Assembly: GCA_937891465.1 (NCBI GenBank) | Contig: CALAHF010000090.1 | Coordinates: 1-58,834, forward strand | DNA length: 58,834 nt | Origin: an uncultured Verrucomicrobiales bacterium | GTDB lineage: Bacteria > Verrucomicrobiota > Verrucomicrobiia > Verrucomicrobiales > DEV007 | Direction of reading: 5' to 3' | In this document: positions 1 through 58,834 of the stretch, piece after piece | Numbering within the stretch: the stretch's first letter is position 1 | Layout of the letters: each line of letters opens with the position of its first letter | Program-made: the position numbers and the translations under genes | The notes under the pieces: generated by a model | Told to the model about the DNA's origin: nothing | Databases searched by the model: none | The model's input: only the letters and a program-made list of their open reading frames with translations

Positions 1-2
1 AT

Positions 3-695
3 GCACCGGCGGTTGAGGAGATGGTGAAGACGTTCAAAGTGAACGCTGCGGGATCAAATGCGAATGTGATCGATTCGGCCGAAACGATTTTGCTGTGCGT
101 GAAGCCGCAGACTTTCCCCGGGATGATGGAGGAAATTGCAGATGCCGTCGGAGATCGGTTGCTTATTTCCATCGCGGCGGGAATTACGATTGATACGATT
201 GAAGCTGGAACAGGTGGGCGTCACCGAATTATTCGAGTCATGCCGAACACGCCCGCGCTGGTGGGGCGCGGCGCTTCGGCGTATGCATTGGGAAGTTCAG
301 CAACAGCGAAAGACGGTGCGCTTGCAGAACATCTTTTGGCCAGCGTTGGATACGTGGCTAGAGTCGAAGAGTCGCAAATTGATGCGGTAACGGCGGTGAG
401 TGGAAGTGGTCCGGCGTATTTTTTCCAGATGGTGGAATCGCTGATTGCAGGCGGAATCGAACAAGGGTTGGATCCACTGATCGCGCGTGAACTGGCCGTT
501 CATACAGCGGCGGGAGCGGCTGAGTTGCTCATGCGAACGGGCGAAAGCCCCACGACGCTTCGTGAGAATGTGACGAGTCCGAATGGCACCACCTTCGCGG
601 CTCTGGAATCATTTCGAGAAGCGAACTTTGACCAAATCGTGCGGAACGCAGTGAAAGCTGCTCATGATCGTTCGGTTGAATTGGGCGCGAGCTAA
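3..695 (+). CDS. proC: Pyrroline-5-carboxylate reductase (5' end cut by window)
   Basis: Last step of proline synthesis: NAD(P)H-dependent reduction of pyrroline-5-carboxylate in the cytoplasm. The frame is open from base 3, so the N-terminal part with the Rossmann glycine motif lies outside the window; families of this kind are about 270 residues and about 230 are seen here. Recognisable blocks in order are VMPNTPALVGRG, AVSGSGPAYFF (dimer and active-site helix) and VTSPNGTT, all typical of P5CR. The internal ATG at 21 is not the true start. No operon partner is visible; the next gene begins 57 bases on. Confidence 0.93.
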   Translation, partial: APAVEEMVKTFKVNAAGSNANVIDSAETILLCVKPQTFPGMMEEIADAVGDRLLISIAAGITIDTIEAGTGGRHRIIRVMPNTPALVGRGASAYALGSSATAKDGALAEHLLASVGYVARVEESQIDAVTAVSGSGPAYFFQMVESLIAGGIEQGLDPLIARELAVHTAAGAAELLMRTGESPTTLRENVTSPNGTTFAALESFREANFDQIVRNAVKAAHDRSVELGAS

Positions 696-752
696 CGTTC
701 GATTTTTGAAATCAATGAAAGATAGAATCGTCGTAGGACGTATTTTTCCCTG

Positions 753-1418
753 ATGTTTCGTCGACCCATTATTCGTTTGCTGTTGTTCGGTTTATTTTGC
801 GCCTTTGCCGTTGGAATTTTGATTGTCGCTTCCCATCGGTCAGTGGTTGGGGCGGCTTCGGGAGCGATTTTTGATTCCGTTGCTGACGTTCCAGAGCGCA
901 AAGCAGCTGTGGTGATGGGCTGTGTAAAAGTGCTGCCAAACGGGCGACTGAATCTTTATTTCTCTCGTCGAATGACGGCCGCAAAAAACCTCTACGATGC
1001 GGGTAAATGCGAATACATCATTGTGACGGGTGACAATGGTCGCGAAGGCTACGACGAGCCGACTGACATGCGCGATGCGTTGATCGCCGCGGGGATTCCC
1101 GAGAGCAAAATCTATCGCGATTTTGCGGGATTCCGCACCTTAGATTCCGTGGTGCGGGCAAAAGAAATTTTCGGACAAGATGATTTCATTGTCGTGTCGC
1201 AGCCCTTTCACAACGAGCGGGCGATTTACATTGGTAAGAAACGGAGCTGCGAAGATATCGTCGGATTTAATGCTGACAAAGTTTCCGGAAGAAATGGGAT
1301 TCGTACTCAGCTGCGAGAATATCTCGCCCGTGTGAAAACCGTCCTCGATGTTTCGATTTTAGATACCAAGGCGAAATTTTTGGGTAAACCGGTCGAGCTT
1401 GGTGGGCCGGTGACGTAG
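753..1418 (+). CDS. SanA/YdcF-family (DUF218) membrane-anchored protein
   Basis: 221 residues. An N-terminal hydrophobic segment (about residues 7-27) anchors or exports the protein. The DUF218 core follows, with AVVMGCVKVLPNGRLN, then FSRRMTAAKNLYDAG and YIIVTGDNGREGYDEP, the order seen in SanA (vancomycin exclusion, envelope barrier) and YdcF/ElyC proteins. Members are linked to envelope integrity; the exact reaction is not known. The call is by family only. It stands alone between proC and a broken L,D-transpeptidase gene, so an envelope role fits the neighbourhood but is inferred. Confidence 0.8.
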   Translation: MFRRPIIRLLLFGLFCAFAVGILIVASHRSVVGAASGAIFDSVADVPERKAAVVMGCVKVLPNGRLNLYFSRRMTAAKNLYDAGKCEYIIVTGDNGREGYDEPTDMRDALIAAGIPESKIYRDFAGFRTLDSVVRAKEIFGQDDFIVVSQPFHNERAIYIGKKRSCEDIVGFNADKVSGRNGIRTQLREYLARVKTVLDVSILDTKAKFLGKPVELGGPVT

Positions 1419-1536
1419 TTGCCTTTGGTAAATCCCAAGTGGCGGTGGGGATTGAGTTTCGAAAAACGTGTGGTACAGGCCTTTTTCTTCCCCCGCGACC
1501 TAAGGTCAGTATAGTGAGTGACGGCCTGAAACACCG

Positions 1537-3335
1537 ATGAACACACAAACTCACTTCCCCGGTTGGGGTGGGCCTCCACGTTCCTCTCTCGCGTGGTCGC
1601 TTTTGGCAGCGGCTTTTGCAATCGCATTGTGCGGTGGTAGGGCGGAGCCATGTTTCGCAATTGATGAAAAGGTTTTGCAACTCGTTGAGGAGCAGAAGTA
1701 ATTGGAATTGCCTTACGTTTCACCCCCGCCGCCACCTTTGCCTGATCTCCGGAAGCTGGCGGTTGACCGAACGATCAGTGAATTGTTGGCAGCATCGGAA
1801 CTTCCTGCCCGTCGCCGCGCCCGATTGAACCGAATGGTTTCGGGAGCTTATCAGAGCCATGATTTCCAGCCTTATTGGACGGGAGCCATTCCAGATATCG
1901 TGATCGAGCGCGTTTCTGATTCGCTGAAAAGTCATGCGTTAGATCTCTTTTCGATTCCTAATTTTGCGGGCGAAACCATTGTCGAAGGGCCTGTTAAACG
2001 AGTCCCGGGGGTGACGATCGATGATATTCGGATCACTCTTCAGGTGGCTGAAGCGTCACTGTTATTGAAAGAAGGTCCCGCGACGGTTGAATTAATCTGG
2101 CCAGCGTGGAACCAGGGAGACACCCCGGGAACGATCAATACGTCAGTGCATACGGAGAATTTGACGAAGACCTTTTCGCAGCAATTGAACCAATATCGCG
2201 ATGAACCCGAGCGGATTCTAACTGCGTTTGTTCCGCAAAACTGGATCTACACTCGCCTTCGAACGGCGTGGCTTGCCAATGTGGCGAATCCGAATCCTGG
2301 GCAGATTTCATTTCGCGGAAATGCCTCGCGCGGCCGGCCTTATCGGCAGGCCGGGGAGTTGGCTTCATTGCTGGGCATGCAGGGATTTATTGGTCCTGAT
2401 CGTGCAGAAATTGCCGCAGCATCTGGCGTTTACACATCAGATTTAGCGGAGGCAGTGACGCAATTTCAGCGGGCCAACGGGCTTAGAGCAGATGGAATCA
2501 TGGGCCCGAAAACGCTGGCGAAGTTGACTCGAGATCCGAATCGAGACCGCCAGCGAATCGTTCTCAACATGCACCGCGCCCGGTTGATTTCGAATAAAAT
2601 GGGGCGCCGTTATTTGATGGCGAGTTTACCGTCGGGAGAAGTTTTTGGGTTTCAGAATTAAACGGTCGAAACGCGGATGCGCATTGTTTTTGGCCGAAAT
2701 ACCGAAGGCCGCCGCACCCCGATTTTCCGCGACACGTTGGAAGAAGTCACTTTTTCGTCCCTACTGGTGGGTTCCAAAAGGAATCGCCGTAAACGAATAT
2801 TTGCCGCGGGCCTATCGAGATCCGTCGTCGCTTTCCCGTCGGGGGTATGAGATTGTAAAAGGCGGATTTGCAGATGCAAAAGCCGTGAGAATCAATTCGA
2901 GTGCTCTAAAAGGAGTTGCCGATGGGAAATACATTCTCCGACAACGAGCAGGATATGGGAACTCACTGGGGCTGGTGAAATTTCGATTTCCAAACGACCA
3001 CGCGGTTTATTTTCATGACACCCCTCAGAGGCATCTTTTCAAATACACCGAGCGAGCTCACAGCCACGGCTGCATGAGGCTCGAAAAACCCAAGACGCTG
3101 GCGGAGTGGGTTTTGAAAGAAGATCCCGATTGGTCGATTACAAAAATCAAAAAGGCGATGGCATACGGGGATCGAAATGTCGCCACGCTCAAAGAACCGA
3201 TGCATGTGTTTGTCGTTTATTTCACCGCTTTCCCGCTACCGGATCGAGAAAACGGAATCGCTTTTTTTGAAAGACGTTTACGACCGCGATTCGAAATCGC
3301 TGGGAGAACTGGTCGATCTAAGTAACACGGAATAA
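1537..3335 (+). pseudogene. L,D-transpeptidase (YcbB/LdtD type), disrupted
   Basis: One coding unit can be pieced together. A signal-peptide-like start at ATG 1537 runs into an in-frame TAA at 1699-1701. The same frame continues with a scaffold region and a peptidoglycan-binding domain (FQRANGLRADGIMGPKTLAKL) to a second in-frame TAA at 2659-2661, and on past it (RMRIVFGRNTEGRRTPIFRD is still family-like). At the T5 run 2751-2755 the reading moves to another frame (RPYWWVPKGIAVNEYLP, then the catalytic SHGCMR motif of the YkuD domain). It shifts again at the T7 run 3262-3268 and would end at 3335. Intact enzymes form 3-3 peptidoglycan crosslinks in the periplasm. Two stops plus two shifts suggest a decaying gene. 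The homopolymer shifts could be sequencing errors, but the two stops are harder to explain that way. Confidence 0.8.
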
Positions 3336-3342
3336 CTCGTTT

Positions 3343-3690
3343 TCAGTCAGGCAGACTTTCTTCGCACGACCAGCAAATCTCAAAATTTCCTGGGTTCGCT
3401 TCGTTGCACTTCGGGCAGTTGATTGACTTTTCAACGTCCTCCGCATTTTCATCACGGACTTTGTGAATGATCACCATCGCCTTCTCGTAGTCCTCGTTGT
3501 TCACCACGCAGAGCGCCGGCCAGAATTCAGGAAGATCGAGCGCGCTGCTCGCGGAATGCTGATTTTTGATAAATGTATCAATGCCTTCAGATCGCAGCAC
3601 CGGATCAAAATAGCCAATTTTCCTAAACTCCCGCTCGCGAATCAGTTCTTTCATAATTGATAGCTTATTGGACGACCGTTCGGTTGTCAT
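3343..3690 (-). CDS. DUF2007-type protein with C-terminal zinc ribbon
   Basis: 115 residues if started at 3690; a start at 3654 (MKELIREREF) is equally plausible and leaves the domain whole. The middle resembles the DUF2007 'putative signal transducing' fold (FDPVLRSEGIDTFIKNQ, then a VNNEDYEKAMVII helix). The C-terminus has CPKCNEAN and ICWSCEE, two Cys pairs of a small zinc ribbon. No reaction is known for this family. Its 3' end almost meets the broken transpeptidase gene (convergent), and a 43-bp repeat lies just upstream of its start. Confidence 0.72.
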   Translation of the reverse strand: MTTERSSNKLSIMKELIREREFRKIGYFDPVLRSEGIDTFIKNQHSASSALDLPEFWPALCVVNNEDYEKAMVIIHKVRDENAEDVEKSINCPKCNEANPGNFEICWSCEESLPD

Positions 3691-3710
3691 CTGTCGAGAA
3701 AACGGTTTTA

Positions 3711-3753
3711 CGAATCAACCCTATTGATTCGCTGAACCACCCCTATTGGGTCG
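3711..3753 (-). repeat. 43-bp bipartite repeat, copy 1 (direct type)
   Basis: Starts CGAATCAACCCTATTGATTCG; its first half is itself a perfect 8-bp inverted repeat around CCCTA. The second half repeats the CCCTATT core in the same direction, so this is a direct-type copy; in the reference orientation (TAGGG first) it lies on the minus strand. It sits in the divergent gap between the DUF2007 gene and the DUF6807 gene. Confidence 0.85.
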
Positions 3754-3831
3754 TGAATAAGTGAGGGGGGCGGGAATGCGGAATTTTTTGAGTCTACAAT
3801 CCACCGGTCATTCCGTTAAATTCTTAACATC

Positions 3832-4800
3832 ATGATTCTGAAACCCTTTACTCTTATGATTGCTGTTTGTGCATTCGTTAGTTTTGAATCCTCTTGTGCT
3901 GGCGAGGTGAAAATCAAACAAGTCGATGACGGCTTCCGTTTTGAGATCGATGGCGAGTTGTTCACCCATTGGCAAACGAAGGATTGGAAAGTTGGATACC
4001 TTTATCCTGTCGTGGGGCCGGACGGCGAAAATATTACGCGGAATTATCCGATGATTGATGATGTGGAAGGCGAGCAAACGGATCATCCGCATCACCGCTC
4101 GATTCGGTTTTCGCATCGGAAAGTGAATGGCTTCAGCTTTTGGGCGCCGGATTCTCATAAGGATGGGACCACGGCGGAAATCAAATTTGTAAAAGTTGAA
4201 AAAATTGACGGGGGCGAACTTGTGATTTGGAATGACTGGTTGGGAAATGGGAAGCTGCTGCTGCAGGAAAAGTTGCGCATCAATGTGATTTCGTTGGAAA
4301 ATAAACAGGTGCTTCTCGATTACGATGTGGAGCTGACAGCGCCGAATGAAGACGTGACGTTTTTTGACGAAAAAGACGGAGGCCTCGGGGTGCGAGTGCC
4401 GGCATGGATGGTGGTCAAAAACCGCCACACGAAAACCGGGACGGGCACGATTTTAAATAGCGAAGGTGACAAGAACACCGATTCGTGGGGAAAGAGAGCT
4501 TCGTGGTCATCTTACTTTGGCCCCAACCCGAAAGGTAAAGTTCTTGGGATCACAGTGTTCGATCACCCCTCAAACATGCGCTACCCAACACATTGGCACG
4601 CTCGTGACTATGGTTTGAATACGGCAAACCGTTTCGGGAAAGGCTTTTTTGAAGCGAAGTCCGGAGCCAAAAAAGGCGATGGCGATTATACTATCAAGAA
4701 GGGTGAAACTCTTAAATTGCGGCATCGAATTTATTTTCATCATGGCGATCCTGAAACCGCGAAAGTCGCTGAAAAGTTCGCTGCGTATGCCAAGGAGTGA
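3832..4800 (+). CDS. DUF6807 (PmoA-like) secreted protein
   Basis: 322 residues with a signal peptide ending near ESSCAG (about residue 23). The body has the family blocks YLYPVVGPDGENITRNYP, a His-rich DHPHHRSIRFSHRKVNG stretch and a late THWHARDYGLNTANRFG block. These define the DUF6807 family, often labelled 'PmoA family protein' in Planctomycetes and Verrucomicrobia. It is unrelated in function to methane monooxygenase as far as I know, and the true activity is unknown; a carbohydrate-related role is only inferred from where such genes usually sit. The next coding region begins 20 bases downstream. Confidence 0.85.
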   Translation: MILKPFTLMIAVCAFVSFESSCAGEVKIKQVDDGFRFEIDGELFTHWQTKDWKVGYLYPVVGPDGENITRNYPMIDDVEGEQTDHPHHRSIRFSHRKVNGFSFWAPDSHKDGTTAEIKFVKVEKIDGGELVIWNDWLGNGKLLLQEKLRINVISLENKQVLLDYDVELTAPNEDVTFFDEKDGGLGVRVPAWMVVKNRHTKTGTGTILNSEGDKNTDSWGKRASWSSYFGPNPKGKVLGITVFDHPSNMRYPTHWHARDYGLNTANRFGKGFFEAKSGAKKGDGDYTIKKGETLKLRHRIYFHHGDPETAKVAEKFAAYAKE

Positions 4801-4820
4801 GCGTAACTTGAGCGGTCTTC

Positions 4821-7012
4821 ATGGTTAGATTTTTCCCTTCGGTATTCTGGATTTCCGCGCTCTTGCTTTGGCTTCCAAAGTGGTCAGCTGATGTCGTTTC
4901 GGCTCAGGGAGCGATTGAATCGAAAGGGGCAACATTAGTTCTGAAGTCCCGACCAGGCCGGGTTGATGACGTTTCGTTAAACCTCGAAAAGCCGGTTGAT
5001 GTTATCGAGAATCAATCCCGTGAGGGATTCGTTTATCGTCTTGTCGATATTCAAAAAAATATCGAAACGGATGAAGCATTTTTTTCGTTACGCGTATGAG
5101 TTTTTATCGGTCGCGGGAGTTCAAGACGATGCCGAAATTGTCATCGAGTATGATCCCGCCTACGAGACCTTGCAGGTGCATGGCGTGACGATTCATCGGG
5201 ATGGGAAAAAGCTTGATGGCACAAAAGGCCCGCTGATTCGGGAAGTGAGACCGGCCGGAAGATGAATTTGATTCGGGACTGCTCTATGGCCACCGCAAAT
5301 TGCTAATCATTCCCGCAGGGATTCGACTGGGTGACGTGATGGAATACAGCTATTCAGTGGCCGGAGTGAATCCGTATTATCAGGGCAAGTTTTTCGATGA
5401 GGTTGAAATGAATTGGGAAACGCGTGTTTTGAAAAACCGCTACCGGTTAGTGAAAGCTCCAACTAAACGGCTGTTTTCTAAGAATCGGAATACCAAGGTT
5501 CAACCGATCAAACGTGCCTTCGGTGATTTGGAAGAATGGATTTGGACGGCGGAAGATGTTCCTGCAGTGCATACGGAATTGACGACACCGAAGTGGTTTG
5601 ATCCGTTTGCAATGATCGAACTGAGCGAGCTCGAAACATGGAATGACGTTTCTAAATTGGGTGCCGTTCACTATCGATTTCCAGAAGAGGACGCGAGCGA
5701 TGAATTGAAAAGCGTTGCCGAAAAACTGCGGCCTGATTTCGAATCCGAAGCAGAGAAGGTAACCGCAGCGATCCGGTTTGTACAAGACGAGATACGTTAT
5801 GTTGGAATTGAAGAAGGCGGTCGCGCTTACATTCCAATTTCGCCGAATGTGACGCTGGAACGACGCTTCGGGGACTGCAAGGACAAGACGGTGTTGCTCA
5901 ATGCGCTGTTGCGGGAACTTGGGATCGGCAGTTCACCGGTGTATGTCGAGATGGATGAGGGGCGTTCTCTTAGTGATCGTCTGCCGTCGCCTCTGGCGTT
6001 TGATCATGTGGTTTTGCGAATCGATTTGAAATCCGGAACCGCAGTGTATTGCGATTGCACGCAAACCCACGTTGGTGGCCTTGCAGGCGAATCGACTCCC
6101 TTTTCCGATTTTCATTTCGGGCTTCCGCTGTTCGATGACGATGCAGATTTGACGGCGCTTCCGGGATCAAAGCCAACTGAGCATCGGAGCGAATCGTTAA
6201 TCGAAATTTTTCCGGGAGACATTGGTGACCCCGCTCTGATGTCGGTCACGACGACGTTTTCTGGCAAAGGTGCCAATTCAAATCGTTACTATTCGGAGTC
6301 TGATTCAGCCGAGGCAACCAAGTTGGAATTTCTTGATTATTACCGCGAAGACTATGGCGATGTGGCCGTGTTAGAGCCTCCGCTTTTGACGGATGTTCGG
6401 GATTACAACCTTCTTACCATCGTCGAATCATATCAGTTGGAATCGCCCTGGTTAGAAGATCTAACCGATCCCGGTTGGTATTCACTTCCGGTTTATTTGC
6501 GGGAAATTCGGGATCAGTTGGTTGAGCCGAGGCATGCGTTTCGGGAAACGCCGTTTCGTTTTTCGCATCCGAAAACAATTCATCAGGAAATGCGCATTCA
6601 TCTTCCGATTCCCGAAGAATGGGAGTTCGAAGATGAATTACACTTTGTCGAAAGCCCTGCGTTCACCCTTCGGCGCGATGTGAAATTTGACGAAGACGCG
6701 GGTATCTTGTCGATCGTTTTAGATTTCAAATCACTCGCCGATCACATTTTACCCGAGCAACTGCAGGCTCACGCGGATGCCGTCGATCCGGCGTATGAGC
6801 TGACTCGATACGATCTTTGGAGTCTAGATGACACAGGAACGGGAGGCGCAACGTATGGCACGGAAGATGATCATTATTCCGTCGCGGGAACATCGGAGGA
6901 CACCTTTTTTGCGATGGCTGGCGGGGCCACCAACGGAGGCCTAATTGGTATTATCATGGGTGGCGGGATCGTTGGGCTGATTTGTTTTCTGGTGCGGAGA
7001 AAGCACGTTTAG
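4821..7012 (+). pseudogene. DUF3857/transglutaminase-like exported protein, frameshifted
   Basis: Three frames join into one protein. The first has a signal peptide and the start of DUF3857 (4821 to about 5085). The second gives YAYEFLSVAGVQDDAEIV, after a shift in the T7 run 5079-5085. The third gives DEFDSGLLYGHRKL onward, after a shift near CCGGCCGG 5251-5258. It then runs unbroken to 7012 and holds the transglutaminase triad blocks FGDCKDKTVLLN (Cys), FDHVVLRID (His) and YCDCTQ (Asp), and ends in a membrane helix plus RRKHV. Intact relatives are periplasmic thiol-fold proteins of unclear substrate. Because only N-terminal indels disturb it, either recent inactivation or assembly errors are possible. 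The 3' end overlaps the convergent gene by 4 bases. Confidence 0.8.
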
Positions 7013-7485
7013 TAGTATCCCTTTCTTGGTTTCGAGTCGAGTTCTCCGATTTCGGGGATAACGATTTGGCTGCCGAATCTAATCGTCATGTCAGGCTGGA
7101 GAACCGCTCGGTAGCGTTTTGAAATACAGGTCCATGTTGGATCGGTCCATTTTTTGTAAGTCGGGCCGGAATAATTTTCCGAATCAAAACCGGTGTAGCG
7201 ATGCAACACGCCTTTTGAATTACGAATTTGAATGGGGCGATTGGGCCAATATGGGCTTTCGAAATGGATGTTTGTAAATGAATGAACTGTCGACTGGGGA
7301 ATCAGAAAGGTCTCATGGCTAAGGCGCGGAATTTTTTCATACTGGCAGCCGGTAATTTGCTGAAAAACAGGTTCGCCGGATAAATTATGGATGCGAACCG
7401 CGTTGCTGTGTCCAGCGCAGCAGGATGACAATATCGCAGCGGAAGTGGCGAGAAGCGAGAAGTTGAAAAACGAGGTCATTTTCAC
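7009..7485 (-). CDS. Hypothetical lipoprotein
   Basis: 158 residues. A short hydrophobic leader ends in AILSSC, a fair lipobox with Cys22 as the likely lipidated residue, so the mature protein should sit on a membrane facing the periplasm. I do not recognise the rest; it is rich in aromatic and polar residues with few charges in the middle and carries no enzyme motif I can see. It overlaps the convergent transglutaminase-like gene by 4 bases. Confidence 0.6.
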   Translation of the reverse strand: MKMTSFFNFSLLATSAAILSSCCAGHSNAVRIHNLSGEPVFQQITGCQYEKIPRLSHETFLIPQSTVHSFTNIHFESPYWPNRPIQIRNSKGVLHRYTGFDSENYSGPTYKKWTDPTWTCISKRYRAVLQPDMTIRFGSQIVIPEIGELDSKPRKGYY

Positions 7486-7583
7486 GATACGGCGACTTCA
7501 GTAAGACCTTTCAAAAAGTTGTTTTCTTTCGTGCAGCGCGATTCCGCTCTTCACGTTTCTGTAAATTTTGATACGATCTATTC

Positions 7584-9716
7584 ATGCGTCCCTGTGTTTT
7601 ATTTCTCCTGTCTCTGCTGACTGCGTCGCCATTAGTCGCGCAGTTTTCGGAAATCCCGACCGAACCCAAGTTGGGGGATACAATGTTGGCGACGTATTTT
7701 GAGGCGGAAACGAAGCGCGTTGCCAATCGATCGCTTGTAAATATCAAGACAGCCAAAGACTGGAACGATAACAAAGCCGCGTATCGCCGACAGCTGTTTG
7801 AAATGTTGGGGCTGCAGCCGCTTCCCGCCCGTTCAGATCTGGAGGCTGAGATTACGGGGACTCACGAGCGAGATGGCGTCGTTGTTGAGAATATTGTTTT
7901 TCAATCTCGTCCCGGACTTTACGTGACCGGAAATTTGTACCGGCCTAAAGATATTCCTGAAGGTGAAAAATTGCCGACGATACTCTACGTCTGCGGTCAC
8001 GGAAAAGTGAAGGAAGACGGCGTCAGCTACGGAAACAAAGTTTACTACCAGCACCATGGCACGTGGTTCGCTAAAAATGGATATGTGTGTCTGACTATCG
8101 ATACCTTACAACTTGGAGAGATCGAAGGGACCCACCACGGCACTCATCATGAGAATCGTTGGTGGTGGAATTCCCGGGGATATACTTCGGCCGGAGTGGA
8201 AGCTTGGAATTGCATCCGGGCGCTCGATTATTTGGAGACTCGTCCCGAGGTCGACGCGAAGAAAATTGGCGTGACTGGTCGTTCGGGAGGCGGTGCCTAC
8301 AGTTGGTGGATTTCAGCGCTGGATGAACGAATCGCGGTTTCGGCTCCGGTCGCGGGAATTACCAGTTTAAAAAACCATGTGGTTGATGGCTGCGTCGAGG
8401 GGCACTGCGATTGCATGTTTCAGGTAAATACCTATCGCTGGGATTATCCGATGATTGCTGCGTTGGTGGCTCCGCGACCGCTGATGATTCTGAATACGGA
8501 CGACGACCGGATTTTTCCGCTGGATGGTGTTGTCGATGTCTTCCAGAAAACGCGTAAAGTTTACGAACTACTGGATGCGAAAGAGAATTTAGGGTTGTCG
8601 GTGTACCAGGGGGGGCATGCCGATACTCAGCCGCTTCGAGTTCCTGCGTTTCATTGGTTTGAACGACACCTGAAAGGCAAGAAAGCCAGCGATGAATTGG
8701 CTGACGCTTCTGCTCCCAAAATCTTCGAGCCAAAAGAATTGAAGGTTCTTGATTCCATTCCGGAGAACGAACGGAACACTGTGATCGACCAATATTTTAC
8801 TCCGAGAATCGATCGTCGCTTAAAAGTCCCTGCATCAGCTGCTGACTGGAAGGCGGACGCGAGCCTCATGAAAACTCGGTTGCGGTCGAAATCGTTTCGG
8901 GGCTGGCCTTCGCCGACGTTAGCAGGTGACTTGGAAACGATGAAAATCTTTACGAAAACGAGCGACGGTTTGGTTTTCACTCGTTACGCATTTAGCAGTC
9001 AAGCTCCATTTCGATTGCCGCTTTTTGTGGTTCATCGCCAGGGAATTGATCCGGAGGATCTAGATTTAATTGTGTTGAACGTGCTCGATGAAAACACGTG
9101 GAATGATTTTCTCACAGGGATGGGGTCGAATTTCCCGGGAGGTTTTCCCCTGATCGAAAAACTGCCGCCGCTTGATAAAGAGCGTTTCGAAGCTGAGAAA
9201 AAAATGCATGCGAATATGAAATGGGGAATGGCCTATCTCGCACCGCGCGGCATTGGACCAACTGCCTGGACAGATGATCCAAAAGAACAGATTCACATTC
9301 GTCGTCGTTTTAATCTCCTGGGCCAAACGCTCGATGGCATGCGGGTGTGGGATACGCGTCGCGGAATTCAGGCGCTTCAACAAATCGGTGGAATGGAAAA
9401 GCCCAAATTGTGGCTTCAATCCAGCGGAGACATGGCAGGAAACACGCTCTATGCATCGCTGTTCGAAAAGAATATTCATCGGCTCGATCTCCACGACTTG
9501 CCGAATAGCCATCAGGATGGGCCGACTTACCTGAACATCTTGCGGTTCATGGATGTGCCTCATGCAGCAGCAATGGCCGCCGGGAAATCGCAGCTTCGGA
9601 TCTATACGGATGACCAAAAGGAGTGGGAGTTTTTGACAAAGACAGCTGCAAAACTTGACTGGGATGAGAAGCAATTGCAGATCAGGAAAGTTGTGGAAGG
9701 GAAAAACGAGGAATGA
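7584..9716 (+). CDS. Secreted acetyl-xylan-esterase-like alpha/beta hydrolase, two-part
   Basis: 710 residues, with a signal peptide of about 20 residues ending PLVAQ. The N-terminal half is an alpha/beta hydrolase of the acetyl xylan esterase/dienelactone hydrolase type. It has CGHGKVKEDG early, the nucleophile elbow GVTGRSGGGAYSWW (Ser234), an acid loop LNTDDDRIFPLDG and a His in QGGHADTQ. The second half (from about residue 400) looks like a degenerate copy of the fold without a clear nucleophile. The likely role is ester removal from plant or algal polysaccharide in the periplasm; substrate not determined. The stop overlaps the start of the next gene (ATGA), implying coupled translation. 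Confidence 0.85.
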   Translation: MRPCVLFLLSLLTASPLVAQFSEIPTEPKLGDTMLATYFEAETKRVANRSLVNIKTAKDWNDNKAAYRRQLFEMLGLQPLPARSDLEAEITGTHERDGVVVENIVFQSRPGLYVTGNLYRPKDIPEGEKLPTILYVCGHGKVKEDGVSYGNKVYYQHHGTWFAKNGYVCLTIDTLQLGEIEGTHHGTHHENRWWWNSRGYTSAGVEAWNCIRALDYLETRPEVDAKKIGVTGRSGGGAYSWWISALDERIAVSAPVAGITSLKNHVVDGCVEGHCDCMFQVNTYRWDYPMIAALVAPRPLMILNTDDDRIFPLDGVVDVFQKTRKVYELLDAKENLGLSVYQGGHADTQPLRVPAFHWFERHLKGKKASDELADASAPKIFEPKELKVLDSIPENERNTVIDQYFTPRIDRRLKVPASAADWKADASLMKTRLRSKSFRGWPSPTLAGDLETMKIFTKTSDGLVFTRYAFSSQAPFRLPLFVVHRQGIDPEDLDLIVLNVLDENTWNDFLTGMGSNFPGGFPLIEKLPPLDKERFEAEKKMHANMKWGMAYLAPRGIGPTAWTDDPKEQIHIRRRFNLLGQTLDGMRVWDTRRGIQALQQIGGMEKPKLWLQSSGDMAGNTLYASLFEKNIHRLDLHDLPNSHQDGPTYLNILRFMDVPHAAAMAAGKSQLRIYTDDQKEWEFLTKTAAKLDWDEKQLQIRKVVEGKNEE

Positions 9717-11256
9717 CGGAGTTACGATTCAACAGGGTTGGTTCATCGATCAGACAGTATCTGATCGTTGTGATGCATTTCGCGATCGCGTCGTGTGTCT
9801 GGGGGCAATTACTTCCGGATGAAGTTGCGATCGCAAAGGCCAAATTCCTTAAAAAGGCAGAGGCTGCGATGGGAAGCAAGCCGGTCGATTTAAACGAAAA
9901 ATACTTGGCTGGTTTGCAGGCGTTGCAGGCGAAAAAACAATCTGCAGGCGATTTAGAGAGTGAGTTGGCGATCAAGAAAGAGATCGAAACGGTAGAGGCT
10001 ACCGGCGCGTCGGGAACCGGGAAAGTGAGCAAATCGAGTGGGCTGGAGGAGTTACGGAAGATATACGGAGACTCCCGATTGAGGTGGAACAATTCACAAG
10101 TGGATGCGTTGGAAGCACTGAAAGCTGCATATCTTGCCAGCTTGAAAAAGATCACATCAGATTTTACGGAAGCTGGAAAGGTTGAAGAGGCGAGGGTGAC
10201 GCGTGCCGAGGCGACGAAGGTTGCGGCGATTACGATTTTCGATTTTCAGAAAAAGCCGAATTCACCGGCGCCCGTTATTGCCGATGCAAATCCATCGGGC
10301 AAAAGAGCGGGCCAGGTTCGAGGTTTTGGGCGTTTGGCCACGTCGAAGTTCATTCCGGATTAAGTGGATTTTGATCTGACTTCACTCGAAAAATATTCAG
10401 ATTTTGTGGATGTGGCGGGAAGTCCTTACGTGTTATTGTTCTGAAGAGCGGACGGGGATGTCTTAAATCATCAAGGGGACGTCATGGGTCAGGGAGCGGC
10501 GAAGCTGGTCGTTTCGGGCTCAACATGCGGCTACATCGATGCGAAGGGAAATTTTCAAGCGATAACGGATGGGGGCGCTCCGGATGAAGCGAATCCGATG
10601 AAAACGATGCGGAAATATTTTAATCGGCGGCTAGCCATCAATCAAAATGGCGATGTGATCGGATGGGGCGGTGAGTATAACGACGGTAGCCGCTCTGTTC
10701 CTGAGCCAGCCCGCAAAAAGGTCAAACAGGTGGCGATGTTTTATGACACTGATTTTGCCTTAACCGAGGATGGAAATCTGTATCGTTGGAGTAAAAAAGG
10801 GCTTCTCGATCAATCTGAAAAAATTCGATCGAATATCGAGAACATTTCGATTTTTGCATACACCGGTTTTGCTCTTTCTAAATTGAATGATCTGTATCGT
10901 TTGGACGGAAATCTGCCGCAGTATTGGAAAGAAAAGGCGAGAAATGTGATTTGTCGGGGGAGCTGGCGGCGATTCTCTCGATGGATTATCGATGGAATAT
11001 TTTTGCCCACAGAAAGACCCCTATGGGGAATGAAATAGAAGTGCTGGGTATTGTGATGAATCGGCCCGAGACGATTGATGTTGAGTTCAATCCTTTTTAT
11101 TCGGATTGGAAAAACAACAACACAGCAAGCTATGCGGTGTGGATTGAAGACGCAGGGACCCCGCAGCTTGATGTTACAAATGTGAAGTCGTTGCCCGCAC
11201 CTCCCATCGCGCCGCGAAAGTCAGGAACTGGATTTTTTGGGACCGAACTCGACTAA
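9713..11256 (+). pseudogene. RCC1-repeat-like exported protein, frameshifted
   Basis: Begins at ATG 9713 overlapping the esterase stop. The first piece (to 10363) has a signal peptide (IASCVWG) and a Lys/Glu/Ala-rich helical region. Coding then continues in other frames. VDFDLTSLEKYSDFVDVAG follows 10363. RADGDVLNHQGDVMGQGAA, with RCC1-like propeller repeats (INQNGDVIGWGGEYNDG, LTEDGNLYRW), spans 10445-10960. After a shift in the G5 run near 10952 the piece ELAAILSMDYRWNIFAHRK runs to 11256. Such helical plus RCC1-propeller proteins are common in Verrucomicrobia; their role is unknown. At least three shifts make this a pseudogene unless sequence errors explain them. Confidence 0.65.
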
Positions 11257-11319
11257 CCGGGCCGAAATACCGCACATTCGCTGAATTGACGATTGGCGTT
11301 TCTATCGCAGATTCATTCC

Positions 11320-11667
11320 GTGAGCGATTCTTCTCCTAAAAATCCCAAGCTGCTTTACTGCCGGTGCGCCTTTGCCCAGGTCGTGCCAAATGATACAAAA
11401 AATGAGGTGCTGGAGCGGCTTTGTAACTCGGGTACGAGCTTTGAATCGGTGTCGGATCTGTGTGAAATGTCAGCTCGAAACGATCCGCGTTTGGAGCAGC
11501 TGATGGAAGGAGAAGAACCAGTGAAAATTGTGGCGTGTCATCGGCGGGCTGTGAAATGGCTTTTCCACAGCGGAGGCCAAACGTGGACCGAAGCAGACGA
11601 GGAACGAATCGAAGTGCTGAACATGCGTGAAGAATCAGCTGACGAAATTTGCGACAAGATTTTATAA
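11320..11667 (+). CDS. Small cysteine-containing protein paired with a ferredoxin
   Basis: 115 residues from GTG 11320; the open frame starts earlier but the preceding residues look untranslated. Motifs are LLYCRCAFAQVVP near the N-terminus and VKIVACHRRAVKWLF near residue 80. This spacing recalls the cysteine-bearing segments of HdrA/QmoA-type electron-transfer proteins, but the match is by eye and weak. It sits one base upstream of a 4Fe-4S protein gene, so the two are almost surely co-transcribed and may act together in electron transfer. Function unknown. Confidence 0.6.
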   Translation: MSDSSPKNPKLLYCRCAFAQVVPNDTKNEVLERLCNSGTSFESVSDLCEMSARNDPRLEQLMEGEEPVKIVACHRRAVKWLFHSGGQTWTEADEERIEVLNMREESADEICDKIL

Positions 11668-11668
11668 A

Positions 11669-12538
11669 ATGAAAAACGAGACCACTCCATTTCAGGTTAT
11701 TTTTTACGAAGGTGAGGGCGCTTTCTCGATCGCGAGCGACACCCGTTTTTCCGCGACATCGACGCTTCTGGATAAAGGGTATGCGGTCACGCGAGTGACT
11801 GACAAAAACGGCAATACGCTGACACAGCCTTCTCCCCACGTGCCGATGATGGTGCTGGGCGATTTTTCGGGGAGTGCTCCGCAGCTCGAAGATGCGGCGG
11901 GTAAAACGCCGATTGAGTCCCGTGATATTTCGGGGCTCGATGCGGATGCCATCGTGGCGCTTCTCGAAGGTGCGCGAGGCGAAAAGACCTTGGACTTAAA
12001 TCAGCCGGGTGAAGCTGGAATGTGGAAGCCGTGGTTCCCTGTAATCGACTACGATCGCTGCACCAACTGCATGCAGTGCCTCAGTTTTTGCCTGTTCGAT
12101 GTTTACGGCGTCGATGAGGAAAAGCAGATCCAGGTGCAGAACAACGACAACTGTAAAACCAATTGTCCGGCTTGCTCGCGAGTTTGTCCAGAGGTAGCGA
12201 TCATGTTTCCCAAATACGGTCAGGGGCCGATCAATGGAGACATCGTCAGCGAAACTGATGCGGGCCGCGAGAAGATGAAAGTGGATATCAGCTCGCTTCT
12301 CGGCGGTGATATTTATTCGAGTTTGAAAACCCGAAGCGAGAAGGCGAAATCGCGATTTTCTAAAGAGCGAAGTCCTGACAAAGCGTTGACCGAGCGCAAA
12401 AAGTGTCTCACAAAATTGCAGAAAGATGGATTCATCCCAGCTGAAGTGTTGGCGGAAATTGATCTCGCAAGCTTGCCGAGTCCTGAGGAAATCAAACGTA
12501 AGTCCGAGGAACTCGCGCGTCTCCAGGCGGAGGATTGA
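11669..12538 (+). CDS. 2x[4Fe-4S] ferredoxin-like protein
   Basis: 289 residues from ATG 11669, immediately after the upstream stop. A non-cysteine N-terminal domain of about 125 residues precedes a ferredoxin domain. That domain has CTNCMQCLSFC starting at residue 131 and CKTNCPACSRVCPE starting at residue 162. The second set, with C-x3-C-x2-C-x3-C spacing, differs slightly from the standard C-x2-C-x2-C-x3-C. A charged helical tail of about 95 residues follows. It should bind two cubane clusters and carry electrons in the cytoplasm. Partner enzymes are not seen nearby apart from the upstream Cys protein. Confidence 0.85.
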   Translation: MKNETTPFQVIFYEGEGAFSIASDTRFSATSTLLDKGYAVTRVTDKNGNTLTQPSPHVPMMVLGDFSGSAPQLEDAAGKTPIESRDISGLDADAIVALLEGARGEKTLDLNQPGEAGMWKPWFPVIDYDRCTNCMQCLSFCLFDVYGVDEEKQIQVQNNDNCKTNCPACSRVCPEVAIMFPKYGQGPINGDIVSETDAGREKMKVDISSLLGGDIYSSLKTRSEKAKSRFSKERSPDKALTERKKCLTKLQKDGFIPAEVLAEIDLASLPSPEEIKRKSEELARLQAED

Positions 12539-12741
12539 GTTTATCCAAACGGGCCACAAATCCGTCCTCAATTTTCCGGCTGATCGGGGGCGTTTTGAGA
12601 GATGAAAAGCCGCCCTTGGCGAGATCTTGGGGAAACTCAGACGTGCAATTTACTTCTCGGAGTGGCTCAGCGAATGGGCGTGGGAAAGATAGCTTCGGAG
12701 ACCCTACCACAGGCCTGAACGGGATCGGGTGAGTAAACGCA

Positions 12742-14187
12742 TCAATGATGATCTCCATCAGGCTTATCACCTTCTTCTTCGTCCTCATCGTCCCGTTTTG
12801 GAATGCGGAGGAAACGCACCACTTTAACTGACTTTTCATCTGCGTCGGTGACGGTAGCTATAAAGCCTTCGATTTTTGCTTTTTCACCGACGGTCGGAAG
12901 GTGGCCGAGAACTTCGGTTATGTAACCGCCAACCGTGCTGACGTCGGGACTTGCGAGAACGAGTTCTTTAACTACGTCATCGAGTTCGTGAAGCGGGAAG
13001 GAGCCTTTGGCCACGAATTCGTCAACGCTGATGCGTTCAAATCCCACTTCGTGATCTTCGTCGAATTCGTCCTGAATATCACCAACCACTTGATCGAGAA
13101 CATCATCGAGCATGACGAGTCCCATGGAACCACCGTATTCGTCGACGACCAGTGCCATATGTTCGCGGCTTTTCTGAAAACGAGTCAGAAGATCGTCGAG
13201 TGCAACTAATTCAGGAACGATCATGATATCGCGGCGAACTTCTTCGAGATTTGGCGTCTCGGTTTGCATCTCAATAATGATGTCCTTGATATGAACGAGC
13301 CCCTTCGTGTTATCAAGATGACCATCGACCAACGGAAACCGGGTATGCTTCGAATCGAGGGCGATTTTCAGGTTTTCGTCGAATGAGTTACTGACATCGA
13401 GCGAGGTCACCTCGTTCCGCGGAGTGATGATATCGCGGGCGCTCAGCTCATTCAATTCGAGGGCGTTGATGAGGATTTCGTGCTCCCGCTTCGTCACTTC
13501 TTTGGCTTTTCCAGTTTCTTCAACGAGTAGCCGAAGTTCCCCCGCGCTGAAATCTCCTGGCGCGTGAGGATCAATCGGTTCGAGTTTGAAAATGACTTTC
13601 AATAGGAATGTGGCACACCAATTCAGTAACCAAACGGGGCCGCGAAAAATCAGAAAAAACCAATGCAAGGGACGGGCGCAAACCATCGAGGTGCCGAGCG
13701 ACTTTCGAATCGCAAACACCTTGGGCATTTGTTCGCCGACGACAACGTGAAGCACGGTGATGGCGGAGAGAGCGATGATCCAGGAAACGATGCGAACGGC
13801 ATCTTCACCGAGGCCCATTTTATGAAATAATGATTCAAAAATACCGGCGATAAAAGGTTCGCTGACGGCCCCAAGGACGATTGAAGCAATCGTAATTCCC
13901 AGCTGACAAGCCGAGAGATACGGATCGAGGTGCTTTAAAATATGTTGAACGAGTATTGCGTTTTTCTTTCCGGCCTCGATTTCTGGATCGAGTTGGCTTT
14001 CCCTGACTTTAACGAGGGCGAATTCGGCTGCGACAAAAAATCCGTTTAGGAAAATAAAGAACAAGAGAAAAAATAACTCTTTGCCGAACTGGCCGCCGGT
14101 TATTCCTCCCTCCGTGAATGGTAAATGCGTTTGAATTTCTCCGCCTGCGGCTGAGGCGAGAATGAGGGTGCTCGAAATGAGTGACAT
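12742..14187 (-). CDS. CNNM/CorC-family (hemolysin C-like) membrane protein
   Basis: 481 residues. N-terminal DUF21 (CNNM) transmembrane domain with the signature FFVAAEFALVKVRESQLD and CQLGITIASIVLGAVSEP; then two CBS domains (around IITPRNEVTSLDVS and VPELVALDDLL) and a C-terminal CorC/HlyC domain (GYITEVLGHLPTVGEK). An acidic tail (DDEDEEEGDKPDGDHH) closes it. Family members handle Mg2+ or other divalent cations at the inner membrane, with CBS domains sensing adenine nucleotides. A separate gene with about 200 bases of empty sequence at its 3' side. Confidence 0.9.
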   Translation of the reverse strand: MSLISSTLILASAAGGEIQTHLPFTEGGITGGQFGKELFFLLFFIFLNGFFVAAEFALVKVRESQLDPEIEAGKKNAILVQHILKHLDPYLSACQLGITIASIVLGAVSEPFIAGIFESLFHKMGLGEDAVRIVSWIIALSAITVLHVVVGEQMPKVFAIRKSLGTSMVCARPLHWFFLIFRGPVWLLNWCATFLLKVIFKLEPIDPHAPGDFSAGELRLLVEETGKAKEVTKREHEILINALELNELSARDIITPRNEVTSLDVSNSFDENLKIALDSKHTRFPLVDGHLDNTKGLVHIKDIIIEMQTETPNLEEVRRDIMIVPELVALDDLLTRFQKSREHMALVVDEYGGSMGLVMLDDVLDQVVGDIQDEFDEDHEVGFERISVDEFVAKGSFPLHELDDVVKELVLASPDVSTVGGYITEVLGHLPTVGEKAKIEGFIATVTDADEKSVKVVRFLRIPKRDDEDEEEGDKPDGDHH

Positions 14188-14230
14188 TTAGGGGCGTTAT
14201 GGGATGCGAACGTGCGGATTTTACACGCAA

Positions 14231-15469
14231 TCACTTCCCAATGCAATAGAGCGCCGTTTGCGACCTTGCGAACAAATCTCCCTGAATCGGAGCCAATGTC
14301 GCCCGGAAAATCTCATCAGATGCGGCGCCGAGCGGATTTACTGAAACGACGTTCATTTCTTTTCCGGGCTTGATGACATAAACCTCACCACCAAAAACAT
14401 TCTGGAAGTAGACATTGCCATTCGCTACGAGCGGGGACGCCGCGCATTCGCCCTTCAGACCGATCCGATCATTCCAGAGAACCTCGCCAGTTTTTGCATC
14501 AAAACAGGCTCCAACGCCACCCATATCAACGACGACGACAAATCCATCCACAGCGGCCGGTGAGGGGAGATCACGTCCAGCTTTACGCTTTTTGTGCCAC
14601 ACCATATGGCTGGCGGTCACGTCGCCGGAGCCACTGGGTTTCACAGCGTAAACGTCGCCTGGCTTGCCATTCACGACAAAAACCGTTTCGCCGTCGAAAT
14701 CTGGAACGGGTGCTCCGCGGCCATTGAAGCCTTTGCAAAACCACAGTTCTTTTCCATTTTCGGGATCGTATCCGCGGACACCAAACTCACCATTCAGAAC
14801 GAGCTGTATTTTTCCACCAGTCTCGATCAACACCGGGGTGCTCCAGCCGCCTTTTGGCTTGGTCTCGCGTTTCGTCGCCCACGCCGGATCTCCGGTTTTT
14901 GTGTTAAATGCGATGAGCTGAGATTCTCCCTCGGAATCGGTATTCTGAATCACGTTGTCATCGACAATCATGGGTGAAGCCGCGACTCCCCAGTTTCCGG
15001 GGAACGCTCCGAGGTCTTTCGACCAATTGGGGTTTCCGTCGTGATCAAAGCAATGAAGTCCGCCCGGGCCAAAAAACGCGATCACTGAATCAGCGTCTAC
15101 CGCACACGTTGGCGTAGCCCGCGAGTTCATTTTGTGAGCCGACTCAGGATTGGCGCAAGGCACAGATTTCTCCCAAATCGTATTTCCAGTCTTTCGGTCG
15201 ATGCAAAAAATGAAGCGTTCTTTTCCGTCATCCGACGCGCTGGTGAGGAACAATTTATCACCCCAATTCACCGGAGATGATTGGCCGGTGCCCTTCAATT
15301 CGACCCGCCATTTCACAGAATCTGCAGTCCATTCTGTCGGAACATCGGCTGCTGTCGAATGTCCGCGTCCCGTAGGTCCTCGGAATTGATTCCAGTTTTC
15401 CTCAGCAACGAGAAGCGAAGCGGCGGAGGCCGCGAAGAGAAAAGCAACGGCAGATAGCGTAAATTTCAT
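14231..15469 (-). CDS. PQQ-repeat beta-propeller secreted protein
   Basis: 412 residues from ATG 15469; a longer in-frame start at 15514 would put extra residues before a clean signal peptide (FLFAASAASLLVAEE). Propeller blades show the repeated pattern FDHDGNPNWSKDLG, FNTKTGDPAWAT, YDPENGKELWF and FDAKTGEVLWNDR. WNQFRGPTGRGHS at the mature N-terminus is the usual opening of the large PVC family of 'PQQ-binding-like' propellers. Most of these lack proof of PQQ binding and catalysis; periplasmic localisation is firm, function is not. Confidence 0.88.
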   Translation of the reverse strand: MKFTLSAVAFLFAASAASLLVAEENWNQFRGPTGRGHSTAADVPTEWTADSVKWRVELKGTGQSSPVNWGDKLFLTSASDDGKERFIFCIDRKTGNTIWEKSVPCANPESAHKMNSRATPTCAVDADSVIAFFGPGGLHCFDHDGNPNWSKDLGAFPGNWGVAASPMIVDDNVIQNTDSEGESQLIAFNTKTGDPAWATKRETKPKGGWSTPVLIETGGKIQLVLNGEFGVRGYDPENGKELWFCKGFNGRGAPVPDFDGETVFVVNGKPGDVYAVKPSGSGDVTASHMVWHKKRKAGRDLPSPAAVDGFVVVVDMGGVGACFDAKTGEVLWNDRIGLKGECAASPLVANGNVYFQNVFGGEVYVIKPGKEMNVVSVNPLGAASDEIFRATLAPIQGDLFARSQTALYCIGK

Positions 15470-15726
15470 GGCGTGAAGTGTAGCGAAAAGGAATGAATTT
15501 GCGAGGAAAAGCACGGGCGTTTTCGCGGAGTCAATCCCTGCGTAGCAGAACTTGCTAAAAGTTCATTGCGAAGCCTTTTATAATCCAAGGTTGTTCAAGC
15601 TCCCAGAATTTGGCGATGGAAAAATTGTCAGAATTTTGCAATGCTGAGCGTTTATGAAATGACATCGTTGCGGTACCGATAACACTCGGATTCCTCTGGA
15701 AGCGCAGCTAAAGCGAAGATAGAAAG

Positions 15727-16159
15727 ATGAGACAATTATTGGATCATTCGAAATGGAATTGGATACGGAAGCTCGGCGTTTTTTTGACATTGGGCGTCAT
15801 TCTGATAGCGGCGCCAATTGTATTTCTGGAACTATCCCCAGAAACGCTACGTAAAAGAATTACACACCCAGTTTCTTATCACATATGGAAGATTCAAGGG
15901 TTCGCATACCAGCTCGAGAGGGGGGCCTCTGGTTAAAGAATACGAAAACGCTCGTTTTATTCTTAGAGAACATTAAAAATCAAAAGACGAAAAGTGGTTC
16001 ACCGGAAAGGATGGGGCGGTTTATCACATCGATTACGCGAGGGCGGAAATTATCGCGACAAAACGAAGATTGCATGAATTTGACAAGACAAACAAACCTC
16101 CTCCCCGGTTTTATACAGAATTCGTCATTAAACATTATGGGGGAAAGTTCTCCAAATGA
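15727..16159 (+). pseudogene. Small membrane-anchored protein, broken
   Basis: ATG 15727 gives a charged N-terminus, one membrane helix (GVFLTLGVILIAAPIVFLEL) and a short outer part up to a G6 run near 15919-15924. From there the coherent frame is another one: PLVKEYENARFILREH, an in-frame TAA at 15987-15989, then KDEKWFTGKDGAVYHIDYAR and on to a stop at 16157-16159. The pieces read as one protein of about 140 residues with one frameshift and one nonsense codon. I do not recognise the family. Confidence 0.45.
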
Positions 16160-16222
16160 AGCATGCATTTCGGTCATAAAAAAATGTAACCTTATCCACC
16201 ACACCCACGTCTTTCCCAACAG

Positions 16223-17881
16223 ATGAGCGCCACTCCACCGCCTTTACCCCCAGCCGTCGGCGCTCGAGCGATGATGAAGAATTTGCTCTTCATCGGTTTG
16301 CTGGCCGGCCTCATCGGCTATGCGATTTCGCAGTTGTGGAAGCCAGAACCGGCTCCGTCGGTTTCGTTCGTGGCTGATGATGCCGCTGCGGTTTCGAGGA
16401 AAGTCGACGCCGCTTTCGTGGCTGATTGGAATGAGAAGAAGATCCAACCGCTCGCTCCTGCTGACGATCTCGCAGTGATGCGACGCCTTGGGCTGGCGCT
16501 GACTGGATCGGGGCCTTCAGTCGAGGAGATTCGGCATTTCGAAAAACAGCCCGAAAACCGCCGAATTGAGTGGTGGGTAAGTCGGCTGCTCGATGATCGC
16601 CGGAGTTCTGCTTATCTTGCAGAGCGATTTGCGCGGATATTTGTTGGCGTGGAAAACGGTCCGTTCATCGTCTACCGCCGTCACCGAATGGTTCGATGGC
16701 TCGATGATCAGATTTTTGAAAACAAGCCCTACAACGATCTTGTCCACAATCTCATTGCCGCAGAGGGACTCTGGACCACTCATCCCGAAGCGAATTTTAT
16801 TACCGTCTCGATCGATCAAAACAATCAGAAAAATGGTCCCGACGAAGTAAAGCTTGCCGCTCGGACGACGCGAGCATTTCTCGGTGTTCGGATCGATTGT
16901 ATGCAATGCCATGACGACATGTTTGGAGATCGTTGGAAGCAGAAAGATTTCCACCAACTGGCAGCGTTTTTCTCTCAGGCAAAAATGGGAATCACCGGGG
17001 TTCAGGAAGATTCAAAGCTCGAATACGCAACGCGGTTCCGAGGGGAATCCGAAGAGGAACCCGTCAGTGCAGCAGTTCCGTTTTCACCTGAATTGCTGCC
17101 GAAAGATGGGAATCTGCGTCAACGATTGGCGACGTGGACGACGCATGACGACAATTCAGCTTTTGCTCGGACCGCAGTGAATCGGGTTTGGGCTTTGATG
17201 TTTAATCAGCCGCTCCATTTTCCCGTCGACAACATCCCATTGGAAGGACCGTATCCACCGGGGATGAAAATTTTAGCGACCGATTTTGTCGAAAATGGAT
17301 ACGATTTGCAACGTCTCGTTCGCATCATCGCCAGCACCAACGCATTTCAAATCGAAAGTCGGTCCACCGATCCTGCGAATCCTGTTACTGAAGGACACGA
17401 GCAAAATTGGGCGGCATTTCCAATGACGCGGCTGCGGCCCGAGCAGGTTGCTGATAGCGTGATCCAATCGTCCACTTTGAGCCCGCTTGATGCCGATTCG
17501 CACATCATTTCGCGGATGCGTGAGTTTTTTGAGACGAACGACTTCATCAAACGCTACGGAGATTTGGGAGAAGACGAGTTCGGCGAGCAGGCGGGAACGA
17601 TTCCGCAGCGATTGGTGATGATGAATGGAAAACTGGTTCGTGAACGAACCAAAGAGAATCCAGTGATGAATGCCTCGACTCGAATCGCCGGGTTGACGAA
17701 AGATCACAATATCGCCATCGAAACGGCCTATCTCGCCGTTTTGAGTCGCCGTCCATCAAGTGAAGAAAACGACCATTTTGTATCTGAATTTGAAGGGAAA
17801 TACGGAAGCGACCGGTCCCGTGCGATGCAGGATCTGTATTGGGCGTTGATCAATTCAACCGAATTTACATGGAACCACTGA
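16223..17881 (+). CDS. DUF1549/DUF1553 protein (planctomycete cytochrome-associated)
   Basis: 552 residues. A membrane helix near residues 18-36 (LLFIGLLAGLIGYAI) anchors it. DUF1549 follows, with MRRLGLALTGSGPSVEEIR and the CMQCHDDMFGDRWKQKDFH block, where a CxxCH could bind haem c. DUF1553 comes next (NRVWALMFNQPLHFPVDN, and LRPEQVADSV near the end). Compared with typical family members of 700-1000 residues it lacks the N-terminal PSCyt1 haem domain. Genes of this type nearly always precede a DUF1501 gene, as here; the pair is thought to act on exported polysaccharide or sulfated substrates, but no activity is proven. Confidence 0.88.
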   Translation: MSATPPPLPPAVGARAMMKNLLFIGLLAGLIGYAISQLWKPEPAPSVSFVADDAAAVSRKVDAAFVADWNEKKIQPLAPADDLAVMRRLGLALTGSGPSVEEIRHFEKQPENRRIEWWVSRLLDDRRSSAYLAERFARIFVGVENGPFIVYRRHRMVRWLDDQIFENKPYNDLVHNLIAAEGLWTTHPEANFITVSIDQNNQKNGPDEVKLAARTTRAFLGVRIDCMQCHDDMFGDRWKQKDFHQLAAFFSQAKMGITGVQEDSKLEYATRFRGESEEEPVSAAVPFSPELLPKDGNLRQRLATWTTHDDNSAFARTAVNRVWALMFNQPLHFPVDNIPLEGPYPPGMKILATDFVENGYDLQRLVRIIASTNAFQIESRSTDPANPVTEGHEQNWAAFPMTRLRPEQVADSVIQSSTLSPLDADSHIISRMREFFETNDFIKRYGDLGEDEFGEQAGTIPQRLVMMNGKLVRERTKENPVMNASTRIAGLTKDHNIAIETAYLAVLSRRPSSEENDHFVSEFEGKYGSDRSRAMQDLYWALINSTEFTWNH

Positions 17882-17893
17882 ACTTATTTTTTA

Positions 17894-17936
17894 CGAACCA
17901 ACCCTACCTGTTCATTGAACGAATCCTATTGGTTCG
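17894..17936 (-). repeat. 43-bp bipartite repeat, copy 2 (direct type)
   Basis: Begins CGAACCAACCCTACCTG and ends TCCTATTGGTTCG, with GTTCATTGAAC at the centre. The outer 8 bases (CGAACCAA and TTGGTTCG) are perfectly complementary. It lies between the DUF1549/1553 stop and the DUF1501 start, inside a probable transcription unit, which argues against a strong terminator role. Confidence 0.85.
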
Positions 17937-17951
17937 TAAATTACTAAAATC

Positions 17952-19259
17952 ATGAACTCTCCAAAATTACAGCCTTTTGAATGCGGATCGGCGGATCACT
18001 TTTCGCGCCGGAATTTACTGAAAGCAGCGGGGCTTTCGGGGATGTCATGGCTCACGCCGATGGCTGATATTTTGGCGACGGAAGCTGATTTGGCGAAGAA
18101 CAAATTCGTTCCGGCAAAGTCGATCATTATTCTTTGGATGGCGGGCGGGCCGAGTCAGTTGGATACCTTTGATCCGCATCCGGGGAAGAAGATCGCGGCT
18201 GATACGAAAGCGATCGAGACTTCGAAGAAGGGCGTGTTTTTTAATGAAAATCTGCCGCAGACGGCGGAGCTGATGGATGATATTTCGTTGGTGAGATCGG
18301 TCGTCAGTCGTGAAGGCGATCATGAGAGGGCGGCTTATAATATCCGAACCGGTTACCGGCCGGATCCGACGGTTTTGCATCCTTCAGTGGGTTCGATCAT
18401 TTGTCACGAAATGCCGAATGCGAACATCGATATCCCGACCCACATTTCGATGATGTCGGGGCAGCAAGGTTCGCGGGGTGGTTATCTCGGGGCGAATTTC
18501 GACCCGTTTAAGATCGGTGATCCACAGAATCCGGTTCCTGATATGGAGTCTTACTTGGATGAAGAGCGCGAAAAATCGCGGGTCGCAGGTCTTTCCGTCG
18601 TGGAAAGGGCCTTCGCTCGGGGGCGGTCGGGCGATTTGGAAAAAGAGCGAACGCTGCATCAGGCATCGATTGCGAAGGCGCGGAGAATGATGACTTCGGA
18701 GCAACTGTCTGCATTTGACATCAGTGATGTTTCCAAGGTTGAAAAGGAAGCTTTTGGCGATACGCCGTTTGGTCGCGGTTGTCTTGCCGCAGTTCGTTTG
18801 GTCGAAGCGGGAGTGCGATGCGTCGAAGTCACGCTGGACGGTTGGGATTCACACATCGACAACACGAATTTACAAAGCAACAAAACAAAGGTTCTCGATC
18901 CGGCTTTTGCGTCATTGATTAAGAAGTTGAAAGCACGCGGGCTGCTCGACAGCACGATCGTTTTGTGCGGTGGTGAATTCGGCCGGACGCCGACATTGAA
19001 TCCGGTGGAGGGCCGGGATCACTGGCCGCATGGATTCACCATGGCAATGGCAGGTGGCGGAATTAAAGGAGGCCGTGTAATCGGCGAAACGGATCCCGAA
19101 GGCGCAAAGAAAGATCCCGCGGGGAAAGTTTTCGTTCAGGACATTCACGCAACAATTCAGGATGCGTTCGGGATTGAATACGAGAAGAAAGTGATGACTC
19201 CGGTAGATCGTCCGATTGCTTTGAGTGATGGTTATCCGATTGATGAGTTGCTGTTGTGA
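17952..19259 (+). CDS. DUF1501 exported protein (Tat-type signal)
   Basis: 435 residues with SRRNLLKAAGLSG near residues 18-30, a twin-arginine style leader. The body has the alkaline-phosphatase-like core of DUF1501: SIIILWMAGGPSQLDTFDPH near the start, then DHERAAYNIRTGYRP, and FGRTPTLNPVEGRDHWPHG with TMAMAGGGIKGGRVIGETD near the C-terminus. Such proteins are very abundant in Planctomycetes and Verrucomicrobia and are paired with DUF1549/1553 genes. A hydrolase role is inferred from the fold only. A 43-bp repeat separates it from its partner. Confidence 0.92.
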   Translation: MNSPKLQPFECGSADHFSRRNLLKAAGLSGMSWLTPMADILATEADLAKNKFVPAKSIIILWMAGGPSQLDTFDPHPGKKIAADTKAIETSKKGVFFNENLPQTAELMDDISLVRSVVSREGDHERAAYNIRTGYRPDPTVLHPSVGSIICHEMPNANIDIPTHISMMSGQQGSRGGYLGANFDPFKIGDPQNPVPDMESYLDEEREKSRVAGLSVVERAFARGRSGDLEKERTLHQASIAKARRMMTSEQLSAFDISDVSKVEKEAFGDTPFGRGCLAAVRLVEAGVRCVEVTLDGWDSHIDNTNLQSNKTKVLDPAFASLIKKLKARGLLDSTIVLCGGEFGRTPTLNPVEGRDHWPHGFTMAMAGGGIKGGRVIGETDPEGAKKDPAGKVFVQDIHATIQDAFGIEYEKKVMTPVDRPIALSDGYPIDELLL

Positions 19260-19298
19260 TCTCGCAACTGAACGGAGTTTTCGGTGTTCGATGTAAGT

Positions 19299-20423
19299 AT
19301 GAAACTTTCGATCTATGGACTGCTTGCGATCGTCGTTGTGGCGTCGATTGGCTACTCTCAGATTCCGTCCCGGTTTGATCAATGGGATAAAGATAAAAGC
19401 GGAACGCTGACAAAAGAAGAGTTGCCGAAAGCGCTCCAGAAGAATTTTGAAAAAGTTGACCGTGACAAAAATGGATCAATTTCGCGGGAGGAAGATGCAG
19501 CGATTCGAAAACGTGGTAAGGGAAAGCGTGAGAACGGAGGCGGTGAGGTAGGGGGAGTAAAACGAATTCCTGATTTGGATTATTCAGGGAATGAGAATCC
19601 CCGCCAGATGCTGGATTTGTATTTGCCTGAGGCAGCTTCAAAAGACGGAGCAAAGCTTCCATTGGTTTGCTGGATTCACGGAGGCGGCTGGCAGAACGGC
19701 GCAAAGGATCGGGCACGATTTATTGAGGATTTGGTAAAGTCAGGGAAGTTTGCGGGAGCCTCGATTGGATATCGGCTTACGGATGAAGCGCAATGGCCGT
19801 CGCAAATTCATGACTGCAAGGCGGCGATTCGATGGCTTAAGGCGAATGCGGATAAATACGGCTACGATGCTGAAAAAATTGCGGTTTGGGGATCGTCCGC
19901 TGGTGGACATTTAGTGGCGATGTTAGGCGTCGCTCATGATGTCGAGAACCTGGAAGGGACTCTTGGAGAACATTTGGATCAGACTTCCGAAGTGGCTTGC
20001 GTGGTTGATTATTATGGACCGGCCGAGCTTTTAAAAATGAACGAACAAGGGAGTTCGATGGATCATGATGCTGCTAAATCCCCGGAATCAAAACTGGTAG
20101 GTGGGCCACAGCAGGAAACGCGGGACGTGGCGAAAGATGCGTCTCCGATAACGCATGTGACGAAAGATGATGAGCCGATCCTGATTGTTCACGGCACCAA
20201 AGATCCATTGGTTCCGTATCAGCAGTCGGTTGAATTTAAAAAAAATCTGGATGCGGCTGGAGTTCCTGCAATTTTTGTGACCGTTGAAGATGCCGGCCAC
20301 GGAAAGGGATTTCCGCCGGAGGTTTCAAAGATCGCCGAACAGTTCATCACTCACCATTTGCTTGGCGAAGGCGATTTGCCAAAGGATCAGACGGTCAAGA
20401 GCGTTGAATTGAAGACGCGCTGA
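19299..20423 (+). CDS. EF-hand plus alpha/beta-hydrolase (BD-FAE-like esterase)
   Basis: 374 residues from ATG 19299 (a GTG start 15 bases earlier is less likely). After a signal peptide (VVVASIGYSQ), residues about 28-58 hold two EF-hand-like loops, DKDKSGTLTKEE and DRDKNGSISREE, which probably bind Ca2+. The hydrolase part has the oxyanion motif IHGGGWQNGAKDR and the nucleophile elbow VWGSSAGGHLVAM. It ends with IVHGTKDPLVPYQQ (acid) and EDAGHGKGF (His). It matches the bifunctional feruloyl/acetyl-xylan esterase group. Third gene of the DUF1549/1553-DUF1501 run, so it may share a glycan substrate. Confidence 0.88.
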   Translation: MKLSIYGLLAIVVVASIGYSQIPSRFDQWDKDKSGTLTKEELPKALQKNFEKVDRDKNGSISREEDAAIRKRGKGKRENGGGEVGGVKRIPDLDYSGNENPRQMLDLYLPEAASKDGAKLPLVCWIHGGGWQNGAKDRARFIEDLVKSGKFAGASIGYRLTDEAQWPSQIHDCKAAIRWLKANADKYGYDAEKIAVWGSSAGGHLVAMLGVAHDVENLEGTLGEHLDQTSEVACVVDYYGPAELLKMNEQGSSMDHDAAKSPESKLVGGPQQETRDVAKDASPITHVTKDDEPILIVHGTKDPLVPYQQSVEFKKNLDAAGVPAIFVTVEDAGHGKGFPPEVSKIAEQFITHHLLGEGDLPKDQTVKSVELKTR

Positions 20424-20437
20424 TTTTCTAGGTTTCA

Positions 20438-20480
20438 CGAACCAACAGGGTCTGTTCGACGAACCTACCCTGTTACTTCG
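20438..20480 (+). repeat. 43-bp bipartite repeat, copy 3 (inverted type)
   Basis: The best hairpin of the set: CGAACCAACAGGGT at the left faces ACCCTGTTACTTCG at the right, with the perfect centre GTTCGACGAAC. Seventeen of 21 positions pair. It sits between the convergent ends of the esterase gene and htpG. Confidence 0.88.
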
Positions 20481-20493
20481 ATTTTTCCCATAA

Positions 20494-22353
20494 TCACCTT
20501 TTCAAAACCGCACCGAGCAGATCAAATCCGCGGCTGATGAGGTCTTTGCGATCTTCGAGCAGACCTGCGTCGAGCAGGGCATTGTCGAACAAGTGTGCGG
20601 CAACCATCTTCGCCGTTTCAGGATCTGATTCGCGAACTGCTGCTAGATTTTTGATCAATTCGTGACGTGGATTGATTTCGAAATCAACTTTCACCGGTGG
20701 AGCGGCTTCTTCGGGATTCATAGCGCGCATCATCCCACGCATCTGAGCGTTCATTCCGTTTTCAGGAGTGAGCGCGGCCACGGGGCTTCCGATGAGACGT
20801 TTACTTGCGGTGACTTTCTCAACGCGATCGCCGAATTCTTCGGTGAGGAATTCAGTGAGTGCGGTGATGTCATCTTCGGCAAGGGAATCGCCTTCGGCTT
20901 CTGCTGCAGGATCGTCATCGAGATCAATTCCACCGCTGTTGGCGGCGAGGAGCTGCTTGCCGTCGAATTCGCCGAGATGCTGAACGAGGTATTCGTCGAC
21001 TTGATCAAAAAGAAAAATCACTTCAAGGCCGCGTGCTTTGAAAGCCTCAAGGTACGGGCCAGACTCGATTGTGGCGCGGTCAGGTCCGATCAGGTAGTAA
21101 ATCTTATCCTGGTCTTCTTTTGCTTTGGTTAGGTAATCAGCAAACGAAGTGGTTTCGCCTTTCTCGGTCATGGACGACTCGAAACGAATCAGGCCGGCGA
21201 TTTTTTCGCGATTGTCGTGATCGATGACAACACCCTCTTTCAGGAAGCGACCGAATTTCGCGTAGAAATCATTGTATTTCTCAGTCTCGTTTTTGGCTTC
21301 GCCGTCGAGGAATTTGATGAAGCGCTTGGTGATAACCTGACCGATTTTCCGAACAAGCGTGCTGTCCTGCATGGACTCACGCGAGATGTTCAGTGGAATG
21401 TCGGCGCTGTCGATGACACCACGAAGGAAGCGCAACCACTCCGGGAGCAGGCCTTCAGGCTTAGCGTCGATCAGCACGTTTTTGCAATAGAGTGAAACGC
21501 CGGATTCCATTTGTCCGAATCCAAACAGCTCGGTATTTTGCTCAGGAACGAAAAGCAGCGCGTTCAGCTCGATCGGCTCGCTGGCCTGAAAGTGCATCGT
21601 GAAACGCGGGTCGTCGAAAGCATTCGACGTAAACTTGTAAAACTCGGTGTATTCCTCGGCGGTGATTTCTTTCTTCCGCTTGCGCCACAGGGCTTCAACG
21701 GTGTTGATTCGGTCTTCGCCTAGAAGGAGAGGGAAAGAAACAAAGCTGGAGTAGTTTTGCAGGATCGATTTGAGTTTCTCGGTGGTCGCATACTCTTTAA
21801 AATCTTCACGGATGTGGACAACGATTTTTGAACCGCGATCAACTTCTTCGTCAACGGTGTCGATCGTGTAACCAGTCTTGCCATCGCTGGTCCAAACAAG
21901 GTTTTCGCTCTCGGGCTTCCACGAGCGGGAGAACACTTCGACTTTATCGCCGACCATGAACGCGGAATAGAAACCAACACCGAACTGTCCAATAAGTCCG
22001 GATTCCTTTTGGTCTTTTTCAGCCATCGCTTTCACGAACTGCTTCGATCCTGAGTGAGCAATGGTTCCCAGGTTTTGTTCAAGCTCTTCACGGGTCATTC
22101 CGATTCCCGCATCCTGGAAAGTGATCGTTCCAGCTTCTTCGTCGGTCGTGATTTCGATCTGCAATTCGCGATCTGGCTGATGAACCTGTTTCTCAGTCAG
22201 GCTGGTGTGGCGCATTTTTTCGAGCGCATCAGAGGCGTTCGAAACGAGCTCCCGCACGAAAATCTCGCGATCCGTGTAGAGCGAGTTGATGACGATGTCG
22301 AGCAGTTGGCTGACTTCGGCCTGAAATTCATGTTTGGTAGTGTCTTCTGACAT
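20494..22353 (-). CDS. htpG: Chaperone HtpG (Hsp90)
   Basis: 619 residues, full length for bacterial Hsp90. The GHKL ATPase domain shows LVSNASDALEKMRHTS, FQDAGIGMTREELEQNLG, IAHSGSKQF and LIGQFGVGFYSAFMVGDKV; the middle domain has the catalytic-loop SRESMQDS; the C-terminal dimerisation domain is present. It is an ATP-driven cytosolic protein-folding machine, usually heat-inducible. Convergent with the esterase gene. No heat-shock element was resolved upstream. Confidence 0.97.
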   Translation of the reverse strand: MSEDTTKHEFQAEVSQLLDIVINSLYTDREIFVRELVSNASDALEKMRHTSLTEKQVHQPDRELQIEITTDEEAGTITFQDAGIGMTREELEQNLGTIAHSGSKQFVKAMAEKDQKESGLIGQFGVGFYSAFMVGDKVEVFSRSWKPESENLVWTSDGKTGYTIDTVDEEVDRGSKIVVHIREDFKEYATTEKLKSILQNYSSFVSFPLLLGEDRINTVEALWRKRKKEITAEEYTEFYKFTSNAFDDPRFTMHFQASEPIELNALLFVPEQNTELFGFGQMESGVSLYCKNVLIDAKPEGLLPEWLRFLRGVIDSADIPLNISRESMQDSTLVRKIGQVITKRFIKFLDGEAKNETEKYNDFYAKFGRFLKEGVVIDHDNREKIAGLIRFESSMTEKGETTSFADYLTKAKEDQDKIYYLIGPDRATIESGPYLEAFKARGLEVIFLFDQVDEYLVQHLGEFDGKQLLAANSGGIDLDDDPAAEAEGDSLAEDDITALTEFLTEEFGDRVEKVTASKRLIGSPVAALTPENGMNAQMRGMMRAMNPEEAAPPVKVDFEINPRHELIKNLAAVRESDPETAKMVAAHLFDNALLDAGLLEDRKDLISRGFDLLGAVLKR

Positions 22354-22468
22354 GCCGATGAGATAAATCGGCGCACGATTTTGTCAAGATATGGTATGCA
22401 AGAGAACGCTTTCTCCTAAATCAGAGAAACCTCCTGAATTTTCGAAATTTGGGGCGGAAAACACCAAA

Positions 22469-23914
22469 TTAGACCCGAATCGAATCCACGGCCTGAACCT
22501 CACGCTTCTCAGGCCCGAGTTTGGTTTTCGAGCCCATCGCCGTTGCCATGGTATTGTACACATCGATTCCTTCTCGCCCGAGATCCATGATCTGGCCGGT
22601 TTTGAATCGGTTATTCGCGCTCGTCACTGCATGGAAAATCCCACTCAACTCCCGCTTCACGTCGTTGTGGCGTCCGTCGCCGCTTTCGGTGGAAATCGTG
22701 ATGAGACTGTTCTCTAAAATCGTTTTGCCATTTGCTTCAAGCGCGTTTTCGCCTTCGTCGAGTCGATCGAGAAAATAAGCCAGCTCCCGCATTTTCATGT
22801 GGGCGTGCATCCGAAGGTGCTCGTTGGAATTTTTCTCGTTGAAGCGATGCCAATACTCGTGGCTGCAGCCTTTTGAGCCGGAGCCGTTTAAATTTTTGCG
22901 ATCGTTAAAGGTGTAACGCTTTTCTCCGTTGAATTCGTAATCGCCCGTTAAGCGAATCCGCTCACCTGCAGCGAGAAATGTGAGCGACCCAAACCGGGCG
23001 CGGTCGAGCTGAATCGAAAGCGCATACAAATCGGCCATGAGACGCCATTCGGTCGTCAATTCATCCAGCGTGATGTCGATTCCTTCGCCGCCGGGATCAG
23101 CGCTGCCTCCGTGGAGAACTTTGGACGGCTCGGGGCGTTCCGGTGTGTTGTCGCCTTTGGCATCGAGGCTGTAGGCGCGCTTTTCATATTCCCGAATACG
23201 ATCGAGATGCTCGGCGACGCGGGCTTTTGAAGCCGAACCGAGCGGAGAATTGTTCCCTGTGTAGAATTTGTATTGATCAACCACCGTGTCTAAAACGCTG
23301 CGTTTCAGTCGCTCGCGGCGAGCATCTGGTGTCATGTCATCGGAAAAGCGGACGGTTCCGAAAACGCGCTCGAAAAGATCGCGCGGACGTTCCTGCATTC
23401 CTGCGGCGACGGTGCCATCTTCGTTGTAACTGTGGACGTATCGGCAGATCCGACTGCGACGAAAAAACGTCCCGCCGATCAGGGTCGGCACCAAATCCGA
23501 AGGCATGCCATTCGGGTGATGGGCTTTTCGAACGATTTGATCAATCGATGCCCCGCCGGTTTTTGCTTCACCATTTGGAGGCATCGCCGTGAACGCTGCC
23601 GCGGAGCCGTCGAAGTGCGCATTGATCCCGCTTTGATCGCATCGGACCTGATCCACACCACGCATGATCAGCAGCTTTTCTTTCAAATGCGAAAGTGGCT
23701 CCATCACCCCGTCGTACCCTTCGCTCTGCAGCGGAGTTGGGATGCCAAGGCCGAAAAACAAATTGAAAGCACGAACCGGAACCGCGGTATTTTTTGCCGC
23801 AGCAATGGCAGATCCCGCCATCATTTCTTCCAACAGCGGAAGGCCGATTGAAATTCCGCCGAGTCCACGGAGCATGGATCGACGGCTGAGAGTGCTTGAA
23901 GTGCGCTTTGACAT
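22469..23914 (-). CDS. DUF1552 exported protein
   Basis: 481 residues with a Tat-like leader (LSRRSMLRGLGGISIGLPLL). DUF1552 core blocks are RAFNLFFGLGIP, MRGVDQVRCDQSGINAHFDG, RSRICRYVHSYNEDGT and late SLITISTESGDGRHNDV. DUF1552 genes normally follow a DUF1592/1588/1587/1595 multihaem-like gene in PVC bacteria. Here no such partner is next to it, as htpG lies on one side and aat on the other, so it is an orphan. Function unknown; the fold is related to DUF1501. Confidence 0.9.
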   Translation of the reverse strand: MSKRTSSTLSRRSMLRGLGGISIGLPLLEEMMAGSAIAAAKNTAVPVRAFNLFFGLGIPTPLQSEGYDGVMEPLSHLKEKLLIMRGVDQVRCDQSGINAHFDGSAAAFTAMPPNGEAKTGGASIDQIVRKAHHPNGMPSDLVPTLIGGTFFRRSRICRYVHSYNEDGTVAAGMQERPRDLFERVFGTVRFSDDMTPDARRERLKRSVLDTVVDQYKFYTGNNSPLGSASKARVAEHLDRIREYEKRAYSLDAKGDNTPERPEPSKVLHGGSADPGGEGIDITLDELTTEWRLMADLYALSIQLDRARFGSLTFLAAGERIRLTGDYEFNGEKRYTFNDRKNLNGSGSKGCSHEYWHRFNEKNSNEHLRMHAHMKMRELAYFLDRLDEGENALEANGKTILENSLITISTESGDGRHNDVKRELSGIFHAVTSANNRFKTGQIMDLGREGIDVYNTMATAMGSKTKLGPEKREVQAVDSIRV

Positions 23915-24010
23915 GATTTCTGCTGTAGATTGATAGAAAATCAGCCAGTCTTCAAGAACGAAGCGCTAGCCAATTCAGGCCAGACGTTTGAATCTTTTTC
24001 AAAAGTTTCA

Positions 24011-24053
24011 CGAACCAACCCTATTGGGTTATCGATCAGACCCTATTGATTCG
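24011..24053 (-). repeat. 43-bp bipartite repeat, copy 4 (direct type), overlaps aat 3' end
   Basis: Reads CGAACCAACCCTATTGGG, centre GTTATCGATC, ending ACCCTATTGATTCG. Both cores point the same way. The right half extends into aat: the CTA at 24043-24045 is the TAG stop of aat on the minus strand, and the last codons S-N-Q come from the repeat. Confidence 0.85.
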
Positions 24054-24651
24054 AGAACTCAGGATTCACCAGTAGCGCGGCGTTGAGCTGGCGTAAATAT
24101 TCGTGGCGCGGCATTTCGCGGCACCCAAATTGGGCGAGGTGCGGGGTGGACCACTGTGTATCGAGCAATCGGAAACCGTTGACCTTCATTCGATCAATTA
24201 GAGCAACGAGAGCGATTTTTGATGCGTCCGTCTTGCGACTGAACATCGATTCTCCAAAAAAGACGCCGCCAATTGCGATGCCGTAAAGTCCACCACAAAG
24301 TTCGCTGTCCCGCCAGCATTCGACGGAGTGCCCATAGCCGAGCTCGAAGAGCCTGACGTAGCTTGCCTTTATTTCAGGACTGATCCATGTCGAGGTCCGG
24401 TCGGCGCAGCCATCCATCACTTCGCCAAAAGCGGTATCGATCCGGATTTCAAACGGCTCTTTCTTTAGCGCACGCTTCAGCCCGTGAGGAATGTGGAATT
24501 CATCGAGCGGAAGCACACCGCGTGGGTCCGGAGAAAACCAGCCAATCTCGCCATGACGGCTCAACGCCATCGGAAACATTCCGCTGCGGTAGGCTGCGAT
24601 AAGCGCGGCGGGACGGATCGTGCCATCTTCCGTGAAGATCGATTCGGACAT
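24043..24651 (-). CDS. aat: Leucyl/phenylalanyl-tRNA--protein transferase
   Basis: 202 residues. Diagnostic blocks are YRSGMFPMALSRHGEIGWFSPDP cut short as GMFPM and WFSPDPRGVLPLDEFHIP, then GYGHSVECWRDSELCGGLYG and IGGVFFGESMFSRKTDASK, all of the Aat family. It adds Leu or Phe to the N-terminus of proteins starting with Arg or Lys, marking them for ClpAP degradation through the N-degron pathway. The final residues EFSNQ fall in a 43-bp repeat, which supplies the stop codon; the conserved fold ends before that. Confidence 0.95.
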   Translation of the reverse strand: MSESIFTEDGTIRPAALIAAYRSGMFPMALSRHGEIGWFSPDPRGVLPLDEFHIPHGLKRALKKEPFEIRIDTAFGEVMDGCADRTSTWISPEIKASYVRLFELGYGHSVECWRDSELCGGLYGIAIGGVFFGESMFSRKTDASKIALVALIDRMKVNGFRLLDTQWSTPHLAQFGCREMPRHEYLRQLNAALLVNPEFSNQ

Positions 24652-24981
24652 CGAGAAGGGTGAAGAATGAAGAAGTTTTGAGTGAGGTGGGTTCCTGAAA
24701 AGCGAACTTTCCGATGCGAGGCTAGGGCCCCCCCCTTTTCATTTCAACGAAAAAACCACTCAATTTGTGGGGAAAAATGAAGATTTTTATGGCGCTAATT
24801 AAAGAGTTTATGACAGCTAAAGAAAGCCTGAAAATATCGAGTTGCAGGCGGATTCATTTCGAAAATTTCGAGACTTTTTTAAACTACGTGGGAGGCAGTT
24901 TCTAAACACGTGCAGTTCGAATTGACAAACTGCTGGAAAAAGGCGACTTGATATTCAAGATAAGCTAAATTTCCAGAGTTC
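24652..24981. other. Intergenic region upstream of aat and the regulator gene
   Basis: About 330 bases with no credible gene. It has a run of seven to eight C at about 24728 and an A/T-rich stretch 24760-24900. There is a TTGACA at 24922-24927, which looks like a -35 box, but no good -10 hexamer stands at the normal 16-18 bases from it. Promoters for the divergent genes must lie here but cannot be placed with confidence. Confidence 0.5.
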
Positions 24982-25626
24982 GTGTCTCATATATTCCAAT
25001 CCTTTCGTGATCTGTCTCGCCCTCAATGGTTTCGCATCATTGAGTTGGTGAAGCAATCGACCGGAATTTCTGTGCCAGAACTGGCTGAGGAAATTGGAAT
25101 GAGCTATATGGGTATCAAAAAGCATTGCATCGCGCTGGAGAAATCAGGTTACCTCGATACGTGGCGCCGCCCGAAACAAGTGGGACGTCCTGAAAAGCTT
25201 TATCGACTGACTGAAAAGGCGAGCACCCTTTTTCCGGGGATTGGTGACGATGTGACGATGGCCATGCTGGACGCCGCCGCGCATATCGATCCAAATGCTG
25301 CTGAAAAGATGCTGTATGCTTATTTTCAGAATGTATCTGTTCAGTATCAGAAAAAAGTCGCAGGGAATTCAATTATTGACCGTGCGACCTCGTTGGCAAA
25401 GCTGCGGGAGGCTCAGGGCTATTTTTCTCATTGCGAATACGATCCTACAGAAGGGCTTCGAATCGTCGAGCATCACAATCCACTCGAGCCGTTGTTTCAG
25501 AAATATCCGACGGTTGAGAGAATGGAAGAACAGGTTTTCGAGCGCGTTCTTGGAAGCCCCGTCGAGAGAACCGTGCAGCGCGCGTCCGGTTTGCGGCTCT
25601 ATCGTTTCGATATTTCGACTCTTTAA
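24982..25626 (+). CDS. Winged-helix regulator, SufR-like architecture
   Basis: 214 residues from GTG 24982. Residues about 12-75 form a winged helix: ISVPELAEEIGMSYMGIKKH is the recognition part, followed by GYLDTWRRPKQVGRPEKLYR as the wing. The C-terminal half ends with HHNPLEPLFQKYPTVERMEE and LGSPVERTVQRASGL. This recalls SufR-type sensors, whose C-terminal Cys residues bind an Fe-S cluster; those cysteines are mostly replaced here, so cluster binding is doubtful. No suf genes lie next to it. Target genes unknown; autoregulation is possible given the long upstream gap. Confidence 0.78.
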   Translation: MSHIFQSFRDLSRPQWFRIIELVKQSTGISVPELAEEIGMSYMGIKKHCIALEKSGYLDTWRRPKQVGRPEKLYRLTEKASTLFPGIGDDVTMAMLDAAAHIDPNAAEKMLYAYFQNVSVQYQKKVAGNSIIDRATSLAKLREAQGYFSHCEYDPTEGLRIVEHHNPLEPLFQKYPTVERMEEQVFERVLGSPVERTVQRASGLRLYRFDISTL

Positions 25627-25628
25627 AG

Positions 25629-25687
25629 AGCGGGACGTGATTTTGCTTCTGTCATTAAAAAAAATCTGAGATCTGTCGCGTCCCGCT
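25629..25687. repeat. 9-bp inverted repeat after the regulator gene
   Basis: AGCGGGACG at 25629-25637 is perfectly complementary to CGTCCCGCT at 25679-25687, with a 41-base A/T-rich loop. It begins 2 bases after the regulator stop. It may act as an mRNA 3' hairpin; it has no T-run, so a classical terminator is not supported. Confidence 0.4.
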
Positions 25688-25938
25688 TGTGGGAATTTCG
25701 GCTCATCCGGGAATTTTCGCGTTTCCACTCTTTAGGCTAAAACAGAAAATTGTAGCCGCGCGTGGTCACTTTTCTCAAAAATCGGGCGAAATCAGGCTCA
25801 ATTCGGCTGCTATTTTCTAATTTTATCAAAAATGAGTCTAATAATTATAAATATTTGAAAAAAAGAGGTTGCGGGATTTTTAGGCGAATGATAAATTCCA
25901 TAACGGACACACGAACCACAAACAGAAGACGCACCAAA

Positions 25939-26343
25939 ATGAAGATGAACCACGAACACGATAGGAATTGCCTCTTCGCCTTGAGAAAGCGCGGTATGGG
26001 ATCAGTTGAAGCAACTCTCCTGGTTATTGCTGGATTCATTGCCTGCGCCTGGGGGCTCAATGACGTGAAAAACGGTTCTGGTGAAGTCGCAACAGATGTT
26101 CGACTTCGCCAAGTTGCTGCAGAAATGGTCAAGGTTTCTGAAGCGGCAAAAATCGGCGGGATTGATCTCGTTGATGATCACAGCGTTCAGGCCACCATCA
26201 GCAATATCGAAAAAGGGGCAACTGCCACATATGGCGTGTTTGCAGGATCATATTACGGCGTGGCGAAAGTCGATCCCGTGATGAGAACCAAACTGGGTGA
26301 CTTTCTATACGTCAATGGAGGCAAGCTTCATCTCGCAAAATAA
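25939..26343 (+). CDS. Orphan prepilin-like protein
   Basis: 134 residues from ATG 25939; the open frame extends upstream but those residues look non-coding. A charged leader ends RKRG, followed by MGSVEATLLVIAGFIACAW: Gly19 before the cut, and Glu24 at +5 of the mature protein, in a hydrophobic helix. This is the class of a type IV pilin or pseudopilin processed by a prepilin peptidase; the helix is closer to Flp/Tad style than to the usual FTLIE style. The rest is a small globular part with no Cys pair. No pilus genes are adjacent. Prepilin status is inferred from the motif alone. Confidence 0.55.
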   Translation: MKMNHEHDRNCLFALRKRGMGSVEATLLVIAGFIACAWGLNDVKNGSGEVATDVRLRQVAAEMVKVSEAAKIGGIDLVDDHSVQATISNIEKGATATYGVFAGSYYGVAKVDPVMRTKLGDFLYVNGGKLHLAK

Positions 26344-26649
26344 AATTTCTGATTTCCCAAACTCCGCACACCGAGAAAACGATGCAAACGCCACCTCTTA
26401 GGAAAGACCCCTCAGCTCAGAACTAAGAATTTGGGACGCATTGCACCTCTCCTGAAAATGGACACGAAACCCATCGCAATGCTGACCGAAAAGGGCCTAA
26501 ACACGCGAACACACAGGCAATAGGAACCAAACAACACAATTTGTGCGGAACGGGGCGGCCCGGTATTTGAGGAGATTTCTCCGAGAGTGCCGAGCCGTTT
26601 TTTTGTTCAAACAGAATCCTCCCTGACTAGGAAACACCCGAGTTGAATG
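26344..26649. other. Intergenic region, possible non-coding transcript
   Basis: About 305 bases between the prepilin-like gene and the convergent GlsB-type gene. No protein-coding frame is convincing. It ends in a terminator-like structure (see next entry) placed some 200 bases after the preceding stop codon, so a long 3' UTR or a separate small RNA is possible. Confidence 0.4.
26556..26604 (+). terminator. Branched hairpin with T7 tail
   Basis: CGGCCCGG (26556-26563) pairs with CCGAGCCG (26590-26597) at 7 of 8 positions. Inside it GGAGA (26571-26575) pairs with TCTCC (26578-26582). Seven T residues follow at 26598-26604. This is the form of a rho-independent terminator for plus-strand transcription. 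Confidence 0.5.
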
Positions 26650-26910
26650 TCACTTCTTTGCAAAAATCTTGCGATAGAGGAAAAGCAGCAAGAGAGCACC
26701 GCCAGTGCCAAAAATAATGCGCCAGATCAATCCATCTCCGCCGAGATTTACCAGGCCGACGATAAAACCGCCGACCCAAGAGCCGAGAATACCGATGAGA
26801 ATCGTGATAAGAACGCCGACGAATCCTTTGCCATCACCGGGATCTTTGCCGGGCATAATCCATTTAGCGAGAAGTCCGATGACGAGACCAACGAGAAGAG
26901 TAGCAATCAT
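26650..26910 (-). CDS. GlsB/YeaQ/YmgE-family small membrane protein
   Basis: 86 residues from ATG 26910. Three hydrophobic helices with the family pattern LVGLVIGLLAKWIMPGKDPG, then GFVGVLITILIGILGSWVGG with the Gly-rich loop, and LLLLFLYRKIF at the end. Called a transglycosylase-associated or stress-response membrane protein; no enzymatic activity is known. A longer start at 26946 would add 12 polar residues and is unlikely. Confidence 0.85.
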   Translation of the reverse strand: MIATLLVGLVIGLLAKWIMPGKDPGDGKGFVGVLITILIGILGSWVGGFIVGLVNLGGDGLIWRIIFGTGGALLLLFLYRKIFAKK

Positions 26911-27004
26911 TATTTGAGTGGGGAATGAATTGGATGAATCGAACAAAAGTGATGTGCGATCTATTCAATAGACTCGCTGATCCCATCTGATGTCACATTA
27001 AACT

Positions 27005-28156
27005 TCACGACCAATCCAAACCTTCGTGGATCGGGGCTAAAATTTCGTGACCAGTTTCCGTCACGACTGCCATGTCCTCGACTCGAACGCCTCCGATGGT
27101 TGCGGAATACAATCCCGGTTCCACGGTGAAAGCTTCACCCGCGAAAATTTCACCTCCACCGTCATCCAACAGGATCGGTTCGTGAACATCCAGCCCAATC
27201 CCGTGGCCAGTCCCGTGACGCATCGATGGCATCGCAAGGTCATGACGAGCATCGCCACGAACCATCGAAAATCCATTTCCTTCGATCACCGCTGCGACGG
27301 CTCGGTGAACGGCTTCCCCTGTGGTTCCGGCCTTCAGGGCTTCGCATCCCGCTTGCTTTGCTGTGCGGACGGTTTCGTGCATCCTTAAAAACTCGGCGGT
27401 GGGTTCACCATTTACAACCGTTCGAGTCATGTCGCCGTTGTAACGAGTCGCGTTGTCCATCGGGAAAATATCGACAATCACCGGAATGTTAGTGATCAGT
27501 GGTCCTGCGCCGAAATGATGACAGTCGGCAACGTGGGGAACGGTTACGACGATCGAATCGTGCGCGTTCGAAAATCCTCGATCCATCAAAAATGCCGTGA
27601 TCATTCGACGAACTCGTTCTGACGTCAGGACATTCCCATCATGATGTAAAATACCGGCGGCATCCGGTTTTGCCCGCGCGATCAATCCACAAGCCATCGT
27701 CATCGCTTCGCCCGTGACGGTTTGTGCATGGCGCAGATGTTCGATTTCTTCCGCGTCTTTTATCCGGCGCTCAACAACTCCAAAATTCTCCGAGTACTCA
27801 ACCGTGATCCCTGCTTTCTGAAAATACCATGCATACAAAAACGGAAGCGATCGATCGACCGTTACCGACTTTTCACCCGCTTGACGAAGGCATTCCGCAG
27901 CCGCCTGAGCCAACCCAGTATCCCGATCTCCCGATAAACCGCCTTCCGGTTCAAAATTGGCAGCACATTTGATTTCATCTGCCCGAGCCTGCTTGCGCGC
28001 CCGATCCATTTCGATATCACGAACCAGAAAAACCGATTTTCCATCCGCGAAATCAATGATCACACAGGAATCCGGGGCCATAAACCGGATCCGGTGAAAG
28101 AGAGTGGCATTGCTCGCTGCAATTCCAGCGAGAACAGTCGGTAATTTTTTAGGCAT
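27005..28156 (-). CDS. M24 metallopeptidase (Xaa-Pro aminopeptidase-like)
   Basis: 383 residues from ATG 28156; the longer in-frame start reads through a 43-bp repeat and is rejected. An N-terminal creatinase-type domain of about 150 residues precedes the pita-bread catalytic domain. The metal ligands are in VDIFPMDNATRYNGDMTRT (two Asp), HGTGHGIGLDVHE (His), FTVEPGLY (Glu) and GVRVEDMAVV (Glu). It should remove N-terminal residues before proline, using two divalent metals in the cytoplasm. Confidence 0.9.
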   Translation of the reverse strand: MPKKLPTVLAGIAASNATLFHRIRFMAPDSCVIIDFADGKSVFLVRDIEMDRARKQARADEIKCAANFEPEGGLSGDRDTGLAQAAAECLRQAGEKSVTVDRSLPFLYAWYFQKAGITVEYSENFGVVERRIKDAEEIEHLRHAQTVTGEAMTMACGLIARAKPDAAGILHHDGNVLTSERVRRMITAFLMDRGFSNAHDSIVVTVPHVADCHHFGAGPLITNIPVIVDIFPMDNATRYNGDMTRTVVNGEPTAEFLRMHETVRTAKQAGCEALKAGTTGEAVHRAVAAVIEGNGFSMVRGDARHDLAMPSMRHGTGHGIGLDVHEPILLDDGGGEIFAGEAFTVEPGLYSATIGGVRVEDMAVVTETGHEILAPIHEGLDWS

Positions 28157-28208
28157 AAATGGAGGGTAGCGGATTTTTGAAAAATTCCGAATCGGAATGA
28201 AGGACTTA

Positions 28209-28251
28209 CGAACGAATAGGGTAAGTTCGATGAACCAACCCTGTTCGATCG
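28209..28251 (+). repeat. 43-bp bipartite repeat, copy 5 (inverted type)
   Basis: CGAACGAATAGGGT on the left, centre GTTCGATGAAC, ACCCTGTTCGATCG on the right. Both arms carry the same unusual CGAA in place of CCAA, a paired change that keeps the helix. It lies in the divergent gap between the M24 peptidase and cupin genes. Confidence 0.86.
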
Positions 28252-28296
28252 GAAAAACGGGCAGCAATTCCCGCGCGTATTGGGCTATCTTTCAAA

Positions 28297-28632
28297 ATGA
28301 AATCTGGAAACATCGCCGCAGAAATTCCATCCAGTTTGCCGAATGAGTTGGTCGAGATTTTGGCAGAAGGCGAGGGGAAGCTACGAATCGAACGCATCGT
28401 TTCGCGAGGTCATGCTTCGCCATCTGATTTTTGGTATGACCAATCGGAAACGGAGTTGGTGATGCTGGTTTCTGGCGCGGCCGTTCTGAAATTTGAGGAA
28501 GCCGATGAGCCGCTGGAAATGATTGCCGGAGATTGGATCGAGATTCCGCCGGGCAAACGTCATCGCGTTGAGAACACTGCGGCTGGCATGGACTCAATTT
28601 GGCTAGCGGTATTTTGGGAACCGGTGAGGTAG
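28297..28632 (+). CDS. Single-domain cupin protein
   Basis: 111 residues. Cupin motif 1 is degenerate (ETELVMLVSGAAVLKFEE) and motif 2 is GDWIEIPPGKRHRVENT. A few His and Glu in the barrel could bind metal, but the usual HxH of motif 1 is missing here (the residues are E-T-E), so an enzyme role is uncertain. Similar proteins are annotated as cupins or phosphoribosylaminoimidazole-carboxylase-like; no substrate can be given. Confidence 0.82.
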   Translation: MKSGNIAAEIPSSLPNELVEILAEGEGKLRIERIVSRGHASPSDFWYDQSETELVMLVSGAAVLKFEEADEPLEMIAGDWIEIPPGKRHRVENTAAGMDSIWLAVFWEPVR

Positions 28633-28654
28633 TAGAACTTGTAACCAAGAAGAT

Positions 28655-28724
28655 GCGTCTTTCCTAGCGCCTGCGGAACCTCTGGCTTCGTGGCTGAATT
28701 CTTTGTGGGCGCTTGGAAAGACGC
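28655..28724. repeat. Long inverted repeat between convergent genes
   Basis: GCGTCTTTCCTAGCGCC at 28655-28671 pairs with GGCGCTTGGAAAGACGC at 28708-28724: 16 of 17 positions, with one T-T mismatch, and a 36-base loop. It lies between the cupin and sulfatase 3' ends. It has no T-run, so it could be a bidirectional 3' hairpin or a member of another dispersed repeat family. Confidence 0.7.
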
Positions 28725-28740
28725 CCCTCCTTGTGAAATC

Positions 28741-30237
28741 TCACTTCGGATCGATGACACCTTTCTCCACCGTAGCTGCCCATGGGCGCGGCTTTGGTTC
28801 GCGATAATCAGGATGACCTTTTGGTGCGTGATGGCGGCGCGCTTTGGATTCTCCGCCATTCCAAATGTCGTATTTTGGATCGGCGTATTTGTCGAAAAAC
28901 TGGACTAACATTTTTGCCATTTCGTCCTGCTTTTTGGCGTGTTCAGATTGTCCAAAAAGATTGGAGCGTTCCATCGGATCGATCTCCATGTCGTAAAGCT
29001 CGCCGTGGCCTTCGGGTGAACGTCGCTCGACATATTTCCAGCGTTCCGTTCGGACAGAACGGCAGCTTTCCATTTCATAATACATCTCGGTTTCCCACGG
29101 AATGGTTTCGCCACGAAGCAGCGGCGCGAAGTTTCGGCCGGGGAGTTTTGGCTGCTCAGGAATACGTTTTTTCAGGCCGATGTAGTCGAGCACGCTCGGC
29201 ATGAAATCGTAGTTGGTGACCATCGCTTCGCTTTTTGCGGGTTTGATTCCGCTCGGGTGATGAAAGATGAATGGCACCTGCATCATCATGTCGTGCGCGG
29301 CCATAGGGCGGGTGTGATCACCCATGCCGAAGAATCCGTTTTGGCCGCCCATCCATCCCTGATCGCCTGCAAAAATGACGAGGGTGTTTTCGTCGAGCCC
29401 ATGTTTTTTGAGCGTTTCCATGATCTCACCGACACCGTCATCAACTCCGCTGACCTCGGCCGCAACGCGTCTCATACTCACGATGTTGTTGTGAAAGTTG
29501 AGATTGGAATATTGCCAGGGATGCGCTGTGTCGCGCGGAAACGAAAGCATTTCCTTGTCCTCGTAGTATTCCGCCCAGCGGTTCTTGGATTCGCGTAAGA
29601 GGAGATTACTGAGGCAATAGGGGCCGTTGTAGGCGAGGTAGAGAAAGAACGGTTTTTCGCCGTCTTTGTTTTGTTCGATGAAATCGATCCCGCGTTCGGT
29701 CCAAAGATCGGTCATGTATTTCGGCGACTTTTTCAGCAGCTCGCCATCGAGGATCACGGGATCGTTATACATGCTGCTGGTTCCGCCGCGAGGCATCGTC
29801 GCCCAGTAGGAAAATCCATCGGGCGGATTCATGTTATCACCGAGGTGCCACTTGCCGCTGAGCCCGCAGACGTAGCCTTCGGAGTGCAAAATTTCGGGTA
29901 AGGTTTCAAACTCTTCGAGTGCGTAGTAGGCCTGATCGCCCATCATGTATTTCCCATCGAGAAACGAATGAATGCCGTGCTGCGATGGCATCAGGCCAGT
30001 CAGGTAGGTGGCTCGCGTCGGTGAACAAACTGGATTGCTCGCCATTCCCCGCATAAACTGCATTCCTTCGCCGGCCATCTTGTCGAGATTTGGCGTTTGG
30101 ATATCGTTGTTTCCGTAGCAACCCAAGGTCCACGCGCCGTGGTTATCAGTCAGGATAAAAACGACGTTGGGCTTTTTTTCGGCGGCAAAAAGCAGCGGAG
30201 CGGAGCACGCAATGAGAAACATGAGAAGCAATTTCAT
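28741..30237 (-). CDS. Secreted formylglycine sulfatase (1)
   Basis: 498 residues with a signal peptide (LLLMFLIACSAPLLFAAE). The metal-binding start is VVFILTDNHGAW. The catalytic loop is NPVCSPTRATYLTG, with Cys71 to be converted to formylglycine. A later D-x-G block, FAGDQGWMGGQNGFFGMGDH, carries further metal and His ligands. Type I sulfatases remove sulfate esters from glycans or other sulfated compounds; the substrate is not predictable from sequence. The second sulfatase gene lies 85 bases upstream in the same direction. Confidence 0.93.
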   Translation of the reverse strand: MKLLLMFLIACSAPLLFAAEKKPNVVFILTDNHGAWTLGCYGNNDIQTPNLDKMAGEGMQFMRGMASNPVCSPTRATYLTGLMPSQHGIHSFLDGKYMMGDQAYYALEEFETLPEILHSEGYVCGLSGKWHLGDNMNPPDGFSYWATMPRGGTSSMYNDPVILDGELLKKSPKYMTDLWTERGIDFIEQNKDGEKPFFLYLAYNGPYCLSNLLLRESKNRWAEYYEDKEMLSFPRDTAHPWQYSNLNFHNNIVSMRRVAAEVSGVDDGVGEIMETLKKHGLDENTLVIFAGDQGWMGGQNGFFGMGDHTRPMAAHDMMMQVPFIFHHPSGIKPAKSEAMVTNYDFMPSVLDYIGLKKRIPEQPKLPGRNFAPLLRGETIPWETEMYYEMESCRSVRTERWKYVERRSPEGHGELYDMEIDPMERSNLFGQSEHAKKQDEMAKMLVQFFDKYADPKYDIWNGGESKARRHHAPKGHPDYREPKPRPWAATVEKGVIDPK

Positions 30238-30322
30238 TGCTTTTTATTTTTCACAAATCGCAGGCGAGGGCAATGGCGAAACGGGGCTGATCTGCGGGAG
30301 TGGCCTCGCACGCCACCAAGCC

Positions 30323-31861
30323 TCACTCCGGCACAACCGGAACGAGTGACTTGCCTGCCTTATCCAGAGGGAAGAGCGCGTCGTGATTTTTCAACTGAGC
30401 GACAAGTCCCGTCATCATTTGTTTCAACTCAGCGGGCTTTGTGTCGGCTAGGTTGGTCGACTCAAATGGATCATCTTTCAGATTAAAAAGCTGGTAGTGA
30501 CCGCCTTCAAATTGAATGTGTCCGCCAGTGGTAGCGATTTCAGGCAGGGTGTGATAAATCACTTTCCAGTCGCCGTCGCGCCACGTAGTGAAGTAGTTGC
30601 TGCGGTGCTTTCCGTGCGGGTAATGCATCAGGAATTGTTCAGGATGGTTTTTGTCGGCAGCTCCGGTAAGAACCGTTTGCATGGGGTATCCGTCGACTGT
30701 GTGATCGGAAGGACTTTCAACACCCGTAACTCCGAGAACCGTTGGAAAAATATCAGTCACCGAACCAATCTGACTGTTGATTTTTCCTGCTGGAATTGGC
30801 AACTGTTTCTGAAATTTGTTTTCGGGGTTTGGCTTGGCCCAGGCGGCGATAAATGGAACGCGCATTCCGCCTTCGTAATGGGCTCCTTTTTTACCGCGTA
30901 ATGGAGCCGCACAAGCGACCGCGTGCTGATCTCCCAAAGGAGCGTCGGAACCATTGTCGCCGAGAAAGATAATCAAAGTGTCTTCGGCAATCCCAATTTT
31001 CTCGAAGTGATCCATCATATCACCGAGAGATTTGTCCATTCCCTCAACCAACGTCGCAAACGCCTTGGCATTTTTTGACTTGTCGGAGTCAGCGTAGTTG
31101 GCTTCAAATCGCGGATCGGAATCGAACGGCGCGTGGACTGCGTAGTGAGAAAAATAGAGATAAAACGGCTTGTCATCCTTTACGGCGTCATCAACGAGTC
31201 CCTTGGTTTCAATCGTCAGGGCTTCAGTCAAAAACGTTTTCGTGCCGTGATATTTTTCCAAATGGGGAACGAAGCTTCGTCCGCGTTTGGTGCCCGTTCC
31301 GTAATTTTTCTCCCCGAAATAACTACCCGGGGCACCGATCGAACGTCCCGCGAGATTGATGTCGAATCCGATTTTTGAAGGGTTAGCACCCGGATGATCT
31401 TTGGGACCAAAATGGCCTTTTCCAACATGAATAGTCCGGTAACCCGCTTTCCCCAAAACGCCCGGAAGGGTGACATCATCGGTCCCCAATCCCGTCCAAT
31501 TCCAAGCTTTGGGCCCTTGATCGCCAGCGTTGTCCGCCCATGGGTTGATCCAGTTTGTCGCACGATGGCGAGCGGCGTTTTGGCCCGTCATGATCGAAAT
31601 TCGAGTCGGCGAACAAACGCTCATCGCATAGAATTGGTTGAAGCGAATGCCCTGCTTTGCGAGTCGCTCCATCCCCGGTGTCCGGTAAAAGTCATTCAGC
31701 GGATAGCGTTTTGGAGCGCCTTTTTCATCGGTCAGGAAAGGAACCGACGTGTCCATCACGCCCATGTCATCGACGAGGAAAACCATGACATTCGGACGAT
31801 CTGCCGCAGAGGCGGAGAGCAAAGTAGCGGCCGCAAGTAGCGCAGCGAGAGAGAGTTTCAT
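30323..31861 (-). CDS. Secreted formylglycine sulfatase (2)
   Basis: 512 residues from ATG 31861, where a clean signal peptide begins (LAALLAAATLLSASA). It has VMVFLVDDMGVMDTS at the start and the formylglycine loop AMSVCSPTRISIMTG with Cys83. IIFLGDNGSDAPLGDQHA supplies more metal ligands. A GKGHFGPKDH stretch fits the usual Lys/His active-site set. It is clearly different from the neighbouring sulfatase, so the two probably act on different linkages. Confidence 0.93.
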   Translation of the reverse strand: MKLSLAALLAAATLLSASAADRPNVMVFLVDDMGVMDTSVPFLTDEKGAPKRYPLNDFYRTPGMERLAKQGIRFNQFYAMSVCSPTRISIMTGQNAARHRATNWINPWADNAGDQGPKAWNWTGLGTDDVTLPGVLGKAGYRTIHVGKGHFGPKDHPGANPSKIGFDINLAGRSIGAPGSYFGEKNYGTGTKRGRSFVPHLEKYHGTKTFLTEALTIETKGLVDDAVKDDKPFYLYFSHYAVHAPFDSDPRFEANYADSDKSKNAKAFATLVEGMDKSLGDMMDHFEKIGIAEDTLIIFLGDNGSDAPLGDQHAVACAAPLRGKKGAHYEGGMRVPFIAAWAKPNPENKFQKQLPIPAGKINSQIGSVTDIFPTVLGVTGVESPSDHTVDGYPMQTVLTGAADKNHPEQFLMHYPHGKHRSNYFTTWRDGDWKVIYHTLPEIATTGGHIQFEGGHYQLFNLKDDPFESTNLADTKPAELKQMMTGLVAQLKNHDALFPLDKAGKSLVPVVPE

Positions 31862-31911
31862 GCGAATAGAATAGCTGGAGTTGCGCTGATTAGGTAATCC
31901 CACGAAGGCGG

Positions 31912-33249
31912 TTATTTCGCCGGAAGCGTGAACGAGAAATCTTTCTCCAAGCCGCCCTTCACTCGGACTGTGTAGGTCACTTTGTCACCGACTTTGTGAT
32001 TGAATCGGAACCACGTGATCAGCTTTCGAATGTCCTTGTCGTCGCGCATCCCGTTGATCGCGACGATCTCCATGTTGGGTCGCAGGCCTGTGGAATATAC
32101 TTCTTTTTGAGCAGGTTGTTTTCCCATCCAAGGCCTTACGGACAATCCTTTTCCCTTTCCAAAATTCGGACCTTTCAGTGGAAAAAATCCCATGCCCGGT
32201 CCGTAAACGCCGTCGTAAACTGACTTGCGCCACCAGTTTTCTTCCGCCTTCCAGCCAGTTTTCACAGCCAAACTTGCGAACTTAGCTTCGCCGTTTGAAG
32301 TCCACCCGATCAGGATGGACTCGTCTCCGGCAGAAGCCCTGTGCAGAGCGCCTCGCAAATCAGCTTGGCCGAAAATCCGCGTTTGGTCCGCCATTCCGAT
32401 GACGTCTCCCGCTTTCATTCCAGCATTTGCAGCAGGGCCACTGAGTTCGACCATTTTGATAACATTCCCCAAATCCCGATCCAGAATAATGCCGACATTT
32501 TCGGGAAGCGGCCATCGATCTTTTAATTCATTTTTCTTAAAGTCACCAGCATCTATGAGCTCCAAATTCAAGATGTCGCCTACCTGATGGCAATGCAGGC
32601 AGGTTTGATGCTCTGCCATTCCGGGACGCATCTCATGAAGTAAATCGTGGCCTTTTCGATCTTTCGGGCCGGTTTGATTTGCTGAGAAATCAGGAACTGG
32701 TCCATCGATTTTCCACGAGCGACGCTTCGGATTGTGATGATGCGCGAGAACGGCATTCATGTTGTTTAGAAACGCCTTTTCGCTGATTCGCGTTTCGTCG
32801 GAGACGTGATCTTTCCCGCCAAAAACACCGTAGAGTTCGCCTTTTGGGGAGAAAAAATAGGCCCACCAGGACAAATCCAAATCCTGATGGGTTGTGTAAG
32901 GAAATAGTCGGTCATCAAGCTGGGCTGCATCGGTTACCCGAACCGTCACAAATTGGCTGAGCGCTGGATTCAGCAGCGGAGTTCCTTCCAGCACGGTTTT
33001 ATCAAAAGCGGCGCACTGTTTGCAGGGAAGACACCGAAACGTGATAAGGAGAGGCTTGCCTGATTTTTCAGCTTCTTCCAAGGCTGCTGGCAGATCGGAA
33101 TGCCATTCGATGGGGGTTGAAGTATCTCCAGGTGCAGCCGAAGTGGGAGCCGGTGCTTCGAGAATTTCAGTCCAGGTTGCCTTGTCCGCCGCGTGACTGA
33201 AAAACGAAGCAAATAAGCAGGCTGAAATGAGTCGAATCGGAAATTTCAT
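31912..33249 (-). CDS. Exported thioredoxin-like, haem-motif and PDZ protein
   Basis: 445 residues. After a signal peptide (ending FSHA) comes a thioredoxin-like domain with FRCLPCKQCAAFD; C73, C76 and C79 form a C-x2-C-x2-C set rather than the usual CxxC. CLHCHQ at 217-222 is a c-type haem motif. A PDZ domain follows at about 245-320 (LSGPAANAGMKAGDVIGMAD), and a second PDZ-like stretch lies near the end (TGLRPNMEIVAINGMRDDKD). Such proteins are common in Planctomycetes and Verrucomicrobia without known activity; a redox role in the periplasm is inferred. It is 50 bases upstream of sulfatase 2, in the same direction. Confidence 0.75.
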   Translation of the reverse strand: MKFPIRLISACLFASFFSHAADKATWTEILEAPAPTSAAPGDTSTPIEWHSDLPAALEEAEKSGKPLLITFRCLPCKQCAAFDKTVLEGTPLLNPALSQFVTVRVTDAAQLDDRLFPYTTHQDLDLSWWAYFFSPKGELYGVFGGKDHVSDETRISEKAFLNNMNAVLAHHHNPKRRSWKIDGPVPDFSANQTGPKDRKGHDLLHEMRPGMAEHQTCLHCHQVGDILNLELIDAGDFKKNELKDRWPLPENVGIILDRDLGNVIKMVELSGPAANAGMKAGDVIGMADQTRIFGQADLRGALHRASAGDESILIGWTSNGEAKFASLAVKTGWKAEENWWRKSVYDGVYGPGMGFFPLKGPNFGKGKGLSVRPWMGKQPAQKEVYSTGLRPNMEIVAINGMRDDKDIRKLITWFRFNHKVGDKVTYTVRVKGGLEKDFSFTLPAK

Positions 33250-33315
33250 CGCCGGATCTTACTGAAAAACTGAAGATATTGTCAAAATCCGAATTGCTTG
33301 GAAAAGCCTTCGTCT

Positions 33316-33358
33316 CGAACATACCCTGTTGACTCATTGATCAGCCCCTGTTGACTCG
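33316..33358 (-). repeat. 43-bp bipartite repeat, copy 6 (direct type)
   Basis: Holds CCCTGTTGACTC twice in the same direction, so its two halves have changed together as direct copies. Left edge CGAACATA, centre CTCATTGATC, right edge GACTCG. It lies in the divergent gap between the thioredoxin-like gene and the MMPL gene. Confidence 0.82.
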
Positions 33359-33385
33359 AGGCGATCGTTTTAGTTGAACTTTTTG

Positions 33386-35764
33386 ATGACCCGAATTCCT
33401 CCCATTCTCCTTCTAACGGTGCTCGGCGCGATCGCGATGCTCTGCGTTTCGCAGGTGAAGTTTTCGGCGGGGATTTACGAACTGCTTCCGGCTGATCTAC
33501 CGGAGGTGCAGGGGATGAACGACTTGAACACGTATTTTTCGCGGGATGGGCAACTCATTGTCACGGTGAAAACGGCTGAGGAATATTTCACAGGTGAGGC
33601 GGCGACGGCATTGGCTGATCGTCTCTTAGAAAAACCTGATTTGGTTGCTCGAGTTCATCAGGAATTGGAGCTCGATCAGCTGGCGTTGCAAGGCGGTGGG
33701 ATGTTGGCCTGGATGTGGTTGAATTCGCCTCCGGAGGATTTTTCAAAACTGGTGGCGCGTCTGGGACCTGATCAGTCGGGTGCGACAATTGCTGAATCGA
33801 TGGCGATGGTTCAGGAGGGGATACTGAGCGGCGAAACGGTCATTCGAGGCTACGACCCGCTCGTATTGGCAAAATTACCCGGCGAATTGGGTGAAACGGA
33901 TTTGGCGGAGACCGATCCAATGGCGTCGCCGGACGGCACGTTTCGAATTCTCTATTTCGAAGGCAGTGGCGTTGATTTTTCCGATTATCGGCAGTCGGCC
34001 AAATGGCTGGATCAATTCAAAACCGAAGTCGAAGCGTGGCGGCTTGAGTGGGCAATCGAGAATGTCCCCGTGAAAATCGGTATGACCGGTACTCCTGCTT
34101 TCATGGCGGAAGTCGGTTCAAAAATAGAACGCGACATGACAATTTCGATGTTCGCGACAATGGCGCTGATCGGATTGCTCTTCTGGATCATGCATCGGCA
34201 ATCCAAGCCGTTGTCCTGGTTGATCGCGGCCATGTTGGTTATTTTGTCGGTCACGATCTTGATTGCGGGTGTGGTCTTTGGTGATCTTAGCGTAATGAGC
34301 GCCGGATTTGGCGCGATTTTGATCGGGCTGGCGGTGGACTATGGCATCGTGCTCTATCGCGAAGCGATGACTGGAGATCAGACCGCGAAAGAACTTCGCA
34401 AAGTCGTTGGACCCAGCATTTTGTGGGCTGCCGGAACGACGGCAATTGTATTTCTGTCGCTGAATTTCAGTTCACTCCCCGGTTTAGCCGAGCTGGGAAA
34501 TTTGGTGGCCATCGGGATTTTTGTTGGTGCACTGATCATGCTGTGGGGATTCGCGCCGATTGCTGTTCAGTTTGGGGGGCAAGCGAAAGGCGGCCCCGGG
34601 CTCCACCGTTCGAAATCTCCGAAGAAGGCGATGCGTCGCTCCGCAATCACTGCGATGGTGGTACCTGTTCTGGCGGTTATTTCGTGTTTCGTCGGCGAAT
34701 TGCCCGGATTAGAAGCTCAGTTTCATCCGTTTCGAATTCGAGAAAGTCAGTCCGTTCAAGCGTGGGCCGAGTTACAATCGAACCTGAAAGGCCGTGACAA
34801 TGCTGTCCCGATAACCATCACGGCGGATTCAGTCGAAGAACTGCGGGAGAACTCAGCGGCCGCTGAAACCCGGCTGAAAAAAGCGGAAGCCGATGGAATG
34901 ATCGAACGGTTCATCCTGCCGACGGCGATGATTCCAGATCCAAAACGTCAGGCGGTGAATCTTAAGAGCGTTGTTCCCGTTCTGTCTGAAAAGAGCCGAC
35001 TACTTGCTGAAATCGACGCCGCCGGATTTTCTGAAGAAGGCAAAACGCTGACCACCGAAATGTTTTCAAGCTGGGAAGTCGCCAAGTCAGCCGTTGAAGC
35101 TAATGGCTTTGCATTGCCAACTGGAAATCTTGGCGAGTGGTCAATCGGTCGACTTTTTACAGAAAAAGACGGCACATTCGCAGCCCTCGGAACGGTTCGC
35201 CCGGTCGATCGACTCAGTCGCGATTGGGTGCTCGCCATCTGTGATGAAACCACAAGTGCCGCCAGTTTAGGCTCTCTGGGGACGGCTTTAAACGAACGGA
35301 TCACCATGGATATGAAGCGGGTATTCCTACCAATGATCTGTGTTTTAGCAGTCATGTTAGGTTTTGTTTTCCGGGAATGGCGAGACTTGTTGCTCAGCCT
35401 CTTCTGCCTCGCCTTTGCTGCTGCCGCCATTTTGATCGTTACGATTTGGACTCCGATGAGCTGGAATTCCTTCAATATTTGCGGGCTTCCACTGCTCTTT
35501 GGAACAGGGTTGGATTTCAGTATTCACATGATTTTTGCCCTGCGTCGTTGCAGTGGTGATCTCGGAAAAGCTCGTCTTGGAATCGGCAACGCATTGATCT
35601 TTTGCGGGATGTCTTCGGCGATCGGATTTGGTTCCCTTGCGACTTCTGCAGCCGATGGATTGTCGAGTCTTGGTATTGTTTGTGCCGTCGGAATTTTCAT
35701 CAATATGGCAATCGCCGTTTGGTTGCTTCCGCGATGGTATCGGTGGATTCATCGGCTGAAATAA
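33386..35764 (+). CDS. MMPL/RND-family exporter
   Basis: 792 residues from ATG 33386 (a TTG four codons earlier is possible). It is duplicated, as in RND-type transporters: an N-terminal helix, a large extracytoplasmic loop, five or so helices around GFGAILIGLAVDYGIVLYRE, then a second loop and a second helix bundle with CGLPLLFGTGLDFSIHMIF. The paired GLxxDYGI/GLDFSIHM segments are the proton-relay region of the family. Together with the LolA-like gene that follows it resembles the MMPL-LolA pair found in aryl-polyene and related lipid-export clusters, but no other such genes are here. Confidence 0.85.
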   Translation: MTRIPPILLLTVLGAIAMLCVSQVKFSAGIYELLPADLPEVQGMNDLNTYFSRDGQLIVTVKTAEEYFTGEAATALADRLLEKPDLVARVHQELELDQLALQGGGMLAWMWLNSPPEDFSKLVARLGPDQSGATIAESMAMVQEGILSGETVIRGYDPLVLAKLPGELGETDLAETDPMASPDGTFRILYFEGSGVDFSDYRQSAKWLDQFKTEVEAWRLEWAIENVPVKIGMTGTPAFMAEVGSKIERDMTISMFATMALIGLLFWIMHRQSKPLSWLIAAMLVILSVTILIAGVVFGDLSVMSAGFGAILIGLAVDYGIVLYREAMTGDQTAKELRKVVGPSILWAAGTTAIVFLSLNFSSLPGLAELGNLVAIGIFVGALIMLWGFAPIAVQFGGQAKGGPGLHRSKSPKKAMRRSAITAMVVPVLAVISCFVGELPGLEAQFHPFRIRESQSVQAWAELQSNLKGRDNAVPITITADSVEELRENSAAAETRLKKAEADGMIERFILPTAMIPDPKRQAVNLKSVVPVLSEKSRLLAEIDAAGFSEEGKTLTTEMFSSWEVAKSAVEANGFALPTGNLGEWSIGRLFTEKDGTFAALGTVRPVDRLSRDWVLAICDETTSAASLGSLGTALNERITMDMKRVFLPMICVLAVMLGFVFREWRDLLLSLFCLAFAAAAILIVTIWTPMSWNSFNICGLPLLFGTGLDFSIHMIFALRRCSGDLGKARLGIGNALIFCGMSSAIGFGSLATSAADGLSSLGIVCAVGIFINMAIAVWLLPRWYRWIHRLK

Positions 35765-35830
35765 ATTAGGGGGAAATCACATTTTTATGTGTGGTTGCGT
35801 GCGGTTGTCGCCAACGTAAACTGCGGCCTC

Positions 35831-36490
35831 ATGATCGGAAAACTTTCATTCCTCCCTGCACTCGGTATTCTGTTGGCTTTCTCAGTCAGCGATCTTCAAG
35901 CTCAGGACTTGTCGGAAGAGCAGGTCGTCGCAAACTGGCTGAAAACCAATGAAGGCGTCTCGCGGTTGAAACTCAATTTCACGCAGACGCAGGCGATGAA
36001 AACGGTGAAGGTTCCGATCGTCCAGCGAGGTAATTTGTGGCTCGATTTGAGTTCGAAAAAATTCCGTTGGGAAGCTGGGCAGACGCTCGTGATCGGCAAT
36101 AGCTCAAACATCACTATCCAACGTACTGGCGGGAAAAAATACGAAAAGCGCGCATCAGGATCGGGCGGTGCCCCCGGCCTCGCTTCGTTGGCGAAAGGAT
36201 TTCCGAAATCGATGAGCCAATTTAAAAGCCAGTATAAATTGCTGAAAGTCACCAAGGGAATGGGGGACTATGCAATCCTCGCTCAGCCCACAGGTGCAAG
36301 TGCCAAAGGGGTAAAAACCTTCACGTTTAAAGTCGATTCTAAAGACTTTGCTCTCGAAGGCATGTCTTTGGTTTTGAAAGACGGGTCAAAAGTGTCGACC
36401 TCATTCAGGAGTGTCACGCGCAATCCATCGATTCCCGCGAGCACTTTCGTTCCCGATTTGAAGGGATACACCGAGACGAAATTTAAGTAG
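35831..36490 (+). CDS. LolA-like outer-membrane lipoprotein carrier
   Basis: 219 residues from ATG 35831; a signal peptide (LGILLAFSVSDLQAQ) is followed by a LolA-type half-barrel with KLNFTQTQAMKTVKVP, GNLWLDLSSKKFRWEAG and LKDGSKVSTSFRSV. Family proteins carry lipoproteins or other lipids across the periplasm. It follows the MMPL exporter by 66 bases in the same direction, so the two probably work together in lipid transport. Confidence 0.75.
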   Translation: MIGKLSFLPALGILLAFSVSDLQAQDLSEEQVVANWLKTNEGVSRLKLNFTQTQAMKTVKVPIVQRGNLWLDLSSKKFRWEAGQTLVIGNSSNITIQRTGGKKYEKRASGSGGAPGLASLAKGFPKSMSQFKSQYKLLKVTKGMGDYAILAQPTGASAKGVKTFTFKVDSKDFALEGMSLVLKDGSKVSTSFRSVTRNPSIPASTFVPDLKGYTETKFK

Positions 36491-36553
36491 GAATTTGTAA
36501 GGCCGTTTTCGCTCCAAAATCTGCCTTAGAGGCGTAGTCTGTTACACCTCGCC

Positions 36554-36718
36554 GTGCATAAAAAGCCTCATCTCCCGTCCAAAATTTGTCCGCATTGTGA
36601 TCGTCCCTTCGCGTGGCGCAAGCGGTGGGAGGGTTGTTGGGACGAGGTGAAATATTGCTCCGAACGGTGTCGACGTGAATCAAAATCACAGCGAAAATCT
36701 AAGAACGAAAATCGATGA
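36554..36718 (+). CDS. DUF2256 zinc-finger-like small protein
   Basis: 54 residues from GTG 36554. It has the full DUF2256 pattern: K-K-P-H-L, P-S-K-I-C-P-H-C, then WRKRWEGCWDEVKYCSERCR and a basic tail. Four cysteines are placed to hold a zinc ion. DUF2256 genes usually sit beside photolyase/cryptochrome or flavin genes; here its TGA overlaps the ATG of the flavoprotein gene (ATGA), so they are translationally coupled. A start at an upstream codon cannot be excluded. It is short and easy to miss in automatic annotation. Confidence 0.8.
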   Translation: MHKKPHLPSKICPHCDRPFAWRKRWEGCWDEVKYCSERCRRESKSQRKSKNENR

Positions 36719-37776
36719 GTTCTAAAACAAAAACACGGCTCGCAATTATCGGAGCGGGGCCATCTGGCCTTGCTGCTGCCTGGAAGTTGCGCGATTCCGA
36801 TGATTTGAAAATCACGATTTTTGATAAAAGCCGGGGCGTGTCCGGAAGAGCAGCGTCCCGAGCGCGACACGGTCTCCGGCTTGATCCCGGTGCGAATTAT
36901 TTCAAGACCGATCTACCGGAAATCTCTGGCCTCATCCATCACCAATTGCCTCAGGATGACCTCGTCGAAATCGTGGGAGACATCAATGTTTTCGATGCCG
37001 CAGGAACGATTTCAGCGGGAGATCCAAAACTTAATGCCGAAAAGAAATGGACCTATCGGAATGGAATCAGCACCGTGGGGAAACTTCTCGCCCAAGCTTC
37101 AGGATGCGAGATTCGCAGCGGCGTTCGAATTGGAGGGATTCGCCAAAACCCGGAGTCCCAAGTCTGGGTTTTGAAAGATGATGCCGGAGAAAAACTCGGA
37201 TATTTTGATGCGGTGCTGATCGCGATTCCGGCACCACAGGCGCTGGATTTATTGGCTCCCGAAGATGTTGGGATTGCTGCGGCATTGTCTCCAGCTACTT
37301 ATCAGCAGCAGTGGACGTTCACGTTCGGGTATGATTCTGAAAAAGCATCGTGGCCGGGCGAATCCTACGCACTGATCAATCTCGATCGAGGACACGACAT
37401 CGCCTGGCTGAGTCGTGAAAACGCCAAGCCAGGTCGAATTCCTGACGACACTCTCGGGGTCATGGCGCAAATGTCGCCGACGTGGTCGCTTGAGAATTTT
37501 GAGCGAACTCCGGATGAGCTCGCTGCTGAGGTGAATCAAATGGTCGCCCCGTTCCTTGTTCACCAAACGGCCCCTGAGTGGAAGTGGTTTGATTCCCAAC
37601 GATGGAAATTCTCACTGCCAATCGGCCGCGTCGATCTCGAAAAGGCGAGGGAAGTAGAGTCCTGCGGCGCCTATCTCGCAGGCGATGCGGTCGTTGGAAA
37701 AGGCCGTGTCACCGAAGCGCTCCAAACTGGTCTGGATGTGGCGGAGCGGATTCGTGAAAACATTGTCCAGAAATAG
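36715..37776 (+). CDS. FAD-dependent amine-oxidase/renalase-like protein
   Basis: 353 residues. The N-terminal Rossmann motif IIGAGPSGLAAAWKL is followed by ITIFDKSRGVSGRAASRARH, the usual FAD-binding continuation in renalase-like proteins, and a C-terminal GAYLAGDAVVGKGRVTEALQ block that closes over the flavin. It probably oxidises a small amine or a reduced nicotinamide isomer; no substrate is evident. It is coupled to the DUF2256 gene by a 4-base overlap and convergent with the methyltransferase gene. Confidence 0.85.
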   Translation: MSSKTKTRLAIIGAGPSGLAAAWKLRDSDDLKITIFDKSRGVSGRAASRARHGLRLDPGANYFKTDLPEISGLIHHQLPQDDLVEIVGDINVFDAAGTISAGDPKLNAEKKWTYRNGISTVGKLLAQASGCEIRSGVRIGGIRQNPESQVWVLKDDAGEKLGYFDAVLIAIPAPQALDLLAPEDVGIAAALSPATYQQQWTFTFGYDSEKASWPGESYALINLDRGHDIAWLSRENAKPGRIPDDTLGVMAQMSPTWSLENFERTPDELAAEVNQMVAPFLVHQTAPEWKWFDSQRWKFSLPIGRVDLEKAREVESCGAYLAGDAVVGKGRVTEALQTGLDVAERIRENIVQK

Positions 37777-37778
37777 AT

Positions 37779-38957
37779 CTAGAAACTCGCCACCGTTTCA
37801 AAAATCGCGCCTTTCAAATACGCAGTTTCTGGCATCGTTGCGATGACAGGGTGATCGATTCGCTGACGCTGTTCATCGAGCAAACGGAGAGTCCGCTTTG
37901 CATCGACCGACGCATCGCAGATCATACCGAAGAACGTTTCGCGATCGACGTGAAACGAGCAGGAATACGTTGCGAGCTGACCGCCTTTTTCCAGCAATTT
38001 CAGAGCCCGAAGATGAATCTCTTTGTAGCCGCGCATCGCTTCTTTTACCGACTTGCGATTCCGCGTGAAACTAGGTGGATCCAAAATGATCAGATCGTAT
38101 TTCTTGCCTTCCTTCTCCAAAAAGCGCAGGTGGCTGAACACGTTTTCGACGATCCATTCGATGTTCTCCAGCTCGTTCAGCTCGGCATTGTGCTTTCCGG
38201 CTGCGACTGCCGTCTCGCTGATATCAATCGCATCGACCGAAGTTGCTCCTGCCTTCGCCGCGTGAAGCGCAAACCCACCCTGATTGCAGAAACAATCCAG
38301 CACCCGCTTGCCTTTCGCCAGCGCCGCCACAGCGGCATAATTGTCGAGCTGATCTAAATAAATTCCCGTTTTCTGACCATCTTGGAGGTCGATCAGCTGT
38401 TTGATCCCGTTTGATTCAATGATGAATGGCTCGGGGTAATCGTCGCCATAAAGCACTGAGGTATGCGGTTCGAGTCCCTCTGCTTTTCGAATCGGTGCGT
38501 CGTTTCGTTCGATCACCGTTTTGGGCGAAAACAGCTTCACAATCGCATCTGTCAGCATTGCTTTGTTGTTGTCCATCGCGAGCGTCAGCGTCTGGACGAC
38601 GAAGTGATCGCCATATCGGTCAATCACCACACCCGGCATTCCATCCGCCTCGCTCCAAACTAGTCGGCAAAGCGTCGGATCCGGTAAATTCATTTCTGCT
38701 CGGAGATCAGCGGCTCGCTGCAATCGGCGCTCGAAAAAGTCCTCATTCAAAAGCTGTTTCCGTCGGGAAATCCGACGCGCCACGATTTGCGAATCCGGAT
38801 TGTAAATCGCAGTTCCGAGAGGGCGATCTTTGTAATCCTTCAATGTCACCACATCGCCCGGCTCGGGATTGCCGAACGTTTTCAGGACTTCAGATCCATA
38901 GACCCATTCGTGGCCATGAAAGATTCGAGAGCGAGGTTTGACGACAAGACCGGCCAT
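37779..38957 (-). CDS. Class I SAM-dependent rRNA methyltransferase (RlmI-like)
   Basis: 392 residues from ATG 38957, where a PUA domain begins (VVKPRSRIFHGHEWVYGSEV). A linker domain precedes the methyltransferase core, with VLDCFCNQGGFALHAAKAGA (SAM motif I), VDAIDISETAVAAGKHNAEL and LIILDPPSFTRNRKSV (the DPPSF catalytic motif). This is the COG1092 family, whose E. coli member RlmI methylates C5 of a 23S rRNA cytosine. The exact target here is inferred only. Confidence 0.9.
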   Translation of the reverse strand: MAGLVVKPRSRIFHGHEWVYGSEVLKTFGNPEPGDVVTLKDYKDRPLGTAIYNPDSQIVARRISRRKQLLNEDFFERRLQRAADLRAEMNLPDPTLCRLVWSEADGMPGVVIDRYGDHFVVQTLTLAMDNNKAMLTDAIVKLFSPKTVIERNDAPIRKAEGLEPHTSVLYGDDYPEPFIIESNGIKQLIDLQDGQKTGIYLDQLDNYAAVAALAKGKRVLDCFCNQGGFALHAAKAGATSVDAIDISETAVAAGKHNAELNELENIEWIVENVFSHLRFLEKEGKKYDLIILDPPSFTRNRKSVKEAMRGYKEIHLRALKLLEKGGQLATYSCSFHVDRETFFGMICDASVDAKRTLRLLDEQRQRIDHPVIATMPETAYLKGAIFETVASF

Positions 38958-39088
38958 GAGGTGTGGTTGGAAAAAGTTTGGAAAAAGAGTTTTTCGAAGC
39001 AACAGTAAATCAAGACCGGCGATACCGCCTGCCAAAACCCATCAATTCGCGATCACAGTTTTGTCTGAATAAAGACTCAACACTGCCG

Positions 39089-39131
39089 CGAATTGATAGG
39101 GTATGTTCGATGAACGTACTTTATTGCTTCG
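39089..39131 (+). repeat. 43-bp bipartite repeat, copy 7 (inverted type)
   Basis: CGAATTGATAGGGTATGTTCG, then A, then TGAACGTACTTTATTGC and TTCG. The right core has drifted to TACTTTA. It forms a tandem pair with copy 8, start-to-start 54 bases. Confidence 0.83.
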
Positions 39132-39142
39132 TGAGGACGCTA

Positions 39143-39185
39143 CGAACAGACCCTATTGGTTCATCGAATCAACCCTATTTGTTCG
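39143..39185 (-). repeat. 43-bp bipartite repeat, copy 8 (direct type), overlaps a gene 3' end
   Basis: Starts CGAACAGACCCTATTGG, centre GTTCATCGAATC, and ends ACCCTATTTGTTCG. The CTA at 39153-39155 is the TAG stop of the membrane-protein gene on the minus strand, and its last eleven residues are read from the repeat. Eleven bases separate it from copy 7. Confidence 0.85.
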
Positions 39186-40022
39186 TTTTGCTGCTGCGCT
39201 TTGTCGCAAGATCATTGCCGTAAAACCACAAATTGAAACAAGAGTCGCGACTATCCAAAAGAAAGACGATGAGGAATTGATTATTCCGATGGTGACCAAG
39301 GCTTGCGGGATGATGGCCCACAGCGGAATCGAGGCCAAAACTCCAGTCAGGCCTTTTCGAATCATCAGCGCCAGTTGTTCTCCTTCGACAGAGATCAGCT
39401 TTTGAAAAAGGGAAATGAGTCCGAAGGTGATCCACCACACGGCTGTGGCGATCAAACCTGCGATTGATGTTAAAATGATGCCGGCTACAATGTTTGGAAT
39501 GAACGCAAAAAATCGATCAATGACGGGGCCTGCTATTGCTGGATAACCAAGGAGCTCTAAAGCCTGTCGCAAAACCAAAAGGAGCGGAAAGGCTGCCGGA
39601 AAAATCGCAAATAATTTGGATTTCAATCCGACTTTGGATGGACCGTTATTCTTAAATAATTTTTTGATCAGTAGCAAGCTTCCGATCAACAGGAACCATA
39701 CGGCGGTTGAGATCAGGCCGCCGATGGTTACTAAAACGATGTAGGAGAGATAAGATGGAATCGCAGTGGCCGTCGCCGTAAGAAAGGTCTGAAAACTTGG
39801 CGTGAGCCCCAAGTATTCTAGCGCAAGAGGAAAGCCCACTAAAAATGGAATATAGGCCGGAAAGATTGCCGCTATTTTGACACCAACTCCAACGCTTGGA
39901 GGCCAGCTCTTTTGACGGAGTTTTCTGACGAGTGCAACGCAACCGATGATCAGAAACCAGATAGCGACGCTCAGCCCGATTGCTATAGCGACGACCAGGA
40001 CTCCTTTTAGTTTATCGGGCAC
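39153..40022 (-). CDS. Multi-helix membrane protein with three internal repeats
   Basis: 289 residues. Three units of about 87 residues are seen: a helix GLSVAIWFLIIG / GLISTAVWFLLIG / GLIATAVWWITFG (near residues 16, 102 and 189), then FPAYIPFLVGFPLALEYLGL / FPAAFPLLLVLRQALELLGY / LASIPLWAIIPQALVTIGI (near 54, 141 and 229). I do not recognise a family. About nine helices are expected in the inner membrane. The C-terminal KRTNRVDSMNQ comes from a 43-bp repeat, so the original C-terminus was probably a little different. Confidence 0.6.
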   Translation of the reverse strand: MPDKLKGVLVVAIAIGLSVAIWFLIIGCVALVRKLRQKSWPPSVGVGVKIAAIFPAYIPFLVGFPLALEYLGLTPSFQTFLTATATAIPSYLSYIVLVTIGGLISTAVWFLLIGSLLLIKKLFKNNGPSKVGLKSKLFAIFPAAFPLLLVLRQALELLGYPAIAGPVIDRFFAFIPNIVAGIILTSIAGLIATAVWWITFGLISLFQKLISVEGEQLALMIRKGLTGVLASIPLWAIIPQALVTIGIINSSSSFFWIVATLVSICGFTAMILRQSAAAKRTNRVDSMNQ

Positions 40023-40041
40023 ACCTTCAAATTAAATTGAT

Positions 40042-40512
40042 TCACGCTTTTTTCAGCGACGCAACTAGCCCGAGCCCAGATCCGGCGAGAAGCAGAATAA
40101 TGCCGATTCCGAGGCCTCCGTCGAGCACTGCGATCATCAAGTAAAACGAGATTGCGACTCCGATTCCGCAGAGCACTTGCGGCAGCAGTTTTGGGAGTGA
40201 GGCGTATTTTGCGAGGTTTGCAGCGGCGATGCCTGCTCCGGCAATGACAATGGCAGAGAAAATCCACATGGGAGTTTCCACGCCAAAAATACGAAACGAA
40301 GACGTGCCGTTGACTTCGAGCCGCATGCCCGCCGCGATCGCTGCAAGCAGACCTCCGAGTAGTGATTTCCCGCCGATTTCCCGGGATACATCGTCCTCGC
40401 TTAAAATTGCGGTGCCCCAAATGGTAAAAATAGATGCCAGCCCGAGACCCGCGGCGACCAGGGCGATGATGACGGCGTTGCCGTTTTTGGAGGCGGAACG
40501 TTTTGCTGCCAT
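40042..40512 (-). CDS. Hypothetical multi-helix membrane protein
   Basis: 156 residues from ATG 40512. A basic start (MAAKRSASKNGN) is followed by about five hydrophobic stretches (AVIIALVAAGLGLASIF, LLGGLLAAIAAGM, WIFSAIVIAGAGIAAAN, VLCGIGVAISFYLMIAVL and GIGIILLLAGSGLGLVASL). No known motif. It ends 20 bases before the start of the three-repeat membrane protein in the same direction, so the two may be one transcription unit. Confidence 0.6.
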   Translation of the reverse strand: MAAKRSASKNGNAVIIALVAAGLGLASIFTIWGTAILSEDDVSREIGGKSLLGGLLAAIAAGMRLEVNGTSSFRIFGVETPMWIFSAIVIAGAGIAAANLAKYASLPKLLPQVLCGIGVAISFYLMIAVLDGGLGIGIILLLAGSGLGLVASLKKA

Positions 40513-40603
40513 AATGAAATTGTAGCGAGTTGTCGAAAAACGTCAATCATCGGGACGTCTTCGGGGGAATTGACCGGGAGGGCAGGGACGACGTTGTTCG
40601 GTA

Positions 40604-41218
40604 ATGTTTCAAAATCTTCACCGACTGTCGTTACTCGTTGTGACAGTCATTTTTGCCCACACTGCAAATGCGCAGGGGCTCCCGCGATCGGTCGCTCAGG
40701 AGAATTTTGAGGCGCTCAAATCGCAGTCACCCTTCACCCGTGTTCTAAATTTCGCGGACACGTATTCGCTTCGAGGCGTTGCCGTGATTGGGAATGAGGC
40801 GGTTGCCCGGCTTTATGACCGAAATACGAAAAAGACGCTAACGGTCACTGAAACGGAAGCGAATCGGCTCGGAATGACCTTGGTTGGCGTGACGAATGAT
40901 CCTGTAAACCTCGAAGGGGTTTCGGTTCGCATTGCGTTCGGCGATGAAGAAGTCGATATACACTACAATTCTGCGCAGATCGCGCCTCAGCCGAAACCGA
41001 CGGTCGTTTACAAAAAAGACTCCCGTGGGAATCCAATTCCGCCAGCAGAGTTGATCAAAAATTACCGAACAATGAGCGATGCGCAGCGGCGGGTTTACTT
41101 GAAGTGGCGCACCGATTTTAACAAACGGAATCCGAAGTTGGAGCATAGCGAAAAGCGGTTTCCGTATGTAGAAAAGGCGATCAATGCGATCAAATCCGGC
41201 AAAAATCCGCCTCGCTGA
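40604..41218 (+). CDS. Hypothetical secreted protein
   Basis: 204 residues with a signal peptide (LLVVTVIFAHTANAQ). The rest is polar, with few hydrophobic stretches, and I recognise no family. The stop codon overlaps the next start (TGATG), so translation of the two genes should be coupled, yet the next protein appears cytoplasmic. Confidence 0.55.
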   Translation: MFQNLHRLSLLVVTVIFAHTANAQGLPRSVAQENFEALKSQSPFTRVLNFADTYSLRGVAVIGNEAVARLYDRNTKKTLTVTETEANRLGMTLVGVTNDPVNLEGVSVRIAFGDEEVDIHYNSAQIAPQPKPTVVYKKDSRGNPIPPAELIKNYRTMSDAQRRVYLKWRTDFNKRNPKLEHSEKRFPYVEKAINAIKSGKNPPR

Positions 41219-41664
41219 TGAGTAAGGTTATCGTTTCAGGGACGGTGATTCGTGGTCATCAGGTCGCGTCTGGAGCTGCGCTAGATGATCGGTTTCCCGA
41301 AGGAACGTTGAAGATGCAGCTGCCAATTTTTCGAGAACGCGGATTGGATTTAAGTGTGTTTCACTTGGCCACGCTCAATGTTTCGTTCGAAGATGGGCGT
41401 CCTGGACTTGGCGAGCCCGCCCATACTTTTCGCGATGTAAAATGGCATCCGACGGAACCTGCTGAAGATTTTTCGTTTTTTCCATGTCGCATTCGTGAAC
41501 CGGAGACTGACGATTTTGTCGAGGCGCTGATTTATTTTCCCCACCCCGAAACGAAGCCGGAACACGAACAGCCGGAGGATGTGCTGGAAGTTTTGGCGAT
41601 GCGGAAACTCGCTGGATTAGAATACGGCGTCGCCGTCGATTTAGAATACAAATTGCACGCTTGA
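41218..41664 (+). CDS. Hypothetical beta-rich protein
   Basis: 148 residues, no signal peptide. It opens VIVSGTVIRGHQVASGAALDD with a long beta-rich body and many acidic and aromatic residues. A loose likeness to the barrel of archaeal-type riboflavin kinases (a GTLK-type turn after a short strand) was noticed but is not good enough for a call. Starts on the stop codon of the preceding gene. Confidence 0.6.
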   Translation: MSKVIVSGTVIRGHQVASGAALDDRFPEGTLKMQLPIFRERGLDLSVFHLATLNVSFEDGRPGLGEPAHTFRDVKWHPTEPAEDFSFFPCRIREPETDDFVEALIYFPHPETKPEHEQPEDVLEVLAMRKLAGLEYGVAVDLEYKLHA

Positions 41665-41737
41665 ATTTGAAACGAGCTTTCGCTTTAGTGGCTGAATTAA
41701 AAATGAACCCAAAAACAGCAGTGGAGGAAAGGTTGCG

Positions 41738-41902
41738 ATGTGGTTTTTGAAAAAATTCCTCATGACACCTGCTGTTTAGTTAGGATCGGGAGTGGGCCTC
41801 TTTACTGGGATGGCATTCGCGAATAACGGCCCTACAAGTGGTGCTGTGGGATTCGGAACGTCTATGGGAATAGGAGCAATTATCATTATTTTGCGTTTAT
41901 GA
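41738..41902 (+). pseudogene. Small two-helix membrane protein with in-frame TAG
   Basis: From ATG 41738 the frame reads MWFLKKFLMTPAV, then TAG at 41777-41779, then LGSGVGLFTGMAFANNGP and a second hydrophobic stretch (MGIGAIIIILRL) to the TGA at 41900-41902. That TGA overlaps the ATG of the next gene (ATGA), the usual sign of a real upstream gene. So a 54-residue membrane protein has probably been lost to one nonsense change. Readthrough cannot be excluded. Confidence 0.4.
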
Positions 41903-42501
41903 AAGTGGTTCAAATGGCGTATCAGAATGCTCAGAAATCAAGGCAAGACGTCGAATCGCCCGAAAATTTGATTGTCACGGAGCTCCGAGATTCGGCTCTG
42001 GAAGACGAAGCTGTTTTGCTCGAGAAAATGATGGCAGATCGAGATGCGATTTCTAAGCGATGCGTGAGGCAGGCGGATGATGCGGACGCGAAGCATACGT
42101 TGGCTCTGGTTGAAGCGATTATTTCAGAATCCGCACGCCAAGCTGAAGAGTTGCAGGATTTAGTACGTCGCGTGGAAGATCCGTTGCTTAAATCTCCGAA
42201 GGGGGCCGTTGTCAAAATTGATGAGGTGCGCGGGAACTTGACGAAAGCCTATCAGGCCGTGGCGGATTCTCGAAGTCGGATTCGGCGCGGTGAACGTTTA
42301 GACAAAGTCGACTTTCTTGCGGACGAACAGACAATCATAGGGATGAATTTGGAGGTGCTGACTCAGCGGCTGAGCAACGAAACTGCCATTTCAAATCGTA
42401 TTGATGAACGGCTTCACCCGGAGATCGAAAGTCGGATCGTGGAAGATGATCGATCGTCGCAAGCTGATGAACCAACTGTCGAAGAATCGGAAACGAACTA
42501 G
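41899..42501 (+). CDS. Hypothetical coiled-coil protein
   Basis: 200 residues, no signal peptide or membrane helix. The sequence is rich in Glu, Arg, Ala, Ser and Val in helical patterns (KMMADRDAISKRCVRQADDA, then SARQAEELQDLVRRVEDP) with a low-complexity acidic tail. It may be a rod-like scaffold. I do not recognise it. The start overlaps the stop of a broken small membrane-protein gene, suggesting they once worked together at the membrane. Confidence 0.55.
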   Translation: MKVVQMAYQNAQKSRQDVESPENLIVTELRDSALEDEAVLLEKMMADRDAISKRCVRQADDADAKHTLALVEAIISESARQAEELQDLVRRVEDPLLKSPKGAVVKIDEVRGNLTKAYQAVADSRSRIRRGERLDKVDFLADEQTIIGMNLEVLTQRLSNETAISNRIDERLHPEIESRIVEDDRSSQADEPTVEESETN

Positions 42502-42701
42502 GCTTTCCCGTTTCGTGTCTCGACCAATTCGCCTTGTTTCACGAGGCGGCAGAATTCCTTTTTCGTAACCTTTTCAACAGCACCCGTGTGGGAGTTTTGG
42601 CTGTCGAGCCGCTTGAACTCGATTTCGAGACGTGCCCAGGTAACGATCCAAATAAATTCGTTATCGCTGACTTTCCAAACTTGTCCTTGTGCTAATTTCA
42701 T
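42498..42701 (-). CDS. Small hypothetical basic protein
   Basis: 67 residues. It reads KLAQGQVWKVSDNEFIWIVT at the N-terminus and TKKEFCRLVKQGELVETRNG at the C-terminus, like a small beta-plus-helix fold. It overlaps the convergent coiled-coil gene end by 4 bases. The mix of residues looks coding, and the gene faces an otherwise empty stretch. No function proposed. Confidence 0.5.
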   Translation of the reverse strand: MKLAQGQVWKVSDNEFIWIVTWARLEIEFKRLDSQNSHTGAVEKVTKKEFCRLVKQGELVETRNGKA

Positions 42702-42771
42702 CGTGGTCGTCGTGTTGCTTCGCCGCCGTTACGGGCGATGAGTGAAAAAAGCAATCGAAAGCACCTAAAAC

Positions 42772-43599
42772 GTGATCAATCCTGAAATCTGGAAACTGCA
42801 CAGCGAAGCCTGCGAAGGGGGCGAGACGTTTTATCTCGATCCCGATTCGGGCTTTCATGTCTTTACGGAAGTGGGGCTGAATGAACGCGTAAAATGTTGC
42901 GGAAGCGGCTGCCGTCATTGTCCGTTCGCGCATGAGAATGTTCCTGAATCGAAGCGAGCCAGGAACATAAACCAGGCCTCGTGGTTGACTCCGTCGGGCG
43001 ATTTTGCAAAGCCGGTCGACGCCCTGTTTTGGAGTGGCGGAAAGGACAGCTTTCTGACCCTGCTGGCGTTGCAGCGTGATGCCGCGAAGGATCATCAATT
43101 CGTTCTGGTGACGACATTTGATGCGGCGGAACGCCAAGTCGCGCATCAGGAACTCGGGATAGCGGACATCATTCGCCAGGCGCAGTATCTCAAATTACCG
43201 CTGCTTGGAATTCCGCTTCACCCGGGGCGGGACTACGCAGACGCCGTCGAGCCGGCGCTTCGTTTGATTCAAAATCCGGCGCGATTTGTGTTCGGCGATC
43301 TTCATTCAGAACACATCCGCAGTTGGCGGGAGGAAGCTTTTGCTGCGATCGCAAAAGAACTTGGTGCGACGTTGAAGTTCCCCTTGTGGCACGCCGACTA
43401 CGAATTTCTGATGCAGGATTTGGAAAAGTCCGGCGTGGTGTGTGAAGTCAGCGCCATCACATCCGCAGCAGAAGGACAGGTGAAACTCGGCGATATTTTC
43501 AATCGCGAGTTGTTCGAGTCGCTATCAGGTTCGATTGATCGCTTCGGCGAAAACGGAGAATTTCACACGTTGGCGAAAGTGTGGGATGTGAGCGGATAA
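42772..43599 (+). CDS. DUF5522 fused to a Dph6-like ATP-pyrophosphatase
   Basis: 275 residues from GTG 42772. Residues 1-55 form a DUF5522 zinc-binding-like domain (VKCCGSGCRHCPF, CCGSGCRHC at 42-50). From about residue 83 follows an ATP-pyrophosphatase domain with the PP-loop LFWSGGKDSFLTLL (SGGKDS at 88-93), then GIPLHPGRDYADAVE and a GVVCEVSAITSAAEG segment as in diphthine-ammonia-ligase-like enzymes. These amidate or thiolate a substrate with ATP. Substrate unknown; bacteria lack diphthamide, so the Dph6 likeness shows only fold and chemistry. Confidence 0.85.
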   Translation: MINPEIWKLHSEACEGGETFYLDPDSGFHVFTEVGLNERVKCCGSGCRHCPFAHENVPESKRARNINQASWLTPSGDFAKPVDALFWSGGKDSFLTLLALQRDAAKDHQFVLVTTFDAAERQVAHQELGIADIIRQAQYLKLPLLGIPLHPGRDYADAVEPALRLIQNPARFVFGDLHSEHIRSWREEAFAAIAKELGATLKFPLWHADYEFLMQDLEKSGVVCEVSAITSAAEGQVKLGDIFNRELFESLSGSIDRFGENGEFHTLAKVWDVSG

Positions 43600-43600
43600 A

Positions 43601-44557
43601 TCACGCGTCTGCAGCGCCTTCCCAATTGGCCCACCACGCTCGAAATTGCTCCCACTGCGATTTCAGAAATCCGAACTGACTTGCGCTGAGTTCATCTGAT
43701 TCGTTGAAATGGAGCGTGTATTCAGGATTTCCCTCGAGAACCATCAGAGCTTTGTAGTAGAGAACGAGGTCAGCTCCTTCGTCATAAATCGAAAGCACTT
43801 CGAGAGCTTCGTCGAGCTCTTGGGCGTGACGTCTTGCTGTGGCATCTCCACCTGCAGCCCGCTGGCAAAGTTCCATGAAGCGCAGAATTTCTTTCGGCAA
43901 CGCATTACCAACGCCGGTGATTGCACCTGCCGCGCCACAATGGACAAAGCCGTGAAACACTTGGGTATCGACTCCGACCATGAGAGTGAGATCAGACCTG
44001 CCGCTCGTGATGTGTTCCGCCGCATAGCTGAGCGACTGAGCGCCTCCAAATTCTTTGAAGCCAATAAGGTTGGAATGCTCTTTTCGGAGATCAAAAAACA
44101 GATCTGCTTTGGTTTCGAAACCATAATGCGGGCTGTTGTAAATCACGGCAGGCAGATCACCGCCGGCTTTCAAAATTCCTGAAAAATGAGCACGCTGCGC
44201 AGCCACGGATGATCCACGAGAAAGCACGCGAGGAATCACCATCAACCCGCCTGCACCAACTTCGTTGGCGTGGGCTGCATGAGCGGCTGCGATGGTCGGA
44301 TTTTGCGCGCCGGTTCCAACGACGACGGGAATTCCGGCTTCCACCAGACGGCGAACCCCTTCTTGACGCTGAGCATCAGTCAGGAGCGGCCAATCGCCCA
44401 TCGAACCGCAATATACGACCGCTCGCATTCCGGTCTCGATCAGCTCTTCAGCTTTGCGAACAAGGGCATCGAAATCAGGAAGGCGGTCGGGCGTGCAGGG
44501 TGTCATCAGGGCGGGAATGCAGCCTTCAAAAATGGTGGTGTTAGTAGAAATCGACAT
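43601..44557 (-). CDS. DHDPS/N-acetylneuraminate-lyase family protein
   Basis: 318 residues, a TIM-barrel class I aldolase. Key blocks are YCGSMGDWPLLTDAQRQEGV (normally GTTGE; here GSMGDW), VVVGTGAQNPTIAAAHAAHA, VIYNSPHYGFETKAD (catalytic Tyr) and LIGFKEFGGAQSLSYAAE (Schiff-base Lys). This places it in the DHDPS/NAL superfamily but probably not DapA itself, since the GTTGE loop is altered. Candidate reactions are cleavage of a sialic-acid-like or 4-hydroxy-2-oxo acid. It is divergent from an Asp-box propeller gene across a short gap. Confidence 0.87.
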   Translation of the reverse strand: MSISTNTTIFEGCIPALMTPCTPDRLPDFDALVRKAEELIETGMRAVVYCGSMGDWPLLTDAQRQEGVRRLVEAGIPVVVGTGAQNPTIAAAHAAHANEVGAGGLMVIPRVLSRGSSVAAQRAHFSGILKAGGDLPAVIYNSPHYGFETKADLFFDLRKEHSNLIGFKEFGGAQSLSYAAEHITSGRSDLTLMVGVDTQVFHGFVHCGAAGAITGVGNALPKEILRFMELCQRAAGGDATARRHAQELDEALEVLSIYDEGADLVLYYKALMVLEGNPEYTLHFNESDELSASQFGFLKSQWEQFRAWWANWEGAADA

Positions 44558-44611
44558 GACAGAGCGAGGTTATAAAGAGCGAGCGGGCATTTGTCGATAA
44601 GAAGTGGCGTT

Positions 44612-44661
44612 ATGACAGGGTAATGAGAACTCCGCAAACAGGCGCGTTTTAATCCTGTCAT
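44612..44661. promoter_or_regulatory. 8-bp inverted repeat in a divergent promoter gap
   Basis: ATGACAGG (44612-44619) and CCTGTCAT (44654-44661) are perfectly complementary, 34 bases apart, midway between the start of the lyase gene (44557) and the propeller gene (44691). It could be a pair of operator half-sites for a shared regulator, or chance. There is no protein evidence. Confidence 0.35.
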
Positions 44662-44690
44662 CACTCGCAGAATTTTGATTTCCTGCATTT

Positions 44691-45965
44691 ATGAATATGG
44701 AATCTAAAACCACTGTTTCTCGTCGCGACTTTGTTGGAACTGCGCTAGCCGGGGCGGCATTTTCCCGCATGGAACTATCGCTCCTAGCTGCGGGACATAG
44801 CACGGGTGAAAACGAGCATTTTTGGTATCGACTGGCGCATACCGATGGCCCGTTCATAGATACTCAACGAGACAGCCGAGCCTTTGGAATCGGGGATGGG
44901 AAGATTTTTCTATCCGAAGACAATGCCAAAACGTGGTCGCAAGAAGCCGATTTCGCCGACACCGAAAACATCCTGTTCAGTAGTTTTCAGGCGAATGGGA
45001 ATCTTGTATTTGCAACGCGGGATCACCTTTTTGTAAGTAAGGATAATCTGAAAACACTTCAGGAAGTCACAGTGAAAGATCGAGATGGGAGCGACTACAT
45101 TCCGCACACGCCAAGAGATCCTGAAAAGGCGGGCTGGTATTTTTATTCGCTCGATGGCGTGAACACTTTTGACGTGAAAGGCACTGAAATGCTGATCTGG
45201 GGGAATTATTGCAATGTCAGGACGGAGCCGGTTCCATCGAATGTTTATTATTCGACCGATGGCGGCGAGACTGTGAAAATCGCCTATTCGTTTGGGCAGA
45301 ATCCTCATTTTCAATACAAGGATGCAGAAAAAGAGTCGTGGCTCGGCGATCCTGACAATTCGACGATTTGCCGACACATCCACTCTGTCTCATACAACTC
45401 GGCTGAAGATGCGTTCTATGCCTGCAGCGGCGATATTGAACGTGGCCATGGCCTCGAATGTAATTGGTTGCGAGGAAAATACGATGCGTCGGCCGACAGT
45501 TGGGAATGGAAAGTAGTGGCGTCTTCAGATGCGAATTCGCGCTACAAATCCGGCGGGATCAATTTTGTCGACGGCGAGGTCTACTGGGTGGCCGATGCGA
45601 ATGGCCCTAAAACGATCCGAGAAGTCTACGATCGGGGGATTTTCAAATGCGATCCGGCAGACATTGCGAACAAGGAAAAGCAGACCAAGATTTACGATAC
45701 GAAATTCGAGCAAGCCGTCATGACAATCGACGGCGACGTGATTTTGATTCCCGAATATGGCAATGCAAATCCGTGCGATTGCGGATTCATCATTTCGAAC
45801 GATCTCGGAAAAACGTGGGGGCAATACGATCTCAAACAATTCGGAGATCGCTCGGGCGTACGTGTCAGTAAACGGAATAGCGAGGGCTGGTTCCGTGTTG
45901 ATCTGCGCAAAAGTTGGCTCGACCGGGCGGAGGTCCTTTTTATCAAACCAAAGCCGGCCAAGTAG
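44691..45965 (+). CDS. Tat-exported Asp-box propeller (sialidase-like fold)
   Basis: 424 residues. The leader SRRDFVGTALAGAAFSRM has the twin-arginine pattern (residues 10-27). Asp-box motifs (S/T-x-D-x-G-x-T-W and variants) are FLSEDNAKTWSQE, YYSTDGGETVKI and ISNDLGKTWGQY, spread as in a six-bladed sialidase-like propeller. A clear Arg triad with the Tyr/Glu of true sialidases was not identified, so it may be another exo-acting or binding propeller. Divergent from the lyase gene. Confidence 0.75.
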   Translation: MNMESKTTVSRRDFVGTALAGAAFSRMELSLLAAGHSTGENEHFWYRLAHTDGPFIDTQRDSRAFGIGDGKIFLSEDNAKTWSQEADFADTENILFSSFQANGNLVFATRDHLFVSKDNLKTLQEVTVKDRDGSDYIPHTPRDPEKAGWYFYSLDGVNTFDVKGTEMLIWGNYCNVRTEPVPSNVYYSTDGGETVKIAYSFGQNPHFQYKDAEKESWLGDPDNSTICRHIHSVSYNSAEDAFYACSGDIERGHGLECNWLRGKYDASADSWEWKVVASSDANSRYKSGGINFVDGEVYWVADANGPKTIREVYDRGIFKCDPADIANKEKQTKIYDTKFEQAVMTIDGDVILIPEYGNANPCDCGFIISNDLGKTWGQYDLKQFGDRSGVRVSKRNSEGWFRVDLRKSWLDRAEVLFIKPKPAK

Positions 45966-45980
45966 TGACGAAAATTTCGA

Positions 45981-47597
45981 TTAGTCTTTTAGCTCAGCAG
46001 TCAGTGCACCGCGCTCATCTCCGCCACCAGACTTGTCGACAAAGTAATCGAAATCGCCGTGGTAACGACGGACCTGACCACTGTTCACGTGAAGAACGTC
46101 AGTCGCCAGCTCGCGGATGAAGTGAACGTCGTGCGAGATGAAAACGAGCGTTCCGGCGTATTTTTTAAGCGCCAAAATCAAGGACTCAACCGTTAAAATA
46201 TCGAGGTGGGTTGTCGGCTCGTCCATCAGGAGAATATTCGGCGGATCAACGAGGAATTTCACGAGGTTCAGTCGACTTTTCTCACCCCCTGAAAGCACTT
46301 TAGTCATTTTGTAGACCTCTTCCTTGCGGAACATGAACGATCCCAAAATGCCGCGTGCTTCGTCTTCGCGAAGGGTCGGGGCGGCTTCCATGATCTCGCT
46401 AACCACTGAATTATTCGGATTCAACGTCGCCGCACGGTGCTGGCTGAAGTAACCAATTTTCGCATTGTGGCCCTTTTTCATGGTGCCGCCTTGAGGAATC
46501 AATTCTTCGGCGAGAAGTTTGATCAGGGTCGACTTACCGGAACCGTTTGGCCCGACCAGAACGGTGCGCTCGCCGCGTTCGATCGTGAGATTCAGGTTTT
46601 CGTAAATCTTCCGTTCACCGTAACCGAAATCAACATCCTGAAGCTCCAATGCTTTTTGACCACCACGCGGCGGCTCAGGAATCTGGAACCGATAAGGTTT
46701 AGGTGGCGTGCGTGGTTTAGCCAGTTTTTCAATCCGATCGATCTCTTTCAGCTTAGACTGGGCCTGTGATGCCTTCGACGTCACGTTGCGGAAACGGTTC
46801 GCAAAGTCCTGCATTTCCTTGATCTGTTTCTGCTGATTTTTGTAGGCAGTATTCGCGTTTTCGTAATTCTTAAGCCGCTGATCTTCGAAATCAGAGTAAT
46901 TGCCGGTGTAGTGAACCAGCTTTTTGTTGTCAATTTCGTGAACGGACTCCGTGAGAGCGTTCATGAAATGGCGATCGTGGGAAATCATCAAAATCGCTCC
47001 GCTGTAGTTTTTCAGGTAATCCTGAAACCAGAGCAACGACATCAGGTCCAAGTGGTTTGTCGGCTCATCGAGCATCAGTAAATCCGGCTCTATCACAAGC
47101 AAACGCGCCAGGTGCGCTCGCATAATCCAACCACCGGACATTTCTTTCGCAGGGCGTAAAAAATCTTCTTCCTGGTAACCGAGGCCCCGCAGCATCTTCT
47201 TCGCTTTTGCTTCGACCTGCGGATTGTTCAGCGCGTCGAATTTTCCTTGAGCTTCATAATACTCCGGCACATCAACCGTTCCGGCGACTTCGAGCGCCTT
47301 TAGCTGAACCTCAAGTTCTTGCAACATGCCGGCACGTCCCGTGGCGATTTCAATGACGGTGTGATCGCCGACGTCTTCACTTTCCTGCGGGAGAAATCCG
47401 ATCAGCGTGTATTCGTCGCGATTTACCTCGCCGCGATCTGCTTCTTCCTCGCCCAGAATGATCCGGAAAATCGTGGTTTTACCCGCTCCGTTAGGCCCGA
47501 CCAGCGCGACGCGCTCCCCATAATTGATCTGGAGATCGCAGTCCTCGAACAGAGTCTGGCCACCGTATGATTTTTTGAGCTTGGAAATTGAAAGCAT
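45981..47597 (-). CDS. ABC-F family ATP-binding protein
   Basis: 538 residues with two ABC domains. Walker A sites are VGPNGAGKTTIFRI and VGPNGSGKSTLIKL; signatures are EMSGGWIMRAHLARLLV and LSGGEKSRLNLVKFLV; Walker B sites are DLLMLDEPTNHLD and NILLMDEPTTHLD. Between them is the linker helix pair typical of ABC-F. There are no membrane helices; the protein acts on the ribosome (translation factor or antibiotic protection), like EttA/Uup/YbiT. Which subfamily is not settled. Confidence 0.95.
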   Translation of the reverse strand: MLSISKLKKSYGGQTLFEDCDLQINYGERVALVGPNGAGKTTIFRIILGEEEADRGEVNRDEYTLIGFLPQESEDVGDHTVIEIATGRAGMLQELEVQLKALEVAGTVDVPEYYEAQGKFDALNNPQVEAKAKKMLRGLGYQEEDFLRPAKEMSGGWIMRAHLARLLVIEPDLLMLDEPTNHLDLMSLLWFQDYLKNYSGAILMISHDRHFMNALTESVHEIDNKKLVHYTGNYSDFEDQRLKNYENANTAYKNQQKQIKEMQDFANRFRNVTSKASQAQSKLKEIDRIEKLAKPRTPPKPYRFQIPEPPRGGQKALELQDVDFGYGERKIYENLNLTIERGERTVLVGPNGSGKSTLIKLLAEELIPQGGTMKKGHNAKIGYFSQHRAATLNPNNSVVSEIMEAAPTLREDEARGILGSFMFRKEEVYKMTKVLSGGEKSRLNLVKFLVDPPNILLMDEPTTHLDILTVESLILALKKYAGTLVFISHDVHFIRELATDVLHVNSGQVRRYHGDFDYFVDKSGGGDERGALTAELKD

Positions 47598-47657
47598 GAC
47601 GGTGAATTCGTAGCGCGAAGCAGGAAAATCGCAAGTTTGGATAAGGCGGAGAATTTT

Positions 47658-47700
47658 CGAACGAATAGGGTTGTTTCGATGAACTTACCCTATTGTTTCG
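47658..47700 (+). repeat. 43-bp bipartite repeat, copy 9 (inverted type)
   Basis: CGAACGAATAGGGTTG, centre TTTCGATGAAC, ending ACCCTATTGTTTCG; the AATAGGGT and ACCCTATT cores are exactly complementary. It makes a tandem pair with copy 10 (54-base period). Confidence 0.87.
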
Positions 47701-47711
47701 AAAAGCCGTTT

Positions 47712-47754
47712 CGATCCAACAGTATCTGGTCGACGAACGCACCCTCTCGGATCG
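47712..47754 (+). repeat. 43-bp bipartite repeat, copy 10 (inverted type)
   Basis: CGATCCAACAGTATCTGG, centre GTCGACGAACG, ending CACCCTCTCGGATCG. Outer arms changed to CGATCC and GGATCG together. The core is more drifted than in copy 9, and 11 bases separate the two. Confidence 0.8.
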
Positions 47755-48454
47755 TGGAATCCCATTTTTTCCTAGCCTCACCGAAACACTCCCGATCAAT
47801 TTCCGGTTTCGGCGCGGGAGGTCGGTCCGTTAGAATCCTATTTGAATTTTCAAAAACCATCCCTCTTTGGTTGGAAGGTTGAAGGAAACGTTTCCACCTG
47901 CGGGGCGGAAAAATCCTCGCGCTGATTACCTGAAAGTTTCACCTGAATCGGATGTCAATTTTAATACGCTTCCTCGTGAGTTCATCGACCAATTACCCGA
48001 GGAGGAGACTAGAGTTGAATCAGCAGAAGAAAGTGGAGGATTGAACCGATATGTTTCATCGCTTTCAAAATCGACAAACCCCGCAATTGGTTTTTCCAAA
48101 TTGCGGGATGATAACGAATACCGGCACGTCTGGGTGTCAGGCGGGTATTTCCTCATCAAAGAATTGGCTTGTTCAATAATCTCTCTTCGGTACTTCTTAC
48201 TTCGCAGTATTTGCACTGCGGTTGCGGCGAGATCTGTAGGACTGCGATGACCGGTTGATCGGCTGAGGATTTTGGCCTCGTTCTCTAATCCAAGTTGGTT
48301 GAGTGAAATTCAAGAAAAGAGGGGTGCGGGAAGGCGTGCGGCATTCGTTTTCAAGTCGAAAAGGGTATCCTGTTTTCCAAATTCGTTTGCAAGATCATTT
48401 CGGTTCAGCTTTTTTCCTAGCCTCACGCAAATTGCCCGACTAGGCTCGGCTGCG
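47755..48454. other. Long gap with degenerate sequence
   Basis: About 700 bases between the ABC-F gene (behind two repeats) and the ABC operon. It holds a strong stem at 48079-48107 (CCCGCAATTGG against CCAAATTGCGGG, one bulge, T5 loop) and a possible gene remnant on the minus strand. No intact gene can be supported; open frames on both strands overlap here and neither looks functional. Confidence 0.45.
47926..48246 (-). pseudogene. Possible remnant of a glycosyltransferase C-terminus
   Basis: The minus-strand frame without a proper start reads SPTDLAATAVQILRSKKYRR and EIIEQANSLMRKYPPDT. This resembles the helical tail that ends many GT4-type glycosyltransferases (pattern: Asp-Leu-Ala..., charged helix, Arg-Arg, Ala-Asn). 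There is no catalytic part and no start, so this is at best a relic. Low confidence. Confidence 0.2.
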
Positions 48455-49354
48455 ATGGACGGCGAGATTACAGAAAGCACACCCGAAACTGTTTTGCGGG
48501 TCGAAGGACTGCAGCGGTCTTTCGGGAAATTCATGGCCGTCGATGGGCTCGATTTGAGTGTGAATCAGGGCGAAATTTATGGGTTTCTCGGCGTGAACGG
48601 TGCGGGCAAGACCACCACAATTCGCATGCTGATGGGAATCATCGCGCCAAGCGGCGGCAGCATCGAATTGCTCGGGGAAAAGACGAGGCGCACGTCGCTG
48701 ATGCAAAAACGGAAGATTGGTTACGTTTCTCAGGAACAAGTTTTTTACCCGTGGATGACAGCAACGATGCTCGGGAAATTTGTTGGAGGGCTTTATCCGA
48801 CGTGGGATGCGGATGAATTTAACCGTCTTCTAAATGTGCTCGAAGTCCCCGCGCATCGCAAGGTGTCCGGTCTATCCGGCGGGATGAAAGTGAAGCTAGC
48901 GTTAGCCTTGGCCGTTGCTCCGCGACCTTCGATTTTGATTTTGGATGAACCGACCGCGGGGCTTGATCCCGTGGCGCGGCGTGAGTTCCTCGACATCATC
49001 ACTTATCAGGCTCGGGAATACGGTCGGACGACATTTTTCTCGACTCACCTGCTGGATGAAGTGGAACGGGCAGCCGATCGCGTCGGAATTATCCACAAGG
49101 GCAAAATGCGATTTGAAGGTGAATTGACCGTGCTACAAGATCGAGTTCGGTTAGTCGAAATCGATCCCGATGGAGCCGTGCCGGAAGAATTTCAGATCTG
49201 GCGATTGTTGGATGAGCCGAAGACGCCGGGGAAAGTGGCGTTTGTCGTCGAGGCCGATTCGGAAGCTTGGCGGGTATCCGATTTGCCGAACGAACCGCTT
49301 TCGTTGGAAGACATTTTCATCGCCTGTGTGGGGATGGCTACGACCCGGATTTGA
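48455..49354 (+). CDS. ABC transporter ATP-binding subunit
   Basis: 299 residues from ATG 48455; the open frame extends upstream but those residues do not fit the family. It has Walker A GVNGAGKTTTIRML, Q-loop YVSQEQVFYP, signature VSGLSGGMKVKLALALAVAP and Walker B ILILDEPTAGLDP. The CcmA/NatA/YhaQ type is expected to pair with ABC-2 permeases. It drives the two downstream permease-peptidase proteins, separated from the first by only 7 bases, so one operon. Confidence 0.93.
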   Translation: MDGEITESTPETVLRVEGLQRSFGKFMAVDGLDLSVNQGEIYGFLGVNGAGKTTTIRMLMGIIAPSGGSIELLGEKTRRTSLMQKRKIGYVSQEQVFYPWMTATMLGKFVGGLYPTWDADEFNRLLNVLEVPAHRKVSGLSGGMKVKLALALAVAPRPSILILDEPTAGLDPVARREFLDIITYQAREYGRTTFFSTHLLDEVERAADRVGIIHKGKMRFEGELTVLQDRVRLVEIDPDGAVPEEFQIWRLLDEPKTPGKVAFVVEADSEAWRVSDLPNEPLSLEDIFIACVGMATTRI

Positions 49355-49361
49355 TGTTGCG

Positions 49362-50927
49362 ATGACGGGAATGCTTTTCAAAAAAGAGTGCCGCCAGCAC
49401 GGGATCTGGTTCATTTTGCTGGCGGTGACCACGCCACTGCTGCTCCGATTTGTTTCGGCCGCAGTAAATGCGAGCGGCGGAGGTGGCGGAGTCATGGCGG
49501 GCCTCGGAACGGGATTCCGCGTTGTCCTGCCGATCATGATTTGGATCCTCGCGTTCCTTCTCATCGCGGTAGAATTTCGTCAGAAGACCCAGCTGTTTCT
49601 CGAAGGATTGCCGCTGCCACGCTGGCGAATGATTGCCGTGAAATGCGGGCTGGGGATTGTGCTTTCGATTATCTATGCCGCCGGAAGTGTTCTGTTTTGT
49701 TGGATTACCTCGGGCGGAACGGAGGCGGTGACGATGCAATTTTTACAGATCATGTTGGCGACGGCAGCAGCGTGGTCCGCATTTTTGTGCAGCTTTTTTA
49801 TCGTGGCGGGATTTCTTGGTCGTTATCGCCTTGCGGTTTGTTTTGTGATTTTCATTGTCATGATCAGCCTCGCAAACAGAGGTGTTCCAATGGGGGAGTT
49901 TCCGCCGTTTGCCCTGCTCGAGCGTTTTGGATTGGAGCGTGAGATTTGGCCCAAAACTGATCTCGTGTGGACATGGGCCATCACAGCAGGATTGCTGGGG
50001 CTGAGTTTCACGATGGGCCTGACAAAAGAGGGATCGGTTGCTGCGATGATGGGTGAAAAGATGTCTTATCGAGAAAAAATCACGATTGGTGGCGCGTTGT
50101 TTTTGTTCATGACTTTCATGGGGAATTTCACCAGTCCCGCGCCCGAACCGTTTGAATTGCCGGGGGCTGTGGCCGAGGAAATTGATGGTGTTCAGCTGTT
50201 TTTGTCTCCTGAAAACGTGGCGCGGGCAGTGGATCAGGACGTTGCGTTTGCCTCAAAACTCGCCGCGAAAGTTGGTGGCATTCGCGATTGGTTGGCGATT
50301 TCAGATACGCATTTCCCTCCGATTTATATCGTGGAACGAACGGATTTAGAAGATGGTGAAGTGATCGGCGAAGATGTGGATGTCGAGGCGGGCCGAGTGG
50401 TTTTAGCATTCGCAAATTACCTCGATGACTCGGTCTCGTTGGATAGCGTTGCTTCCAAAATCATGCTCGAAGTGCTGCACGTCCGTTCGATCGACCGGAT
50501 TAAAAAAGAAGATCGGTGGTGGATTGCGATGGGGCTTCAGCAGTGGTTGGAGTTTAAAAATGCGTCGTCTGAGGAGCTTGCTGAGCAGGAAAAACGAGTT
50601 GGGGAGATTGTTAGCGAACACGGCTTTTCCCCGGAAAACGTGACGGATTGGAAAGCCTTCGAGGAACTGGTTGGCGAGGATGAAGTGCCAGCTATTGCAT
50701 GGACGGGCGTGCTGAAATTCGTCGATGAGTACGGCGAAGAGGCATTGCAAAACCTGGCCCAAAATACGGTGGCTCGATACGCTGCGGGGAAAGATAATCG
50801 CGCTTCGATTTACGATTTCTTTCATCCCATTTCGAAGGCATTTCGAAAAGCTACAGGCGGCGATACGGTGGCTGATTTTTCTGAAAAATGGGCCGCAAAT
50901 ATAGAAGGGAGTGCTCAAACCAAATGA
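49362..50927 (+). CDS. ABC-2 permease fused to an inactive gluzincin-like domain
   Basis: 521 residues from ATG 49362 (the open frame is longer, but its earlier part overlaps the ATPase gene). Residues about 12-255 hold some seven hydrophobic helices with a cytosolic coupling segment, EFRQKTQLFLEGLPLPRWRM. The remaining part, exposed outside, resembles a peptidase-MA-type fold. The motif that is HExxH in the next gene reads L-E-V-L-H (residues 369-373), and the later glutamate is replaced (RWWIAMGLQQW against RWFHEGLASY). It is thus a probable non-catalytic partner. The stop overlaps the next start (ATGA). Confidence 0.8.
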   Translation: MTGMLFKKECRQHGIWFILLAVTTPLLLRFVSAAVNASGGGGGVMAGLGTGFRVVLPIMIWILAFLLIAVEFRQKTQLFLEGLPLPRWRMIAVKCGLGIVLSIIYAAGSVLFCWITSGGTEAVTMQFLQIMLATAAAWSAFLCSFFIVAGFLGRYRLAVCFVIFIVMISLANRGVPMGEFPPFALLERFGLEREIWPKTDLVWTWAITAGLLGLSFTMGLTKEGSVAAMMGEKMSYREKITIGGALFLFMTFMGNFTSPAPEPFELPGAVAEEIDGVQLFLSPENVARAVDQDVAFASKLAAKVGGIRDWLAISDTHFPPIYIVERTDLEDGEVIGEDVDVEAGRVVLAFANYLDDSVSLDSVASKIMLEVLHVRSIDRIKKEDRWWIAMGLQQWLEFKNASSEELAEQEKRVGEIVSEHGFSPENVTDWKAFEELVGEDEVPAIAWTGVLKFVDEYGEEALQNLAQNTVARYAAGKDNRASIYDFFHPISKAFRKATGGDTVADFSEKWAANIEGSAQTK

Positions 50928-52897
50928 CGCCTGCATTTCGAGCCCTCATAGATAAAGAATGGCGGGGACTGCGACCGATCGCAGTTCTCATCGCCGTGTT
51001 GTTTATCTTTGGCCTGTTTTACGCGCAGGCTTCTGATTTTCTCGATCAATACACGTTGTGGGAGGACTATTTCGACAACTTGGAAACCTCAACGGTGATG
51101 AACTTCATCTTCTGCGCTATCATTTCGCTCGGGCTTCTCGTTCGCGAAAAAGATGAAGGTACCCTGATGTATCTCGATGGATTGCCAGTTCGCCGGAGTT
51201 CGATTTATCTCGCAAAATGGCTCGTGGCTGTATTCCTCGGGGGAATCATCGACGTGATGTTTTTTGTCGAATGTTTCATCTACGACGCGTTTTCGCGCGA
51301 GAGCGATATGCCCGGGCGACAGTGGCATTCCTATGGGGTTTATCTCGGCCTGCATATTTTTCAGACGATGTTTTTCGTATCGCTGATGTTCTGTTTGTCG
51401 TTTCTGAGGCGTTGGGCATTTCTTATTATTGGAGCGCTTTTCTGGGCGGTTTTTTGGATGAAATCAAGCCAGGTGCCGTTTGCGGAGTGGCTGGATCCAT
51501 TCAGTCTCGTTCAAGTTCCGGAGAAAGAGGACGAACGCTGGATCATTCCCTGGGGGCACCTTGGTTTTCTGGGAGCTGTGGGTTTAGGGTTTTGGCTGGT
51601 TGGATTATTCACATTCACGGTTCGATTCGATTCCATTCGTCAGGCGAGGGGATCATGTCTCGCCAAGGGAGCTGGTGTGCTGGCCATTTTTCTTATCGTC
51701 ATTGTGTGGATGGGATTCATGATCACCAGCGCCGTCATGCAGGAGGATGAATTAATCGAAGAAGCGGCAGCAGCAGCTGAGGAAACATATACTGAGAAAT
51801 TCACGCCCCAGCTCAGTGGCGGCAATGCGATTGCGACAGAATCGAGCGAGAAATTTCAATTTATTTTCCGAGAGAAATCGCGCAAACAGGTCCAGCCGCT
51901 AGTGGATAAAAGCGATGCGACTTTTGCGACCGTTGCCGATTTTTTAAAGGTCGACCAAGACGCTCGTGACGGCCGAATCGTGGTCGATTTATCGAATCCG
52001 TTGGGTGATCACAATGCAGGGCGGGCGCATTGGCAGAAGATCCGAATGGTTCCACCGGGTCCCAAACAGCCCGTTGCGAAGGGCGTTGCGGTGCTCGGTC
52101 ATGAAATCACTCACGTTCTTATCGATCAGATTACCGACAATCGTCTGACCGAGGATTTTGGTTCCGTGAGGTGGTTTCACGAGGGACTTGCCAGCTACGT
52201 TGAGTTCCGATTTTTTGAAAAACCCGAGGCGCGCGCCGATTACGAACATTGGATCGCGCTGGCTTCGACGTGGGATGAAATCGATTTTGCAGAGGTGGTG
52301 GACAACACGGAATTCACCGAGCTGCACGACAGCTTTCTGGTCTATCCGATCGGGCGGTTGTGGGTGAAGGCTGCCGTTAATGTCTACGGCGATGACGCGC
52401 CCACGAAGTTGCTAACTGCGTTTGCGAGACCGGACGCTCCGCGAAACCTTGATGGGTTGGCCCGTTGGCGCGATGTTTGTCTGGCTGCGGATTTTGATTT
52501 GGAACGGATTCGATCCCGATTTCGCACGCGATTGAAGGAGCTTCGCGACACTCACGCCGAGGTTTGCGAAAAGTATACTGAGATCACGGAGGCCTCAGCC
52601 ATTCGCGACGATGGAAAAATTGTGATCTCACCTGAGCTACCTGAAAATTGGGACGAAGTCGTAAAAAACCTGCCCGAGAAATCAAAACTCATGTGTCGCG
52701 TTCGTCCTGAAACCGATTCAGAACCCGCTCAATGGCGTTATGCGAAGCTGAACAAAAAGAACGAGTTTCGACTGTCCGGATTCGATTTTCTGAAACCACA
52801 AATCGGCGTCCAGATCGGCTGGGAAACCGGCGGTTGGACAGAAATGCCGGTTCTCGGAGAGTGGATCACCGTAACGGTAGAGGCAGAGAAACAGTAA
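50924..52897 (+). CDS. ABC-2 permease fused to a zinc-metallopeptidase-like domain
   Basis: 657 residues from ATG 50924. Residues about 10-275 carry seven hydrophobic helices and the same coupling segment (REKDEGTLMYLDGLPVRRSS). From about 285 a large outer domain follows, with GHEITHVLIDQI (HEITH at 393-397) and RWFHEGLASYVEF, whose Glu420 would be the third zinc ligand. This HExxH plus downstream Glu arrangement is that of gluzincins of the peptidase-MA type. It should be an exported metallopeptidase tied to an ABC exporter; the cargo is unknown. A C-terminal beta-rich part follows the helical domain. Co-translated with the preceding gene. Confidence 0.85.
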   Translation: MTPAFRALIDKEWRGLRPIAVLIAVLFIFGLFYAQASDFLDQYTLWEDYFDNLETSTVMNFIFCAIISLGLLVREKDEGTLMYLDGLPVRRSSIYLAKWLVAVFLGGIIDVMFFVECFIYDAFSRESDMPGRQWHSYGVYLGLHIFQTMFFVSLMFCLSFLRRWAFLIIGALFWAVFWMKSSQVPFAEWLDPFSLVQVPEKEDERWIIPWGHLGFLGAVGLGFWLVGLFTFTVRFDSIRQARGSCLAKGAGVLAIFLIVIVWMGFMITSAVMQEDELIEEAAAAAEETYTEKFTPQLSGGNAIATESSEKFQFIFREKSRKQVQPLVDKSDATFATVADFLKVDQDARDGRIVVDLSNPLGDHNAGRAHWQKIRMVPPGPKQPVAKGVAVLGHEITHVLIDQITDNRLTEDFGSVRWFHEGLASYVEFRFFEKPEARADYEHWIALASTWDEIDFAEVVDNTEFTELHDSFLVYPIGRLWVKAAVNVYGDDAPTKLLTAFARPDAPRNLDGLARWRDVCLAADFDLERIRSRFRTRLKELRDTHAEVCEKYTEITEASAIRDDGKIVISPELPENWDEVVKNLPEKSKLMCRVRPETDSEPAQWRYAKLNKKNEFRLSGFDFLKPQIGVQIGWETGGWTEMPVLGEWITVTVEAEKQ

Positions 52898-52906
52898 AAA
52901 CGCTTT

Positions 52907-53569
52907 CTACTTTGCGTCTTTTTTCGGGAACGGCTGAAGCGTCTTTGGATTGAGCATTCCGCCATCGATCAGCTTTTGCTCGTGATCTTTCGGATAGGTT
53001 CCGCTGACATAACGACCGTGATCAAAAATTGCATCCCACAGTACTTCGCCGTTTTCATTGACGTCACGGACACGGCCATCCCATTGCAAATTTTCCGCGA
53101 AATTTCCATCAAATCGAAGTAAACCGTCTTCCGCCCAGGTGCGGTGGGAACCGAATGCCTCGCCGTTTTTCATCATCGCATCGATTTGGATGTGGCCGTT
53201 TTCATAGAAATGACGATGCCGCACTTTTTCGCCGTGCACCCAGTCATACCAGCGCATCAGCGTGATTCCGTCGGGGAAATACCGGATCTCAGGACCATTC
53301 AATTTTCCATCTTGGTACGACGCCAGGTAGCCGATTTGCCACTGCTTGTTTCGCATCACGATTTGGCCGGAATACGGCGTCGTCATGCTTTTTAACCGAG
53401 CCAAGCCGTCATCACCTACCTCAATGTCGCCGCGCTTGTTGAAGCCCGCTTTTGGAGTGGACGCGGTAGCTTCGGATTTCTTGTCGGATTCGTTGCAGCT
53501 GGTAAAAGCGGCAAGAACAACGGCTGCGCAGGCGACCGTTTTGGAGAGATAGAGGATCGATCGGGTCAT
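52907..53569 (-). CDS. Lipoprotein with MORN/YwqK-like repeats
   Basis: 220 residues. The leader ends in AAFTSC, a good lipobox with Cys25, so the protein is probably a lipoprotein. Several MORN-like segments follow: YLASYQDGKLNGPEIRYFPDG, RHRHFYENGHIQIDAMMKNGE and RTWAEDGLLRFDGNFAEN shown in part. Similar proteins are annotated as toxin-antitoxin YwqK-family, but MORN repeats alone do not prove that. It converges with the permease-peptidase gene with 9 bases between. Confidence 0.8.
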   Translation of the reverse strand: MTRSILYLSKTVACAAVVLAAFTSCNESDKKSEATASTPKAGFNKRGDIEVGDDGLARLKSMTTPYSGQIVMRNKQWQIGYLASYQDGKLNGPEIRYFPDGITLMRWYDWVHGEKVRHRHFYENGHIQIDAMMKNGEAFGSHRTWAEDGLLRFDGNFAENLQWDGRVRDVNENGEVLWDAIFDHGRYVSGTYPKDHEQKLIDGGMLNPKTLQPFPKKDAK

Positions 53570-53661
53570 CGCTTCAAATTTCGCGGATTGAGATTTCTCC
53601 GCAACGGAAAAGGGGAAGAACTTTTAGCAAGTTCGGCTACGTGAAAAATTGCAAAAAAAAA

Positions 53662-53782
53662 CGATCCAACAGGTCGACAAGCTGGCTCGCCAGCGGTCTG
53701 AGGATTCTCGCGAAGCGGAACCGGAAGATAGCCCTGATAGGCATCGATAAGGTCTGTTCATCGAAATTACCCTATTGATTCG
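53662..53782 (-). repeat. 43-bp bipartite repeat, copy 11, split by a 78-bp insert
   Basis: CGATCCAACAG at 53662-53672 and GGTCTGTTCATCGAAATTAC continuing to 53782 would join into an inverted-type copy of exactly 43 bases. Between them lie 78 bases (53673-53750). The insert has a perfect stem GCTGGC/GCCAGC (53681-53694) and is flanked on both sides by GGTC, a possible short target duplication. By its ATC centre it lies in minus orientation. Confidence 0.75.
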
Positions 53783-53807
53783 TGGAATTCGAAAATTGGT
53801 AAGCAGC

Positions 53808-54524
53808 TTAGCGTGCTTTGCCTTCGATCACTTTCTCGCCGGAATAGTGCATCAAAATGTCGATGACTGACTGACCGATTTTGGGCGGCTTGCGAGTGCT
53901 TTGGAAGAGAACTTCCTGAAGGCTGTTGCCGTAGTAAACTTCATTTCGCTTTTGCGCGGGGATGATGCCGTCGCTCTTGAAAGCTGCTCCGGCGAAGAGG
54001 CCGCCGGAATTTGTGTAAACCAAAATCGGAGCGTCGATGTTATCGACTGAAGCTCCTGCATTGGCGTCTGCAGGACCGGCGGTGGCTTGAAACTCGATAC
54101 CTGCATCGATTTTGCCGCGTCGCAGAATATCGAGTGATTTCTCGTTCATTAGAAGCATGACGATGGTGCTTTCCTCAGCTCCGATTTGCAGACCGTAACT
54201 ACCACCACCGGATGCCACAAAGCCTGGAGCGCTCCATTCGTTTGTCTTGCTATCGCGAATCAGAGCGACGCCTCCGCCAGCTTCGCCGCCAAGGCCGAGA
54301 CCGACTTTCACCTTGTGAATGATGACGATTCCGTGGGCGCGCTTGATCAAATCACCGGGAACTTTTTTGCCGGCCTCAGATTGTAAATTGATGAATCGCT
54401 CCATCAAATTATACATTTTTTTGTCGAGCTTTTCGACGGAAGGTTTGAACGGGCCGGCGATCGATGTCGATGCGAGAAAAAGGGCTGTAGCGAGCGCAGC
54501 AGTTGCGGAGAGAGATGGTTTCAT
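53808..54524 (-). CDS. SYLF-domain (Ysc84) lipid-binding protein
   Basis: 238 residues with a signal peptide (ALFLASTSIAG). The SYLF core shows AHGIVIIHKVKVGLGLGGEAG, GVALIRDSKTNEWSAPGFVA, YGLQIGAEESTIVMLLMNEK and a late VYTNSGGLFAGAAFKSDGI. Proteins of this family bind phosphoinositides or other lipids in eukaryotes; in bacteria they are exported and poorly understood. The 3' end lies 26 bases from the split 43-bp repeat. Confidence 0.9.
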   Translation of the reverse strand: MKPSLSATAALATALFLASTSIAGPFKPSVEKLDKKMYNLMERFINLQSEAGKKVPGDLIKRAHGIVIIHKVKVGLGLGGEAGGGVALIRDSKTNEWSAPGFVASGGGSYGLQIGAEESTIVMLLMNEKSLDILRRGKIDAGIEFQATAGPADANAGASVDNIDAPILVYTNSGGLFAGAAFKSDGIIPAQKRNEVYYGNSLQEVLFQSTRKPPKIGQSVIDILMHYSGEKVIEGKAR

Positions 54525-54639
54525 AAGCGTAATAGTTTGATCTTTACTATCTAAGACGCACAGAATTTCGCTTTATTTGACGAAAATTCGACAAATATTA
54601 AACGATGTTAAGCAAATGAGGGCGGGATCAACCAAGGCT

Positions 54640-57600
54640 TTACTTGTGACCGCCTTCTTTCTTCGTTTTTTTCTGGGCAGCGAGATAGGCCACCACATCA
54701 CGAACTTCGCTTTTTGTCATCATGTAGCCAACGGGAGGCATGGCTGAAATGGGTGGCGTTCGGCTGGCGATTTCAGACTTCTTGTAATCGACTTCTTCGG
54801 TCTTGTTGCTGTCTTTAGGATCCGGAATTTTCAGGGTCACGGTGGTGTCGTCTTCTTTCAAAAACGCACCGCCGACAGACGTTCCATCTTTCAGCGACAT
54901 CATCGTCATGCCGTATCCCGGCACGACAAATCCACTGGGATTCACGATCGATTCCAAAATGTATTTTGCATCATGCCGTTTGCCGATATCCGAGAGATCA
55001 GGTCCGGCAACGCCCCCGGTTCCATTGAGATTGTGGCATTTCGCGCATTGTCCGGCTGCGTGGGTCAGGAAAACGGTCGCGCCTTTTTCCTTGTCGCCGC
55101 CGTGAAGGGCAACATTAAAGGCTGCGAGGGGATCATCGCCTAAACCAGTGGTGTAGGCTGCCAGTGCGACTCTGACGGGTTCTTCGGAGCGAGCTTCCGC
55201 AGCTTCGATGAGATCCAGTTTCGCGCCGGATTTCTCCTTTCCAATATTGTTGAGCCGTTCAGCAATGAATTCGGCAGCTTTTGGGTTTTCTGCAGTCGCG
55301 AGAATTTCAAAGGCGGACTGGCGATCAAGAACATCATCGGAGTCAGCTAATTTAAGGGTCGCGGCATAGCCTTCATCCGGTTTCACTCCGAGAAGAGCAG
55401 CAGCGGCAGCGGCGCGAATCGCTTGTTTTTTATTCACCAAAAGTCCAGCCCACAATGGCTCGAGAGCTTCGGGTTTTTGATTCGCCAATCCCCGCAATGC
55501 GCCGATGCGAGCTTCGTCTTCGCCTTTTGCGTTGTTCAGTTGGGCGACGAGCAGTTCGGCGGGCGCTTCAGCTCCAAATTTAAGGGCGACGCGAGTGGCG
55601 CCGGCAATGAGATTTCCTTCGACGGTGTCGAAAACCTTGCTGAGATTTGCTTTCACGACGTCGGAAATATCGGCGCGTTTTGCAGGATCAAGTGGGCGAT
55701 GGAATCCCACGGTGGGGTCAAACGGCGTTGGCTCAGCCCATTCTTCGAGAGCGGCGAGGGCTTCGGCGCGAAGCAATTCGGGGAGTTCCTTGCGGGCAGC
55801 ATAATTGACGAGTCGCTCGGCGCATTCGGCCGTTCCCACGCGGAAATTGGCGTTGATCAAACGACGATGAATCATCCAATCGTGCTGGTTTTCGTGCGCC
55901 GTTGGCTTCTCGATTTGCGCGGCGAGTGCCGGACCAGCGGTTGGCAAATCAAGATCATTGATCGCGCGAATCGCCTCGTAGCGGACCGTTTGATCAGCGT
56001 CATCGAGAAAATACTTCACCCGAGGGTCTTCGAGTTTGCGAAGCGTCAACAAAACGCCAAGACGTAGTGCCTGGGATTCGTGATCAACGAGTTTGAGAAT
56101 TTTTTCCCGCTCGTTCAAAAACCACATTCCCTGAACGCAGGCGTGGCGGAGAAAGACGTCTTCGTTGTTGTTCGCGATGAGGATTTCCTGCAATTTTGGA
56201 AGCGCCGAAATGATCCGGCATTTGCCAACACCGATCGCAGCGAATGCTTTTACACGAGCCGATTCGTCATCGAGTGCCGCGACGAGGGCTCCGCCAGCTT
56301 TGGTCGTGCGGGAATCGGCGAGTGTTTTGGCCGCTTGGGCACGGACTTCAGGATGAGGGTCGGACAGGACAGGAATGAGAATATCCAAGAGTGATTCGTC
56401 CTTTCGAGCCAACTGTCCGATCCCCCAAATTCCGTGGAGGCGACGCAAAAATTTGCCTTCAAATTCACCGCTGCCTGGATGCATAAATCCTTCAGCAAAA
56501 TCGTTGGTGGCAAATATTTTGAGCAAATCAACTTCGCCACGTCTAACAAGTTCGAATTGAGCCTTCTGGCGAACTCGATAATCGGGGTAACTCACCAAAG
56601 CAAAAACACGGCCTAGTTTCATTTTTGAAAAATCACTGACGAGAACTTTTTGAATTTCTTTATGAAGCGGATTGCGATTATTTTCGCTGGAATACAACGC
56701 ATATACATTCCCTAGATCCTGCTTATACCAGCCGTTGTTGTTGAAACACGCTAGATACATTCGGCCGTCGGGACCAAATTCCACATCGGTGTTACCGAGG
56801 CCTTCCATGAAAATCTCGTGATGATCAAGCGCGAAACCGGCGCCTTTTTCTTTCACTGAAAAGGCTTCGAGATCGCCTTTGGCCCCGCCAAAATTGCACA
56901 CCCAAAAGTGGTTGGCGTAACGATCTGGCATTGCCGTTGCGCCATAATTGTAAACCAATCCGCTCGGGCCCCACGAAACGAGATCGACTGCGGGCAAGGC
57001 GTATTCGGGACGGTTGTCGGCAAAAGGCTCCCAAATTTGCTCGGTCATCCACGGATTCATCGGCATTTTCTTTTTGCCGTGCTCGAGATCTGGCGTCCGC
57101 AGATCGAAATTCTCACGGAAATTGATGAGCAGCTGGTGGCCGGAATTCCAGCCGGATTCGCCACCTTCGATGATGTAAACGAGCCGCCCTTTGTCGCCCG
57201 CATCGCAGTTGTTATCGCAGGTGAACAGGTTGCCGTATTTGTCGAAAGCCAGCTCCTGCGGGTTGCGGAGTCCTCGATAGATTTCCTCGACGTTTGAGCC
57301 ATCGGGATCGCAGCGGAAAACGCCACCTTCCATCGGGCGATGAAAGTGACGGCCTTCTTTCGTTGTGATTGATGATCCTCGATCGCCTATCGACCAGTAA
57401 ATTTTGCCGTCAGGTCCGACAATTGCGCCGTGCATGTCGTGTCCTGAATAGCTCATCCGCACGCCAAAACCGTCCTGAATCGACTCCTTTTTCTCAGCCG
57501 CGCCATCGCCATCCGCATCGGTCAGTTTCCAAAGGTGGGGAATATTCGTGTAGTAAATCGAGTCGTTCAAAAACGCCAAACCGATTCCCGGACCGTCGAG

Positions 57601-58095
57601 CACGTCGTTGAATCCGTCGGCAAAAATCGAAGTGGTATCAGCTCTTCCGTCGTTGTTGGTATCGTCGACGACGATGATCCGGTCCTCGTATTCTGTGTAA
57701 AAATCGATCGGTCGTTTCGCGTCGTTTTGATACATCGCGAGGCGTTCCTCGTTGGTTTCGATCGAGAAATCCTGAAACAAAATCTGCTGTTCGTTTCGGA
57801 TATCCTGTACCCCGGCACGCCAGCGATGAATCTCCGCGATATACATCCGGCCTTTATTGTCAAAAGTCAGCGCACATGGATTTTGGGTCTGTTTTGAATC
57901 CACGAACAGCGACGCAATCACATCACCCGGCAATTTGAAACCCGCGATTCGAAGCTGGGCCTCCTTTTCGAGCTCCTTCGTAGATTGAGTCGGCGGGGTT
58001 GCTGCTTTGGGGCCTTTGGTTTCGGCATCTTGCGAAAGCAAAGGACCCGACGCCATTAACGCGGCAATGAAAAGACTTGAGGCGAATTTTTTCAT
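54640..58095 (-). CDS. PVC-type dehydrogenase-domain, HEAT-repeat, cytochrome c protein
   Basis: 1151 residues, intact. A signal peptide starts it. Residues about 60-480 form the 'membrane-bound dehydrogenase' beta-propeller of PVC bacteria (ALTFDNKGRMYIAEIHRW, VGPDGKIYWSIGDRGSS, NPQELAFDKYGNLFTCDNNC). Then come helical HEAT-like repeats (VLSDPHPEVRAQAAKTLADS). Near the C-terminus is a class I cytochrome c domain with QCAKCHNLNGTGG (CxxCH haem) and an axial Met in the final part (SAMPPVGYMMTK). It should pass electrons from an unidentified substrate in the periplasm. No obvious operon partner. Confidence 0.93.
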   Translation of the reverse strand: MKKFASSLFIAALMASGPLLSQDAETKGPKAATPPTQSTKELEKEAQLRIAGFKLPGDVIASLFVDSKQTQNPCALTFDNKGRMYIAEIHRWRAGVQDIRNEQQILFQDFSIETNEERLAMYQNDAKRPIDFYTEYEDRIIVVDDTNNDGRADTTSIFADGFNDVLDGPGIGLAFLNDSIYYTNIPHLWKLTDADGDGAAEKKESIQDGFGVRMSYSGHDMHGAIVGPDGKIYWSIGDRGSSITTKEGRHFHRPMEGGVFRCDPDGSNVEEIYRGLRNPQELAFDKYGNLFTCDNNCDAGDKGRLVYIIEGGESGWNSGHQLLINFRENFDLRTPDLEHGKKKMPMNPWMTEQIWEPFADNRPEYALPAVDLVSWGPSGLVYNYGATAMPDRYANHFWVCNFGGAKGDLEAFSVKEKGAGFALDHHEIFMEGLGNTDVEFGPDGRMYLACFNNNGWYKQDLGNVYALYSSENNRNPLHKEIQKVLVSDFSKMKLGRVFALVSYPDYRVRQKAQFELVRRGEVDLLKIFATNDFAEGFMHPGSGEFEGKFLRRLHGIWGIGQLARKDESLLDILIPVLSDPHPEVRAQAAKTLADSRTTKAGGALVAALDDESARVKAFAAIGVGKCRIISALPKLQEILIANNNEDVFLRHACVQGMWFLNEREKILKLVDHESQALRLGVLLTLRKLEDPRVKYFLDDADQTVRYEAIRAINDLDLPTAGPALAAQIEKPTAHENQHDWMIHRRLINANFRVGTAECAERLVNYAARKELPELLRAEALAALEEWAEPTPFDPTVGFHRPLDPAKRADISDVVKANLSKVFDTVEGNLIAGATRVALKFGAEAPAELLVAQLNNAKGEDEARIGALRGLANQKPEALEPLWAGLLVNKKQAIRAAAAAALLGVKPDEGYAATLKLADSDDVLDRQSAFEILATAENPKAAEFIAERLNNIGKEKSGAKLDLIEAAEARSEEPVRVALAAYTTGLGDDPLAAFNVALHGGDKEKGATVFLTHAAGQCAKCHNLNGTGGVAGPDLSDIGKRHDAKYILESIVNPSGFVVPGYGMTMMSLKDGTSVGGAFLKEDDTTVTLKIPDPKDSNKTEEVDYKKSEIASRTPPISAMPPVGYMMTKSEVRDVVAYLAAQKKTKKEGGHK

Positions 58096-58152
58096 GGGTC
58101 GGAACTGTGATGGTTTGCCACGAAATGTTCAACCCGTTTAAACGCGTATTCA

Positions 58153-58195
58153 CGATCCAATAGTATCCGTTCGATGAACCGACCTTATTGGATCG
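58153..58195 (+). repeat. 43-bp bipartite repeat, copy 12 (inverted type)
   Basis: CGATCCAATAGTATCC, centre GTTCGATGAAC, ending CGACCTTATTGGATCG. The outer ten bases of the arms (CGATCCAATA and TATTGGATCG) pair perfectly, although most copies carry CGAACC here: a paired change. It lies in the divergent gap beside the large cytochrome gene. Confidence 0.87.
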
Positions 58196-58308
58196 AAATG
58201 TATTTTCGCTGGGGAAAAGACCGGATGAATTGACGTCGGACTTTTGCATTCAGGCGTTAATTGGTCTTCAAATTTGGTGGTTGATGAGAATGGATTACAG
58301 TGGGAATC

Positions 58309-58701
58309 ATGGCGAAGGGTAAGTTCTATCGGATTTCGTTTTGTATCTTGTTGGTTTTACTTTGGGTGTATTCTTCGTTCTTTGATTCGGAATTCGAATA
58401 TGAATCGTATTCATTTGAGGCGAATGCGGGAGCAAGCAGCGGAGCCATCCTGATTGGTTTTAGCCGGAAAATGCCAAATGTCTTTTTTATGCCAGAAGAG
58501 AGGTCAGTGCGTAAGTTCTATAAGGAAATCTACCCAGTTCAATCGCAAGACTTGCTTCAATTTAAGGTTTTTTTTCCGATAAGTGGCGTACTTCACCAAG
58601 AATTTGATGGATTTGAAACCCAAATCATTGTGATTCCTATTTGGATGATATTCGGGGGATATCTGCTGGTCAGATGGGGATTGGTCGTCATTAAAAAATA
58701 G
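58309..58701 (+). CDS. Hypothetical membrane protein
   Basis: 130 residues from ATG 58309. One helix near the N-terminus (ISFCILLVLLWVYSSFF) and one near the C-terminus (IIVIPIWMIFGGYLLVRWGL) enclose a polar middle part with several Phe, Tyr and Ser. No motif recognised. The last 133 bases of the window after it hold nothing I can support. Confidence 0.5.
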   Translation: MAKGKFYRISFCILLVLLWVYSSFFDSEFEYESYSFEANAGASSGAILIGFSRKMPNVFFMPEERSVRKFYKEIYPVQSQDLLQFKVFFPISGVLHQEFDGFETQIIVIPIWMIFGGYLLVRWGLVVIKK

Positions 58702-58834
58702 GGTGAAAACGTCTTGGTTCCTCTTATCTGCTCTTCGTGTAATCCAACCAATCCAGATTTGCCAAACCTACCTTTTTGATTTGCCAAACTTGGGAGTATT
58801 ATCAGGGCCATTTCATGAATTGTTTTCGAGCTAT

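Follow-up and report, generated by a model that had tools for sequence, protein, structure and literature searches.

A fused DUF5522–DUF71-B12 protein clade linked to cobamide acquisition in bacteria

The gene analyzed here lies within a window (the whole stretch of DNA under study, 58.8 kb) and encodes a protein in which DUF5522 is joined to an ATP pyrophosphatase of the DUF71-B12 type. Within the DUF71-B12 subgroup, fused proteins of this kind make up a single clade, which is tied to the acquisition of cobamides (B12). Because relatives with the same fusion sit in B12-uptake gene clusters, a B12-processing role is proposed, and the fusion probably helps bacteria that are unable to make B12 to process the B12 that they scavenge. 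For the window protein itself we lean toward a function as a cytosolic cobamide-salvage enzyme with a role in cobamide acquisition.

Architecture and spread of the fusion

The features of the gene are collected in Table 1. The cysteine-rich cluster and the PP-loop motif lie in one chain exactly where the initial annotation had placed them, and the Pfam matches of the protein to PF17653 (DUF5522; 72.2 bits, cut-off 25) and PF01902 (Diphthami_syn_2; 50 bits, cut-off 23.2) are not due to chance. It had also been stated that each domain usually stands alone, which is true in the sampled Bacteroidota relatives, where DUF5522 frames are mostly of 50 to 150 codons and PF01902 frames mostly of about 200 to 290 codons.

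Table 1. Positions of the fusion gene and its domains and motifs in the window
Feature	Position	Strand	Remarks
DUF5522-DUF71 (B12-type) fusion gene	42772..43599	+	275 aa, GTG start; single open frame
DUF5522 domain, residues 10-56	42799..42939	+	PF17653, E 3.7e-20
CCGSGCRHC, residues 42-50, putative metal-ligand cluster	42895..42921	+	five ligands invariant in 28 copies
N-type ATP pyrophosphatase (PP-loop, DUF71/COG2102), residues 84-267	43021..43572	+	PF01902, E 3.6e-13, and AlphaFold model
PP-loop SGGKDS, residues 88-93	43033..43050	+	alignment, 50 rows
ENGEFH, residues 260-265, DUF71-B12 signature replacing Dph6 EGGE/DxE	43549..43566	+	invariant, 50 rows

As an architecture, the fusion of DUF5522 with PF01902 is widespread. 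Scanning genome contigs gave 57 loci, 50 of which (L006 to L055), from many phyla, match both domains and seven (L056 to L062) the ATPase part only. By their titles, the carriers include Verrucomicrobia, Nitrospinota, Gemmatimonadetes, Gammaproteobacteria, Erythrobacter, Novosphingopyxis, Deltaproteobacteria, and Myxococcota, among others. A local artefact is ruled out, as both motifs share a single frame in 49 of the 50 related loci; in L027:4239-5141 the domains occupy separate open reading frames (78 and 208 aa), which could be an assembly frame break or a lost fusion. In the window's family, DUF5522 is present in 3 of 74 genomes and is fused in all three, the other two, as judged from contig and position, being the assemblies behind L006 and L007. 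A wider sample of the phylum yielded a DUF5522 match in 5 of 387 genomes (four over the cut-off), and the three over-cut-off matches besides the window's own lie in short frames of 78 to 118 codons.

When placed into phylogenetic context (61 rows, with L027 excluded), the 51 fused rows form one clade with support of 97/97, bearing in mind that the DUF5522 columns are filled by fused rows only and may help hold the clade together. The window protein groups with L006 (98/95), and B12-linked members are found on several branches of the fused clade.

The AlphaFold model of the window protein (mean pLDDT 91.3, pTM 0.89) shares its fold and PP-loop with Dph6, the diphthine-ammonia ligase (TIGR03679). 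Its ATPase part aligns with PH1257 (2d13; Z 18.9, 180 residues, rmsd 3.0) and with ATP-bound PF0828 (3rk1; Z 17.5, 178 residues, rmsd 2.8), and the next-best fold family after the Dph6-type proteins is argininosuccinate synthase (Z 11.5); the PP-loop sulfur enzymes LarE and ThiI are also among the fold neighbors. Within the alignment, S88, G90, K91, D92, and S93 of the PP-loop are invariant, and the window protein is 42 to 68% identical to the fused rows. Dph6 differs in carrying EGGE/DxE where all 50 fused loci carry ENGEFH, and the host here is a bacterium. Because of this replacement the window protein is not a diphthamide enzyme; diphthamide synthesis is ruled out by the motif, as aligned to PF0828, together with a score of 32.9 bits against the archaeal Dph6 model TIGR03679, whose equivalog cut-off is 197.3. 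The NCBIfam matches of the window protein were sub-threshold only (TTX_0299 family, 46.3 against 250 bits). The glutamate predicted to be catalytic in Dph6 (Glu188) is a histidine in the fused proteins, a change taken by de Crecy-Lagard et al. (2012; PMC3541065) to indicate an altered reaction.

That paper splits DUF71 into Dph6 (EGGE/DxE) and DUF71-B12 (ENGEF/YH), reports 75 of 102 DUF71-B12 cases as neighbors of genes for B12 transport, and predicts that the DUF71-B12 proteins act in B12 salvage in place of CbiZ, with the reaction left open; its abstract names the risk that such proteins are mislabeled as diphthine-ammonia ligases through homology (PMC3541065). The expectation of the initial annotation that the enzyme catalyzes something other than diphthamide synthesis is thus borne out by the ENGEFH motif, but the idea is not new, B12 salvage having been predicted in 2012. 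With the DUF71-B12 subgroup of COG2102, as set out in that paper, the fused clade has in common the PP-loop SGGKDS, the ENGEFH motif, and the link to cobamide transport. It differs in its N-terminal DUF5522, in the short C-terminus of most members, in the gene content of its genomes (no CbiB and mostly no CobS), and in a BtuF-like partner that has no evident signal for export. At most 19 residues follow the ENGEFH motif in 46 of the 50 fused frames counted, whereas 33 to 58 residues follow it in 13 of 14 frames called stand-alone, a set that includes one gene twice (L074 and L099) and in which the exception is the broken L027. From these tail lengths, DUF5522 may stand in for the C-terminal extension of the stand-alone relatives.

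B12 genes beside the fusion and in the genome of the window

A gene for a BtuF-like protein (PF01497) lies directly upstream of the fusion in 15 of the 50 loci (L008-L012, L035, L036, L039, L042-L045, L047, L050, and L054) and was not found in the other 35. Fourteen of these calls were made by seed search and that of L050 by Pfam, and six overall are Pfam-confirmed. Seven of the 15 loci show a frame overlap of about 8 bases, with a gene for a DUF6580 membrane protein lying ahead (the Pfam check of DUF6580 covers two of the seven genes). The same seven (L036, L039, L042, L043, L044, L045, and L054) are those in which, among the 50 loci scanned, a cobalamin riboswitch (RF00174) is located just ahead of the operon. 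The fullest order is cobalamin riboswitch, DUF6580 membrane protein, BtuF-like protein, and fusion. As each genome searched has at most three cobalamin riboswitches, their placement at these operons is not chance. A second riboswitch in L042 precedes a TonB receptor gene, for which the best NCBIfam model is a vitamin B12 receptor, under the cut-off.

Several other arrangements were noted around the fused loci. The genomes that host L008, L010, and L012 (G462, G463, and G464) have two tandem cobalamin riboswitches about 0.4 to 0.5 kb apart, and in G466 and G467 a riboswitch lies about 11 kb downstream of the fusion, where high-GC open reading frames are indistinct from shadow frames. Conserved neighbors of other kinds are nadC, a multicopper oxidase gene, and a luciferase-like monooxygenase gene. 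In L019 and L020 a same-strand gene, nadC in the genome of L019 (via L180), ends about 12 bases before the fusion, and the multicopper oxidase gene directly precedes the fusion in L013, L026, L040, and related Gemmatimonadetes loci (assigned by Pfam for L040 and L013 and by clustering for the other loci).

A survey of 20 fusion genomes (G000 and G460-G478) identified B12-binding domain proteins in all 20, a PduO-type adenosyltransferase in 17, and a cobalamin riboswitch in 16, with the window's genome among the four without one. No cobalamin riboswitch was found in a scan of the whole window, and Pfam identified no B12 transport or cbiB gene among the five nearest neighbors of the fusion there. 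With no B12 gene beside it, the role of the window gene rests on orthology. Neither CobS nor a PduO-type adenosyltransferase was found in its genome, in which the sole B12-binding protein over the cut-off is the methionine synthase MetH, itself identified over the cut-off. The metH gene adjoins, on the same strand, a gene for a BtuB-like TonB receptor (L182:5401-11281, contig C104); for this receptor the top-scoring NCBIfam model is TonB-B12, at 9.7e-54 and under the cut-off. The genome looks like that of a bacterium that takes up complete cobamide in order to make methionine, and by orthology the window gene would have the same role as its B12-linked relatives, feeding MetH.

It could instead be speculated that the window gene is a single-gene acquisition with an unrelated housekeeping role, and that its relatives were separately recruited into B12 operons. 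The isolation of the gene in the window, the few DUF5522 carriers in its family, and the majority of fusion loci without a BtuF-like neighbor would be accommodated in this way. However, a catalytic motif identical to that of the fused rows, the level of identity to them, and the presence of B12-binding proteins in all 20 fusion genomes surveyed speak against it, and we regard this explanation as unlikely.

DUF5522 within and outside the fusion

The five residues C42, C43, C47, H49, and C50 are conserved in fused and stand-alone DUF5522 copies alike, as expected of a metal site. Elsewhere, DUF5522 (PF17653) stands alone or is joined to Cys_rich_CWC; such copies have the CCx3C[RK]HC cluster in common with the window protein, in which the domain is joined to an ATP pyrophosphatase instead. 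Human C1orf53 is also a putative DUF5522 protein. A model of DUF5522 only (pLDDT 76, pTM 0.58) had one weak PDB match (Z 2.7), and no sequence relative was found among solved structures (best E 0.45).

The two domains are also connected when encoded separately. Among 296 genomes from the phylum of the Bacteroidota relative, DUF5522 was matched in 84 (82 over the cut-off) and PF01902 in 83. Both occur in 39, DUF5522 only in 43, PF01902 only in 44, and neither in 170, with the two genomes with a sub-cut-off DUF5522 match not counted as carriers; the association (Fisher p 1e-5) is weak, being uncorrected for kinship. In five of the 296 genomes, separate DUF5522 and DUF71 genes lie less than about 1 kb apart, and each of the five pairs is either part of a B12 operon or adjacent to BtuF and a TonB receptor (Pfam names at these loci cover L098 and L100). 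Four of them (L097, L098, L099, and L101) have the order CWC-type-DUF5522 gene, CobU, and DUF71, in three of which BluB-CobT and CobS come next and the BtuF and BtuC genes are divergent. The fifth, L100, has a 65-residue DUF5522 gene after DUF71 and a TonB receptor gene bearing a riboswitch. Flavobacteria have both domains as separate genes in B12 operons. The CWC-type-DUF5522 gene was seen in this operon type in 14 loci, most without DUF71 there; Pfam recognized its CWC part in L098 but not in L102.

Large regions were analyzed around 80 of the 98 DUF5522 matches in these genomes (96 over the cut-off). Core B12 genes (BtuF, BtuC, CobU, CobT, or CobS) occur in 15 of the 80 and a DUF6580 gene in 2 more, and no core B12 gene was found within range in 65, so that DUF5522 by itself does not mean B12 and a purely B12-related domain is ruled out. 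Of the remaining regions, many have hemL, the gene for ribosomal protein L28, ftsY, trmB, or some other gene close by. Stand-alone DUF5522 lies near ribosomal protein L28 in L120, L129, L139, L149, and L159, in some also near ftsY, which may point to a broader function of DUF5522. In L111, L112, L113, and L114 it forms the N-terminus of a protein of 344 to 370 residues that also contains a hydrophobic segment and a further domain. The gene for this protein is flanked by a TonB receptor gene on one side and a propeller-like gene on the other (DUF5074/NHL in L111), and a search of these four loci for cobalamin riboswitches was negative. A gene for TrmB, the tRNA m7G46 methyltransferase, is present in eight of the 80 regions (L116, L123, L142, L143, L160, L164, L168, and L174; identity confirmed for the L164 copy), six of which contain a small gene that we take to be MGMT-like.

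The initial annotation had suggested that the zinc-like domain may present a substrate or a tRNA to the ATPase, with amidation or thiolation as the outcome. A tRNA substrate is not supported, trmB near stand-alone DUF5522 being the one tRNA link. In an ATP-dependent thiolation of the kind known from TtuA, NcsA, and LarE, the PP-loop domain would activate a tRNA or some other substrate, which would then receive sulfur from an Fe-S cluster or persulfide on DUF5522. The four invariant cysteines and one histidine of DUF5522, the appearance of LarE and ThiI as fold neighbors, and the trmB regions are in line with such a reaction. The PP-loop sulfur transferases TtuA, NcsA, and LarE nevertheless use a cysteine in or beside the PP-loop domain. 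This conserved residue is missing in the fused proteins: the window protein contains a single cysteine in its PP-loop domain, and no cysteine is among the invariant columns of residues 80 to 275. In addition, no recurring tRNA-modification partner was found among the neighbors of the fused loci, and the Dph6-type proteins are by far the best fold matches, which makes thiolation quite improbable.

An equally doubtful proposal would be that the protein handles the cobalt center: imported cobalamin would be reduced, decyanated, or escorted on its way to MetH or the adenosyltransferase, and DUF5522 would serve in redox chemistry or ligand binding. That fusion genomes are users of complete cobamides, that the BtuF-like partner has no evident signal peptide, and that DUF5522 lies beside CobU without DUF71 in Flavobacteria could all be reconciled with such a role, but this would not explain why the PP-loop ATPase is conserved and its active site intact.

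Proposed processing of complete cobamides

The gene content of the 20 surveyed genomes narrows what the reaction could be. CbiZ (PF01955) is found in none, CbiB over the cut-off in none (with one weaker match in G476), and CobS in four. Many of these genomes are metagenome assemblies that are possibly gapped; the absence of CbiB from all 20 is hard to put down to assembly gaps. Most carriers are thus users of cobamides that are unable to rebuild the nucleotide loop, and for at least 16 of the genomes the substrate of the step in question should be a complete cobamide. The niche proposed for DUF71-B12 in the 2012 paper is that of CbiZ, an adenosylcobinamide/pseudo-B12 amidohydrolase of a different family; it is very unlikely that the fused protein likewise takes part in turning pseudo-B12 into cobyric acid, from which CbiB would then do the rebuilding. 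Clustering with btuCDF and cbiB was the ground on which proteins with ENGEFH were placed in B12 salvage (PMC3541065), and the lack of CbiZ matches the reported anti-correlation, but CbiB, which is required next, is absent and CobS mostly so, such that the product could not be rebuilt, and hydrolysis needs no ATP. Replacement of CbiZ by the fused clade therefore does not fit.

From the absences of CbiB and CobS, we propose instead an ATP-dependent processing of imported complete cobamides. A corrinoid would enter via a BtuB-like receptor and be handed to the fusion protein. The PP-loop domain of this protein would then spend ATP (yielding AMP and PPi) to adenylate, and so activate, a group at the periphery of the complete cobamide, in the simplest case a side-chain carboxylate resulting from loss of an amide, and ammonia would restore the amide, as Dph6 does with diphthine. 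Cobalamin monocarboxylic acids occur in nature. DUF5522 would bind a metal (Zn or Fe-S) through its five conserved ligands and form part of the substrate site in place of the C-terminal extension of stand-alone relatives.

Of the reactions raised in the initial annotation, amidation is thus conceivable, with a corrinoid as the likely substrate, and the BtuF-like neighbors and riboswitches agree with B12 salvage. Amide-ligase chemistry is a tentative suggestion, made by analogy with Dph6, and would perhaps amount to re-amidation of side chains on imported complete cobamides. Put together as an ATP-dependent repair ligase that re-amidates damaged (carboxylated) scavenged cobamides for users that cannot build them, with DUF5522 as a metal-bearing corrinoid-docking domain, the proposal is more speculative and, as a whole, rather unlikely.

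Our literature search found no paper mentioning DUF5522 and nothing that gives the DUF71-B12 reaction since 2012. The enzyme belongs to a known kind. Within the literature searched, neither the fused variant nor its riboswitch-controlled operons nor its CbiB-free setting seems to have been described. Bacterial genes of this type are likely to be annotated as diphthine-ammonia ligase through homology. The fused clade connects DUF5522 with DUF71-B12 and narrows the question of the reaction, whose substrate, in genomes without CbiB and CbiZ and mostly without CobS, must be finished cobamides or something that these feed. The small riboswitch-controlled operons of Erythrobacter-like bacteria are tractable systems for its study. 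If the repair ligase proves true, it would constitute a branch of B12 metabolism separate from both de novo synthesis and lower-ligand remodeling.

Follow-up and report, generated by a model that had tools for sequence, protein, structure and literature searches.

A three-gene ABC-2 operon with a predicted zinc peptidase on one permease and a predicted pseudo-peptidase on the other

A three-gene locus in the DNA of an uncultured Verrucomicrobiales bacterium raises the question of what a pair of ABC permeases might do with a large peptidase-like domain at the end of each. The preliminary description of this 58,834-nucleotide stretch (contig CALAHF010000090.1; the whole stretch is referred to here as the window) had reported an ATPase gene followed by two permease genes, with a 7-base gap and a 4-base overlap at the junctions, and re-reading of the coordinates and open reading frames (ORFs) agreed with it on all of these points. 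The features are as follows.

48455..49354, plus strand: ABC ATPase, 299 aa; ABC_tran, 1e-28
49355..49361, plus strand: gap of 7 bases from the ATPase stop to the permease 1 start
49362..50927, plus strand: permease 1, 521 aa; ABC-2 part at about residues 1-258 with seven helices, then a predicted outer pseudo-peptidase domain
50148..50924, plus strand: outer domain of permease 1, residues 263-521; predicted M1 catalytic-domain fold without zinc ligands
50508..50534, plus strand: motif E383-[DE]-[RK]-x-W387...G391, specific to permease 1; occupies the site of the permease 2 HEG(420)
50924..52897, plus strand: permease 2, 657 aa; ABC-2 part at about residues 1-270 with seven helices, predicted outer zinc-peptidase domain, C-terminal beta domain
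51824..52567, plus strand: predicted outer M1-like peptidase domain of permease 2, residues 301-548; IRAP/ERAP2, E 2e-6 to 1e-5
52100..52114, plus strand: HEITH, predicted zinc-binding motif, residues 393-397; invariant as HExxH
52181..52183, plus strand: Glu420, presumed third zinc ligand; HExxH-x22-E, invariant
52343..52345, plus strand: Tyr474 of YPxG; aligns with the catalytic Tyr of M1 YxKG; invariant
52586..52894, plus strand: C-terminal beta-rich domain of permease 2, residues 555-657, from the predicted model

The two permease genes overlap by 4 bases (ATGA, 50924-50927), and the junction between the ATPase and permease 1, a 7-base gap in the window, is a 4-base overlap in most relatives. 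The long flanking ORFs lie on the other strand (by eye, the upstream one encodes an ABC-F-like double ATPase and the downstream one a lipoprotein-like product with MORN-like repeats), which indicates that the three genes form an isolated unit. One copy of the operon is present in the window genome, and no paralogues of its proteins were found there by sequence. The window also contains, at 54640-58095 on the minus strand, an ORF for a secreted protein of 1151 aa; by eye, it resembles the planctomycete/verrucomicrobial membrane-bound dehydrogenases and has HEAT-like repeats and, at the C-terminus, a haem-binding CxxCH.

The proposed ABC-2 exporter architecture was supported for both permeases by Pfam ABC2_membrane_4 matches above cut-off and by a NosY-type fold in the predicted models. 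Residues 1-235 of permease 2 matched NosY at Z 17.2 (219 aligned, 3.6 A; VIA-align re-ranking), and the transmembrane part of permease 1 did so at Z 16.8 (220 aligned, 3.6 A); besides, the two transmembrane parts are homologous to each other (E 1.1e-23 in profile comparison). In the ATPase, Walker A, the Q-loop (SQEQxFYPWMT), the LSGG signature, Walker B, and the H-loop are all intact, and the Walker A Lys and Walker B Asp-Glu were kept in all 24 ATPase rows covering them. The ATPase motifs and the permease fold are shared with ABC-2 exporters such as NosFY, PmtCD, and the ABCG family (Z 13.7 between permease 2 and PmtCD), whereas each window permease has an additional, seventh helix and a large outer domain of peptidase fold, and the two halves are divergent paralogues.

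Hydropathy at a relaxed threshold gave seven helices in each permease, which would place the C-terminal domain outside on the premise that the N-terminus is inside, as is the loop that joins helices 2 and 3. Loop charge across all relatives mostly agrees with this N-inside/C-outside arrangement, and in permease 2 a net positive charge is found at the N-terminus and in loop 6 and a net negative one in the outer loops, loop 2 being the exception. We infer from hydropathy and loop charge that the C-terminal domains of both permeases lie outside, as had been suggested.

The outer domain of permease 2 is apparently a zinc peptidase. The HEITH motif and downstream Glu420 noted in the preliminary description are present, and H393, E394, H397, E420, Y474, and G477 were invariant in 27 of 27 aligned permease 2 relatives, with the HExxH-x22-E spacing constant in all members in which it was readable. 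Against a mean column identity of 46% in alignment A2, this invariance is not a product of chance. The conservation indicates selection on the site but does not tell which reaction takes place there.

Structure prediction bore out the metallopeptidase fold that had been assumed for this domain. The AlphaFold2 model of permease 2, made from ten sequences (mean pLDDT 79.9), gave the C-terminal domain the fold of an M1 catalytic domain; pLDDT falls below 50 in the linker at residues 268-299, and the orientation of the domain relative to the pore is uncertain at a pTM of 0.54. In Foldseek, the modeled domain matched IRAP and ERAP2 (E down to 2.2e-6), and re-ranking with VIA-align placed LTA4H, IRAP, ERAP2, and APN at Z of about 14 over 212-241 residues. 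A permease 2 profile compared with 32 M1 domains (E 1.4e-5) brought the two HExxH motifs into register, with Glu420 opposite the M1 Glu and Tyr474 opposite the Tyr of YxKG. Among solved structures, the single sequence of permease 2 found no sequence match, and its profile matched aminopeptidases weakly (E 0.008).

In the comparison with peptidase MA and M1 that had been proposed, both Pfam models remained below their gathering scores, with 12.2 bits against 27.7 for M1 (PF01433) and, for the window protein, 18.7 bits against 32.4 for Peptidase_MA_2 (PF13485). The latter is the nearest Pfam peptidase model, has the pattern HExxH...EGLA...Y in common with permease 2, and was matched by 3 of 10 relatives at E up to 0.1 (best 9.3e-5). 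With the M1 aminopeptidases (LTA4H, ERAP1/2, APN, and IRAP), permease 2 shares the catalytic-domain fold, HExxH, the later Glu, and the Tyr of YxxG, whereas it differs from them in its x22 instead of x18 spacing, its score below the Pfam M1 cut-off, its fusion to an ABC permease, and its lack of GxMEN. This last motif was absent from the stretches before HExxH in the permease 2 relatives, most of which are AGTAYW-like, making aminopeptidase activity in particular doubtful. By spacing, GxMEN, and score, the domain thus has a gluzincin fold and is a member of neither M1 nor Pfam Peptidase_MA_2.

Two other proteins were observed in this connection. The sole window-genome protein above the Peptidase_MA_2 cut-off is a large repeat protein (C164:81182-81589), TPR-like by eye and with HEFAH, which has no relation to the ABC operon. 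Genome G453, which carries the full three-gene operon, also encodes a free-standing protein related to the permease 2 outer domain but lacking an ABC permease (L063, 6378-8099, minus strand); by eye, this protein has an apparent signal sequence, a peptidase domain with HETAH...FHEGLA, a beta-like region, and Sel1-like repeats.

The claim that both permeases bear a gluzincin-like outer domain stood for fold and descent, but not for the zinc site, which permease 1 lacks. Profile comparison showed that the two outer domains are homologous (310 columns, E 1.1e-8, probability 95.7). The AlphaFold2 model of permease 1 (mean pLDDT 75.6), in which the domain orientation is likewise uncertain at a pTM of 0.51, matched IRAP, APN, and ERAP2 at Z 13.6-14.3 over 218-236 residues, with IRAP at Z 14.3 over 221, and its Foldseek matches were weak (E 2.6e-3 at best). 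None of 28 permease 1 relatives has Glu where permease 2 has Glu394; in place of Glu420 they carry D, C, S, V, or M, and in place of Tyr474 they carry L, I, V, M, or A, while E383 and G391 of the permease-1-specific motif were kept in 27 of the 28. Judged by these substitutions and the predicted fold, the permease 1 outer domain is probably a pseudo-peptidase that has lost its catalytic residues. LEVLH of permease 1 was considered as a degenerate HExxH in register with that of permease 2 and was rejected, as the profile alignment sets HEITH against S365-L369; in one relative (L055), permease 1 has HEELH, but away from the aligned zinc-site position. TAF2 of TFIID, which has an M1-like fold and is not known to have peptidase activity, is a precedent for a pseudo-M1 scaffold of this kind. 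Its structure (7edx_B) was matched by both permease models (Z 13.8 and 14.9), although TAF2 is a eukaryotic transcription factor and not part of a transporter.

Some variation was seen within the family. In a very divergent operon (L071, genome G456), permease 2 keeps HELVH...NEGLA, permease 1 is without E-[DE]-R-x-W, and both form long branches. The permease 1 proteins of the window clade (the window and L009-L012; 521-537 aa) are without the C-terminal extension found in permease 1 of the other relatives (587-638 aa).

The three-gene module occurs in at least three phyla, namely, Verrucomicrobiota, Planctomycetota, and Myxococcota. Among sampled genomes, a match was present in 6 of 35 from the family of the window genome, itself not counted, against 0 of 21 from the rest of the order, and 388 genomes sampled evenly across the phylum yielded no further match; outside the phylum, matches were found in 19 of 195 genomes of Myxococcota and 1 of 246 of Planctomycetota. 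Metagenome assemblies are among the sources of these relatives, which we count as a caveat. Verrucomicrobiales and Akkermansiaceae assemblies, one Pirellulaceae assembly, Archangium violaceum, and Citreicoccus inhibens were among the matches listed, and no relatives of the operon were found on plasmids. The order ATPase, permease 1, permease 2 was the same in every operon with a spanning contig, with overlaps mostly of 4 bases; in one genome (G436), the two permeases were found on separate contigs that do not show their junction. Conserved cargo, regulator, sensor, or defence genes beside the operon were not found between groups: the neighbour comparison, which used mechanical ORFs rather than a gene caller, returned one weak pair, LysR-like in look and at differing relative positions.

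In a tree of 50 permeases, made by a quick method and with the long L071 branches flagged, all permease 1 sequences fell on one side and all permease 2 sequences on the other of a single branch (SH-aLRT 100). Furthermore, the three genes are co-inherited: the pairwise distance matrices of the two permeases were correlated at a Mantel r of 0.98 (a value reached in 0 of 2,000 permutations), and the ATPase matrix correlated with that of either permease at r 0.94. The one-branch split and the co-variation of the permeases suggest one old duplication with catalysis lost in one copy; the simplest history would be a single duplication and a single loss of catalysis, before the lineages diverged or exchanged the operon. 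The catalytic/pseudo asymmetry of the pair is conserved across the three phyla.

How might such a pair work? The reading that we prefer, to which we give an even chance, is an ABC-2 complex whose outer face bears an active peptidase paired with a pseudo-peptidase, cleaving what passes through the complex or is extracted by it. One complex would presumably contain two copies of the ATPase and one of each permease, and each permease would project its M1-like domain into the periplasm from the seventh helix. The permease 2 domain would be the zinc peptidase and that of permease 1 its catalytically dead homologue, which probably pairs with the active domain and forms or regulates the substrate cleft. 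The substrate would most likely be a peptide or one end of an envelope protein; driven by ATP hydrolysis, it would pass through the inner membrane or be drawn out of it and reach the outer pair, which would cleave it. In a more specific and more tentative form, somewhat short of an even chance, the outer face might be a heterodimeric gluzincin of one catalytic and one dead subunit with a cleft opened and closed by ATP-driven motion of the permeases, that is, an ATP-powered periplasmic protease-exporter that arose by one ancient duplication before it spread through at least three phyla.

Transport may not be involved at all if the cycles of the ATPase, relayed through the permeases, serve to open and close the pair of outer peptidase domains, whose target would be a periplasmic or membrane-anchored protein that does not cross the pore. 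FtsEX, which drives peptidoglycan hydrolases, is a model for such mechanotransmission, and FtsEX and MacB are of type VII, with four helices per permease. The NosDFY complex is an energy-transducing rather than a classical transport system, and NosY is the top fold match of the transmembrane parts, a match that reflects a common fold. The great size of both outer domains and the lack of a conserved cargo gene near the operon also agree with mechanotransmission, and PMC7668044 and PMC11491553 describe mechanical work by ABC proteins. However, the window permeases are ABC-2 halves of conventional build, a fold that exporters commonly have, and we consider mechanical action without transport unlikely, although it is the main rival.

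It is less probable still that the system serves envelope defence or clean-up, pulling toxic amphipathic peptides, such as competitors' antimicrobial peptides, out of the inner membrane for destruction by the outer peptidase. The patchy distribution (6 of 35 genomes in the family, 19 of 195 in Myxococcota) would suit an accessory function of this kind, but no sensor, regulator, or defence gene is conserved in linkage. According to PMC12646458, YbbAP-TesA of E. coli is an ABC-hydrolase complex that takes hydrophobic compounds out of the inner membrane. This is a precedent in coupling an ABC complex to an envelope hydrolase, although YbbAP is a type VII permease and its hydrolase is a separate protein acting on lipids. 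We consider it very improbable that the outer domains are non-enzymatic, with a structural or metal-sensing zinc site and a pair serving as a docking platform only. The missing GxMEN and the x22 spacing, against x18 in M1, fit such a role, whereas the invariance of Glu394 (the general base) and the M1-type Tyr474 beside the ligands does not, as both are expected to serve catalysis rather than metal binding and would probably have been lost, as in permease 1, had the site drifted to a structural role.

The predicted architecture, an ABC exporter with a built-in peptidase, is shared with the PCAT exporters, in which a cytosolic N-terminal C39 cysteine peptidase processes the cargo. PCATs have a different ABC fold, the peptidase domain of the window system is C-terminal instead of N-terminal, and none of the three window proteins matched a C39 peptidase. 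By general description, proteins named "ABC transporter permease/M1 family aminopeptidase" in databases would be large single proteins and not a catalytic/pseudo pair, and would have in common with the operon an ABC-2 permease and an M1-type domain in one polypeptide. No ABC-2 permease was recognised on M1 proteins among the PF01433 frames inspected in Myxococcia or the plasmid M1 matches. In the open-access literature searched, we found no description of such a system and no paper with both ABC and M1-fusion terms; one hit, PMC7157781, was unrelated.

The new point is the conserved active/dead asymmetry of the permease pair. To our knowledge, the bacterial periplasm contains no ATP, so that an ATP-driven pump with a peptidase in each half would offer a direct means of driving proteolysis or the maturation of peptides in that compartment. 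The pairing also gives a clear hypothesis, with the pseudo-enzyme as clamp or regulator, and residues for mutation, and the myxobacterial relatives (Archangium and Citreicoccus) are cultivated sources of the genes. As a minor observation, the Q-loop stretch SQ[ED]QxFYPWM (window 48728-48760, residues 92-102) is near-invariant in the ATPase family and may be a marker for locating the operon.
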